From Guyanagaster necrorhizus (Eukaryota > Basidiomycota > Agaricomycetes > Agaricales > Physalacriaceae), in contig NW_025064888.1 in the NCBI RefSeq assembly GCF_019112545.1, positions 1,536,671 to 1,600,670 of the forward strand: 64,000 nt of DNA, written 5' to 3'. Under the pieces are notes generated by a model. That model saw only the letters and a list, made by a program, of their open reading frames with translations, had not been told where the DNA came from and searched no databases. The position numbers and the translations under genes are program-made. Below are positions 1 to 64,000 of this stretch, piece after piece. Each line of letters starts with the position of its first letter. The stretch's first letter is position 1.

Positions 1-2699
1 AGCAAGAGTATTTTAGAGCATGTCAATTTTCTCTATCTGCTAAAATGTCTTTTGATCAAGACCATAGGGTAATTGGAAAGACTAAACTTGATTAATATAA
101 AAAAGAAGAATATTAAAAAGAAGAAACATATTATATATTTCAGATAAACTGCAGGATTCAATATGAATATTTTAGCAAAGTGCAACATGTATATTTTATG
201 ATTGTAAAAGTTTGATTGCTTTGAGATCTAAGCTTATTCAACAACTGCTAATCTAAATTCTGTTACTTATATTTATATGTAGTCCAATTGGACTCTGCCT
301 TTTCAACTTTAGAACATCCTTCTTATAAAGAGCTTCAAGTGCTGAAAATAATTTTAAAGACTTGATATTATCTCAATGAGGATGACTGAGTGAATCTAAT
401 ATAAAAATCTTGCTTTTTAAGAACAATCATTAAAATATTTCAATTGAGAGAAATAGAATCACTTACTTGGTGTGTTTTTTGTTGGAACTATGCTTTAGTA
501 ATATTCTATTGTGAGAATTTGATACAATAACAAGATACCAATAGAAGCTATATGTTTATAAATATAATATAGGATATGACTTTAAAAAAGAGAATAATCC
601 TTATAAATCAGCACAATCAGATACTTATTTGTAAAGATGTTGATCTTGGATATTCAGCATTCAACATCTGCATAGTTTTTTTTTAAGCATAATTAATGCT
701 CATTGATGAGCCTTTAAGCTCTGTATACTCTGAAATCATAGGCCTTAATAATAAATTTTGATTTTAGCCTTTAAGCAGGCTTTCAGTAAACTAATTATTA
801 CAAGTTCAACTCATATACTTTTATCACAAACTTTTCATGATATATAAACTTTCTCTTCAATAGCTATGCATCACAGGCACAGCCAGGCACAATGATATCT
901 GATCATATAGGATATACATCATTCTCATTATACATGCAGTATCTTAATACAGTCCATAAGGCCTACTGCAATATGTATGCAAAGCTTGCTGTAGATGCTT
1001 AAGCTACTCACAGCTAGCACATAGAAGGCTAATATATAGTATAGAACTAATCATGCATTTGGTTAGAGATTTATAAGGAATATTAGAAGGATTATCATAC
1101 TATTAGCTAGTAAACTTTTAAATATACTACACTTAGTACAATCCTCACAGCTTTGAAGGCTTTGCATTACAAATAGTTCACTATGCTCACTAAGCTTAAT
1201 ACTGCAGTTATCAAGGCTATTTAATGTAGCATACTTAGTATTAGTAAATGAGTATTATAAGTAGAATACTATACAACATATGAGAGAGAGATCACATAGA
1301 AAAAAACTAAGTTACAGCCTACAGCTAAGATATGCCAAAACTACTCAACACCTATACTAAACTATACACTTATACAACATCCCTCTAATAGAACTAATTA
1401 TACAGATCATCTACAGATCAACACTCTCTGACTGAGAATGCTATAGTATCTCAATAGTCTTACAAACATGATATACTAGTGAACTTTTAATTTGCATGAA
1501 AGGATTTATTATTCTTATATATCATTTTCATATCTCTTAGACTGATCTAAAGACTTCAAAGGGTAACTATAAATAAGACTTCATGCCTTTAAGCTTCTAA
1601 CACTATAGCTTATTATTCTTATACTAAGAAATGACACTAAAAGTATACCACTGAGACTACATGTAGGATTTCAACAATAAAAGTCTATGCTGCATATAGG
1701 TTGCACTGCTCAGTATCCAGATATCTATGTGATATTTCTGCTATAGAAAAGTTCATATACATACTTTGAGTCTCTGTACACACTTTAGAGGTTTATAACA
1801 TCTATAGCAAGCAATTGTTACACCTCTTGGAGATTATAATCATCTTATAGATATATAACTAGACTCATCTGAATCAGCCTTCAGATTCTGTGCTTTGATT
1901 TCACTAATTGTTATAGGTTTTGTGTTTCTGCCTGCAAAAAGTCTAACAACTTTCTGAATCATCATTATTGAACACATATTCAAAAGTCTAATCTTTGTAA
2001 CCTTGAAAACTAAAATAATTGAAAACATAAACTTTATCTATCAGTGTGACATTCATTCTCTGGAGGTTTTCATGTGTAAGTCTGCAAATATTGAGTGATA
2101 AAGAAATATAGTCAAAGAAAAAAATATACATTAGTCTCACTGATATTAAATTATCATTCAGAAAGCATATACCATGTAATTGATCCAAGTTGCTTTAGCT
2201 TCTGTCAGTGCCACCTTTTATCTACCAGAGATAGATGAGTATTCTGAAAACAGTAGTCAGTGAATATCAGAGAAGCTTAGAAGAAAATACAGACAAATCA
2301 GATGATAAATCTTCAAATTATAGTAGAGTAGAGTATTTGAAATATTTTTTTTGTTATTGAAACAAAGAGAATATGAATATATGTCTATGCAGCTGCACTG
2401 AAACAAACATCAGATAGAATGTGCTGTCTGTAATTTTCTCACTTGGTTCAAGAATCTTATAAATTAGAGATAAAGAATAAATTCTTACAAATTGGCATAT
2501 TAATAAAAATGAATGAAGGACTTAGTCCAGCCAGACAAAGCTATATTCATTGTTTTGTTTTTTCACTAGTCATATATTCAAGCTCAATGCTGGACTAAGA
2601 AATCATATCATCTGATATTGTTAAATTCAAGCATCACATAAGTGCAAACTCATAATAAACTGATATTGTATCATGTTCATACAATCACACCAGAGTCCA

Positions 2700-2820
2700 C
2701 TTTAGTATCTGACTTAGTGTGAAGACCAAGACATTCACAGGTTGCTCAAAGGTGAATGGTATAGAATAAACTTTAGCTCAAAGCTGAGTTCACTATAGTG
2801 AGAGCTACACTACTTATATA
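2700..2820 (+). repeat. Decayed LTR-like fragment, related to 55590-55740
   Basis: About 100 bases align by eye with 55640-55740. Both have a ggTTGCTC-like start, then an agaataaactttag core, a tgag block, an agtgagaact/agtgagagct block and an acttA(a/t)ata end. The agaataaactttag core followed by a ctactta motif looks like the 3' part of a Copia-type LTR. No coding partner survives next to it. The assignment to Copia is a guess; the homology between the two copies is what is seen. Confidence 0.4.
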
Positions 2821-3974
2821 TGTCTGGGTCTAAGATAAATATAGTCTGTCCTATTGTAGTTGTCTGTGAGTTAGAACTAAAGAGTGCAGTACAAATGCAT
2901 AAAACAATGAAATATGAGCATTATTGAGGCATCTATTATAAGTTGCAGCACAATAGCACAAGTCATTCAATACAGACATGGTTACCAGTCTGGCCAGATA
3001 GATAAAGAGAGTGCCTGAGATTAGATAGGCACTCTAATAAGATTAGATAAGCAGAAAAATTGTAACAGATATTGTGATGACATTGCAGATGAATACCATA
3101 TAACAAAAGATGATATATCTGATTCTATTATGAAATTCTTTTCTGTTTAACAAACTGAACTAACAGTTCAAGTTTCCACAGATCTGAGCACAGAAAAGAT
3201 GAATAATGAATCATTCAGAGAGTATCCTAAAGTGAGTGATCTTCTGGCTTCATATAGAATCTATCTTTAAATGTTTTCAGATCCAATATGCCAGATATAA
3301 CTATCTTTTCTTGTTGAAGTATGTTGAAAGATTGAATATATAGGATTTCATGATATTCTGATCAAACATATTTATTTTTAATATTATCACAAAATTAAAT
3401 AAAACAATTTACTGGAAAAACATTAAAAATCAAATACAAATAAATATCAAAGCTTATATCACTCACCCAATAGGCTAAAATGTGTACTTGACATCATTGC
3501 AGAGTTTTAATAAAAGGTCTATTGTGAAACCAAAGAAAAGATTGTAGAAAATAGTAAAGAAGATTACTGGAGTCTGAAACTAGCTGCAATTATTTGATAT
3601 ATACTGCAGTGATATTCACTAATTCCTAATATTATTGCTTAATTGTCAGGACTAGCAAACTGAATTGCAAAAGTAAAGCTATGTGGGCAACAAAGAGAGT
3701 TTGTAGCTATGATTGCATTATGAATAGTCTCACTGTTAGTTTCCTTTCATTTGAACTACATTATTATAACAGAACATCAAAAGAAGTGATAAAATAATCT
3801 TGTTCAGCTCTCTGTCTATGGGGATTCAATTCCTACATATACAAGTCAGTGATAGTTTAAAATATTGAATGTACAGGCAAGTTTCTGATGGATTTCAGTC
3901 TCTCTCATCTACCTTTCATCCAGCAAAGTATATTATGATGTTAATTACATGCTTAAAAGTGTGTATCATAAATT

Positions 3975-4020
3975 TTCAGTGATTTTATAATGATTTGATA
4001 TTGCAGTGAATTTTTTTGAG
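3975..4020 (+). repeat. Short direct repeat, copy 1
   Basis: 46 bases that recur at 4601-4646 with two or three mismatches, 626 bases downstream, inside the CpG-free block. The flanking sequences are not similar, so this is a remnant or a small insertion footprint rather than part of a tandem array. Confidence 0.6.
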
Positions 4021-4600
4021 GAGTCTCCAATTACTGATTACTAGAACCCTCTGTATACTGGTTTTTATGCACCAAATTTGAGCTATGATTTTCTGATTTA
4101 AGCTATTTTCTCACAGCTTTGAAGACTGGTTGTTGGCTTATTTTGCCTATAATACCACAACAAGTAGTCTTTAGCCTATAGTTCTGCAGGAGAAGTCTGT
4201 TTATATGGCTAGTAAAACAATTTCAGATACTAAATTATAAAATCTAATATTCTTATTCTCACCTAATTCTGTATTTGTGTTTTTCTGAATCAATATAAGG
4301 TTTTTTGGCTAGATTGTTATCAGTGATATGATGATTTAAAGTGTATTCTATAGGATAAAGACAAAATTAGAACTATAAGACAGTAGAAAGAGAAGCTATA
4401 TTCAAAGGTACAAAGCAATAGTAGTGTAGAATAGACTGAGTGATGACTGTACAGAAATGACAACATAGTTGAAAGTTTGAGAAATGTTACAAATTTCTGA
4501 AAATTATCATAATAAAAATCCAGACTCTGGTTAAACAAGATTAACTCTTAGATGAGAAAATGCTTATAAAGCAGAAATAGAGGATAGTGATATAATGTCA

Positions 4601-4646
4601 TTCAGTGATTCTATAATGATTTGATAGTGCAGTGAATTTTTTTGAG
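4601..4646 (+). repeat. Short direct repeat, copy 2
   Basis: Second copy of the 46-base repeat at 3975-4020, differing at two or three positions. Confidence 0.6.
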
Positions 4647-5405
4647 AATTACCAGTTGGGCCATAATATCTTTGATTTGTGAAATGCTGAAGATCTTTTG
4701 AGGTTTAGATTTGTGGCTGTACAAAGAAGAATGAGGTATTACTAAGCTCAAAAGCCATCAAACTCAGTGATCTGCTTTATCATTATATTTGAAATTCACC
4801 ATCAAGCCATTATTTCAAAATAGAAATAGACTTCTAGCTGTTACAGAAGGAGAACAAGGCTGAAGACTGATACTACATTAAGTGTCTGTAAAATAATCTC
4901 TATCTAGTTACCATCTTAAATAAGGTGGCCAACAATAAATAAACAACTTCAATCATTAATTGTTTATATATATTTGTATCAGCACCTTGGAAGACTTCCA
5001 CAGAATCAATGGAGATGTAATTGCCTAAGATAGAGCACACTTTTGATAATCTCAATTAAGATAGTTAATTTCTGATTTTTAAAAATAAAACAAAAGTCAC
5101 TTGTTTTGTAAAATAGCAATAATGAACTTGCCTTATCTGTCATAGATTGTCTCCAGGGTAATAGTACCTTATATAATAAGAACAAATATGTGTAAATACT
5201 GAGTATTGATATAATTGGTGTATAGAGCATATCAGTCATGTATTCCATAGACACAGTATTCCATATATCTTTCAATCCCGGTTGTCTTATGAAAAGTAGC
5301 CTCAAAATAAACCTTGGCTGCCTTTCATTTTTGTTTTTTGAAAAATTATCACCATAAAGACAGCATAGGCACCATATTTAGAAAATACTGCGATTCGCGG
5401 AACAA

Positions 5406-8110
5406 CTAATCTCCACCACCACATCCACCACCACCACCACCAGTCTCCTCCACCACCGCCACCGCAGCCAGTCCCGCTACTACCACAACCTGCGCTACCT
5501 CTCCCTCCGAATGAAACTTGATGGATACCACTGGCGGTATCACCCCATCTCCCGCCACGGTCAGAGTCACTATTACTTCTAGATCTACCAGTGCCCTACA
5601 AAACGAGAGTAAGTTCCAAGTAAGATCATGATACAGAAAAGACGTACAGCAGCAGCACGTCGCTCTACACTCCTGCGTCCTTCAACTACATGCCCCGTCC
5701 TCGTCACACACCCTACATAGTCAAAAGACAACGACACGGGCATCAAAAAGGCCGGGTCATGATCGACGCTCCTGTTCCCACTAGTTCCCTTCTCTTCCTC
5801 TCGCTTAATCCTCCTCTCTCGCTTCTCACGCCTTCCTCGCCTCAGAGCGTAAAGCTGCCGCCGGTTCTGGAACGAGTATACCGTATTATGGTCGCTCGGA
5901 TGTGTCGCTGCAAGAAGATCATCTCGATCCCGGGGTGGGTCGAGGTAAGAAGGTGCCACCGACTGCTTATATATCGTTACAAGTCTGCTTATTTTCTGTC
6001 CAATCGTGTCGCCCGGGAGCGGACACCCGCAGTGCGTATATGCGATCCTGAAACGGTCCTGCGAAGGGTCAGTAGACCGCAGAGAAAGCAGAGGGCGAAT
6101 TACGTACTTTCCATGCCCGACAAGTCATGTCGAAGGCGTTTGCAAGCCTGTTTTCGTCCACCTTATCGTCATGGTCAACGAATCGACGGACATATTCGAG
6201 ACAGTCGCGGGAATACTTCCGGGCCATGAGCTGGTGAGTATGCCAAACCAGGTCAATGTCCAGTGTCGGGACAAAGAAACCACCCGGTGACGATGATATC
6301 AGGTCCAGGAATCTGGATTGGTGTGAGGTCATTGAGCAAGAAACACCAAGAGGGCAACATGCTTACGCATGATAACGAGCAATGCAGTGCTTTAGCGGTA
6401 CTTCATCCTCGGAGAATGAGAAAAAGTCCAGGTCTGTCCAGCCTAGTTTATGCATCTTGTCAACAAAGGATCCTTGTCGGAGAACCTCTACGGTGTTAGT
6501 ATTCCGTCTATAGAGTGCTCACAAAGGCACCCACTGCACCGACGAGACCCAAGGAAAATATCTTGTCGTCTTCGTACGCACTCATAATTCCAGACAGCCT
6601 AACACTTCAACATCAGGATTGCCAAAGAAACAGAAAATCCCAACATACAGGTGATCTTCGTATGCAATATACCCACTCATAGCATTTCGAAGTTTCTGCA
6701 TGCTGTAGTCCATTTTCTCCTCTGCCTTGACTGCCCATTGCTGTTCATTTTTTGCCTTTCTCTTCATAAATTCCGGCGACCTCATCTCCAAAATGCGGGA
6801 CTTGATAGCCCTCGCACGCTCGGAATCGTCGATATTCTAAGGCGTGTGAAGAGTTCCGCTAGATGTCAAAGGTATCGATCAGCAGAAAGAAAGAGACGGC
6901 AGTCAGAACGTACGCAAGGACGTTGCTGGTCCTCACGTCGTCCACAAGTTTATGAAAAGCCAGCTTTTCCTTCGTAATATTCAGCTGGCACCCCGGACAT
7001 GTGGTCGTGAACTCCTGCTGGAGATATCCATTGCCAGTGGGATTCACCAAGCCTAGACCTCATTCAGAGATGACTATCAAGACAGAACGGTACTAGTACT
7101 CACGAACGTTGACCTTCGTAATACATCTGGGGCAAAGTATTTCTCGCTCAATCAATATCATTGCCGACTCGAAAGGATCATAGGGGAGATGGGTCTTCTG
7201 CAGCCAGTTCTGGACACGGGCGTCTGACGGAGGCCAGTCGATGGTGTAGCATGTCCGTTCCTAATCTGTCCAGTCAGCTCAACCTCGAGAAAATAATTCA
7301 AGGTAACCATACGAGGTCCTGAAACCAGTCACCCATTCTTGTAAGTATCTCGATGTGCTTGTTTCGTAACGAATCTTCAGAATACCGCCTGATATGCCAT
7401 CAACGTAACATCACCGATGCGTCATGCGAAAGATACGCAGGATTTAACAAGTAGGCATGCCACACCTGTGCAGCTCGAAATTAGCAACACGTTAGATACC
7501 AAAACGTACTATCGCTCACCATGATAACGTCGACAAGAGGCAGATGCTGGTTAGCGAAACCAGATTCATCTTGAGCTGTCAGCGCCTTGCACCATCTTTC
7601 GAACCTAATGAATACCGTCAAGTCTCGGCAGTCTACCATTCGCCAAGGAACATACCTCTCAACGGCCAGTCCGACGAACCACGACCACTTGCAGTGATTA
7701 TCGCTGGGGGCATCTGGGTATCTGGAATGGTCCATCCCTTCGACTCGTTCCTTGAGGGAGGCAAAGTGCCTCAAGAGACATAGGTGGCCCTTGAGCTGAG
7801 ATATGCTAACAAAGGGTGTCTGGAGGGCACGACTGCCGATGAACAGTGGGTAGGGTAGCTCGTACGAGGGCGGTTGGGCACCACCGTCGTCCCCACCGCT
7901 CGGTCGTGTGGAAAAGTGAGAAGATAGATAATTTGTTACTGAGCTGGCAAGCGAATCGTGAAAATCAGCTTGACTCGAACGACGGTGGAAATTTATTTTT
8001 TCGCAGAAGAGGGAGCAGAGGAAGGAGTCTGTGGCATTTCGGTCTTGAAATCCTAATGGAGAACTTGGACTGAGACATCGGCGTTGGCGTCGAACACCGT
8101 TCTTCAGATG
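5406..8110 (-). CDS. DUF1399 / glycine-rich domain-containing protein (GRDP-like), multi-exon
   Basis: Function is not known in fungi; plant GRDPs are linked to osmotic stress and development. Reading the minus strand, exons carry in order: PLFIGS...TPFVSISQLKGHL and WSWFVGLAVER (about 7900-7680); FERWCKAL...LPLVDVIM (7610-7520); VWHAYLLNP (7460-7440); a 48-nt intron; RYSEDSLRNKHIEIL; WPPSDARVQNWLQKT and a CPRC pair (7250-7110); GNGYLQQEF plus CPGC (7050-6920); a basic helical segment (6840-6650); and VPTLDIDLVWHTHQL with HDDKVDE (6320-6070). The last exon begins near 5595 after acceptor TGTAG and ends in a Gly-rich tail, usual for the family. VWHAY and VWHTHQ are the two family signature blocks. 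The tail frame runs into a poly-Trp stretch unless shifted by one base, which would give more Gly and a stop at 5406. The N-terminal start, above about 8000, is not resolved. Confidence 0.82.
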
Positions 8111-8356
8111 GAAGTGGACAGAGGAGATTGGATATAAACAGGTGGAGCTGAGGACGGTTCTACATATAGAGACGTCCCGCAGGTGAGACGATATTTGCAG
8201 ATAGGCAGAGAAACGATAACGGAAATGAAATACACATAAGAGACACGTCGGCAGTAGGAAGAACATGGCGAATCATGCCTAGCTTGTCTCAATGACCCTA
8301 AAGACACGGATATATAGGAACACGACGAGATCTCAGTAGCCACTTACCCTCACAAT

Positions 8357-9064
8357 TCAGTTCGCTCCATCATCATCACCAGCTGCAGACTTGACAGCTT
8401 TCAGGTATTCAATACAGCCCATCAATTTCATGTACTTTGTCGGGGACGATGAGATACCTCTCTGACGCGCACCCATTAATTCCTCCAGCTTGGCCTTTCT
8501 ATCGATACCAGCCTGATATTCCGCCAGATACGCGTTCAGGGTCTTGTCTTTTAATCCGGAGAGCTCCTTCTGGGGAAGAACGCCGAGCAGTGTCTGCGCT
8601 CGCCCATTTGCCGTCAACCTCTCGGGATGAACAAAGTAGCGGTAAGGCCGGGAAATGAAACCTACTCGAGGGTGAGTGGAAGAAGCCGTGGCGACAGGAT
8701 GGGAGAGATCTAGGCTGATGCAAGGGGATCTGTATATGTGGAGTGCAGTATTTGTGTTTGGGGATGGATGAAGGAACATGCAAGTTTTTCTTTCACCCAA
8801 ACATGTGTTGTTGAAGGTGTTAATGTCTTTCCCAGTGATTCTCGACCAACTGTGGAATTATTTCCACCCGGCGGAGCTGTAGGATATGATCCACAAGGAG
8901 AGATGGACCCGAAATGATTTTTCCAGAGTTCAAGTCACGGAGGGTGCGTAAAAGGACGCCACCGTAAGAGTCAGGATGAGAACTTGAAGGAAAATAACGT
9001 GATTCAGTGGGAGTGATGCCGCTTATTGTGAGATCCAATCCCTTGCGCGTCCCGCCTCTATATC
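8357..9064 (-). CDS. Divergent 3-methyladenine DNA glycosylase-like protein (C-terminal exons), frame disrupted
   Basis: Two blocks of a conserved fungal family are clear. The exon starting at 9064 after acceptor CTCAG reads YRGGTRKGLDLTIS, then GGVLLRTLRDLNSGKIISGP and SLLVDHIL. The downstream block reads CMFLHPSPNTNTALHIY, RSPCISLDLSHP, HPRVGFISRPYRYFVHPE, LTANGRAQTLLGVL, and ends at a stop at 8357. LLR...SGP...L and the RI/CI...PYR-F-V pattern resemble the LLRA/SGPGKL and RIG/PWRFY blocks of alkyladenine glycosylases, so base-excision repair is plausible but inferred. The two blocks are in different frames, meeting near 8825-8836, with no GT..AG intron that would join them; this is a frameshift or a sequence error. 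Upstream exons should lie between 9080 and about 10660, but I could not place them. Confidence 0.55.
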
Positions 9065-12000
9065 CTGAGGTGCCGATCAGAGTTTGTGTAGAATCATCAG
9101 ATCATCTAGGAGTGCGATGAAAATGCCTACATACTCCTCTATGAGTGCTGAGATATGTGGAACAGATGCAGCGATGTTGGACGGTCCTGTCTTGTTCTCT
9201 GCTCTGTCATCAGGGCAATGCTTGGGACCAGCAGCAGCTCAATACCGAAGGCCGAATGAAGCGCGTTTATCATAGTTTACGTTTCACATTGCCTGATGAT
9301 TGCTTTTTATTTCCTTGTCTGTTCAACTGGTCCCTCTTTCATTATCGTTTCCTTCCTCCGCGGTTACTTCCGTTCGCCTCTCATGGCCGTACGCTCCACC
9401 AACCAGTTGCCCGCTACAGCCGTACTTCAATCCACATCGGATAAAGACAGCCAGGAGAGAAGCAAAATTCTATGTGGGTGCCGTTCGAAACGACGCACCA
9501 GGTCCAAGGAGTAAGGTCCTCTCCGAAATGTAAGGCTGAATGACACGCAATGCCCTGGTGGAGCAATGTTTCTCTGCCATAAAGAGCGTACCGACATGAC
9601 GAAGTTGGGAGTGGGAAGAGGGTACATTAGAGATGTAGCTGTTTATACAGACAAGGCTGGGACGATCTGTGTGAACATGTCGAAGGAAGCGGGTGGACAT
9701 TTTTGAGGGAATAGGCACGCCGCCGACCCACCGACTTCAGGTAAGGGCGACAGATACAGGTCTGGTCCGTGGACCCTATTTCTCAGAGGATATTCATCTC
9801 CTTTCATCCTTGCTCTGGATGTCGAAGGCGAGCGTGGTCAGCTTGTATGACCGAAAAAGATGAAAGCCTCTGCTGAGAATTTAGTTATCGATAGTGCAAC
9901 AATAGTGAAGGATCTGCTGCGAGGCTGGGTACATAAATCTCGGAGGCAGATGGGGGAGAATATCGAGGTCAGCTTTTTAGCACCAACAATGAAGAACCGT
10001 GCGACGCTCTCATTGGCATCAGAGATTGTCGGTAAGGATTGCATGTTTGCATTCGTCGCAGTAGCACACGAGATAGGTGTAGGTTTCTATTCCCTTACCA
10101 CTCACTTCGAGTTCGATTCTCCTGGCGGAATTGTGGAACAGGATGATTAGATCATCGACGAGGAAGGAAAAAATCCATTACGCTCGAAAGAATAAAGAAC
10201 ACCACTCCGAGAATGTTCATTTAAGCCGACATCGAATTATTCATAACTTACCCTATGCACCCGTTCTTTCAACTCTCTACAGAGGTCAGCTAATGCATCT
10301 AAGAAAGTGACGTGCATTTGTAGCACCTAATAGAGTACACTGTTAGCTATAATGTAGACCTCACACAGCGTAGCGATAAGCAGAAACGTGGTGAGGGTGC
10401 TCGACGGACCGTATTCAATATATATAGTCCATCCCGACATAAAGGGGTATCGAGCTCGGCCGGCGGGATACGACGGAGCTCCTGCTTGCTAATCCAACAA
10501 TGCAATCCATGGTAAACACGATGTTTACTGACCACTGTCTTCTGTGCTTCCGTCTTAGACTGGGAGGTCTGCCTCCTGACTATCTGTTCCTCAAGTTTTC
10601 AAGATCCTCTCAGAAACAACATACATAACGGGAAATCGTGGCCTGCGAGCCTTCGATATCATCTATCGATTCTAGCCCTATCCCGTACACGTCAACCTTT
10701 GCTCCGCAGAGTCAATCTCCCATTTCTTGTCTACGGTCGGACGTCGTTGCCGCTCGGTCAAACGACATGCCGCGTAATAAAGCGCCTGTTGGCATTTGAT
10801 GGACGTTTGGGGCGACGATTCGTCTCTCGCGCGATGATGAACGATGGGACTAGGGTTAAGCTTTCGCCATGGACAAGTTCAGTTTGGAACGCCAACGGCA
10901 GGGAATAACACAGTATGCGTGATAATCTCTAGAAAACGCAATCACAGGGGATATATGTTTCTCTTCCACCAGCCATGAATGCCAAGGACATTTTTCGAGA
11001 ACGCTTGCTTTTCTCCTCACAAGGATTTCCTCGGTTGATGGAAGACATACGCCAGCTCATCTTTCCTGTAACTCCTGCATCTGTGAATCCCTTTCTCTCG
11101 ATTGAAGTGCTCTCAGCATCCCCAAATACAAAAAAACAATCACAAAGGAACGCCAGACGGAATGCGACGCGTTCACAAGTCGATAGCCTCCCGTGATACG
11201 TTCACCTCAGACCTGCGGGCGAGGTCCCACCGCATACCATCTTTCTCGATTACACTCTTCAATCTGGTACAATAACTCCGTAATTGGGGCGACAATTCGC
11301 CGCCACGTCTTGTAGCTGCTTTCATCTCAGTTGACACCTAGAAGCAAGGGTATGTCATCAAGAACCGGAATAATTAACTAGGAATGCGAAATTATTTAGT
11401 TTCCGATCCCGCAATATCTTATTGCGCTAACCGGCAAGACGCTCTGGCGCCACCACAATCACACTACATAACAGCGAAGATGGCCTGCTGCTGTGATCGG
11501 CCATTTTCACTTGGAATCTTCGGACAAATCTCCTGTCAGCCCACACCAAAGGTATATGGGATGTCTCTGAACTGTATGTATTCACCGTCATGTTATGACG
11601 CATCACATCAAAGGCCACAGTCATCCTCTCCCTCTGTATCCCCACAACCTGAATGCTTTATCACATGGCCTGTCTCTTTATACCCTAATTCTTATCCACC
11701 GAAAGAACTCACAGTCAAATCAGGTCAAGAGATAACTAGACAGGACCCGCTCTTATTGCATAAGTCATATATGGCTTCGACGCCCTGTCAATGCCTACAT
11801 CAAGCGAGACCGGCCCACAATCAGAATGATGAAAGTTTGACATCACTTCAGAGCTCTAGATATGTTCTTTCCCTGCGTATTGATGTTATACCAGACCCAA
11901 TACAGCTTTCCAGTCATCTAGATGCCGCTTACCGTACGTGGCGTCTCAATTGGAATTCGCATTGCACGGTGCCTCGCGTTGCTAGGCTCTGCTAGTCTCG

Positions 12001-12794
12001 ATTTGGTCTTGGTCGACGGTGTGACAACTTCCATTAAGAACTTCCGTGAAATGTAGATCTGATATCTTACGCGACTGCGACCCTTCTTAACATCAGGAAG
12101 TTGAACAGATCTTCCGGTTTGCACGCAGACACGAAATCTTAACGTTGCTCTTGAATCAGGAACGAACCGAGGCGCTCGTGAAATGTGAATATCAACAGCT
12201 TGCCAAGCTAGGACTCGGATTTAGAATGTCTTTTATTGTTGTAGTAAAAGTTGGTATCTTTTGATTCCAAAGCCATCTCTCGAGCTATCTATTCTACGTC
12301 GCGATTGAATAACGTACATCTTTGCAGATGTCGATGCCGTTGAGCCCTTGAATTCGAAGCTTGAACCCCTTGACGCTATCATCTATGCCGTAATCTGGGC
12401 TTCCCCATCCGTCGCCGCCACACTTTCCTGTGTACAACCAGATGGCGGGGCCAAGCTATATGTACACCTGCAAGAAATTTTCTATTCTCTCCCTTTTCTA
12501 CTCTCATTGACATTCCGACTTGGCGCAGCGGTCCGCTCAACGCCTCCTGCATCCGGAGGAAGGACCTTTGGATTCTGATGGTCCATGGACCTGCCGAAAA
12601 GTGTTCGAGTCTATTAATTTGTCGCTTTTGATTCGCACCTGCTTTCATTGCGCTTTAGTGATCGCAGTTATCATACACAACGGTATTCCCACTACGTTGT
12701 CTTTAGCTCCCTCCTGTTTTAAATCCACGGACAATTTTTCTGCGTGAAAATGCTATCTAGCAGTTACACTTATTACACCATAATCACGGTGACT
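9065..12794. other. No confident gene; may hold upstream exons of the glycosylase-like gene
   Basis: Normal base composition with CpG, but no frame I recognise. A minus-strand stretch near 10230-10330 (VLQMHVTFLDALADLC) ends at a GT and could be an exon. 10440-10540 minus reads HRVYHGLHCW, vaguely like the HxxHC motif of UstYa-type proteins, but has no second motif. A 203-codon plus-strand frame at 11384-11995 is rich in Ser/Pro/Cys with no family pattern. Confidence 0.4.
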
Positions 12795-14257
12795 TCACCG
12801 AGACTCCTTCATGGTGTCGGCCAACCACTCAATCATCAAGGGCGTCAACTCGTTCAACCGCTTCTCCTTCGCGACAAAATCAAAGATCGGCGTAACATGA
12901 ATCCCATCCTTCTCCAGCACGAACCTGATGTCACCATGAAAGGGCTTCAAATACCCCTCATAAAGCCGCTCACCCTTCTCCCGAAGAAAATCCCATTCCC
13001 CCACTGTGACGAGGATGCGCCCAACGGTTTGACTCAGAGGCTTGAACCACTCCTTTCGCCCCTCCAAAACATCCACGTATGCAATGTCATCTGGAGGGAC
13101 ATCCCTAAGAAGATCCTGACAAACACCACTGTGGTACTCCGCCGGGATAAAATCGCGCTCGTGTCGGGGAGCTAGGAGTGACAAAGGCATCTGCGCATCC
13201 TGCATCGCTCCGACAAAGGGTGAAACGAGGAGTAGACCGCGAAAATGCGCGTCCGAGCGGACCGGGGCTGGTTCTATCGAGTGTAGGGGATAGAGTATGT
13301 GGGAGAGAAGCTGGAGTGTGAGGTTCCCTCCTGCAGAGTCACCACCGATGATGATGTTCTCCGGTAAGACACCCGCTGATATGAGGCGCTTAAGACCGTC
13401 TGTTGCTTCGCGTAATTGGCTGGGGAAAACGGCATTGGGGAGGAGATCTGCAATGGATATGTAAATCAATGCCTGACTAGAAGTTCACGGGTTTTGTACT
13501 TACTGTATGAAACGACGGCGATACCGATATTAACACCTCGTTTTTCGAGTTCTAGTTGCATGTAACGCAGCCAAGATAGCTGTTTTCCACCCAGGCTAAT
13601 TTTGTAACCTCCTCCTGTAACAGCGCTTTTAGTAACAGTCCAGCCTATATTCACGAGCCAAGAATTAAGGAACAAAATAGACTTGATCTCATCAACCTCG
13701 GTTGCGAAAACCGTACACTGGTCAGAGAAACGTCCGATTCAGATAGTTGAGGGAAGCCTCCAAGAGAACATCTTTCATACTGGACAATGAGAGCTATTGG
13801 CATGGGAAGGCTCGACCAGGTTCAAGCTCGGATGTGCATTTTCCTTCGTAGAAAAAAGCGCGATGAATAACTTACCGTGGCAATAAAAAAACACCTTGTC
13901 CAGGCTTTTTGGTCCGACCCAGAGGAGCTTGGCGCCATTGCAAAGATCTTCGACGGTGGGTTCCAGGCCGGCCGCCTTGGTCCAAGATTCATAGTTGCTG
14001 AAAGAACTTGGCGCGGGGAGCCCTTTGCCATGCGTCAGGAAGACATCGAATACGACCATAGTCCAGATTCTCCGCCAGCTGTTATTGCGCTCATAGGTGA
14101 AAAATGAAACGAACAGGCGCCAGGGGAAATAGATCACTGGGCTCGAACGAATGTTAGCTGATTTCAGATTAAATATGGATTACGTACGAAGACGACATGC
14201 CACACAGAGCAGTGTTATCCTTTGGGAAAAGGATAAATGTCGAGGTGCATCTGCCAT
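12795..14257 (-). CDS. Alpha/beta-hydrolase fold-3 (HSL / steryl acetyl hydrolase-like) esterase
   Basis: Predicted serine esterase/lipase of the hormone-sensitive-lipase family. Exons 14257-14188, 14136-13876, 13614-13504 and 13447-12795 join in frame to 364 residues; introns are 51, 261 and 56 nt. The start gives MADAPRHLSFSQRITLL, a short N-terminal stretch before a hydrophobic segment (LLIYFPWRLFVSFF, a likely membrane anchor). The oxyanion motif HGGG falls at residues 110-113 and is split by intron 2. The nucleophile elbow GDSAGG places Ser185, with Asp300 in GEWDFL and His331 in DGIHV, a complete triad at normal family spacing. Length fits fungal Say1-like sterol deacetylases (about 350-420), but substrate cannot be read from sequence. 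The 261-nt intron is unusually long here, although its phases fit exactly. Confidence 0.88.
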
Positions 14258-15724
14258 GACACTATCTGGGTGCTGGGAGTACTGAATGAAACTTAGCAGT
14301 GTGAGAAACAAGTACAGCACGAGTCCAACTGCGCTCGGAACACGACTGCCGTATTACGTCATCCATCCGTGTGATCGCGAAAGGCCGTCGTAAAGGCGGA
14401 TTCCAAGGGTAGGGAGCGTTTTCGCAGGCCTCTGCGTGACTCTCGAGGTTGTCACAATCTCTGTCGACACAGAGATACAGAGCTCCGCTCGTCCATGAAG
14501 AGGGATTGCCGGTGCCGTCTCTGTCTCAGTGCCAAGTCTCGGCTGATGCTGATTCATGAGAGACATCGGCGCCAGGTATCTCTTCTCCATTCCCACTTTC
14601 ATCCCGCATCCCTAAGTGAGATGAGCTCCACTTTCTCACTGTCAATCTTTCCTGACCACCAATCCCAGGCTTCGAGGCTTCACCTCCTCCTTCACCTGTC
14701 AGTAACTCCTGTTGCCTGGTGAGGCTCCACCTCTTCATTTATCTCACAATTGGCTCACTCGAGTAGTCTTGGCTTCGCCAGACTTAACCAATCCTCATTC
14801 AGTATTACTGGACCATTATTGTACAAGTCGTTGAGTTTTTTGTCCCCCACCCACCTCTCCCTTGTATTACTAGATAGCCATTCACATGTTGCAATTGATT
14901 TGAGGGCAGTCTCCGAGGCCCTCGTTATAGCCGGTTACATCCCACTCCTCGAGCGAGCAGCAGAGGATCATCACGCGAGCTCATGTAGCAAGGCTGTGTG
15001 ATGCGTTTCCTTTTTCCGGAAATGTGATCGCCAGGCTTCCTTTCTTTTCAAATAATTTGAACAACAAAGACAAGGACGAGCATGCATCGATGAGATTTTG
15101 TACGCTGATCCTAGTCGAGAAAGCAAAACATAAGTCGTGCATTTGGAGCGCCGTTTCAGAGACCACGTTTTATATCGTTAGGGAGAATCAGGATCCCTCA
15201 CGTAAGAGTCATTGCCACGAGTGAGTGGAAAATGCCGGGCTGTCGAAATTTCCCAGCAACCCAGATCAAATAAATGATCGACAAGACTGCGACGGTGATC
15301 CTCGAATTGCTTGTTGACTCAAAAATTGGCTTGTATTAATCTCATAAGGAGATTTTTCAGAATATCTTTGTATAGGGAAACAAGGCCCGCTAGTAGGTAT
15401 TCAGATTTTCGAGGGTAGAGCTAAGGCTAACAATTTCAGGGCAATAACCGCAAGTTGTAGTCTTTTGTACTGCAACTTTGAGGATACTTATGGGACTCAC
15501 CGCAATACTTTAGCTCGTACTCGCCTCATGTCCGTGATCACGGGAAATTATATTGCATCCGCACACACATAAACAAAGAAAGGCCTTGAGGCCAAGTCTT
15601 TGTTCCGTGAGTGGCACTTTTACTTTGTGTATCTAATTGTTGATCTTTACTCGGTATCTGCCACCATTAAGATCTGCCTTTAAACGTTCACTTCTTTTTA
15701 CTTCTCATTTTCCTGTCTTCCTGC
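14258..15724. other. Intergenic, contains one copy of a dispersed repeat (14505-14850)
   Basis: Besides the repeat there is only sequence with short, unrecognised frames. 15380-15720 is the likely 5' region of the plus-strand gene starting at 15725. Confidence 0.5.
14505..14850 (-). repeat. Dispersed repeat copy A (CpG-retaining), related to 59085-59372
   Basis: Aligns by eye over about 290 bases with 59085-59372. Shared anchors include ctctgtctcagt, ttcatgagagacat, cctag/cctaagtgagatgagct, tctcactgtca and ctgaccaccaat, with an attcagtattactg-like block near the right end. The coding strand of the other copy is minus. Here the same frame is broken by shifts, so this copy is non-coding. Probably a fragment of a transposon or transposon-derived gene. 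Confidence 0.7.
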
Positions 15725-17094
15725 ATGGAGCGCCTCACCAGACAGTATGCCTCGAACAAACTCTATGTTGCACCCGCACAGACGCTCGAGCCAGAGATAT
15801 ACGACCGCCCATGTACTCCGGAGCCCTTTCGACCTACTCTCAAAAGAACAGACTCCACAGAAACTCTCCGCGTAGGACGTTCACATCGACAACAGTCGCG
15901 AAGTGGTGTAACATCAAAAGGCCGTGGGAATGAAGCTGCTCAGTATAAGTTTCCAAAGAAGAGGTCCTCTTCCACAGAGACTGTTCGCCCTCGAAAAGGG
16001 CTAAAGAAGGAGCTTGAAGCAAACAAACTCATGCTGGAAGATGGAGATGATATCATCGTTTATCCTGGTATCGACGACGACATACCTACTATCCCCGACG
16101 AAGACAATCGTCCAATCCCCATTGCTCTACGTAGACCCTTCTTGGTGTCCGGCCCACCACCACCACCAACCAACGTTACGAACTTTTTCGGACAGAAACT
16201 ACCGTTTTCTCATCGTGACAATCTTTGTTCCATGACAAGTAATCGCCTTGTTCCCCAACGGTTCAATCTTCCCCAGAAGCTTCTCGTGAACGACGTTTGC
16301 GCGGACGACGACACAGCCAAAGCCAAAGAAAACGATTCCTGCCGTTCCAGGCCCGCCATCCGTCCGACGGTCTGGGATATGAATGCCTCACTGACGTTTT
16401 ACGAGAAGAGCAGACAGTTCTTTGATGTTTGGGATATGGATGACAGGTTCGTCAATTTTCCTGCTTGTGCCCCTCTTCTCGTTCTGATTCGCGCCGGTTA
16501 TCTTCTAGTCAAGTGATCGCGATACCGGCTCGAATGCACTTTCTCCTCAAGGATCCAGAGCGGTGGGCGGATGTTCCGATGGAAAACACCCCAGACATTC
16601 GGTACATCGACTTTCGATGTCAGTCCTTCGATTATGAACCGCCATTATCTTCAAGAACCACCCCGGATCCTGAACCCAGATACATGCAATCAGATTTTCA
16701 CGTCGACTACCGAGGGCCGGTTGGGTGGGGCAAGTCCGATGGCTCCCTAGGCATCTGTGCGTTTCCCGTATGGAGAATGACTGCCGAGGCAAATTGGTTT
16801 ATGAAGAAACGGCGGTGCAAAGTACAGCGTTTATCTTTGAAGAAGAAATACGAATTCGAGTTTTCGGACGGAGAGGAAGAGGACTGGGACGACGCAAAAG
16901 AGCTGATGCGCGATGGGTGGTACCTCAAATTCATGATACCTATACCCATCTCGCTGTTCAAGGTCAAGGAGACTAGAGCTTTCAGGGTAGAAGCGGCTGC
17001 CTGGATTGGGGCAGAGGAAAGCGGCGGTGTGTTAATGGCTGATACCGATTTTATGGTGTCGCATTTGCGGCTCAAGGAGATAGCAAAGAGATAA
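15725..17094 (+). CDS. Hypothetical basidiomycete protein, 435 aa, two exons
   Basis: Not recognised. Exons 15725-16446 and 16509-17094 join in phase across a 62-nt intron with a TTCTAG acceptor, giving 435 residues. The N-terminal third is basic and Ser/Thr/Pro-rich (two repeated DSTETLR/SSTETVR-like elements at roughly residues 43-50 and 82-90), followed by an acidic stretch (DGDDIIVYPGIDDD) and a PPPPP run, so it is probably disordered. The second exon looks folded: alternating hydrophobic residues, a basic patch KKRRCK followed by an acidic one (SDGEEEDWDDAKE), then WYLKFMIPIPISLF. No signal peptide or membrane segment. Possibly a nuclear or chromatin-associated protein, but that is only composition. 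Confidence 0.7.
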
Positions 17095-17821
17095 CTTAGT
17101 GATATCTACAGTACTAGCATCCCTACTCTTTAATGAATATGTAATTCGCAACCGGCGGTGACACTGGCTTTGGAAACAGTCCGATCTGAGATTTACCTAC
17201 CTCGAGTTTCCGCGAATCTGCCCTGCGGAGATGGAAGCTCACTATCAGCACACAAAATCCACGAGAGGGCAAAACAATTGTACCCCATCTTCCGGGGCTT
17301 CTCTGCCTTGCAGAACAAGTCATCGACACAGGAGCTTTTGCTCCGAGGATCACTCAATAGAAATCACCCTTGTGATATAGCCACTGCCTACGTTCCCGCA
17401 ATCTCCGTTGGAAGCGCCGAGTAACGTACATGTCTTGGCCGTCGACAAGGCTATGTGATTGGATACGTAGAACTCGTTCAGGACACTCATTGATGAGGTC
17501 GAAGATACATCGTCATGATTACCCAGTCTGGACCAGCGGGGCCTGTGGCTGACGCACCGAAGCTGAGGCGAATCTGACCGGTTCACCCATCCCGGTGAAC
17601 GGTCGGTCATTTCCAGACGCCTGCATAGATCCGAGACAAACTGTCTCCAAACGTGACCTTGCTTCGCCAAACTCATAGAGAACGACAAGTAGAATAATTG
17701 AGTCGTAGACGAAACCACGATCCCCGTTAGTGGAGTGATAATGTACCAACGAAAAGTGAAACCAATATGTCGAGAAGAAAGACTACCATAAATACATACC
17801 GCGGGCTCTCAGCTCGTTCAT
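17095..17821. other. Intergenic, no gene seen
   Basis: Short frames only on both strands between the 435-aa gene and the F-box pseudogene. Confidence 0.5.
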
Positions 17822-18641
17822 TCATTTCATCATGGTACCGTTCCCCTCTTTTTCTGTTCGCGAGCAGATAACCAGAGACTTCAGAGCGCTGACAACGGCA
17901 GCATTGTCGCTATTGCATTCATTTGAATGAATCCTCGAACAACAGGGCTGGAAAGAAGCATGGCTCATGCTAGTGTCGTCGTTACTTTTGCCCTCGTTGA
18001 CGCTTCTGATCTCTTCCTCAGCTTCGACGTGAACCATGGTCACGTTCCTTCCTACTACAACACGCTCCTCTGGCCGGCTCTCTACCATAGTTATGAGCGA
18101 ACCTACGACTGGAGAAGCCGTTCAGACGAGCTCCAGCGTCTTCAGATGCGGAAGGATAGCTTGGGCCAATGAGAATAGATGTGTAATATCATCAGCGGCG
18201 TTAACCACCGAAAGTGAGAGTTCGCGTGCTCGTCTTCATCGCGGCAGGAGGAATTGAGTGTGCGATTGAGAATCTTGTCCGGGTCAAAATACGCAGGCGA
18301 GTGAAGCATTTGACTGGACAGGGGGATTGAGAAGGCCAAGAATAGGCACAGCAGCCAGGCTACTGTAGTTGTCGATGTCAGTTTCCGCTTCTGCGTGTCC
18401 TGATTCGAGCTGAGTGACAATGTCGCGCAGACGTGCACGGACGATCTTCTTGCATTGTCTGTTTAACGGGGCATAAAAACTACGACGCTGCTCTGTGAAA
18501 AGAACAGACGGGCGAGTGTCGGCATTGACAACGAAGAGAAATAGGCTGAGGGACATTCCTATTGGCAATGTGATCCAAAAGGACCAACTGAATTAATTGA
18601 AAAGAACGTACCGTGATTTTGACTTTCTTTTCCTAGCCATC
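17822..18641 (-). pseudogene. Truncated F-box protein pseudogene, paralogue of the gene at 19213-21075
   Basis: A tandem copy of the intact downstream-oriented F-box gene. It keeps a start ATG at 18641 followed by MARKRKSKSR and a GTACGT donor, the same exon-1 design as the intact gene. It also has the coiled-coil block LRDIVTQLESGHAEAETDID and the F-box part (DPDKILNRTL...DEDEHANSHFRWLTPL). It then jumps, after about SHWPK, directly to the C-terminal part (LKTLELV, then GSLITMVESRPEERVVVG, ALKSLVI). The LRR middle of roughly 900 bases is deleted. In addition the Trp of LELVW is a TGA stop and the frame shifts elsewhere, so no full protein can be made. Confidence 0.85.
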
Positions 18642-19212
18642 GTGGGAAGAGACAAAGAATTCTGTCAATCAGAACGCTAACATCGAACAGCTTGTGATGC
18701 AAAAAGGAGGCAGTAATACTACCACCCCAGAGATGGAGACAGAAATAGGGAGAAATGGGAAAGAACAGATGCAGTAGGGTAGCAAAAGGCAGTCCACAAG
18801 AAAAAGGAATGAATAGACTCAGACTGGGTATTTGCTAGCGTCTACTCAAACAAATAACGCGTGACGTACTGCCCCCTTTTGCTTCCGTCTGTCATCGATT
18901 TTGTAGCACCGCATTGCGGCTCAGAAAGAGAGCAAATATAAACTTGACGGTACATCTGAAGGAATTAGGTTGATAAATGGGGGTGTGGGGACAGAATAAA
19001 TGAGCGAAATACGCAGTGAACTAGTCAAACACAAATCGATTCTGGCAGCTAACTGGTGATGTATTGAAGGCCCTATTACCGGAAGGCTGCATAGCATGAT
19101 GAAGAAGGCATATAGTGTAGGTCATATAATAGGTTTACTAAGTAGTGTATCAATGAATAGTGTACCAATGAAAAATGAAATCAACATGCCAAGAGAACAA
19201 GGGGAGAAAAGA

Positions 19213-21075
19213 CTACCATAGATGTACCACCATCCCCTGAGCTCTGATATCCTCCATCCACTCCCACATGTAACTGTCCGCCTCTACTTCTCCTCGTGTC
19301 CCGATAACGAGAGACTTTAGAGCGCTGAGAAGAACAGCACTGTCGCTGTCGCGTTGAGTCGAACGAGTACTTCCTTCGGAATAAGCATCGCTCATGCTGG
19401 TGCCGTCACCACCCCCGCCTTCGCTTACGTTTTGACGCCGTTCTTCGTTGTCGACGTCCATGGTCATGGCTCGTTCAACCACCACGTGCTCCTCTAACCT
19501 GCTCTGCACCATAGTGACAAGCGCACCTACATCCGGCGCAGCCGTCCAGACAAGCTCCAGCTTCCTCAGATTGGGGAGAGTCAAGGAACTTGTATCATAA
19601 TAATCCGCGACGACGAGCCACCACAGCAGCATTGTGATTATATTACAGTGTTCGCAATTCGAACCGCGAGGCTCGACTACACGGAGCTCCGTAATGGAAG
19701 GGATCGCATCCAAAAAATCCCTTAGCTCGTTTTCGTCAGTCTGGAGCTTCTCTATGTGCGACTGATGGTGCTTCCCAGGACAATGCGTCATGTCCATGCT
19801 GAACGCGCTAAGCTGGCATTCGGAGCGCTCGACGGTGGAGAGAAGGGAATGAAAGGAGGAGATGTCGTACGTGTGGTCTTTGTCAAAGACGATATTGAGA
19901 CGGTTCAGGTGGGGCATGGTTACCGTTTGCGCGAACGCCTCAAAATCGGGGGAGAGAGCATGGACGGTCAGCGCTTGGAGGTTGGTCAACCGGACGGGTG
20001 CGTCGCGGAATACGGGGAAGAGAGAGAGATGAAGGTCGGGTACATCGAGTTGGTGTGCCTCAAGACGAACAACGTCTGAGTGATCTGCCCGACCCCTCAG
20101 GTCTATGCGTCGAACACTGAAGGGAAATGATAAAGCACTCAGCGCTGCATCGACTTTGACATAACGAAGTCGAGGAGCGAATTTGAAATTATCGACGGGA
20201 CGGTTGCTTTGAATGTTCCCAATACGAAGGACCAGCTTCTCCAGGATGTCAAAGGGGAAGGAAAGGAAGCGCCAAAGCTGTTGGTGATCAACGACGATGA
20301 TAGCCTCCCTCCATCGGTCAGCGTGATCCAGGATTAGGTTGAGAACGTGACGCTGCATGTAGGAGAAATGCCTATCCAACTCGATTCGGACTGATAACGG
20401 GGTGTCCGTTCTAGCGCGGGCGATGTACGCGTGCAACAGTTTCCGATTAGACTCTGGATCTAGGTCGCCGCTGACGTCTAGATATGACCACATCTCGGGC
20501 AAATCCAAGGATATCTTGCGCCAATGCGAGCAGACGTGTGATATCTTCAGCGGTGTTAGCCACTGAAGGTGAGAGTTGGCGTGCTCGTCTTCGTCGCGAT
20601 AGCAGGCAAAAGTGAATATGCGCTTCAGAATTCTGTCTGGGTCATGATGGGCGGGTAAAGAAAGAGTGGAAGGATGGTTCGACTGGAAAAGGGGATTGCG
20701 CAGGCGACGAACTGGCGCAGAAAGTAGGCTAGTGTAGCTGTCGATGTGGGTTTGCACTTGGGCTCTTCCTGATTCGAGTTGAGTAGCGATGTCACGTAGT
20801 CGTGTCAGTTCGCGGTCGTAATCATTGACAACACCTTCCAGACGCGATATTTCGCGAAGGATATCTCTGCCTCGGCCCTTTGATGGGGTATAGAAACCGC
20901 GACACTGCTCTGCGAAAGAAGCCGATGGGCGAATGTCGGATGGGAAGAACGCGTGTTCGCATTGTTGACAAAGAGGAATAGCCTCCGTAACGTTTCTACT
21001 ACGAACATCAGTGAAAGGCAGACTGAGTTATTCGAGATGAACGTACCGAGAAATTAGTCTGGAGTTCTCGGCCAT
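19213..21075 (-). CDS. F-box protein with coiled coil and LRR-like C-terminal region, 604 aa
   Basis: Probable substrate-recognition subunit of an SCF ubiquitin ligase. Exon 1 (21075-21047, MAENSRLIS) and exon 2 (20998-19213) join in phase over a 48-nt intron to 604 residues. Residues 10-60 include a C-x2-C pair (LCQQCEHAFF). Residues about 55-110 form the usual basidiomycete coiled coil (RLEGVVNDYDRELTRLRDIA...LESGRAQVQTHIDSYTSLL). The F-box follows at about 130-185 (DPDRILKRIF ... PLKISHVCSHWRKISLDLPE, then MWSYLDV). After that come irregular leucine-rich repeats to about 480, then an acidic, Ser/Gly-rich low-complexity stretch and a conserved tail ALKSLVIG. Members of this family are expanded and fast-evolving in mushrooms; the target is unknown. 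A decayed copy lies just downstream. Confidence 0.88.
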
Positions 21076-24000
21076 CGAAGTCTTTGATCTTCTCAATTGG
21101 AACGCTACAGTCAAACTTGAGATACAAAAAAGCAGGGTGAAAGATGTACATACCAGAGGTGAAGATAGATATGGGAGAAAAGGGCAAGAGGAGATGTAGA
21201 ATTTGATGCGGTACTGTAAAGGCTATTATATGAATATGAAGACAAAGGGAAGGACAGAGCGCTGCACCTGCCTTTCTGTCATCCCCATGCGGAGTATTCG
21301 CCGTCTAAAAAGAGCCCTCGTCCCGCAACCTTACAAAGTCACCTTGGTAACCATAACCATAACGGTCGCCTAATTGAGAAAATTGTAGAGGAATGCAGGA
21401 CGCTGGAACCTGGTGCACTTTAAATAAAGGAGAACGAAAGCTTAATAGGTCCCCGTTGTCAGCCCTATCTTTGAGAGCTGTAAATGATACTGATTTCTTT
21501 CAAGTCTCCATGAAGGGGAAGTTTTCCATGTCATTTTACTGACATAAACGTCCACCTCAGGCTCCGTCTGACAAGGTCCAGTTTTCCCATCGCTACATTG
21601 TGCCGTCTATAGTGATAGGGCCAGCAACGCCGAAGAAAGAATGGTTGCCGCCCTGTTCATCGTGGGATGGAAGTTTGGAAGGTCACGGTGGCGGGTAAGT
21701 AGCCAGGTATTTGGCGACATCTTCTGGTCCAAGCTCAGACAAATAACGCGTGACGTACTACGCTCCGGCTCCTCTTATCTCTTTCCTACCTCCATCACTG
21801 CCCTCTCTCCCTGTTATGTCAATGAATCCTGCTACAGAACTCTTATGCTTTCCGATGCTTTGGTAACCTCCATTCTCTGCGCTGCGGCAAATTTGAAGTC
21901 CCCTTGCCCATGGAGCATCGGCCTGATACAGTGATACGATGATGACGCTGTAATCATCCTGTCACAGCGTAGATGATTTTACCGAACGGTTATAACTCTA
22001 AGCGACGGGGAAATTTGAGGTTATCCACTGCGAGAAAAGGATCCGTGAGTTGTTTGTTCATACTGAGCTAGCGTCTCCACCGAATCGCTCTTTTTAGTCC
22101 CCTGATATCAGGATGCCGGGGCTCTGAAAATACCAATACTTCCCCATGGCCGCCGGGCATTGAAGTGGATACCGGCTCAGATGCTTCGAACCGATTCACA
22201 ACGTTGTAGTGGTGGCCCGGGGTTGCAATGACATTTTTTCGCCGTGAACTCGTACTCTACACCTATCTCCACCGACGTTTGTGTGAGGGCTGATGGATAT
22301 CACCACTATACGGCTTCGAAGCGACGGCAAGTTTGGACAGATCCTGCTCCCTACAAGCGGATGATCAACGGTTACGGTTCATGGATACCGCAGGCCCAAT
22401 AAAAAAAGTCCAAGGGCGGAAACGGGATTTTATCTATGGATTATGGGAGTGCTAATGATTATCGTGTATCGTCTAGTGCCTCACAGCGTGGCAGACAGTT
22501 ATCCGCATCAAGGGTCAGAGGTCGGAAACGCTATTACCCCCGACGATAAACTCTCTATCATGTGTTTGTAATCATCTTCCCCTTGTTAGTGACCTTCACT
22601 CTGACAATGATATACACACAGATCACATGCTACTAGTACTCCGGGTTAGAGATTGACCGTTTCAAGCAAGCGCTTCAAGGCGATCACGAACGGGAAAACG
22701 GGTATTTTGTTATACTGATGTGCAGAACCACGCATTTTCTTGACACTGGCAGAACTTTGAATGAAAGATGCAAGTAATGTCCAATTTTACCGAAGACATT
22801 CATATTGGCTAATCTCCGTGTAGGTTCGTGCCATATATGTCCATCGATGCGTAACCAGAGAATTCACCGCTGGGAGATGAAAGAAGCAGAGGTTACGAGA
22901 AGGCCCAAGGGATCATGGACGTCTGTGTACGTCCGTGATTATCCACCATCTGATTTAAATGATATCAAAGCACAGCAGCAGGAACCGGTTTTGAGTTAGA
23001 CCTATTTCGCTTGTGAAACAGCAAGACCCAAGTACGGACGTTCACCACTGTCGCTCTTATCTTTGAACTTTTTGTCCTAGTAAAATGTTCGGAATGTCGG
23101 TCCTGAGTCGTGAACTCTTCCAAGTACACTCGACCCGCGAGTTCAGGAATGCCTCAGGGCGTTATTCTTGTTCAATGGGCCTATCTTGGTGATCAGGGTT
23201 CAGGGCCTGATGTCGATGAATCCTCGTCGGCCATAAGGCAGGGACAGGGAAATCAAGGAGTTCGTTGCTACTTGTAGTCAAGCTGCGTACATGTTCAATT
23301 CCGTCCCTCTCGGAGCTGTTAGAGGTGAACTGTTTTGTCTCTGCTGAGTCTTATTGGACGCATTGACGTCTCCAACCAAAGTTACTCTCCTATATTATCT
23401 TTGGCTACTGCCATAGAGGGTAGACGCCGATCTGTGAAAAAACTCCGTTCTGTTCGCTCTCAATACATTCAGTCCCATTACGGGTAAGTGAAACGTATGT
23501 TGTCAGGATGTTCGGACCGATGATTGACTTGGACGTATGTAGGCCCCTTTGCAGCTCTAAGTCCTTTCTATGCCAGTCACTATGGGGCCCGAACGTCAAG
23601 CGTGCGATTCTTCTCATGTCGATATTGTCCCGCGAACGATGTCCAATGCTCTTTTTCTTTCTCGCTGGCTTCTCCTCGGGCTCGAATCCTAGTTGCAGGT
23701 TCCACATTTACATTCCAGTCGTGGAAATCAAAATTAAAAGCTTCCGCTCTCCTGTAACTATCTCCTTCAAGGGAACGCGATAGCCATTTGATGGCGTGCG
23801 TGCCTGAACGAGCCCACGGTTATCAGTCGTTGGGAGGGTCGAACACACATCAAAGCTGTGACATCATTGAAGTTGCAGGATTCTCTAAAGGCCAGAGGCG
23901 CGGGTCCAAGAGGGCGCCAACAGTGATGGCACTGGTAGTATCGGCTTTTCAAATACTCTGGACAGGAAGTAGTGGCGTGGACCGGCCGCGGAGCAGTGAA

Positions 24001-25675
24001 AGTCTCGCAGCACAATGTCTGTTTCAATTTCCCTTGCACTTCCTTATCTCATACAATGTTTTAGCGACATATTCTGACAAGACATAATTAAAACGTGAAC
24101 ACATCGTGAAACGGCGCTATTTATATCGCGCCCTTCATGATAGGGGGGAAGAAGCGACGCAGTGGCAAGAAATCAATTGACAAGGGAGCGCAGGCTGCTG
24201 CCCTGGGTTCGGCAAGGATTCGAAAGCGGCTTTATCTTTGGACTCCGGGTTCGCCTCAAGTTCGTGTTCGTGTTCGTGGCTGCTTGATGCTGGGGAGAGC
24301 GCAGACTCCATAGGGCGCGCGAAGGGCCAACAAGCTACCGTTCAAGGTTGTAATCACCGTAATTTGATGGAATGAGGACGCCTGCCCCACACCGTGCGGG
24401 GAAAGCAGAGAAAGTAGAGGCAGGTTGAGGTTCGTGTCCCCAAGATTCGTGCAGGCGTAAATCTCAAGGCTCAAGGTTGCGGTCGCACGGAACCGTTAGA
24501 AATTTCCAAAAAAAAACTACTTCCCACCATCGTCTCCCTGAACCCACGATTGCAACGTCTTCTGCCGCGAAAGAAAGGTACTTCTGCTGCGCCACTCGAA
24601 GCTTGGAAAAAAAAACGTTATGGTTGAACGTTTGCTCTCGAACCTTCTGGACTCATATGTTGCAGACAGATACCAACTTACCAACTAATTGACAATGTCA
24701 TATCTTGGTTAGGTTGATCAGGGTCTGATGTCGTCGGCAATAAGGGCAGGAGGGGGTTTCATTCGAACAATGATAGACGACCGTAACGAGCATACCATAT
24801 CGCCGGCTCTGAGTTGCCCAATAAAAGGGAAAAGAGGGAATCTTCCGAAATTTCGGGAAGCTCCATTGGGTCGGTGACAGAAGAGGGGGGGGGAGGGGTG
24901 GCAGCCGTTTGTGGGATTGGAAATTAGGATGGAATGAATTCGGAGGGTCCCGTTCACCAAAGAAAAACAAACCGTGAGTGCGCATTTCTCCAAGCAGGAG
25001 CAATTTCGACGAAGGAAGGAAGGAAGGAAGAAGGTGAGGAAAAAAAAAGTCGGAAAGGCTACCTGAGGATCTAGATCTGATGACGATATAGGATTTAGCA
25101 GATGGGAAAAAAAATACGACAGGACAGAAATAATTGAAAATCCGTCCGCCACTGAAAAAGGTTTAGCCAGGAATTGGCTTCGAAGGAAATAAACATTTCG
25201 GTTAGGTTATGGAGTGTCGTAAAATGTATATGAGGACGAGACAAGGAAGGTGGGTGGTGGTGGTGGTGGTGTCGTCGACGGAGTATTGAATGACGCTATT
25301 ACGTTTGGTTAGAGATGAAGGAAGGAAAGAAGGAGGACAAGGAGAGAAAACGTGGGTGAAGAGATGGACGGATAGTGAAATACTGCGATTCGATGTCAGT
25401 GGGAGGCTGTTTGTCGGCAATGAACGAGGAAACAAATGAAGCAACACGTGAAACCACGGGTAACTTGGTCGCGAAGGGTGGGGGCCACCCAGTAGAGAAG
25501 CGAGCCAGCTCGGTTCAACGGGATTTTTAAATGATTTTTATTGAATTGGGCCAAATGCAAATTGGAACGAAAGATTGGAATTACGTACAGACCACGGAGC
25601 CAAGGAAGAGAACATAAACGGGTCGCGCCTTTTTGAGGCTGTATCTCGATTTCCTCTCATTCTGGTTCATATAAC
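21076..25675. other. 4.6-kb intergenic region, no confident gene; simple repeats
   Basis: 21076-21760 is the 5' flank of the F-box gene and shares a 24-base block (21736-21760, containing TGACGTA) with the flank of the pseudogene at 18847-18870. Between 21.8 and 25.6 kb I see only short frames. A minus-strand frame at 23405-24039 with scattered Cys pairs, and one at 24700-25150 ending in a CPYC motif, are too weak to call. Tetranucleotide AGGA repeats are at about 25010-25032 and a GTG run at about 25250-25270. Confidence 0.5.
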
Positions 25676-26690
25676 ATGCCCCGAGCAGAACCCACCAAGG
25701 TCGCTCATTCGACGACGACGACGACAACGACGACGACAACTACAACTTTGACTCTGGCTGGAATGTCGTCGACTGCGCAGGGAACGACTGCTGGCGCTAA
25801 GAAGAAGCATATATGTGGTACCTGTGACCGCGCGTTTACGACGAGCGGCCATCTTGCACGACATTCGCGAGTCCACACTGGCGAGCGGAACCACAAGTGT
25901 CCGTTCCCAGGCTGTGAGACGAGGTGTTCGAGGCAGGACAACCTCCAACAGCAGTGAGTTCCAATTAGCTAATCCATCTCCCACCACCACACCGCCACTG
26001 ACGGGCCTCATCCAAAGTTATCGTATCCACCTGTCCCCAGGGTCACGACGCAACTCGGCGCGCTCAGTCATCTCACGCGTCATGAACAGCCCCACCAAAC
26101 GCGGTTTGTCGCCGCCCCCCGCCCTCGAGCCCGCGAGGCTCTACAGCCACCAATCGCAGTCCCCGCCCGACTCCCCACCGCCCCTGACGCAAGCGACGCT
26201 CCCCGCGACGGCGCTGCGCTCCCCCGAGCCCGCCTCCCCCGACTCGCCCTACTCCCACCTTTCCATGCCGCCCACGCCGACGTCGACCACGTACTCATAT
26301 CGCACCAGTACGTCCACCTACCAGGAGCAGCCTGGCTCTGGGTACACCTACGTCCACACGACGCCCTCCCCGCCGACGCAGTACTACGAGGTCGCCTCCT
26401 CGGCGTCCTCGCGGCATTCCATATCCCATATCTCGCCTCCCTCGCCCGAGAGCAACAGCTCGGGCCCGCCGACGCCCGCGTCGTATCCTGCGGTGTACGA
26501 CCAGGCGGAGTACCGGTACGAGAGTCCGCCCCCGGTGTTGGCGCCCATACAGGGCGGGCGGCGCGATTCGCTGGGTGTGGCGGAGAGGCACTATATCCAC
26601 CAGCCACAGCCGTATTATCAGCAGGAGGTGAGCCTTGGGCATGGAGCGTGGAAGGGTGGCTTGAAAGGTGGTTTGGTCCAGCAGACCTAG
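25676..26690 (+). CDS. Nrg1-like C2H2 zinc-finger transcription factor, 316 aa
   Basis: Sequence-specific DNA-binding regulator. Exons 25676-25953 and 26018-26690 join in phase (316 aa). The N-terminus carries a run of 12 Thr. Two tandem C2H2 fingers follow at about residues 44-97: HICGTCDRAFTTSGHLARHS, the linker HTGERNHKCPFPGC, then RQDNLQQHYRIH. The TTSGHLARH helix and the TGE(R/K)NHxCPF linker are the signature of fungal Nrg1/Nrg2 repressors. The last His of finger 2 is split by the intron (CA|T). The long C-terminal region is Pro/Ser/Tyr-rich and disordered, as usual. The acceptor is AAG rather than the commoner CAG/TAG. A role in carbon or stress repression would be by analogy with yeast only. 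Confidence 0.85.
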
Positions 26691-29600
26691 CTTAGAACCC
26701 GCTGGCCAGAGTAACTTATTATTCCCCCTACCCCTCCCACCAGCTCCCACTTTGCGTTGATCACTCGCAGTTATTAAATGTATCAACACCGTCGACATGC
26801 TGAGCTTTCTACTATCTCGTCCTCTATCTACTACTTACGGGTCCTGTCTATATAGTTGTGTAATTGTACTGTGGTATATAGTAAACGGTTCGAACAAAAC
26901 CGATTGGCATATTTCTCTGGGCTCGAATCCTGAAACCTGTCCGCCCAAACCGCCCACGAATGGTGCCTGCTCGTCCCAAAATGGGAGGCATTTAAATTAC
27001 AACACGCCACCACGTCGTCGCCCACCACCAACACCCCTCTAATCTTTTTTTTTTTTTGGAATTTCATCCTTCTCTCTCTCCTCATGTCTTTCTCTAATTG
27101 GCTTTCGGATTACCCGCGAATGGCCTTCCGCTTCTTTGTGGCAGATTCATCAATTGTGGTGGTACCCATGATGCGAAGGCGAGGTTCTAGGTCGTGGCGA
27201 CATCTGCAGCTCAATCTGCGACGGAGCAGGTGCTCAGTGCTTTCGAAAATACCGTTTCTTTGAAGAAGTCATGCCCTTGGGACGCCTCTTCCTTGCCTCT
27301 TAACCTGGTTATATGCCGCTATCTTCGACCTTGTATTGGTGTCTAGGATTTGTCTACCCCATTTCCTTTACCGGTAACAACGAACGCCTGCTCCATCTTT
27401 GACAACCATCTCTTTTCGCAGTCAACTTTGCAGCAAGGTGTTATCTCTTAGCGTTTCCTTGATCCGAGAGCACTCAAGGTTCTCCCTCGGTGTCTCCACA
27501 AGATACGTACAATCCCACTGCTATCACAGCGTTAACCCCTGTGCGCCAGCCGACTCGTCATATGCATCCACCACAGCATTCCTGCATGCTAATCAGGAGA
27601 CGTAACATACGCGCGAGGCACGACGGAGTTTTGACGGTGCATCAACCAAACGATGAAATTGACTGGAGGGTTGCTGCGGTTCACTGTGAGGCCGAGACCC
27701 GACGGGGTATATCCGAGGGACAGGATCTGGCCTACGATAGGTGCCGCCCATTGATGGTCGGGGATACCGCACTGGCTTTGGTATTCGTCCCCCCCTCCCC
27801 CTCTCGTTACGTTCGGATTGTTCTTTTGCATCTCGAAGGAAAAAAACGCTCGGACGCCGTGGTACGTGGCGGAGAACATCAGATTCGTATACTACAGAGG
27901 CGGAAACCAAAAAGTTATTTGGCAATGCCTGGATTGACATCAGTGTGATTGATGGTGGTCACGGTCGGGCGCACTTATCCACCGCCTCCCCCGTTTCCCA
28001 CGCGGCGCTCGGGGTCGGCACATATAAAATAAGCCCTCACATATTCCACCACATGTGTGTTGTATTCTAAACTGAGAGAGAGATAAAGAAAAAAAGATGT
28101 GAGTGCATGTTGAGGTTTAACACATCAATCAGAGATGGTTTAGTGCAATACAACATTATTATGTATTTTATGCACCGATTTCCACGTTCCTGGAACCGAG
28201 GTCGGCGTTGTAAGTTTCAGAGACGGAAGAGAGGACCCAGCAGTGCGAATATCTTCTCACGTTGAGATGTACGGTGTTTCCCAACAACACTCTTCTAGCT
28301 TCGAAGAAGCTCGATGGTGCACTGGTTGGTTCGTGCTGATTAGAGACCTCACATGTGTTTTGATGCACGGGCATACAATCGAATATTCGTCATCTGGTCT
28401 CACGCACGCAGGTAAAGCCGAGTTTTGTCGTAACGGAGGGCGGTGAAACCTCTCTTGCGGCGGCAGAGGCAGCAAGATTGGTTCTTCCCCCCCCACAGCA
28501 TGATAGGAGGCCGAGGTTGACACGTGATGGAGTGAGCAGCTTTCCAGACCTCGCAGCACTGGTATGTTATTTTTTTTTTTTTGTTCCCTTGAGTCGGATA
28601 CGTTAATTACCTCGCTGATGTTCGTCACAAAAGGAAAAGCACGTACTAATATCAAGAGGCTAGTATGGAGAAGGATGTGTTACGCGTGGCCTAGAACACA
28701 CCAATAAATGAACCAGTGGACAGACGCTGAGGTGATGCTTCTCCCTCCCTCTGTTGAAGGTTAGCCATATACCGATAATAGAACGAATTCGGGCCGATCT
28801 CTCCTACTTGTCCTTCTTTATTATACAAGCCAAAGGCACCTGCTTCTTCCGCGAGGGCGCTTCTACCATCTGCTTGTCGATTCAACTCCACTATATCCGT
28901 GATCTCAATATCATACTGTCCGAATCTGTCGGACGCGGGGCCGCCCAAGGGAACTAGTGTTTCGTTCATTCTCATGTCAAATCCCTAACTGCAGTCGAGT
29001 AAGCATTACATGTTGTTCCCCCCCCTCCAACTGGCACATTGGGTTGGGGGGGGGAGTTTCTGAGTGGCGGCCCACGAACACGAACACGAACACATACATG
29101 CATCTACACGTGTTGATTCCCACCTTCCGTTTTTTTTCATTCACGTGCATGCATACATAAATCGGACCCTGTTTCGCGTCATATATTTCCGGGACCTGAT
29201 TGCTTCTCCGAACCGTTGAACCCTGTGACGCGACGAGCCGAGGGATCCGGCGTTGATTCTCAAAAGCTTCCGGTACTGGTGGCTTCGGATGGGGTGCTCC
29301 TTTGTTTTTCCCACTCTGATCAACCGGGGGGCGAGGCTGGCTTCTCTCCGAGTCGGGGGTTGTTGGCGAAATAGGCGATGTCGGTGTACAGGTACGTACG
29401 TATGTACCAACTTAATGTGTTTTTTTTCGACAGGAAACCGTACTCGAGTTTCGGGGAACGGAGAAAGGTATTCAGTTGGAGAGGAAGTTGTTGGTGATTC
29501 CACATCTTGATTAATGATTAATGATTCTTTAAGAACCTGTACTCGGCGTTTATCTGCGCTTCCTCGCAAGTATGTTTTTCTAAAAAAACGATGATGGCAG

Positions 29601-29781
29601 GCTAGATGTCGAAGCTTTCTTCTAAATTTTCTCGGTTAATTGGCAAATATGTGGGTCCTCGTACTCACGCTGGACACTGGGGCCGCTTGATCACTGGGTC
29701 CGTCCTGTCCTCGTGACCTCAATTTGCCTTTGGCCTGCCGCGGCCCGGCCCCCATCAAAAGTCATCATCTCTTTCCCTACC
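26691..29781. other. Intergenic, no confident gene
   Basis: Frames at 27490-27948 (+), 27589-27879 (-) and 28691-28975 (-) are open but match nothing I know. The last one (94 codons, acidic, starting MRMNETLVPLGGP) is the least improbable small protein. Simple-sequence patches: (CGAACA)n at about 29073-29092, G- and C-runs near 29020-29055, and tacgtacgta-like alternation near 29395. Confidence 0.4.
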
Positions 29782-31105
29782 ATGCAACCACCTCTGCCAC
29801 AGGAACTTATCGACGAGATTATCGATCGTATGCAGGATAATATCCTAGCCCTGAGAGAATGTTCTCTGGTGGCTCGTTCGTTCCTGCCTTCCAGTCGCAA
29901 GCACCTTTACTCCCACGTCATAATCTTCCAATCTGGCATTGACGCGCCGTTGCCTAACTGCTTTGTTGGTAGCAAGTTTACATGCCAATCGTTGTACAAC
30001 CTCCTTCGGGAAGACTTCTTCCCCGTTGCCCCCCTTGTCAAGTTCCTTAGCATACAGGATGGCCTAGAGGGCACTCCAGGCTATCTAGTTCATAGGGAGA
30101 AAGTTAGATTCCCCTTCATTCTTAATTTACTCCGAAATCTGCAACGTGTATCTATTTCCAGTCATCGGGGCTCCTTATCTTGGGATGCGAACGAAACTCC
30201 TCTCACATCTTTCCTCGAGACGTTTCGATCGCCGTCACTGACGTCTCTTGATCTCGATAATCTCACTTTCTCCAGTTTTGAAGGCATTGCGCGTATTTTA
30301 TATGAATGCAGCCCCACTGTCAGGCATTTATCGCTCAACTACATCACGATATTCTCGAGGGACATAAATATCGAAAGGCTCCGGGCCAAATACGATGGCC
30401 GTCATCTCTGTCTTGAGTCGCTTCGACTCGTTGAAGATGACCTAGGTCTCATATCCAGATTCATACTGCACGAGTTCTCTCCATTGAGGATAGACTGCCT
30501 CCGCGAGCTTTCTATCACCTCAAACCGTCATAATTCCCTCGCACGGCTCGTAGCGAGCACCCGTGATACACTCGAGCATCTCGATTTTTTCGTGAACCAC
30601 AACGGTAATGCACCAGATCCCCCACATCTATCTAATCTAATCCGCTAACGCCTTGAAACAAGGGGACATCGCCGCGCCCTTGTGCATGGACGACCACAGG
30701 CGCCTCAAATCCGTATATATAAGTATCGGCCACCAAGTTACGAACCTGGCCTGGATAGGCTCCATCCCGCTCAATCCCACGATCGAAACGCTCACGCTCG
30801 AACTGGTCAGCCCCGATGTGTCTGAGAAGGCGTTGCTATGGGCTCAGCTGGACGCCCGTACGTCGGGAGCCTCATTACGCGAGGTGAACGTAAACCTCCA
30901 CGGTCTCAGTCGTCCGAGCCGTAATTCCCACTCGTGTGAGCCATATGCGTGCCGCGATTACGATGACTATACAGTAACAGTGGCCCCACAACATGGATCT
31001 GCGTTCGTGGAGGATAGGCTGCCCACCCTGCGAAGCAAGGTTCGGTTGGTGGTTCAAGAAGTAGCGCGTATGTCATTTTTCTACGGTCGAAAGTGCGGGA
31101 GGTGA
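29782..31105 (+). CDS. F-box/LRR-type protein, 421 aa, two exons
   Basis: F-box-type adaptor candidate. Exons 29782-30604 and 30663-31105 join in phase to 421 residues. The start is set at MQPPLPQELIDEIIDRM rather than an upstream in-frame ATG, because the F-box LPQELIDEII begins right after it. The F-box continues LRECSLVARSFLPSSRKHLY (typical of the basidiomycete form CSLVCRSW.P.SR..L) and is followed by irregular leucine-rich repeats to the end. The intron (58 nt) has GTAATG at the donor and a GCTAAC branch 14 nt before an AAG acceptor. Without removing it the frame stops at TAA, so the intron is needed. Confidence 0.82.
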
Positions 31106-33274
31106 TGGTTGATTTTGTTTAGAACGAAGATTGCAAGCTGGGGGTATGTGGTTCCGGCACCTGGAGTTCATTTGATGGGGGAGGGCCCCACATTGCTCGC
31201 CGACTGTATTAGAGAAGTTGATTCGGGAGGGTGAACATATGCCTAGCGTATATATTTCCATGACACTACGAGCGTTCTTGTATCGGCTATTTTCTCTTAA
31301 CATTGGTCCAGTGGTCTTCTGTTACTACCGTCCTGCGTCGACGGGCCGTCTGGTTAGGCTGGCAGTTGGTGCGAGGCATTGCATCCGTCCAGCACTCGGC
31401 GGAAGATGCTTACTAGAACCAGACCAAGCCCCTCATACAGCCACCAGCAGGGTGTCGCAGGGACCATCATCGATAGCCTCAAAAGTGATCTAATGTGGGG
31501 AAGGATCATTCTGATACAAGTAAGAATGCATCAGGTCCTCCGTTATCACCGCCGTCGTGCCTCAACCGTTGGCAGTATATAGCGTAGCTTAAAGGGTACC
31601 ATTCATTTCGCTAAAGTTTGAAACGTGTGAATTGTTGTTTTTAGTTAGCGGGCGTCGTCCGACGACGTAGATTACTGCCTTATTATTAACATATCATGCG
31701 GGGTGTTAACCCCGAGTGACGACGCTACTAAGTCCAGTGCGCCCACCTTGATCGTATCACTGGTCCAGTAACTTGTTAAAATTACATCATGTAACGAACT
31801 CAGAAACTGGAGTTCCAGAAGAGAAAAAATTTTTCTCTGTGATGATCATAGTTGCTCACGATGATGGTCGCGTATACGCCACACATCCTCTGAGGTCTTT
31901 CTCTCCCGAGAGCCTGGCCACGTTGCCATTGACTTCCATCATATATTCATTACCTGGCAGTTGTCGTCAGTCGCTACCGCGGCCTTTGTACAATTCAGGC
32001 AATCATGCTACGAACCTCGGATAGGTATATGCATCATTTTGAGGTTGCGTCATTTCACCAACTCGAAGATAAGGAGAGAGAGATACGAGCGGTGAGGGGT
32101 AAACTACAAACACATCAGCCAGGGTTTACAGGGTTTTTAATCAGGAGCAACAGTAGCATCACTCCAGTCGATAATGTTCCTTTCTGGGACGAAGAGGATT
32201 ACTCAGTTCAGCTTCCATTACCCCCTGGCTTCATGCGAAATACCTACGCAGCAGTCAAAGTCAATAAAGTTTCGCGTTTCAGATGAGCACCCACAGCACT
32301 GTTGGGTAGAGGGGCTGCTCACACAATAAATAGTCGATCACACTTGAAGTCGATCACAAAACAAAGTACCTTCTCTGGAACCTTGCTGAGTACCTGGACC
32401 CGGCACCGACCCGTAAGAAGATATTTTAATCCCTGAGCGGTTCACTTACCCGTATCAAGGGAAACCCTGATCGTGGACTGGTCTGGAACCGCGGGGGGCG
32501 GAGGGAGTAGTTCAAAAAGAGATCCCTCAAACAATGTGCTGTTTACCGCCGTGACAAAGTTCACAGGTGAAATATGGCAAGAGATAAAGGAAATGTCGTA
32601 CTTGATTTGGAGGGAGAATATGATCTATATGAAGCTAGGCTGCGAAAAGCTTTTCTTTTTTCTTTTTTGGGAGCCGGCAGAGATGTAATGCTTCAAAGCC
32701 CAGAGCGATCTCTGATATGCAAGTTGACATGCTACGGGTGCAGATCTCGAAGCACCGGCATCAATTTCGAATAGAAACCGCTGCAGATCCGACATTCAGA
32801 GCTCGCCTCTAATGAAGAGGGAATTTTATTGATTCAGCAAAAGCGAAAATCGGATAAAATATGGTAACATACCAGCGATGAAGATTTAGGGATGGGCTTC
32901 GACAGACCAACGGTACGGCCGCGGTATCGTGTCGAAAGATGTTTTAAAGTCACGGTATATCTCGGAGAAGAGATGATAAACGGTTGCACAGATTACAAGG
33001 GAAAGCAAGCAATGAATGCCATGTCACTTATCTTCCAGGGGATCGTAACGTCGCAGAGCCCAGCTATATCGCCCAAATAAGAATATATCTACACTTATTG
33101 GAGGTCGACCGAGGGTCCGGTTCAGGTCTGAAAGGAATAGCATATACTGAAAGCGTGATCAAAGCTCAACATTCAATCAGTCTTCCCTGGTTCCTTGAAC
33201 CATCGGGTGCGATATGCAAAGTCTGGGCGCATTTTTGGAAAAATACAAGAAAAATATCAAAGCAAAAGGATTGA
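31106..33274. other. Intergenic, no confident gene
   Basis: Only short frames. 32005-32286 (+) ends FWDEEDYSVQLPLPPGFM and could be a last exon, but I found no partner exons. Confidence 0.45.
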
Positions 33275-33376
33275 GGGCTCAACCGGGAGTTGAACCCGGG
33301 ACCTCGCACATAATGCTAGCATAAGCACAGGATTAGTCACCCCGAAGCGCGAATCATACTACTAGACCATTGAGCC
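33275..33376 (-). tRNA. tRNA-Pro(CGG) with a 30-nt intron
   Basis: The minus strand folds as a tRNA. The acceptor stem is GGCTCAA/TTGAGCC with discriminator C. The D-arm region is TGGTCTAGTAGTATGATT. The anticodon stem is CGCGC/GTGCG with loop TTCGGG..T, so the anticodon is CGG (proline). The T-arm is CCCGG/CCGGG with loop GTTCAAC (A/B boxes intact). A 30-nt insertion sits one base 3' of the anticodon (37/38), the canonical position for nuclear tRNA introns. Removing it leaves 72 nt, normal for tRNA-Pro. Confidence 0.95.
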
Positions 33377-35058
33377 ACATAGTTTTGTGGCTCTGCTCCT
33401 TCAAGATCAATCCATCAAAGTTTCTGTCATCGCTCCAACCTTCGCGTAAATCTTATCCTCAATCCCTCCTCAAGGCTCCAATGTCCCATTCCCATAAATG
33501 AGATATCTGTGTAACGAGTGCACGAATTCTTCTCGGGCCCCCCTTAGACTTTGTTACATACTACCATCGAAAACTTTATACATATCTATCCACCGTTATA
33601 GAGCCATAGGCTTGGCTCATGGGTCACTACATAATTACTTCTCGTCACCGTGCCGATCATTAATAGCTTCTCCCCCCATCCGATTTGCCACAACATTTAT
33701 CCGCCTCGTGCAGGTCGTCCACCCATAAATAGCCTTTTTCAAGCTGGTTCAAATTGGATCTTTCGCATCCGAACCTGGCCCCCAGGGCGGAAGGAGGGAG
33801 CACCTTCCCGATCGAGGACAAATTTCTCCCGTTCTCTTTTTCTTTCCTTTTCTTTTCATTTGGCTAGCGTCTTTATAAATGGACTCACAGCCCCGATGTC
33901 AGCCTCCACACCTCGGTTCGGTGGAATGTGTTACTCAGACGGCTCTGGTTCTTCTTCACCTCCAAGGGATAGTGCTGTGGCTCACTTTAACACAGCCCAT
34001 GCCCTAACAAGAGAAAGTGTATCCGAGCACAGAGAATAGTGTGTTCCCTGTCATGATGATTAGAAGTTCTAGACGCGCCTTGATGTGGCGATGATTTTCG
34101 ATCCCATTCAATTATCACAACTCCCTTTATCATGGATCTAGACACAGGATAGTCGGCTGCTTCAATGGCTTCTCGAGTTCTCTCGTACGGTATACTTATT
34201 GGCCAATCCCTGCCTGTTAACATATATATATATATGGCTTTCACTACCCTCTGCAGGCATCTCTGGGTGGAACCATTCTGAGGCGTCTCTGCCGGCGAAC
34301 GCGGGAAACAATTGTCGTAATTTTGGAGAGCATGATATGTCGCAGAATGGGCTCTCATGACCCAAGAGGCCAGCCACCACCACGAGGACAGAAAAATTGG
34401 CCGCCACGGCGAAACCCGAGTGATCAGGTAGAGTGTGTCTTTCGTTTGAGTAGACAGAGTTTTATTAACACAGAACAATACAAAATAAAGGCGAAGATCC
34501 TGCAGCTCCCGGTAAGCAGAGGTATCTATCTAGCCTTCCGACTCTCTAAGAATTTACACAGCGAAAAGACTCCGAAGATGATGATAACCAGCCAGAAAAG
34601 TCTCATAAGTCACCAGCTTTCGACGCAATATAGTCGGCTGCGTAAATAGCTCCTCAGCGGAGAGTTCGTCTGTGCGGTATGTTCGATTCGGTTACCACGC
34701 CTTGTATTGATTGTTTGGCGAAAGGTTTAGAAGAAGGCGGGTACGTCGCTCGTCATCTTCATCGTGCAGCGAAGCTGCTAACCCAAGTCGGACGATGGCA
34801 GAAATCATAGATTAGCATAATAATAGAACAGTGGAATTTTTTAAAAAAGATCAAAAAACCGCGAAAGAACTACATTTCCCGATGAGAATGAAGAGCTCTT
34901 ACTTCAATATGTAGACACAGCAGATAATTACAAATAAAGTAAAGACGCGGTCACATCCAACCAACCAAATGTTCTTACGAATACGATCCCGAACAAAAGA
35001 GGAAAAGTATCAATTTTCGAAACAAACCAATAATGAACAAAAGAACGCGAACACCGTA
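33377..35058. other. Intergenic, no confident gene
   Basis: A 47-codon frame at 33896-34039 (+; MSASTPRFGGMCYSDG) and minus-strand frames at 33987-34478 are open but unrecognised. An AT dinucleotide run lies at about 34220-34234. Confidence 0.45.
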
Positions 35059-36705
35059 TTATAACAGGACAGCACCAACGTAAGAGGTTATCAAAGCAAG
35101 TCCAGCCGAAAACACATATCTACGCCATCCATGCACGGACCGATTAGAAAGCGCGCCAGAGAACTCCTCCGAGAAATCGGTAGCCTGCCCTCGTGACGAT
35201 CCACTTTTTCGGACGGATGATGGTGGCTAATCACAGAAACGGTGAGCTATATCCCACTTGCATGCACTTCAGGACTTACCGATGTGGTGGCAGTCAAGAA
35301 AGCTGTAACCTGCACACGTGATGATCGACTTGTTGGGACTGCCGGAATGGATGATGGTGGCTGATCACAGAAACGGTAAGCTATATCCCACTTGCATGCA
35401 CTTTAGGACTTACCGATATGATTGTAGAAGGAGGGGTAGTACTTGTAGTGGGGGTGCCGCCTGGAGATGTGACGGTGGTGCACAGCGAGGAGGGAGGCAT
35501 GGGGTGGGCAGCAGGCGTCCAGGCCTGTCCTTGCAACCAGGTCAACCCATCGTAAACGCCCATAGGCTAGGGACAGTTATATAGATATGGATCGGAAGAG
35601 ATATCCAAACGTGAACGTACCTCGCCACTCTCACCCTGGCACGATTCGAATAGTCCGGGGTCGTAATTAGCAGGCATGTTCCATGCACAACCCATTACGT
35701 CGTATATGTGTTGGCCTGCCACAAGAGTGAGGAATGGAAAAAGCCTGAGGTGGAAGGGATACCCACACCACACTGCACCGTTGGGCCTTTCAGGGTTACA
35801 TGCCCGGAAGCAGAATTGGTCGGAACCTATGAAGCTCTGCAATTTCGATCAGCACATACAACCCGGTAGTAGTGGAACTATGGTCTACCGTCCAGTCGTG
35901 TATTTGCTGGAGAGCTCCGAACGCTGATGAAAAGACTAGACCTCCAACTGGGTTACCTAAATAAATCGCCGTCAGAAAAATCCGAAGACGCTTTGACTGG
36001 ACGCGTACCATTTCCATCTGTTCCGTGGGGATCCAGCTCTGCTCCAAGGTCGCCACCTGGGATATTTATCTTTGTTAAAAGTCCAACGCCTGTGACTTGG
36101 ACCTGCGAGAGATGTAAGGATTCAGTACACGGTTGCTCGTCTTTCGCTTTGACTCACAAAGTCGGGCGTCTTGACGAAATGAGCGCCGGTGATAGTGCCG
36201 TCCGGGATCGTGCGAGTACCATAGCCTTGCTACGAGAAGATAAGAAATCGACGTAAATACGTGACATGAAGAATATTCGCCTGAAGACACCAAGAAACTT
36301 CGAAACGCTACACGAGTTGAATAAGCCTAAGCCGCAGGTGACTCAAATTTCGCTGAACATACCTCAGTCTCTCCAACGGTGGAGTTCGGGCCCAGGTCAG
36401 GGGGACCCCAGAGGCAGCTGCATGAGATTAAGACGGGGATGTAAGCCAGCTATCAAGGCAACTTACAAGTCCTGGATACCATTAACTGCCGGGAACGTTA
36501 GCGTGCGCCTGTTAGATGACTGTAAAGGCCACTTACTGTAGGCATTTTGACAGTTCGACTTTTGGTCGTTTCTTGTGCCGCACTGGTTGGTACCAGCCTG
36601 GCCCTCTGCGGATGTTGCGGGAGCGTTGCTCGGTAGATAGTTAGAAGTGTATTGAGCATAAGCGACACCGGCAACCGAAGAGAGGAGAGCAAATGGAGAA
36701 ACCAT
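35059..36705 (-). CDS. Secreted, probably GPI-anchored 'macrofage activating glycoprotein'-like protein, 356 aa, 12 exons
   Basis: Extracellular/cell-wall protein of a family conserved in Agaricomycetes, molecular role unknown. Exons 36705-36537, 36485-36467, 36417-36363, 36307-36281, 36229-36158, 36102-36009, 35956-35889, 35836-35767, 35715-35621, 35566-35414, 35360-35280 and 35226-35059 all join in phase (1071 nt). Signal peptide MVSPFALLSSVAGVAYAQ. Family blocks in order: NQCGTRNDQKSNCQNAY, INGIQDFCLWGPP, RFEVSWCLQ, GYGTRTIPDGTITGAHFV, KINIPGGDLGAELDPHG, NPVGGLVFSSAFGALQQIHD, SDQFCFRAC, QHIYDVMGCAWNMPANY, and PMGVYDG. Then a Ser/Thr-rich stalk and a C-terminal hydrophobic tail YVFSAGLALITSYVGAVLL, as in GPI-anchored proteins. 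Oddities: a 19-nt microexon (exon 2), a 51-nt GC-AG intron after exon 4, and a duplicated intron/exon start near the 3' end. Confidence 0.88.
35223..35425 (-). repeat. Tandem duplication of an intron plus exon start within the glycoprotein gene
   Basis: 35223-35285 and 35357-35418 are near-identical (exon end ATCG, GTAAGTCCT, a shared ~51-nt intron body with ATGCAAGTGGGATATAGCT, acceptor, then CCACCATCATCC). The duplication spans the whole intron and the start of the next exon and keeps phase 0, adding a 27-codon Ser/Thr-rich exon to the stalk. Confidence 0.85.
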
Positions 36706-39228
36706 CAGATAGGGATGTGTGGGTGAATGGGAGCGAGAAAGATAATTTCCACCCGCGCAGCAATGTTTAAGTAGGGGAACCCCTTAACAGAAAAATCACG
36801 CTGTACCAGAAAAAAAACAACTTTGTCTGTGTACGATCGAAACATAGACATCTCCACTAGTGCCGACGAAGCACACACAAATGAACGATTGATTGTGTGA
36901 GACGGAGAACAGAGGGAGATACAGTGGCAGGCGTCGTATTAGCCTGTACACCAGAGTGAGCCAAGTCTATCTTTGAGCACAACGATCAAGTGAAACCTAC
37001 GGTCCCGAAGGCAGTACGTAGCTCCTCCTTTGTAAACTTAGCATACCAAGCCGTACGATGCTTAAAGATGCATAGCATTCTAGACCAAATGTCGTGAAAG
37101 TTGACAGATGGAATTCTCATGCTTCACCAAGTTTCAAACATGGAATTGGTGAGAGGCTACAATTGAGACATGAGGGGGGGGAAAAAAAGAAAGACTATCG
37201 TAGTGAATCAACATACGAGACATCTACAAGATGAATATTCCATGATTCCGAGAATAGGGTACCAAAGCATAGACCGTACACAGTAGGAATCGGTATGGTC
37301 AAGGCCAGTGCGACATTAACGATTCACGTTTCATCTGACTAGTAAAGATGCTAAAGGTAAGGATCCGGAAGGTTCGATACTAAAGTACGCACCAGTGGAG
37401 AAAGCGAGGACATGGATGCAGGGCCAATGCTCTAAGAATACCTCAGTATCAGTATGGTCTAGGGCGGATTTCCATCTGTCATCCGCTGACTACCTGGGAG
37501 CGAGACGAGACGGTCCGTCTATTGCGCGTATAGCCAGCTCAAAACGGGTGAGAATCAGCCTACAAATAAGTGAGCTGACGACGCACGAGGGAATATGACC
37601 CCCTTTCATCGTCAACGTGCGTCAAGGCGGATTGGATATCGAGAAACGAAGGCGTGTATGGACAATCTGCAAGAGATAGGATGAAAGAGCAACACCGCAC
37701 CACCACCATGGCTGCGGCCACGGGTACTATCAAAAAGGCTGAAGTGTATTCAAAACAAGCAATGATAGTCGCCCTGGCAAAAGATCGGTCTAAACTTTTC
37801 TTGACAGAAGAAAATGGCGCTCACTGGACTCGTCGACGAAGGCAGCGCCGCACTCGTAATCCGCAAAGGTGCAAATACCCAGCTCTTCTGGCGAAAATCA
37901 ATGAGAAAAGAAGGAGCCATCGAAGAGAAGAAGCGAACGCACCCGGTGTCCTTATCGACAGCCCATCCATAGCCGACTTGCTGGGAAAGTGCAAGTATCG
38001 CTGTGCCATAATGTTCTTTCCGAAAGTCGGAGACGCGATAAGAGCGTTCCCCATAGGTCTGGCTGCGATAGCTCAGCGTAGACAGAAAGTGCTTGAGCAG
38101 CCGCTGAGGAAAATGAAAGGGAATAATAGTATTAGTACAGGCGTGGGGATGAATGAGGGTTAGGGTCGACGTGCGTGCCGCGACCAAATAAACAAAGATT
38201 ACATCTCTTCCTCTTACTCCCACCACCTCATATCCATGGCATCGAAGCGTCCTTATCTTGCACCGGCTATTATTACTCTCACCGTCTTGGAAGTATACAA
38301 TAATAGGGACCGGACTAACGGGGTACCGAAATGCTCAACTAGATCGCACGGAGAAGTCAGCCTTCGCGATTATCTGCCTGTAGCTGGATCACTGTACGCC
38401 TGTTTCCACCGTCTCTTGCGGGCTTGCTAACCAGCCGATTTTAGGCGTTATGCTTGCCTGGTCCGTGGTCACTCCGGTAGTACAAGCGGACATCCATATG
38501 CAACATTTGTTCGGCGCTGGCAAGCTCTATCTGTTCCGACAGAACTTCCGACTTCGAAGAAGATCCGGTGTCCTCTATCCAGTCGCTTTATGGGAATTCA
38601 GGGCCTCAATTGCTCTCTTTGATCGCAGATAGAAGGCTCAAAGCCAGGAGAACTCTATGGTACTGAAAATGGCATGTGCGTCAGGTTATTTTTGTCTGGC
38701 TTGCGTTGATTTCTTTACGTCTTTTTGGCAGAGTTCTGTGTACTCTTCCATGTGTAGAAATGTTCAAATGACACTTTCCTCGATGGCGTTGCCCAGAAGC
38801 TCTATATAGACAGTGCAGTATCGTCTTGCGCGCCCTAGACACTCCCACCGTACAGCAGATACGAAGTCGTCGGCCTTGATGTGACAGGCCTCGAATATCG
38901 GACGCGTCGAAGAGGAAAAAAAAAAAGTTCTCGGACAACGTAGGATGGTTTTCTTCGTTGCTATCATATCGCAGTCCCAGGTCAATCTTCATATCCGGCT
39001 CTCGCACCACATCTTTTGAATTCCGGAACCTTTCCATCGACGGCTCTTTGTTCTAAGCGTGGCATGCTGTACAACAAGCACCTGCGTGAATTTTGCCAGC
39101 CCATCAATTGTAGATAACGGTGAGTGATTTGTGCTTCGATGCCCGAGTAGAGTGGTGTAATCCCTTTTTCTATCAGTGATGCTAAAAAGGAGCCACGGCA
39201 ACTGTTCTCGTCGTCTTTTCCGACTCCT
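36706..39228. other. Intergenic, no confident gene
   Basis: A 169-codon plus-strand frame (37654-38163) is very basic and overlaps an equally long minus-strand frame; neither resembles a known family. 36706-36800 is the 5' flank of the glycoprotein gene and includes a ggggaacccc near-palindrome. The rest shows only short frames. Confidence 0.45.
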
Positions 39229-42200
39229 ATGATGAGCTCTCCGTATCTCAGACCTGTTGGTGATGAAGAGTCGATGAACCACGGCGGAAACGAGACCTCC
39301 CGACAAGACCTCGAAGGAGCCTCTTTTCGTCGGGCCATGAGCCGCCTGCTCAATGGCGACCGAGACGAATGTCGTTCTTCACGGTGGAGGGAGGATGGAA
39401 ACGAGGAGCAAATGGAGAGGATGGCAGTGCCCACAGTACTTCCGTCTTCAGATGTCTACTCCACGTCATTGCCAATTCTTTCCATTATTGTTCTATCAAT
39501 TGTACGTCGATTCCTACTTCTGGTCTCCATTCTCTCTGATAAGAAGTATCACAGACGATGCTAGGAGAATTCCTGTTGGCGAACGTCTCAACACCATTTT
39601 TGCTGTTCATGGTTAAAGGTCGGTGTCGTCGTTCTTGTCTTCGAGTCGCACTCAAGCAGGAGTATAGATTTTGGCGTTTTAGCGGACGACGCGGAGGTCG
39701 CGTTCTGGACCGGCATACTAGGTATTCCATCGACCTATCGGCCAGTCTGGCCGTCTGATGCGTCTCAACAGTATCGGTCTTCTTCTTGACGCAGTTCGCG
39801 ACTTCGCTTCTTTGGGTAAGACTCCTCCTATTTGATTGCAACCCCACTAACCGTCCTCCCTTTCTTAGGCCACTCTAGCTGACAAGTACGGATGCCGTAT
39901 CGTCTTGATCGTATGTCTGCTCGGGGGCTCCATCACATGTGCTGTCTTTGGACTGTGCAAAAATATCGAGCAAGCCATGACTGTACGGTTGTTGCAAGGT
40001 ATATTCGGTGGCGCTGTCGGAGTTGCAAGAGGTGCAGTGGCATCTATTACTGACGAAAGCAACTCAGGCAGGGCTTATGCAATCTTGGGGTATGTAGTTC
40101 CTGTTGGATCTTCTAACATCGTATTGAACAACTTTTCAGGTTCTGTTGGGGATTCGGAGGTGTCGCTGGTGCCATCGTTGGCGGGTTCTGTCAGTCATTT
40201 AGTTACGGCGCTCTGATCGTATGATTTATGGTTCTTTTTATTTTTCGTATAGTTGAGAGTCCCGCCACAAAGTGGCCAGAAGTTTTCGGCTCCGGATCTA
40301 TTTTCGCTCTATACCCGTACTTGCTGCCATGCGCTGTTGCTGCATCCATCACATTCGTCGGTATGATTGGTGTTCTTTTCTTGAACTTTATTTAACCTCT
40401 GGTTCAGGATCGATCTTGGCCTGCTTTCTCGGGCGAGACGGAGGTCCCGCAACGACCGGCGCACTTTCGGAACCTGAGAAAAACGGAGACATACCTTCTC
40501 CTATCCCAGAGGAAGAGTCGTTTACAGCCAGTCCCAATGCAGACGACGACGCATTTCCTCGCACATTCACTGGATCTTTGAGCAAGACTCTGACACAAAA
40601 GCTATCTGGCTACTTGTCAGCGCGTGGACAGGATGCAGATAATAGTACTGGACCGAAGTCCGGACCCTCTCTCTCCGCCGCATTACCGATACTCAGGACA
40701 AACACGCTCTCAAAGGCGAGCCGAACTCCTGGGTATGGTACGTTTACCAGCAGATACAGTCAGAGTATCAAAACAAGGCGGGGAAGCACGACGAGTTCTG
40801 TTCTACCTTCCTCGAACATCCGACGAAGGCGAAGCAGCGATGTCAGCATCGCCCACCGTATGGTTATGGCCAACGAAAACACCGTCAACAACATTGCCGA
40901 TCTTTGGGTCGCGGCGGCGATTAATGCGGATAACGATGACAGAGATCAGACGGACGACGATTTGTCTGATGACGATTCTATGGATGCATCCCGGGGATGC
41001 CGATATTCCAGAAGTAACACAGCATCTCCGTTTTCTCACAGCTCAATTTCACTGCAGAACGGGGGCGGCACGCCTACTATTCGACCTGTGCCGCTCAGTG
41101 CTCCTCCGTATCCGCAGACAAGGCTTCTTCGGCAAGCTTCGCTTACTCCGTCGGTGGATACGGTGTCGAGGGGGATGCCCTCGATATATGCCAACACCGG
41201 TATCGAGTCATCGCCCGCGCCAGTGGCGCCATCCCTGTTATTCCGTTCTGACACGCTGATGTCTAATACCGAAGCACTCACGACGATTATGGAGGCGCGC
41301 AAGTCGCAGGTCGAGCTTGAACAGCCTCCTTCGATGTGGTCAAAGTTGCCGGGCATGATTATTCTGCAGTATGGACTGCTGGCACTGCATACAACGACTC
41401 ACGATCAGCTGTTTATGTCCTATCTTGTGACGTATGTCTAGTTTTTTGTGTGCCCTTGACTTGCGTCGCTGAACATTTGCTTTTTAGAGATTATGATTCC
41501 GGTGGACTCAATCTGAGCGCCGGTGGATTTGCGCAAATCAGTTGAGAAGCCTCCGTTTGACAGGGTGGGATGTGGTGCTGACCGTCTTTTTTTTGTTAGT
41601 TGCCATAATGTGTATCTTTCAGATTGTGTACCAGTTTTATTTGTATCCGTGCGCACCTTTTTTTTTTTTGCTCTTGTAAGCGGAAAGATTTATTTTTTGT
41701 GTGTATAGGAACCTTGGGCATGTCTTGCTGTCAGATTTATTTATGGCCTTCTTGGGCTGACGACTCGTCTTAGGCCCCCTCGGGGAAGGCTTTCCCATCT
41801 AGCCATGTTCCGGCTGGGTTCGTTTCTGTTTATACCATCGTATCTGACGGTGGTATTGTATCGTGCACCTTTTGCCAGTGCAGATAACGATGGCGGTTTT
41901 GTATTGATGGCTGGTTAGTTTCTTTGTCTTTTTTATGAGGCTTGTGATTTCTAACCAGGGCATGTAATGTTTCTCTCAGCGCTTGCTGTTAGCACGTGTG
42001 TTCTTTCTGTTCTTTACTTGGAATTTTGAGTTGACCCGTTTGTGATTGTAGAGCTGTAAGGTTTTGCGGGGTGACTTTTGCGTTCACTTCGGTGGCGATC
42101 CTTTTGAATTATAGTGAGTGATGATGGTTTGTCTATTCCTGTGCGTACTCTTATGATGGCTTTACTAGTGTCTCCGCCCGAAGCGGTTAGCTATGCTAAC

Positions 42201-42423
42201 GGGGTGGCGCAGAGTATTGTCAGTCTTGCGAGGTGTTTTGGTCCGGTGTTGGGTGGTTACGTAGGTGCCTTTCGGCCTCTCGTTATATGCAGGGAGGGAT
42301 TAACGATGATTGCAGTTGTGGTCCGTTAGCATCGATGGGAATCCGAGCGGGTATCCGTTCGGGTTCATTGCAGTAGGAGCGGTTTGTGGGATAGCGGTTT
42401 TGCACAGTTTCCTTATCCGATGA
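39229..42423 (+). CDS. MFS transporter (Ycr023c/ZIFL-like) with a very long central cytoplasmic loop
   Basis: Major facilitator, proton-coupled export or uptake of an unknown small solute at a membrane. Exons that join in phase: 39229-39501, 39555-39618, 39668-39721, 39772-39815, 39869-40089, 40140-40189, 40253-40360, 40408-41431, 41488-41540, then several short exons to the stop at 42423. The acidic N-terminus (MMSSPYLRPVGDEESM) is followed by TM1 (ILSIIVLSI|TMLGEFLLANVS). The TM2-3 loop carries motif A, LADKYGCRIVL, then VRLLQGIFGGAVGVARGAV, ITDESNSGRAYAILGFCWGF, and the family block ESPATKWPEVFG. A Ser/Asp-rich loop of more than 250 residues separates the two halves. The second half reads WSKLPGMIILQYGLLALHTT, PPRGRLSHLAMFRLG, PPEAVSYANGVAQSIVSLAR, and ends SGYPFGFIAVGAVCG. 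Exons between 41540 and 42423 are approximate. Confidence 0.86.
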
Positions 42424-44363
42424 TGGGTATCCTTATGACACTGATTTATCTTCTTTCCACTCTAACACCGTCAATGTGTATGTCGTCCGAAAAGGAAACA
42501 AAATACGTTGTGGCCACTTTATAGTCTCAACTACGCTGAATTGATGTAGGTTGTCAACGCCACGATGGAGAGGGTTTCCCTAGTGACTTTACCTCCATGG
42601 GTTCCCGCTTCAGCTGTAGAGTCATATAATTACTCTGAGTCATACCGTCGAAGCTGATCTGGCTCGTCAGAAATTGCTCCGGATGTGGGCCCGGAGATAT
42701 GAAGAATTGCTCACCTTCATGGAGGTAACGAAAATTGGGGTACTTTTGATTTAGGATATATACATTGAAGGATTAATTCGGAATCTCAGAATCACAGCCA
42801 TGAAGCCTTTAAATCGAGCTACATCATGAAAGAAGAGCACCATATCAAAATTGGCAGGCACATTCACAGCACACACAATTAGGGTCATGTAATGAATGAC
42901 ATGACTTGCAGGTGCATGAATTACAAGTCGAATACCGCCGTGGAATCCCCAAGTTATGGAACAAGTTATCAGCTTGGAGGTAAAGAGTTCCGTTCAAATC
43001 TCCTTCACATGTGGCGCAGCTTGAGAAATCCGGCCCTTATTTAGGTATCCCATCATGTGGGGGCAGCCCAACATACATACGGCCTCTGTGGAGGCAATGC
43101 TAAGTCCACAATCGATGATGCCCTGCTCCCTGCTAAAAAAAAGATTGATTGGTTGGATGTGCTCCGACAGTCCAGCATTGACAACCTTTCTCTTACGGAA
43201 ACATGGGCTTAACGCTGAAGTTCGTATCGGACCGTTCCGTGGTTCCAAAAAGTGACGCAATAGAAGGCTCGACGTAAAAGCACTCAGGGACGCAGGCATC
43301 CCGAACTGGTGGGATCAGCTCGCCTTTTTGTGGGGCAGGGAAGGCGGAGTTTTTAGCCTTGCTCGGGGCGTTTTGCTTAGGCAAGTCATTCCACGTGAGC
43401 CAAGCGTTCAGAGAAGGTGCTTTTTCTTTGTGGATTACCCACGTCAGAAGGGCCCGCTTTCATTCGTCCGTCCTTGACTGCATCTGCCCATATTCGAGGT
43501 TCGTGTTCTCCATGGGGGGTACTGAATGAGTCGCGGGATCGCCTTGTGCAACCTACCTGGCTTCGATAGTGGCCGGGTCATTGCTCAGGCTGTTACCAGC
43601 CGCAACATCGACCCGTAATCGCACTTCTTTCACGTGCGCTAGTCTGAAAATTATCTTAATGGTCATAGTTGCTCCCGGGTCATTGCACTCCAGAGTCGAG
43701 ACTCCTACCATGTTCCTGGTAGTTGGGAAACGGGGGGGCTTGTAGGATTATATATAATTATACTTCGAAGCTTCAGATGCATTGGCCTGACGATATTCTT
43801 GAACGACTCCAAGCCACCCCGTCTTGTTTGATCCTCACAGAACAAGGTCGAATCTTTGGAAGACAGGTTTAAATTTTCTAGTCAGCAATTTCTCTCCTCA
43901 CGAACTGAGAACTGATGCATCCATCTCCGAGGCTTTATTTGACTACCGACTCGGAAGAAGGTATCGGTTGCTCTCGCAGCGGGGACTCGATGTAGTGTTG
44001 CATCAATTACTTATTCACTTGCACTTCGGGATGCTGTTATCTGCAGTTTAAACAAACTAACCATTCGGGGGAGGGTGTACGTTTATTTCGGGAATTTCGT
44101 GCCGAGATCCAGAAACGACTGCTTGAAAGTTTTACCACCACGAGATTCAAAAAATACACTCATTTCCTTGGGGCTTGCCTGTAAATCGCTACCCAGAGCC
44201 TCTCAAGCTTCGGAGGTCTATCTTCATTCGCCTACATTGTTTCCCAACATTCCACTTCTGAGGTCCATAGCGTTACAAGACCCTGGGGGTCCATCTCCTA
44301 TTTCATTAATGTTTCCCGCCGCGAGTCGCGTGTACAGAACATGCTTCAACATGTCAGATTTTT
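42424..44363. other. Intergenic, no confident gene
   Basis: Short frames only, e.g. 43055-43255 (+) overlapping 42994-43299 (-). 43824-44051 (+) precedes the F-box remnant but is not recognisably part of it. Confidence 0.45.
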
Positions 44364-44836
44364 GTGTCTTGCCTTGAATTCATACACTCAACAATTCCTC
44401 TCCATGAATGGGAAGCGGAGCATCTTCCGCTAATCCATCTGATTTCTGTTGAAATATTGACCCAAATTTTGCTACATGTAGTCGATGGTGTTTTTGACTT
44501 CATGGCTCGTCCTTGGAACCTTGGGTGCATATGCAGTCAGTGGAGAGTAATCACGGAATACTATGATTGTTTTTGGGCAAATAATAGGAGGATACACAGG
44601 GTAGACTCACTATGTTCCAGCATGCTCTGACCTGGTCTACGAATTGGCCCCTTTCCTTTTCTTTCACCTCATATGATAACACTGATAAGTCCTGCATCAA
44701 CTCCGCCAAGCCCTTTGTAGCATTGATGGATAACTCCCGTCATTTGACCCGAATTTTTCTTTTGACTGGAGAGGGGTATATCTCGCTACTATATTCAGTC
44801 CACGGAAAGCTGTTTGTAACTGACCTCCAGAACTAA
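44364..44836 (+). pseudogene. F-box protein remnant
   Basis: The first frame reads ISVEILTQILLHVVDG, then RPWNLGCICSQWRVITEYY, the standard agaricomycete F-box (LPVEILxxIFLH...PWxLGxVCSxWRxI). It ends after about 88 codons. The expected next block, HALTWSTNWPLSFSFTSYDN, lies in another frame starting at 44612 with no clean intron between. No start codon fits upstream and later LRR sequence is broken. Decayed copy of a F-box/LRR gene. Confidence 0.7.
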
Positions 44837-47800
44837 ATGCCATGAGTGGAGGCAACTTTAAGGAGACAAATTCAATTAGGTATATAAGAAAAATGCCAGA
44901 GAATCCACAGATGTAGAGAAAATGGTAAAAAAATGTTACAGGGTGTGAAGCCAGAGAATGTTGCTGTGATATAATGAAGAGAGAACCATGGAAGAAGATA
45001 TGGATCGATCACACCGATACCTTCATATCAACGACGTTTCATCAGTACAGTGAGTCTGTACCGGCTTTCTTGAAGCTAAAGAACGGCTCGTCGTCATCAC
45101 TGTCATTGAAAAGAAAGTCCTGCTCTCCATGTTAGGATCTCGAGAGTCTCTGCTCCTTGGGTAGAATGAATCCTCTTCATGAAAATACCATCATTTATCG
45201 GGACACGTGGAGACGATCAGGACCAGGGAGAGTCGATGTGGACGGCGTCACTCTACTCCCGTGGGAAACACAATGCGCTCGAGAGGGGTTCATGAGTTTG
45301 CTCGACGACCTGCACGGGACTTTCTCACTGACCACCATCAAATAGCCTGACGGACTGATCTTTGACGACATTGACCGCGTCGTGGATCATTTAGGCAGAG
45401 GGAACTTCTCATCGAGCTCCTACTCCCCTTTCTTTGCCCCAGGATCATGTGTGATTAGGACACAGAGAAATATTAATTGAAGAACGACGGCCCGCCAACA
45501 TTCCTTTCCTTTCTCTCCCTCAATCTGGAGCTGTTTGATATTGGGGGATACAATGGCCCTGCATAGCGTCTTTTCTTCGGGATGCTTATCCACATATTTG
45601 AACTCGAACTTGAGGTGGCGAACGGATGGTACGAGAGACTAGTGTGGTCGCAAGATGAAAACCAGCATTGACTAGCATAGAGATGGTAATAGATATGCTG
45701 ATTAGAGGATGAGTGTTATGATCGAGAGAATACTTAGTCACGTAGATTAGCGCTGTGATAACATCTTGCTGGTGATCAAATGCAGTATGAGTTCTTTTTC
45801 CAAAAGGGATCCGAATGATCGAAGAAATGCATTCAGCATAGTCTTTTCCAAACTTAGGTTCACTCAAGTGAGGATAATTCTGAATGAAATTGGTTGATTT
45901 TTTTGTAACTAATAGATCCCTGTATATAAACAACAATTTTGGGCTTCTGGAGAGTTAAAGACTAAGTAAGAAAGATAAAGAAACATGTAGAAGGTATAGT
46001 ACTGCAAGAATGTTCTTTGACGGACGAGTAATTTCCGAAAAAGGGTGGTACGGAATCTAACTATAGATATCCATAACAACGAGAGGGCGCGAGGAGGATG
46101 AACAAGTGCAGCAGACCATAGAAGGTGGTCAGTATAGGGAGCAGAGTCATGGATCTATGTGTGGACGAATTTTGAGCCAGCGTAGGAGTGGGCTGGAACG
46201 GCCGCAGAGATGGCATGGGAAATAAAGATAGCCATCTGGGCGTCGTAGGTACTGAGAGAAGAAGTCATGCACACATTATGGTAGCGGGAAGCTGAGTAGA
46301 TGGAGATGAGTCATCTTCATCATTGAGATATCGAGAAGTGATAGAAAACGCAAGGAGACAATGTCGGTTTGTCCAACTATCCAGGTGAATAGTTCAGCCT
46401 CGGTCTGCCCGGAGAGATGTGCGTCGCGAAATTTGATATGGTGGAGACCAAAGACAGAGTGATGGTGCACAACGTGGATATCAAACGAAGGGAGAGTTAG
46501 AGATTGAAGGTTATCCATGCGAGTGAGTACGCGGGGCATGACTTTAAGATACATTAGCGCATTGTCATGCCGACTATCCTGCATGTCGATGTCACCGGAA
46601 AACACAGTCTACGCAGCATACAGAAAGTCGATGTGAGGTAAAATGACTCATTCAGTAATAGAGACGCTTTGCTCTTCGCCTCTTCTTCTGATACCAACTC
46701 TCCACTCCAAGAGCCTGCACGGAAAAAGAACGAGTGGAAAACGGAAATCTGGAGTTTTTGGACCCCTTGATAACGCAATTGATCTCGTCGATCCTGTTGA
46801 TTGTTCCATGACGTCAATTTTACATTCCCGCAGTCGTTTCCGAAAGTGAACTTCCACCCGCCACCATGTAAATTGACCAAATTGACTGCCTTTTTTGAAG
46901 TGCCAGTCGAATCTACTTCCTCGGCAGTTGGTCACTGAATGACTGACTGTTTAGCTTCATGCACTGAGATCATTTATCGTTCATAGCGGTCTTTTGATTC
47001 TGACCCTCTGCGGTCACTAGGACGCTAAGGCGCCGTCAATTTGGATTTGGTCAACAGCTGACGTTGATTTCGGTCTCCATCGGTCTTGCTTTTGTGGTTA
47101 TATTGAGCTTTCCCGTTCCTCTGTTCTGCTTCGGAAGTCTTTCCTTCACTGGACATTATTTGCGTTCTCTATTCCGTTGTCACTTTTGAAGATGTTTTAT
47201 TCCTGTTGAAGCATTTAATAGTGCTGAGTTGTTAGTCCCAATCGTCATATTCAATAGAGCTTGCAGGATATGTGCATCACTTATAAAATGATGTAGCAAG
47301 TGAGTCTCCAAGGTCTGAGCCAAATCATCGGAATTCACATGGATATTAAAGGATATCGAGGCTCCCAATGCAATTCTCTGTGTCTTCAATCAGATAAACC
47401 CAAATGGTATCATCCATCATGACATTTGTCCCACAAATATGATCATCACCAGACGTTGGAAAGTTCTTATTGACTTTTGGAGAGCACATCACTGTGCTAC
47501 CATTCAAGGAAGGAAGAGAGCGATATGTTCGACATGTTGGGTTCTGTCAAAGGTTCAGTCCACACCCTCAGCTTCGGGCCGTTTGTACTTGGTTCTATTT
47601 TTGCCTACTAGGTCCGTACATTTGCACAGTCGTTACCATAGTGTATTCCGCCGTTTTTTCTTTCTGCACCTCAGTCATTTACCACCATATGAGTGAAGAC
47701 TGAGGTGCATTTTATTACTTATTGCCCTACCTACTTAGTTTCTAACGTACTCGTAGATTGCTGTATCCTAAAAAGATCTCTCACTCGTTGCAAGGACAAA

Positions 47801-47960
47801 CCAGCAGATATCATCTGGTAAGAGCTTCTGGATGGGATTCGCATCAGGCTCGTGGTGTGTCTACAGGTTATGTTATTTGTAACGGGTCAAAGATGGCATG
47901 ACAAAAGTGGACTTCTGTAACGAAGTAACACTGCCATTTCATTGCCTGGTTTTTTGAAAG
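44837..47960. other. Mostly non-coding; possible LRR remnant on the minus strand at 46276-46880
   Basis: 46276-46605 (-) reads as Leu/His-rich segments (NLQSLTLPSFDIHVV, VFGLHHIKFRDAHL, IVSLRFLSLLDISM) spaced like the LRR tail of a fungal F-box protein, but no F-box or intact gene structure is visible. Nothing else is recognised between 44.84 and 47.96 kb. Confidence 0.4.
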
Positions 47961-47961
47961 G

Positions 47962-49700
47962 CTATTGTGAATGATCAGGCCTGTATATTTTTCTGTAATT
48001 TTCCCCTGTGGACATACACTTCGCATCTAAATACCCCAAAATTTCTTTGATCTTTTCGTCAGTATGAGAACCCAGAAATCGTGGGAAATCGAGAAGCTTT
48101 GTAAACGCATCTTGGACAAACCATGCATGACAGCTGCAGGCATGAAAGTTGAAAACAGCGAACATCTCCTTATTCAATAGACATAGTAGTACTATGCTGG
48201 GAAAAAATCATTACATACAGATGAGCTTAGAGTGTGATAGTGTCTGTGTCAAGAAGACACTGAAGAGCAGCCATGAACAAGAGCTTCCTTGGTGTCATAT
48301 TCCTATTGTCCTTCTGCACCATGACTGTCTTAGAAGTTGTTTTCATAATACCGTCAGTAAGATCTCTGGAGGCACCAGTATTGGGGATATAGAGGAGTAT
48401 AGTGGTAAGGTAGTCAGCTAGCGCAACATATGGGCATAGTGAATCCCAGACATATCTAGGAGAATTGTCAGTGCATATCAATTTAAGAAAAAAATAATCT
48501 TAGACTTGCTTTTTGAGCTGAGGAAGAATATATTCAATGTTGCATGTGAGTCCTGGGATATTACCAATTCTCACTACAAGGTCATTGCTCCAGGCTCGAT
48601 CCACAACAACATTGGCTTTCTAAAAGGCAATAACAGTGAGATTTCTTTGCATTGTAAAAAGGATTCCCACCACCCTACTTTTTCTTCGATGACACAAAGA
48701 ACCATGGCTGGCAGGTAGTTATGGACAAACTGGTTCTGCAGCTCCTTTTGATATATACCTGTTTGCCCATATTGTCTTGCTTTGTTGATGGCTTGGGTGA
48801 CTGCAATGATACATGTTCTGAACACTTGTGAATCTACCCATCCTCGATGATTTGGCCCCTTCCATCCCTGAATGGGTACCTTCTCGGGAGCATGATCAAC
48901 TGAAAAGTGTGGCTCAAATACTAAATAGTGCTCCTTCCGAGCGCCATCTGTAAGCAATCAGTGATGGCCACTGTACTCAAAGTAATTGCCACATACCTGA
49001 GGCATCTATTTGCTGGGAGCGAATGCGGATTGCATAGCCAAATTTCAGGAAGATATCGTACATCGTCATTTTCACAGACATATCGTGGTCAATAAGAGCT
49101 CCTCTTCGATGTCCTTCACCCACGAGAGCAGAGATAACACTGTTGAGCACTGCTTGAATGGGGACTAAAACCGAATGGTAGTACATGTCACTATATCGAT
49201 GTAGCCCAACATCAGTGCTGGTATGGATGATGGTGTATTATATACGTATAACACACTCTGCTCATTGTGAAGAGACTGGGTGTGAGCCAAAGGCTCATTC
49301 AAGGAACTGATAGTATCCAGCCAGTTTGTGGTGGCGAAGAAAATTTGATCCCGTATTACCCCTACTGTTTTAATGACAGATGGACCAGTGAAGGCGGCCT
49401 GGGTACTCTTATGCGTTAGGTTGTATTCCCTTAAAAGTGGTTTGTCGACAAGACAGGGTGATGGCATACGATTGAAGTGCTCTGTCCAGGTGATTTGAGA
49501 GGAATTCATGTCCAAGGAAGGCGAAGCTGTGCGATATGGACCTACCCAGTGAGCGGCCGACTTTATACTCCATGGATATTGGAAAGCACATGGAACAAAA
49601 GCAGATACATAATTTGGTTAAAACTCCTGTCGTTAAGTCGTCCAGTGGCCTAAAATTGATGACCCCCACAAATGAAAAAAATGGCCTACTAATTGTGTTT
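47962..49700 (-). CDS. Unknown multi-exon gene (partly modelled), divergent from the kinase-like gene
   Basis: Not recognised. Several minus-strand frames line up as exons: 49515-49190 (ITWTEHFNRMPSPCLVDKPL, GPSVIKTVGVIRDQIFF, SSIPALMLGYIDI), 49160-48990 (LNSVISALVGEGHRRGALID, MTMYDIFLKFGYAIRIRSQQ), and 48957-48620 (HYLVFEPHFSVDHAPEKVPI, GWVDSQVFRTCIIAVTQAIN, EKVGWWESFL, EISLLLPFRK). These continue into VVVDRAWSNDLVVRIGNIPG and NIEYILPQLKK near 48600-48510, and probably a tail near 48170-47970. Composition and hydrophobic spacing are protein-like in one strand only, across several successive frames separated by GT..AG-sized gaps. The 5' ends of this gene and of the plus-strand gene at 50012 are about 300 bases apart, suggesting a shared promoter. 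No domain assignment. Confidence 0.45.
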
Positions 49701-50011
49701 TGTTGTCAGGATATGTGAGACAGTAAAACTACAGTGTGCATTTGGCCACACCCTTGTAGATGTGCGATCAAGATGTGTGAGAAAATCTGGCGAAATAGCC
49801 GTAGAAACAGGCCTCAAGGTAGGACATAAGAGTTTATCCATGAGAATGCATTAGGCATGAAGGAGATGTGCAAATGGGACCCTTTGTTTCTTCTTGTCAT
49901 TGGTTATTCGATGGATGTCGGATAGGGTTCGACTAATCAAAAACTTTCAATCTCTGCTGAAAAAGTCCCTTAAATAGCTATCTCTTTCCATTCATACCAG
50001 AAGCATCATTC

Positions 50012-51118
50012 ATGATGAGCACTACTTCCTCTCCCTCCTATGAAGTTAAATGGTGCAACACCTACTTTCCAGAGTTTCCTCTCGATGTCAATACCCTGGA
50101 TCATGACCAAGTTCGACAGCACTGTAATGAGCTTGCACATCTCCGCCGACAGGCATCTTTCAATCCAGTACATCCTGGCCTGGCTTTTGAAGCTGTCATT
50201 GAAGCTCGAAATGAATTTCCTAGTTCTGACTATCGACCGCTACCTTCCTTTGCACTGAAAGAAGGGAGATTCCAGGTGGTGGTCAGGACTGGTATACAAA
50301 ATGAACCGGTGCATTGGTCGCAGGTCTGGGTAGCTGATGTGAAGGAGATGGGTCATTCAGAGTCTTTAGGTCCTGTCATTCTGAAGCTGTTCCAGGCCTC
50401 TCTTATGCCACCTCCCCAGCTATTGAACCATGATTCCATTGGTTATACATCTCCCAGACAACTTGCCAGCATTGAGGATCTGGTCTATAATGCGCTTGGA
50501 GATCTGCAGGGCTCTGTTATCTCTTACTATTATGGGAAGCATAAGGTAGATTCCGATTCATTGAATATGAATACGGAACTGATCATTCACATAGTTTCTT
50601 ATGCCTAACTGTGAGTCCACCCATGCAATTATCCTCGAGTACATCGAAGGGAAGACTCTTGCCGATATTCATGATGTATATTCTCCGCACCATCCTTTAG
50701 AAGTTGAAAAGGGCCCTCTGCCTCAAAAAATCTACTGTGATTATCTCAAGACCATTAAAGGAGTGGTGAGTTACACCTAGATTCCTTATTCAGCTCTTCC
50801 AATGACACATATTCCTTTCAGTATGCTCCAATTTTGAAGGGAATGAAAGATATCAATGCACGTCAAGTCATACTCATCGACATCATACCGGAGAATATCA
50901 TAATCACCTCGACCATGCTGAAACGAGCAGTATTCATGGATTTTGGGCAAGCAATGCTTAGGGCACCTCCGAATGTCGTCGCTGAATATGCGAATGACTT
51001 CTTCATTGTTAGGCTGCTTACAAACTGCTGTCCTAAGCATAAGGAAGATGTGGAGAAATGGGCGAAGGAGACTTTACCCGCTGACTTACATCATCCAGCA
51101 TTTGTTCTGATTGTGTGA
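50012..51118 (+). CDS. Protein-kinase-like protein with altered catalytic loop, 333 aa
   Basis: Belongs to the small kinase-like (PKL fold) proteins common in mushrooms. Exons 50012-50545, 50595-50765 and 50822-51118 join in phase 0 to 333 residues; introns are 49 and 56 nt. The N-lobe part reads ESLGPVILKLFQASLMPPP (beta-3 Lys) and IEDLVYNALGDLQGSVISYY (helix C / beta-4), then HAIILEYIEGKTLADI (hinge). The catalytic loop reads LIDIIPENIII: Asp255 and Asn260 are kept, but the His of HxD is Leu253. The metal-binding DFG is present at 275-277 (MDFGQA). The chain is short after DFG, with no APE or full C-lobe. It may phosphorylate a small molecule, be a regulatory pseudokinase, or be decaying; the frame is intact in a region otherwise poor in genes. 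Confidence 0.72.
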
Positions 51119-52599
51119 AGCTGTATTTTTGACAACTAACATGAGACTGTAAATACTTGAATGACCAGAGTATTGTGTAGTCCACCTACGTCATGCAATA
51201 TTCAAGCTATAGTGTCGAAAATTCATTGAGACATTGGACGAAGATGAAGATCCATGTCATTGAACATGAAAATGACTTCTAACACATCGAAGAACAAGGG
51301 CCATGTATTATAACGATATCGGTCCAATCTCTGCCTCAAAATGGCATACAAAAGGACAAGCTCATGTCAGCTTCACTACACCTCCCCAGTATCTTCACTC
51401 TCTCCAAAGTCCAAGAATCCTCGATGCCCAAACCGCCTCTGACCAACCTTTGAATCTCAACACCTATCGTCCTCTTTTTAGCTGAGTTTTTGATATCAAT
51501 GAGGAGAAATTCTTGCACAAGATAGCTCGTGAGATATACCAGCTCCACAACGGTGCAAGGCACCGTTCGCTGAACATCTATCACGTCTTCATTGTCACAC
51601 TCCCGAGCTTCCAGAAATCCCATGCACTCGGTGCTTGTGATCTATCTGCTTTTGCCAGTGCTGCTGGTACCTACAACAAATCCTGTCATGCCTGAAAGAA
51701 ATTGATTACCTCTGGCTGCGAAGAAGGAGGGTGATCTCATGTATCAGTCGGATGACCACCGCGGTATGCTCGCTAATGGTACCAAGCATGGCTTTGCTCC
51801 AGCAGCGATTCCGAAGGAGCCATGTCCGTCTGATGTCGGAGAAGTCATTGATGCCTGGCACAGCGATAAGTTCAATCAAAATTTGCTCACAAGGCTCAAC
51901 AGCTACCTCGTCGACATAGAGCCAATAAGAAGTAAGCACTGGATGTTGATAGTGAAGATACATCACAAAATAGTAGAAGTGAGGACGGCCAGAAGAAAAA
52001 AATGGTTGTTGCGCTCTGAGTTCAGAACACGGGGATCGTACCCTCACTGCTTTGGTCTCAGAATGTCATTTTATTTTTGTGCACCTCTGATTCTTGGCAT
52101 AACTCTTGATCATCAATAAAGAATACCACTTCGCTGTCGACAACAGCCCTGTGCCATCAGGAAATGGATTTTGAGTGGATGATTGAACTAGCTTGTTCTT
52201 GTGCTTGAATCATGGGTTCGACTTCCAGCTAGTAATACAGGGAGATCCATCAGTGAGTATTGAGTTCTGCTCTTTTGTTGCATCGCATGGCTAAATCCAG
52301 AGAAAGCCTACCGTGGTACATGCCTCTTCAGAAGTTTGTCATGGTTACGCAATCATGTTTCAGAAGTAAGGCAATAAAATATGGGAATCCGATCGATTCT
52401 CAAGGCAGGATCCGAGGATTACGGAAACCGTGCATATTTTTGAGTAAGAATATCTACCTTTCCTTGCAAATATCTGAGTATTGCTACCGGCATCAAAATT
52501 TGAGGAAGCAGAAGAAAAAGGAGCATTGCTCTTCATCACATATCTTCAAAGGATGACTATGGCTTTCAATAAATTAAATTAACACATGGTCATACATGA
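51119..52599. other. No confident gene; scattered frames
   Basis: Frames at 51513-51695 (+) and 51739-52119 (+) are protein-like for short stretches but unrecognised and unjoined. CpG is becoming sparse here. Confidence 0.4.
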
Positions 52600-53626
52600 C
52601 TATGCCTTTAAAATATCGCTCCAATCGATCCTCTCAAAAGCCTGCTTCATACTGACCAATTCCACATCCTCGATCCCAAGATCTTCCTTCCTCAAAACCT
52701 CTACCACCCCGCTCTTCGCCCAAGTCTCTGCAAACTCAAAATACTTCATGTTCAATGCCAGCTCTCTCCCAACCACAGGACCAGTGTAACACGAAGCGCT
52801 AAACTCCTCCACATCCTTTTGTATAAACACCGTCCCCACACCATTCGCCTCTCCCCACAACTCCAGGATTCGACCTATTGTCAAATTCTCAACCGACCCA
52901 AGAACACACTTCAAAGAAAGAGTCTTCTCCGGCTTTGCCAGGATCACAGAGACAAAAACCCACATTTGGACCTGTCTGTCCCATCATGGGTACCACCGCC
53001 CTAAGCGTACATGGCAGAAGCCATGCATACTTCCCCCCTCCTCCTCCAGCTTCACCGGATGGTTAAAAGTCCCCAAGTTCTCAGCATAGAATCCAGCCCA
53101 GAAGACAGTGATCTTATTCGCAAGAGCAGGAAGGGAGGAGAAGATATACTCATATATGTGGGCTTTACTGTTGATATGGGGAACGGAAACACCGCCTTTG
53201 GCAGCAGATGGCAAGGAACTCCAGACATAGTGCTCGAGTATGGGGGTGGCGGCGGCGGCATTGGCAAGGTTCTTACTCTGCTGGATCTCCCTTTCGAAGG
53301 CTTCATCAAGTCCGTCAACAGGTAGGGGAGTCCAGAAGTCTGTCAAGCCAAAGGCAGCAAGACGCCCCCTGAGAAAATCTTATTTGCTTGGTATAAAAAA
53401 AAGGGTGTAGGTAACGAACCTCGAATTTTTTGAGGATGCTCTTGTAATCATTGAGCTCTGCCATGATGATTTGAGCACTGCTGGCAGCAAGCACCTCTGC
53501 TTTCTCACTATCTGGGTTTCGAGTGATGGCCCAAACAATGTAAATCTTGTCTTTGAGGAATGTGGCGACAACAGAGCTGCCTTGCTGTCCTGTAGCGCCA
53601 AAAACAACGAGGTGTTTGTGAGACAT
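52600..53626 (-). CDS. NmrA-like NAD(P)-binding protein, three exons, one junction unresolved
   Basis: Short-chain-dehydrogenase-fold protein of the NmrA/HSCARG class, redox sensing or isoflavone-reductase-like. Exon 1 (53626 to about 53418) begins MSHKHLVVFGATGQQGSSVV, a clean GxxGxxG dinucleotide site, then WAITRNPDSEKAEVLAA and MAELNDYKSILKKFE. Exon 2 (about 53366-52985) reads LTDFWTP, FEREIQQSKNLANAA, HYVWSSLPSAAKGGV, KAHIYEYIFSSLPAL, TVFWAGFYAENL. Exon 3 (about 52960-52600) ends in VELVSMKQAFERIDW. The expected order and length (about 300-340 aa) are right. However, the exon 1 donor (GAG|GTTCGT) is phase 0 while exon 2 after CTCAG at the G5 run near 53366 needs another phase. Either a base is missing in the G run or splicing differs. 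Confidence 0.75.
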
Positions 53627-56600
53627 GGTTTACTATGGAGTCTCACACTGTTATCAACACCCCTTTTATATGAGTGCGCGATTAAGCGTAGTCAGCAGAA
53701 ATGTGAAAGATGATGTCGAGCAGATACTGATTAGTGAGTCCTTCCCACAGCTATATCATCTTTCTTGAAGCTAAATCGGTGTCATATTGGTTTGTTAGAA
53801 GCATTGAAGTCTATGGTGTTCAGTCAGCAGTGGAAAATATCTGCTTTTTCTGTGCGACCTATAACCTTGTTTGAGAAGGACTCCAGTGACATCGAGTGGA
53901 ATACGAACATCGGCTGTAACATCACCTGGAATATGACTCAGCGAGCGATGGACAAAATTTACCTCCAGCTCAAGACTACTGCTAAGGCCGGTATTCAGAT
54001 GCTATAACATCTTGCACCTATAATATCGCTATTGAACAAAATTATTTGGTAAATGAATTACTTTCACTACAATGAGACAAGAAGGACCCACATCACCGAG
54101 CAAAAATGTTGGATAATTAGACAGCTGACAGGAATATATTCCAGCGCAATGGAAGGATTATCCTCCACATGCTATCCAGACAAAGCACGTGTGCCACCAT
54201 ACCTCCACAATCTAAAGGAATATCTGTGCATAACTATTTATATATCTAATTGACTCAGAGAATTGAAAGGCAATGAATAAATCTACCAGCAACTAAATAT
54301 GGACCAAGACATGGAACTGGCCCAGCTTAATGGCGGAAGATACCGTGAATCTATTAAAATCAATGGCACCTCTTTTGCTAGTCAAACCATTGTGACTGAA
54401 CATAAAGTAATGACTCACAGATCTGCACTTCTCTGGCATAGGAAGAGTATGCTGCTCTGCTCAACATAAAAATGGTGGTCCAAGCCATTGTATCTTGATC
54501 CCCAGTGCATTCCAAGGAGGTGTCATCTGCCATAGGCATTGGTCTTCACATTGGGCAGGTAGGATTTCTGGATTTCATGAACAGGGAGTGAATGATGACT
54601 AACAATGCGATACAGGAAACTGTCAAAATTCCCTAAATGGTATGAAATGGCCATCACTCCTAGTGCCTATGGGAGCTGAGACCTGCTAATGTCAGCTACA
54701 GAAGCCCTCCAGAAAGAATGGTTGTCAGAGATATGGGCACCAGGTTACAGCTGACTCAGAGGATGAGTCCCCATTTACCATGTCTATACCTATCTTCTCT
54801 GTCTTTCTCCATGTTTCTACATATTTCTCTCAGTATCAAGAATCTGGTAGAGTGTTCTCTCACAGGACTTAAGTAGTTTAAGAAAGCTTGTAAATGTAGA
54901 AATAACAGTGTACAAATGATGAATAATACCATCTTCTGTCTTTTACCTACTATCACTTGTGTGAACTTCAAATCTCGTTGAATAGATATGCCTAGCACTT
55001 TCTGACCTCATACAGTTGCTGATGATGCTTAGCGTGTGCTTATTGACCTTAGATATGTCTGATAGTCTTCAACAGTAAATTTGAACTCTTATAATCTATG
55101 ATTAACTAGTACATTCATCCTGCCCTACAGTCCAACCTTCAGTAATCATAACAGCAGTAGCTGAAAAGGCATTGGTCAGTGTCTTCTGCATGTTGTCTTC
55201 ATGGAATCTGACAATGCAGCACACCCACATCACATATGTTCTTAAGGATAATGAGAGTTTTTGTGGAAGACAATATGAGGTTAGTCAAGCAGATTACAGT
55301 CCAGTGTTGTTGTCATCTTCATAAAAGATAATGTGTTCTAAATCCAGTCCACCAAATTGACCTTTTTGAATGTTCAGTTAGGCTAGCTATATCACTGGGA
55401 TGTCCTTGAATAGTCTAGAAGGACACAACCAAGAAATATGGGAAAGATACATCCTCGATTTGGCCTTTAACAACCATCTTATGTAGGTTGCATGTGGAGC
55501 CTGCACACAGTGTTATTTCTCTGATCACAGGCTTGGTGTTAAGCCCAAACTACACATGACTATTAACATGTGATAAACAGTTTGGTACCTCGCACTTCAG
55601 GTATGTCTGACTGAGTTCACTAATGTGTCAACAGAGGTGTGAGATCAAGGTGTTTGCAAGTTGCTCGAGATAGGATGGTAGAGAATAAACTTTAGTTTGA
55701 GACTGAGGTATTACAGTGAGAACTAAGCTACTTAAATACTGTTCTGTTATCTGGCTATTAATAATCATTCACAAAAGATATTGTCTGCTGTAGAGCTGTT
55801 ACCCCTGCTGTTGCCAGGCTTTCCACAAAAGCTGTTGTCTTGCTGTTGTGCTTGTTATCTTGGCAGTGCAGGTTGGGGATAAAAAAGGTATTGTCTCTCC
55901 CTTCACAGCACACAGCAACGCGATAGGAGAGTGACTGACTGGGTTGCTGAGCTAAGCGTTCCCACAGTCCTAAGCGCTGGCCTAAGTGCCCTGACTAAGC
56001 AAAGATAGAGGTCATTTCTGAGGAAAAAGAAAGAAAAATAGGAAAAATAGGAAAAGTCGTAACACTTGGTGTATGGTAGAGACCTTGATGTCCAACCAGG
56101 ATTTGAATGGTAGAGTGACAATGAAGGTGAAGAGGGCCCTTTCTATTTGAATTTGGAGCTCAGGTGCATTTGCGAGCTAGAAACCTTTATCACAGCCAGA
56201 ACAGAGATGGCAGCTCACCTAGTAATTTGGTACATATGTCTCTCATGAGTTAATGTGACTCAATTCCCCTAATGAAGTACATATTTTCTGGTTTTACCCA
56301 ACCTGTATTGCAGATATACTTGCCAACCACCATTTATCTACAGCAATGGAGATCCAGAGGATTGACAAAATGGAAACACTCTCATAGTAACCTGGAGAGT
56401 CTCATTTTTGTCATCTCAACTTGCCTAAGAAGTCTCATATAGTGAATTATGAGAATGCAAAACCTGAAGCAAAGTGAACTAGAGCAACGAGGCCAAGAAG
56501 ATTTCTATTCATTTCTTTCAGTACATGTGTATCCCCTTCTCCTACACTTTTTCATTTGTCTAACATTTTTCAGATTCTGTTGTAGAGAGTGAGCCATAGG

Positions 56601-57576
56601 GAAACGTATTTGACATTAACCAGTTCCCTAAGATTTGAAGCATGCATCAGAAGATAACACATCTAGCTTCATGAATATCAGCAAAATCAGAGCTGTCGTA
56701 TGGCATAGAACAACTTAAACACAAACATAATGATATTTATACCTTTATAGCACTTATCCACTCAATTCAGCAGCAGAGACCATAAACTGGTATCTTGAAT
56801 CATGCCTCAATTGCTGCACCAAGTTCATTTACATGTGCCTGTGTCACCCTGCCCTGATATACAGACTGAGTCATGAAAATAAACTTATTGCCATTCAAAT
56901 TAACACCATACAACTCATTTTCCCTTCAGGATGAAAATGATATGGGAGCAAAGAGATGATGGTCAATTCCGGGGTCTAACTTGCATCCCAATGACTATGT
57001 GAACCGAAGTGTACGTACTCAGTGGTTAGCAGCAGCAATGAATCATGGTTAACTTTGCTATCCTTCTTCCTATCAAAATAATGCTTGTCTGATGACCACA
57101 TATTAGTACAAGCCCCATTTCATTGGACAAGGTGTCAGTGCTTTGCATGAGATGTCACCATGTGATTTGATTTACTTTATTCAATTCCCTGGGTGCTACA
57201 CAAAATTACCTCTCTTAGTCATCCTTGATTGTTCAATTTTGTATCCTGTCAGAACCTGTAGAAAGTTTTAAAAAAGTATGAATACTGCGAAAGCTGCTGG
57301 AAGTAAATTTTCAGAGGCCAACTAGTGATTCACCTGACCTATTCTTTGTATCCGATTGGGAGCCCTGTCATGTCAATATCTGCAAGGATTGGCTGTTCTT
57401 GGCTGTAAAACTAATGTATTTTGCAATGGATAGGAAATGTACATTGGATGTGATAGTATAAAGGAGGGCAATATACAATCTTCCTTTCAGTATCACTGTG
57501 AAGAAAATGGGGAGAAAAGAGAAAAATACACCAGGATCTTGTGGAAAATAAGGCCTATTCTTGGTTTCTCATCCTA
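53627..57576. other. CpG-poor, decayed region with LTR-like debris, no intact gene
   Basis: A few unrecognised frames at 53765-54253 (+). From about 54.2 kb on, CG becomes rare and only short frames remain. 55590-55740 is the LTR-like repeat described separately; 55790-56120 continues into stem-rich ctgttg/gccaggc sequence that may be the rest of that element. Confidence 0.55.
55590..55740 (+). repeat. Decayed LTR-like fragment, related to 2700-2820
   Basis: Partner of the fragment at 2700-2820, with the same core agaataaactttag and the following tgag / agtgagaact / ctactta blocks, roughly 70% alike by eye over 100 bases. Same orientation in both copies. Confidence 0.45.
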
Positions 57577-59058
57577 TTACAAATTCTGAATATGAGTGGT
57601 TAGCTTAAAAACATGGAAAAGAGCTATGTCAATACCTGAAACAAACTTGGCATCCAGGAAGTCCTTTAATTTGAAGCAGAATTCCTCTTCTGTTAAATAT
57701 ATATTCTTTTCATACTTTTCCAGCACTTCCGTCGACTCTTCATCATGTGTGATTGCAATCTTGAGGGAAGAGTCCTGCAAAGGATGCCTCAATGTGAATT
57801 GTTGTTCATCAAGAAACTTACCTGGCTTAACAAATATTCATTCATTGCTGCTGAAAGATGAAAAAGCTGAAAGGAGGAATGATTTCAGTGTGCCAAAAAT
57901 GATTGACATCAATCTCACCTCATTTCCCCTGGGTGGAAATTCAGATGCTTCTGCAACCAAAGACATATTGTCAGTGCTCTCTACCAATATATTTCTCTGA
58001 TCAGAGTCCTGGTCCTTCAGTGATGTATTGAATGGGAGAAAATGAGTCAAAGTCCTGCTGTTTCTGTTGCTCAGCAGGAGTGGCACCTTGTTACTATCAA
58101 AAAAGTGAATGGGATCTTTGGAAAGGCTATGGAGGGGATCAGCAGTTGCCTCCTAGCATGATTTGAGCAGGACTTCAGAAACTGATATGGTGTCACCACA
58201 TGCAAAGATACACTGGTTCTCAAGATGTTTTGGGTAAGGATAAGCAATATGAGAAAATGGATATAGGCATGTATCAAATCCAGAACTAGTGGTCCATGCA
58301 TGTGGATCTGTACCATTTAATCCACCAATGCATGCTGTAGCACATGTAAGAGAATGATTTAAACTGCTGGCCACCCTTCCAATAACTGCAGCTCCCCAGG
58401 TAGTCATTTTGTCAGATCCAGTGATGACATACAAAGAACCCTGCAGGGCTTTTTGATCCAATGAATCTGGATCATTGATGTAATTGTACCAAGATACTGC
58501 ATGTTTTTCAGCATATACTTTCATTGTGCCTTTGTTGAGAATATCATAGCTTATTGCCAAATTAGGAAGACACAGGACTGCTGCAGATACCCCTGAGATG
58601 GTGAAGTCAAAGGATGTGGCAGGCTCAGTGTCTGTAATACTATAAAGCAAATGTAGACAATGAAATTCAAGGATACTGTCATCCACAGACCTTGACAAAG
58701 CATCAGCAGAAACACCTGCAGAAATCTTTGAGTAGGATGCATGTTCACTTGCAATAACAGTTGCATAGAACCCTGTGCAATGTTGTATAGATGATGGATT
58801 GAGAGGTATGAAGTCAGGAGGCATATGACCACAATTGATTGGATGTTCAGCATTTTTGAAGATGTTGAAGAGAAAGTTGAAGCTCTCTGAATCATTGTGA
58901 ATCTCTATATCCCCAGGTTGTATTCCTGCTCTTATGAACTCATCAGGTGTGCTACAGTCTGGCTCTGAATACCAAAACAGATAACTATGGCCTTTGTGGA
59001 TGAGTGCCTTTGTGTAGAGGATGTGGGGGGCCTGTCCAGCCATCAGTGTGTGGTCCAA
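57577..59058 (-). CDS. Gene of a widespread agaricomycete family of unknown function
   Basis: The main exon (59058-58153, 301 codons, possibly starting at MDHTLMAGQ) reads HSYLFWYSEPD, then IQPGDIEIHNDSESFNFLFN, AEHPINCGHMPPDF, ISGVSAAVLCLPN, GSLYVITGSDKMTTWGAA and ENQCIFACG. This matches the common pattern G(Y)xLWxPEP...GVxIGDVGxxTxxGxFDFLFNI...NGSLYLVTGCDKTxSWGxA found in many predicted mushroom proteins with no assigned function. Downstream minus-strand exons (58086-57838 and 57792-57577, the latter with LKIAITHDEESTEVL) fit the family's C-terminal THDDDW-like block after short introns. The gene sits in CpG-depleted DNA yet the 301-codon frame is uninterrupted. Splice sites between the three parts were not fixed. 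Confidence 0.68.
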
Positions 59059-59084
59059 GTTTGATTTGACTGTGGGTATTTATA

Positions 59085-59372
59085 AGCTGCTAGTGTCATC
59101 TCTGTCTCAGTACTGACTCTTGGCTGACACTGATTCATGAGAGACATTGGCTCTGGTGTCTCATCTTCATCTGAAACTTCATCCTGCATCCCTAGTGAGA
59201 TGAGCTGTGCCCTCTCACTGTCATCAAATTCTGACCACCAATTCCAGGCATCAAGGCTCCACCTCTTCCCTCTGGCATCAGTAATCCCAATTGCCTGTCT
59301 GGCATTGCCAAATCTAACCAATTCTCATCTAGTATTACTGCACCTTTTATTCTACAAGTTGCTAGCAATTGT
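59085..59372 (-). repeat. Dispersed repeat copy B (CpG-depleted), related to 14505-14850
   Basis: Same repeat as at 14.5 kb. On the minus strand it is open for 92 codons (ARQAIGITDARGKRWSLDAW, NWWSEFDDSERAQLISLGM, MSLMNQCQPRVSTETE). Where copy A has CG, this copy has TG or CA at at least five aligned sites. The peptide resembles pieces of transposon-derived proteins common in mushroom genomes, but I cannot name the element. Confidence 0.7.
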
Positions 59373-59540
59373 TTCTGTCCATGCTTTCATCCCTCAAACC
59401 TATTGTCACATTCATGACCTTAAACCCCTTGTCTGATATTGAAAATGTCACAGCATTGGTGAAACATTGTGAAGATCTCATTGAAGACTGTGTTAGAGGT
59501 TCTGTCAATGTCTTAGACTTCACAGATAAACTTTGACAGC

Positions 59541-60160
59541 TTGACCTTTTGTCTGAGGCTGCTGGAGACTATGTCAAACTTCTCCAGGACCAGATTAATC
59601 AAGCTGGCCTGCAGAGTTCAACTATTGCTCCCTCTAGTATATGTTCCTCTGCCTTCTCCACTGTCACACCTACATAATGATCCATTTATGCAGGCCACAC
59701 TTCATGCACTAAAAGACTACATAGTAGTTGACACACCTTTCAACATTGATTGCCTGGAGAATATTCTTTGGTTTCACCTGAATGAACCCTTTGTCCCATC
59801 AGTCATTTGCAGTCTTTGCAATGGATTCTGGCCTCTCTATCTCAGTGAATGGGAGGATTCTCTCCATGAAAAGACCAAAAATTATGCCATGGACCCCAAC
59901 AACATCAACAAAATACATGCATTTCATGATTGCAAAGTTGCAGTTGGTCATTGATCACCACCACTGCCAAAAGGGTTTATGCTTTTACCAGTATCACCTA
60001 TGTTTGTTGTTTGGCTGGATGGAAAACCTGGAGTTGCAACAGGTCATACTTCTTCTGGTCTAAATGTGGGAATTCCAGTTAGTGAGACAAAGGTGAAATA
60101 CAATGACATGCACCCTTTTAGAGAAGCTCTGCAGAGTGCCAGAAAATGACACCTAAATGC
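59541..60160 (+). pseudogene. Decayed transposon-derived ORF fragment
   Basis: A plus-strand frame of 137 codons (59541-59954) contains NEPFVPSVICSLCNGFWPLY, recalling the HPNxPFVxxVCxGLRxGFWPW block of agaricomycete retroelement proteins (often next to tyrosine-recombinase or RT-RNaseH genes). Neighbouring frames continue the similarity with shifts. CpG-poor and broken; no start or stop context. Confidence 0.45.
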
Positions 60161-60463
60161 TGATTTCATTCTCTACAAAAGAAACATTGCCACTTATGAA
60201 ATTGTACCTAGGGAAGATACTTTCCTTTTTCAGCCCACCAAGTGAGAGTTTTGAGCACTGAGTTCTGTGCTCCATATAACACACCATGATTGCTCTCTAT
60301 TCTTTGCACACTGACTATGTCTACTTAGTAAAACCTTATCTACCCTGAACAACTCAAACCCTTGGCTACATAACTCCTATTTGCTAATGACTCACACTAA
60401 CCAGTCTACATTGCGTCTAATGTATACTACCACACCAATCCAGAGATTCTGCAGGGTCCAGTG

Positions 60464-60483
60464 TAGGGTAGTCAGGGTTAGGA
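60464..60483 (+). repeat. Telomere-like tract at the element/chromosome junction
   Basis: The + strand reads tagggtagtcagggttagga, i.e. degenerate TTAGGG repeats at the exact change from CpG-poor to CpG-rich DNA. On the element's sense strand this is a CCTAACCCT terminus, which could pair with a telomeric G-overhang. Confidence 0.75.
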
Positions 60484-60485
60484 TG

Positions 60486-60520
60486 GTGTCCTCCCTTCGG
60501 CGAAGCCGTTGGGAGGACAC
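60486..60520 (-). other. Conserved 35-nt hairpin, copy 1
   Basis: A 10-bp outer stem (GTGTCCTCCC/GGGAGGACAC), a TT/TT internal loop, then CGGC/GCCG closed by GAA. Copy 2 at 63820-63854 has the same length and loop with two compensated stem changes. Confidence 0.8.
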
Positions 60521-60543
60521 AATAATCATGATGCAACTACTCA

Positions 60544-60560
60544 CCAAGTGGTAAACTTGG
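60544..60560 (-). other. Hairpin abutting a GTGAGT donor-like site, copy 1
   Basis: Stem CCAAG/CTTGG with a 7-nt loop. On the minus strand the last G of the stem is the first base of GTGAGT (60544-60539). Geometry is identical to copy 2 although the stem sequence differs. Confidence 0.65.
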
Positions 60561-60585
60561 GGATTGCTTGATTGCTTGGTAAAGT

Positions 60586-60663
60586 GAAGCTGGGTCCAAC
60601 AGAGGGATGGGGAAACCATCTCTCACCCTGTTTCGCTTTTATAGCTCTTCAGGGACCTGCTTC
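60586..60663 (-). ncRNA. Type I hammerhead ribozyme, copy 1
   Basis: On the minus strand: helix I GAAGC-A-GGTCC, core CTGAAGA (CUGANGA), helix II GCT-ATAAA-AGC, core GAAA, helix III with CAG/CTG and GATGG/CCATC around a 5-nt loop, then GUU (16.2-17) and the second strand of helix I GGACC-CA-GCTTC. All invariant hammerhead residues are present. Self-cleavage is predicted between 60598 and 60597. Hammerheads are known in Penelope-like terminal repeats. Confidence 0.92.
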
Positions 60664-60989
60664 ATAAGCCGATGACTCGGCTGAGAGGATTTGGCGGTCC
60701 AATCAGCTTGGCTTTATCAGCAATCACGCAATCCGCAGTGAGTATTGCATCACAACGGTTAGTAATTAAGGTACGGAATCGTACCATTTATTATTCATAC
60801 TTGCTTACTCTGCGGGTTCTATTTAACCGGTTAGTCATACCATCTGACTAATTTATCCGTTTTGCCGTCGGCTACTAAGTTCACCGGGCCGTACTAAGTT
60901 AAGACCGAGGTCACCTGACCGGCTTTTCGGGCCGAGTTCCTAGCCGGCTTTTCGCCGGTCCGGTCGGCCGACCTTTATACGTGACGGAC

Positions 60990-61034
60990 GGTTAGGTCCG
61001 GGTTAAGGTTCGGGTTCCGGTTAGGGTTTCGGGC
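60990..61034 (+). repeat. Degenerate telomere-like repeats inside the element
   Basis: The + strand has ggttaggt, gggttaa, ggttcggg, ggttccgg and ttagggttt in succession, variants of TTAGGG. Suggests a former element/telomere junction or a repeat domain of the element's RNA. Confidence 0.6.
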
Positions 61035-61102
61035 TGAGTAAGCATTATTAGTATAATTCATTAATGCGTGACTGCGACAACGATTAAGTTGCCAGGACGT
61101 AC

Positions 61103-61118
61103 TTAGGGTTAGGGTTAG
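61103..61118 (+). repeat. Internal TTAGGG tract
   Basis: Two and two-thirds perfect TTAGGG units (ttagggttagggttag) on the + strand, 251 bases downstream of the RT stop. It could be a junction between two elements added successively, making 60464-61102 a separate 5'-truncated copy. Confidence 0.85.
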
Positions 61119-61368
61119 TCCGCTGGCAGACCACCTGCCATCCATACCGAGCTTGGCATGTTTATGTACGCCCCTAATAAAGGAGTCTTTTTCAATTTTA
61201 TATAGCGAACGAGTTGTTTGCATGGCTTACAATGAGAATATCGTCGACTTGATTTAACTATTACCCCAGGCGGATTTTTATAATAGTCCAACTACTCGCG
61301 ACCGACCGGCAAAATACCTGGTTTTACTTTATCTGTCCACGAGTCTGCCTCCCTAGAGAGGAGTCGCA

Positions 61369-63588
61369 TCATGATGTTCCCATAACCATATCTATGAAGA
61401 CCTGCGGATCAACGCTACTTCGGTCTGAATCGTCGCCAGCAGCAGACGAATCCGAAGAAGGTACGTTTTGATCCGAGGATACTGAGTCTTCATCAAACTT
61501 TCGGAGAACGATCTTTTTCCAAAGACCGGTCATATCGAACAAATTTTTAGTACGTTTCTTACTAACAATAGTTCGTCGGTTTAAAATACCAATTGTTCTG
61601 ATATCCAGTATGCCGCGAGGGCCTACTGGGGTTTCGACAGCCATCAAAAGACGGTTGTCTACCTCCGCCGGTGGTATGTCTCCATACATCACCGACATAT
61701 TATTCGGCGCAGTGCCGAGGCGCTCGATTCTTTCGATTCGGTCGCGCCAGGTATTTAATATCGTATCTCCGAGCTCTCTCGCTTTGAAGTAATTCCACGC
61801 TGTATTATATGTGGACTTAAGAACCAACACTCCGTCGTCATCTCCCCTCTGGGCCGCTACGCCCAATCGGTTGCTCCAACGTGTGGTTATATTATCTTTC
61901 GTCCATTTATACACATAATCGGCAGGATAGCCACGTGCGATGTATAAAGCATTTAAACTTTTAATAGCATCTTTGTAGTGCTCATGAGTGCTACTTAACG
62001 TTGCTAGCCTGGACATCTCACCTATAAATGTACCGCGTTTAACGTCTAGCGGATGGTGTGATATCCATGGAATACGTTCTTGATGGGAGCGAGCTTTCCG
62101 GTATGGCATGTGTTGAATCGCGTTATTAGCGTCGAAATAAATCATCATGTCCAGGAATTCGTGATGTGAGGGACTCGCTTCCCATTCTATCTTGCAGCCG
62201 TCAAAGCTAACAGTCTGTACTAATGCTAACGCCTCAGATTCGGAGTTAGCATAGACTATTGCTAGACAGTCGTCGATGTATCTTCCATAGAAAGGCACAG
62301 CGGCGGTTAATTCTAATTGTCGCTCGAAATACCAACCATAGAGGTTGGCAAGATCGGGCGAGTCGGCGACACCCATTGCTAGGCCGTTCCGTTGTTCAAA
62401 GAATAGGTCATTGTACTGCAAGACCAGATTTTTGTTACCAGTCGAAAGACATTTGAGAAAAATCATTTCACGAATAAGTTTTTCCTCGTCGTTTTCAGTA
62501 CCGTAATATTCTCCATACAAGTGAGTAATCACATCGAGACATTTCTGGAGAGGTATATTAGGGTAAAAAGCGACAACGTCTCCCGTAACGATAAACATTT
62601 TACGGGATCGATCTGTAACTATCTGACTCAATTTTTTCGCCAAGTCTTTGGATCCATGTAATATGGTTGGCGCCGATTTGACAATCGGTTTGAGAATTTT
62701 TGACACATATTTTGCTGCCGGATTTTGGATGGCGGAGTGGCACGGTATAATTGGCCGCATTTTTACGGGTTCCTTATGAATTTTGGGTATCCCGTAGAAT
62801 GTCGGCACCACATGTTGGGATCCTGGCGAAGTGATCTTCGACCGGAAATATTTCCCTAATTGTAATCCGTTAGGAAGATGGCGTTCAGCAAGGCCAGCAA
62901 TTTCTTCCATGTCTGTGCACTGTTTATCGCATATCGCATTAATCATTAACAAATGTAACGGTGTGTAATTAGCACTATCGTTTACGATATCGAGCGACTT
63001 CTCTATAATCCACTGGCACGTGGATACAGCTATTCCCAGGTTCTTGTCGGTGTTCGTAACCAAGTAATTGTTACGATCCAAGAAGGACTTGATCTGGCTC
63101 GGTTTTGGAGCTAGCGCCGATTTAATGGGCTCCTCCGTTTCTGCAGGGATATTGGCGATCGTGTCAAACACGAAGCGCTCGCCCGCTGCAATGCCAGCTT
63201 CAATATACTGTGGCGACCTCGGGGCTCTAACATTACGTTGTTGAGGGATATCGAAGTCTGGATCATAAAGATCGTCGTCTGAGTTGTTCTTCGTAAAGCT
63301 AAAGTAAAGCCTCCATCGGAGACGTTCTTTGAAGTCTTCCCACGCGGACTTAATTAAGTCTGAGTTGCGGGGGGTATAAAACATGTATTTCATACCTACG
63401 GAGAGCTGAAGCTCTATTTCTTTAGGAATGGTTACTCCCGGTGACTTATGTACGCTGTTACGAAACTGAGAAGCCGTAATAATATTTACGGGCGTATGTA
63501 ATAGTACAAAATTAATAGCTACCGGAAGTGGAACTGTAAGCAACCAGTCGGGGTAAGTGGCGGGTATGTCATACCTGAATAAGTCCAT
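61369..63588 (-). CDS. Penelope-like reverse transcriptase, 739 aa, no GIY-YIG domain
   Basis: RNA-dependent DNA polymerase related to telomerase RT. Signature blocks: TNTDKNLGIAV (about residues 178-188, the PLE DKG motif), YGIPKIHKEPVKMRPIIP (265-282), motif A GDVVAFYPNIP (336-346, first catalytic Asp337), motif B QRNGLAMGVADSP (399-411), and motif C YIDD (437-440). Then HEFLDMMIYF, and HPLDVKRGTFIGEMSRLA with ARGYP of the thumb. The C-terminus continues about 150 residues past the thumb, ends in an acidic Ser/Asp stretch, and has no GIY-YIG or other endonuclease motif. ATG at 63588 is the first in this frame; the frame is open for 71 more codons upstream without ATG up to a TTAG at 63801. 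The gene is uninterrupted, so the copy may be active. Confidence 0.95.
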   Translation of the reverse strand: MDLFRYDIPATYPDWLLTVPLPVAINFVLLHTPVNIITASQFRNSVHKSPGVTIPKEIELQLSVGMKYMFYTPRNSDLIKSAWEDFKERLRWRLYFSFTKNNSDDDLYDPDFDIPQQRNVRAPRSPQYIEAGIAAGERFVFDTIANIPAETEEPIKSALAPKPSQIKSFLDRNNYLVTNTDKNLGIAVSTCQWIIEKSLDIVNDSANYTPLHLLMINAICDKQCTDMEEIAGLAERHLPNGLQLGKYFRSKITSPGSQHVVPTFYGIPKIHKEPVKMRPIIPCHSAIQNPAAKYVSKILKPIVKSAPTILHGSKDLAKKLSQIVTDRSRKMFIVTGDVVAFYPNIPLQKCLDVITHLYGEYYGTENDEEKLIREMIFLKCLSTGNKNLVLQYNDLFFEQRNGLAMGVADSPDLANLYGWYFERQLELTAAVPFYGRYIDDCLAIVYANSESEALALVQTVSFDGCKIEWEASPSHHEFLDMMIYFDANNAIQHMPYRKARSHQERIPWISHHPLDVKRGTFIGEMSRLATLSSTHEHYKDAIKSLNALYIARGYPADYVYKWTKDNITTRWSNRLGVAAQRGDDDGVLVLKSTYNTAWNYFKARELGDTILNTWRDRIERIERLGTAPNNMSVMYGDIPPAEVDNRLLMAVETPVGPRGILDIRTIGILNRRTIVSKKRTKNLFDMTGLWKKIVLRKFDEDSVSSDQNVPSSDSSAAGDDSDRSSVDPQVFIDMVMGTS

Positions 63589-63787
63589 AGAGCGGCGGCA
63601 GCCTGCCTCTACGCCTTCCCCTTCCCTTTTCCTTTCGCCGCTGGAGTTTTCTTCGGCTTGCCAGACCCCCCGCCTTTTGTTGCGTCCGGTACTCGTCGTC
63701 CGCCGCGGGGTATATACTTGGGCGGAGGAGGATGCTCCGACCCGGTCTTGACTTTCTTGCTCGTTGAACTGCTCGATTTCTTCCCAC
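63569..63787 (-). CDS. Small Arg/Lys-rich upstream frame overlapping the RT start
   Basis: 72 codons (MGRNRAVQRARKSRPGR...) with very high Arg/Lys content, starting 14 nt after the predicted splice acceptor and overlapping the RT start by 20 nt in another frame. Could be a nucleic-acid-binding ORF1, a regulatory upstream ORF, or chance. The RT frame through the same DNA is also rich in Arg/Lys/Glu, so composition alone is weak evidence. Confidence 0.35.
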   Translation of the reverse strand: MGRNRAVQRARKSRPGRSILLRPSIYPAADDEYRTQQKAGGLASRRKLQRRKEKGRGRRRGRLPPLYGLIQV

Positions 63788-63803
63788 CCTGTACCTGTTT
63801 CTA

Positions 63804-63817
63804 AGTTAGGGTTAGGA
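63804..63817 (+). repeat. TTAGGG tract in terminal repeat copy 2
   Basis: The + strand reads agttagggttagga directly before the 35-nt hairpin, as in copy 1. Confidence 0.8.
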
Positions 63818-63819
63818 CG

Positions 63820-63854
63820 GTGTACCCCCTTCGGCGAAGCCGTTGGGGGTACAC
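63820..63854 (-). other. Conserved 35-nt hairpin, copy 2
   Basis: Stem GTGTACCCCC/GGGGGTACAC with the same inner CGGC-GAA-GCCG. Relative to copy 1, C-G became A-T and T-A became C-G, both compensated. Confidence 0.8.
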
Positions 63855-63876
63855 AGTATGAGTAAAGAAATACTCA

Positions 63877-63893
63877 CCTCAAAAGTGTTGAGG
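63877..63893 (-). other. Hairpin abutting the splice donor, copy 2
   Basis: Stem CCTCAA/TTGAGG with a 5-nt loop; on the minus strand the stem's last G is the first base of the GTGAGT donor at 63877. Confidence 0.65.
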
Positions 63894-63916
63894 TTTGCGG
63901 TATTGCTTGTTAAAGC

Positions 63917-63994
63917 GAATCAAGGTCCAACAGAGGGATGGGGTCACCATCTCTCACCCTGTTTCGCTTTTATAGCTCTTCAGGGACCTGATTC
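63917..63994 (-). ncRNA. Type I hammerhead ribozyme, copy 2
   Basis: Same architecture and length (78 nt) as copy 1. Helix I is GAATC-A-GGTCC with GGACC-TT-GATTC, core CTGAAGA...GAAA, helix II GCT/AGC, helix III closed by a TGACC loop, GUU before the cleavage point (63929/63928). The helix I change G-C to T-A relative to copy 1 is compensated. Confidence 0.92.
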
Positions 63995-64000
63995 ATAAGC

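Follow-up and report, generated by a model that had tools for sequence, protein, structure and literature searches.

The contig of Guyanagaster necrorhizus, a Physalacriaceae mushroom, analysed here very probably ends in a telomere-attached, endonuclease-deficient Penelope-like element (PLE) of the Athena/Coprina kind, which, judging from its sequence, is present in two head-to-tail copies and probably sits at a chromosome end. The biology of such telomere-attached PLEs is already known and is well confirmed here. Unexpected, and testable, is a template-bearing domain in the element's RNA, which encloses a telomeric tract within a covarying fold and resembles a telomerase-RNA template with its boundary stem.

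The window, i.e. the whole stretch of DNA analysed, comprises the final 64 kb (positions 1536671-1600670) of the 1.60-Mb contig C9. The window's last base is exactly the contig end as assembled here (1,600,670). A host protein in the window is 100% identical to one of Guyanagaster necrorhizus over 89% of the query, and the NCBI contig with that protein has 1,604,657, ~4 kb more, which counts against placing a chromosome end at this very position. Copy 1, with its telomeric joint, occupies 60470..63803 on the minus strand and is 5'-truncated. Its boundary with the chromosome is an 8-nt perfect telomeric joint, AGGGTTAG (60474..60481, plus strand), and the letters directly to the left are degenerate. 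From the stop codon of the reverse transcriptase (RT) to the RNA 3' end, the modules of copy 1, all on the minus strand, are the 141-nt template-bearing domain (61061..61201), a C-rich stretch of degenerate telomere-like units (60985..61030), a probable type-I hammerhead (60593..60657) and a terminal hairpin (60483..60523) that adjoins the 3' end, CCUAACCC. The 3' end of copy 2 (63804..64000, minus) follows head to tail and runs off the contig end; it contains a telomeric joint, GTTAGGGTTAG (63805-63815), a terminal hairpin (63817..63857, minus) and a probable hammerhead (63923..63989, minus). The two copies appear as direct repeats, 60470-60669 pairing with 63804-64000 at a spacing of 3,331-3,334 nt. 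These had been described as two partial terminal repeats, which fits the right one, cut by the contig end, whereas the left one is the whole 3' region (~900 nt). At the opposite end of the window, positions 1-4000 have a GC content of 0.30 versus 0.43-0.50 across most of the window, and no open frame of at least 110 aa starts before 5000.

The predicted 739-codon RT frame, of PLE/telomerase type, was found open at 61369..63588 on the minus strand. The predicted lack of a GIY-YIG domain also held: Pfam finds none in this ORF and none in seven homologues scanned (of 120 listed), five of them 1,101-1,266 aa long, and for the window copy this absence covers its RT ORF, the copy's 5' part being missing. 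Pfam scored the ORF at 29.4 bits for RVT_1 (cut-off 29.6) and reported one weak DUF; PLE-like motifs run along the sequence. A protein search returned at least 461 related proteins, 120 of them listed. Among the matches listed, the best named relatives are from Armillaria ostoyae (68% identity) and Lentinula edodes, and many homologues span 1,100-1,250 aa, and those read extend ~350 residues further at the N terminus. Upstream of the RT ATG lies another frame, of which the K/S/P-rich C-terminal tail remains (63609..63803, minus, stop at 63609-63611); copy 1 breaks off at ~63803, inside this tail. The missing N-terminal part has no match anywhere in the assembly, where matches begin at residue 317 or later of homologue P0002. 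The copy had been called a complete and intact unit; the truncated upstream frame, most of which is absent, and the lack of an assembly match to its N-terminal part rule this out. Across 21 pairs of seven copies, RT dN/dS was 0.06-0.32 at dS 0.13-0.82; by these estimates the RT is under purifying selection and the copies are old lineages that kept the enzyme. When the modelled RT protein was compared with known folds, telomerases were the best matches, also N-terminal to the RT domain, and filled ranks 1-11 in VIA-align; the model's mean pLDDT of 69.7 and low Foldseek TM-scores (~0.3) weigh against the assignment.

A search of the genome with the RT found seven main copies plus remnants on C34 and C41. 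The remnants (C34:433133-433631 and C41:314269-314758) belong to a different PLE-like RT, with 43-60% identity and internal stops; the two stretches are 93-95% alike, contain no TTAGGGTTAGGG tract and gave no match to a model of the RNA module. A search with the 3' region gave 17 rows, from which 14 element ends were counted on 11 contigs as a lower bound, leaving out a 100-bp hammerhead-bearing fragment 38.8 kb inside C80 (C80:38764) and two 41-bp inverted matches that are the terminal hairpin itself. All 14 ends have the same orientation, outward with 5' toward the contig end, which is how cDNA primed on a G-rich 3' end would lie. The contig end is less than 8 kb away in 13 of them (0.09-7.9 kb); the remaining end, 24.1 kb inside, speaks against a strictly terminal location. 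The outermost 4.2 kb of C80 are N. Left flanks differ among all 14 ends, and copies are stacked one upon another on C9 and C80. We infer that the contig ends near the copies are telomeres; against this, contig ends can also be assembly breaks at repeats, and a plain telomere of at least 90 nt was found at a single contig end, that of C46. Proximity to contig ends, uniform orientation, the telomerase-first fold comparisons and the purifying selection on the RT all uphold the predicted telomere-attached, endonuclease-less PLE.

The joints between flank and element are short. Their perfect telomeric repeats measure 6, 7, 7, 8, 9, 9, 11, 11, 14, 16, 16, 16, 22 and 23 nt, and their start phases spread across all six registers. 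The genome contains 26 exact matches to TTAGGGTTAGGGTTAG, 13 of them in the C46 telomere and 13 in or at the element; with one mismatch allowed there are seven more matches, two in the element and five elsewhere, compared with six for the reversed control pattern.

Read directly from the sequence are a fixed RNA 3' end, a short telomeric joint, outward orientation, variable 5' truncation and stacking on older copies. We propose that an exposed chromosomal DNA 3' end would pair with CCUAACCC, held out by the terminal hairpin at the RNA 3' end, and that the telomerase-like RT would extend this DNA end along the RNA. It would usually stop early, so that the next copy could attach to the new end, while the hammerhead may serve to trim tandem-copy transcripts. 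The G-rich TTAGGG strand is the plus strand and the RNA ends in CCTAACCCT, both as originally claimed. The further claim of priming on an open telomere goes beyond what the joints show: the orientation fits in 14 of 14 ends, but joints of 6-23 nt are far shorter than the sole plain telomere seen (at least 90 nt), and are too short to demonstrate an open mature telomere. The joints could be telomere remnants, products of healing by host telomerase, or copied telomeric letters of the element RNA.

Host telomerase might play a larger part, adding one to four repeats to a broken end, after which the element would attach to the nascent tract with its own telomeric letters used for pairing only. We found exons of a telomerase RNA-binding domain at C3:1171780-1172137 (PF12009, 65.8 and 32.5 bits); the fungus thus has its own TERT gene, and its telomerase could have made the joints, a point that also weighs against our proposal. 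The plain telomere at C46 and the variable joint lengths, 6-23 nt, fit host activity as well. However, the joints of 6-9 nt (6 of the 14) are explicable by the element's own 3' end alone, and the copy-on-copy joints at C9 and C80 are just 11 and 9 nt long. We regard this alternative as plausible, if on balance somewhat improbable.

A further point against telomere attachment of the PLE is that five truncated copies (C15, C23, C77, C35, C76), with different break points, run into a repeat, X, rather than a telomere, being joined to the same sequence, TTATAGGTAGGC or similar. Repeat X (L015:6427-7668, L018:6799-10000, L019:4757-7693, L031:1822-3322, L034:1691-3191) has 45 matches in the genome. 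It shows a fixed end with differing flanks at 12 distinct places (14 rows); this end is TATAGGTAGGC, preceded by CT or TT in all rows seen; most of the copies seen have the palindrome AACCCTAAGTTAGGGTT close to it, and a 73-bp minisatellite lies behind. Conversely, PLE copies on C85 and C77 are themselves joined to a truncated X. Repeat X and the PLE both behave like chromosome-end-attached sequences, X being a second such repeat. About 6 kb outward of X on C23, at ~835.7-838.0 kb (L061:2737-4972), lie decayed SNF2 and Helicase_C frames; a genome search for DEAD helicases gave nothing informative on repeat X.

Each repeat had been predicted to carry a hammerhead and hairpins. The terminal hairpins are confirmed, at z -6.58 and -5.78. 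The hammerhead is better described as probable: a strict hand-written descriptor gave exactly two matches across the window, at 60593-60657 and 63923-63989 on the minus strand, and none in 60 first-order Markov windows, but an Rfam search called no hammerhead in the element, and energy minimisation favours a competing three-way junction (z -0.92 and -1.98 for the two copies). The conserved core and stems I, II and III are present, and the core is invariant in 13 of 13 aligned copies, with no covariation within it. In copy 1 the outer stem I extends to 60585-60664 and the predicted cut falls at 60598/60597. For hammerhead plus terminal hairpin in 13 of the 14 copies, 98.4% of cells are paired, seven pairs changed on both sides (five in the terminal hairpin and one each in stems I and III) and the score is 0.135 versus at most 0.050 when slid, with further pair types reached in 496 of 500 shuffles. 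We consider both sites probable hammerheads, that of copy 1 of type I, with predicted self-cleavage. The tip of the terminal hairpin (60498-60508, and its equivalents in other copies) occurs in both orientations, the loop letters of C77 and C76 being inverted relative to the other copies.

The internal telomeric tract had been recognised as such in the original prediction, which missed its conserved fold. Seven of the 14 copies reach the 141-nt domain. Its closing helix P1 (61174-61166 with 61102-61094) encloses hairpins P2 (61160-61155 with 61148-61143) and P3 (61140-61124) followed by the telomerase-template-like tract CUAACCCUAACCCUAA (61103..61118), and P4 (61093-61076) comes after, all on the minus strand. 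The tract is identical in six of the seven copies that reach it, with one mismatch in the seventh, and it spans at least 1.5 telomeric repeats, as a telomerase-RNA template does. Directly 5' of the tract a hairpin is present in every copy; P3 itself is invariant, and a rival hairpin that includes the first template bases has an almost equal fit but no two-sided changes. In a plain MAFFT alignment of the seven copies, P1, P3 and P4 have 97.3% paired cells, five two-sided pairs and a score of 0.247 versus at most 0.084 when slid. None of 500 shuffles reached this score or percentage, 21 reached five two-sided pairs and 234 reached the further pair types, though related sequences can exceed such shuffles. 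With P0 and P2 included, an alignment fitted to the structure gave 97.1% paired, nine two-sided pairs and a score of 0.300 versus at most 0.075 when slid (further pair types in 139 of 500 shuffles). Taken alone, the 50-nt template piece does not outperform its shuffles in folding (z +0.43), and a 121-nt stretch gave z -1.88, so the case for the domain rests on covariation, not stability, and this conservation is among diverged copies within one genome.

Among 40-nt blocks of the 3' noncoding region, conservation is highest in two, one holding the tract and the hairpin beside it and the other the hammerhead core, and a 17-nt window on the tract ranks 14th of 863 in conservation. The hairpin-plus-tract pattern occurs six times in the genome, always within the element, and zero times in the control. 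Insertion starting at the internal tract, by analogy with internal initiation, was considered and rejected, as none of the 14 junctions begins there; the tract thus has another function or none at all. That a covarying fold encloses it speaks for a role as RNA. We suggest that the domain probably acts at the RNA level, either holding the RNA or the RT at telomeric DNA or, least certainly, templating TTAGGG addition.

The tract could instead act as DNA, a site for telomere or promoter proteins, with the surrounding RNA fold incidental. Double-stranded TTAGGGTTAGGGTTAG could bind telomere proteins, and the tract itself cannot show covariation. However, P1, P2 and P4 contain pairs in which both partners differ between copies and still pair, at the paired fraction and slid-control scores given above for the plain alignment. 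This explanation seems unlikely to us.

A bolder possibility is that the retroelement encodes both halves of a telomerase: the RT, which is TERT-like, and a domain of its 3' UTR that resembles telomerase RNA and has a bounded template. The RT would use CUAACCCUAACCCUAA, bounded by the 5' hairpin, to add TTAGGG to broken or eroded ends, to which the element would then attach; the RNA subunit would be a TATA-started, hammerhead-ended transcript of ~0.55 kb. The covarying closing helix and P4 around the tract, the conservation of tract and hairpin and the telomerase-like fold of the RT are all in line with this. So are a TATATAA 26-30 nt upstream of P1 in seven of seven copies (TATATAAA at 61197..61204 in copy 1, minus, 30 nt before P1) and a predicted hammerhead cut 485-523 nt downstream of the template start. 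Three joints are exactly 16 nt long, just as long as the internal tract itself, and the same AC precedes two of these joints, as noticed post hoc. Against it, inspection of the nested fold revealed no pseudoknot, CR4/5 or Sm site that stood out, and Rfam found no telomerase RNA match in the element. P3 is invariant and competes with its overlapping rival, the 50-nt template piece folds like shuffles, and the joints start in all six registers. All seven copies also have a TATAAA ~160 nt before the tract, and further conserved TATAAA motifs lie nearby. We hold this self-contained telomerase to be rather doubtful. Finally, that the element is an ordinary dispersed repeat and contig ends merely mark assembly breaks is very improbable: although C9, C23, C70, C85, C87 and C93 stop inside the element, a single orientation in all 14 ends would arise with a chance of about 1 in 8,000 (computed by hand, if copies are independent), and all seven main RT copies have their 3' region on the same contig, none being seen as an isolated outer flank.

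The telomere-attached PLE proposed here provides a clear case of repeated, self-stacking chromosome-end additions in a mushroom. PLEs and telomerase share common ancestry. Were the element to encode both telomerase halves, a prospect on which we would not rely, it could first extend a broken end by a short TTAGGG tract and then insert itself there, and would represent either a surviving intermediate between PLEs and telomerase or a convergent return, with a bearing on the possible origin of telomerase. How the RT of a retroelement came by a dedicated template RNA is still an open question, and an element whose RNA has a conserved, structured telomeric template beside a TERT-like RT makes it directly testable in vitro.

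Gladyshev and Arkhipova reportedly described Athena and Coprina, in 2007, as telomere-associated endonuclease-deficient PLEs. The element resembles them in its RT without GIY-YIG, its 5'-truncated copies facing the telomere, its telomeric repeats at and near the 3' end and its basidiomycete host; relative to Athena and Coprina as reportedly described, it differs in that its internal tract lies within a closed, covarying domain and is directly preceded by a hairpin. No PLE with a covarying template domain turned up in a literature search whose reach ended short of key PLE papers. Bdelloid rotifer terminons likewise have a hammerhead and reverse-complement telomeric repeats making up their 3' end, form head-to-tail arrays and carry short telomeric stretches at truncations (PMC6431247). 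In contrast to terminons as portrayed there, a separate hairpin here adjoins the telomeric letters, with the hammerhead ~0.1 kb upstream, and no giant size or accessory ORFs were seen. The Anolis Poseidon-type PLE likewise shows tandem copies, a hammerhead and reverse transcription from a fixed RNA site, but has a GIY-YIG endonuclease and cuts AT-rich DNA (PMC11167929), whereas our element lacks GIY-YIG and starts at a telomeric 3' end. A parallel to the internal domain is the telomerase RNA of the basidiomycete Malassezia, whose template comprises at least 1.5 repeats and has a stem adjoining its 5' side (PMC12506658). The domain described here likewise spans at least 1.5 repeats and has a candidate stem at that position; it shows no pseudoknot, CR4/5 or Sm site in its nested fold and, unlike the Malassezia RNA as presented there, is encoded beside the element's own RT.
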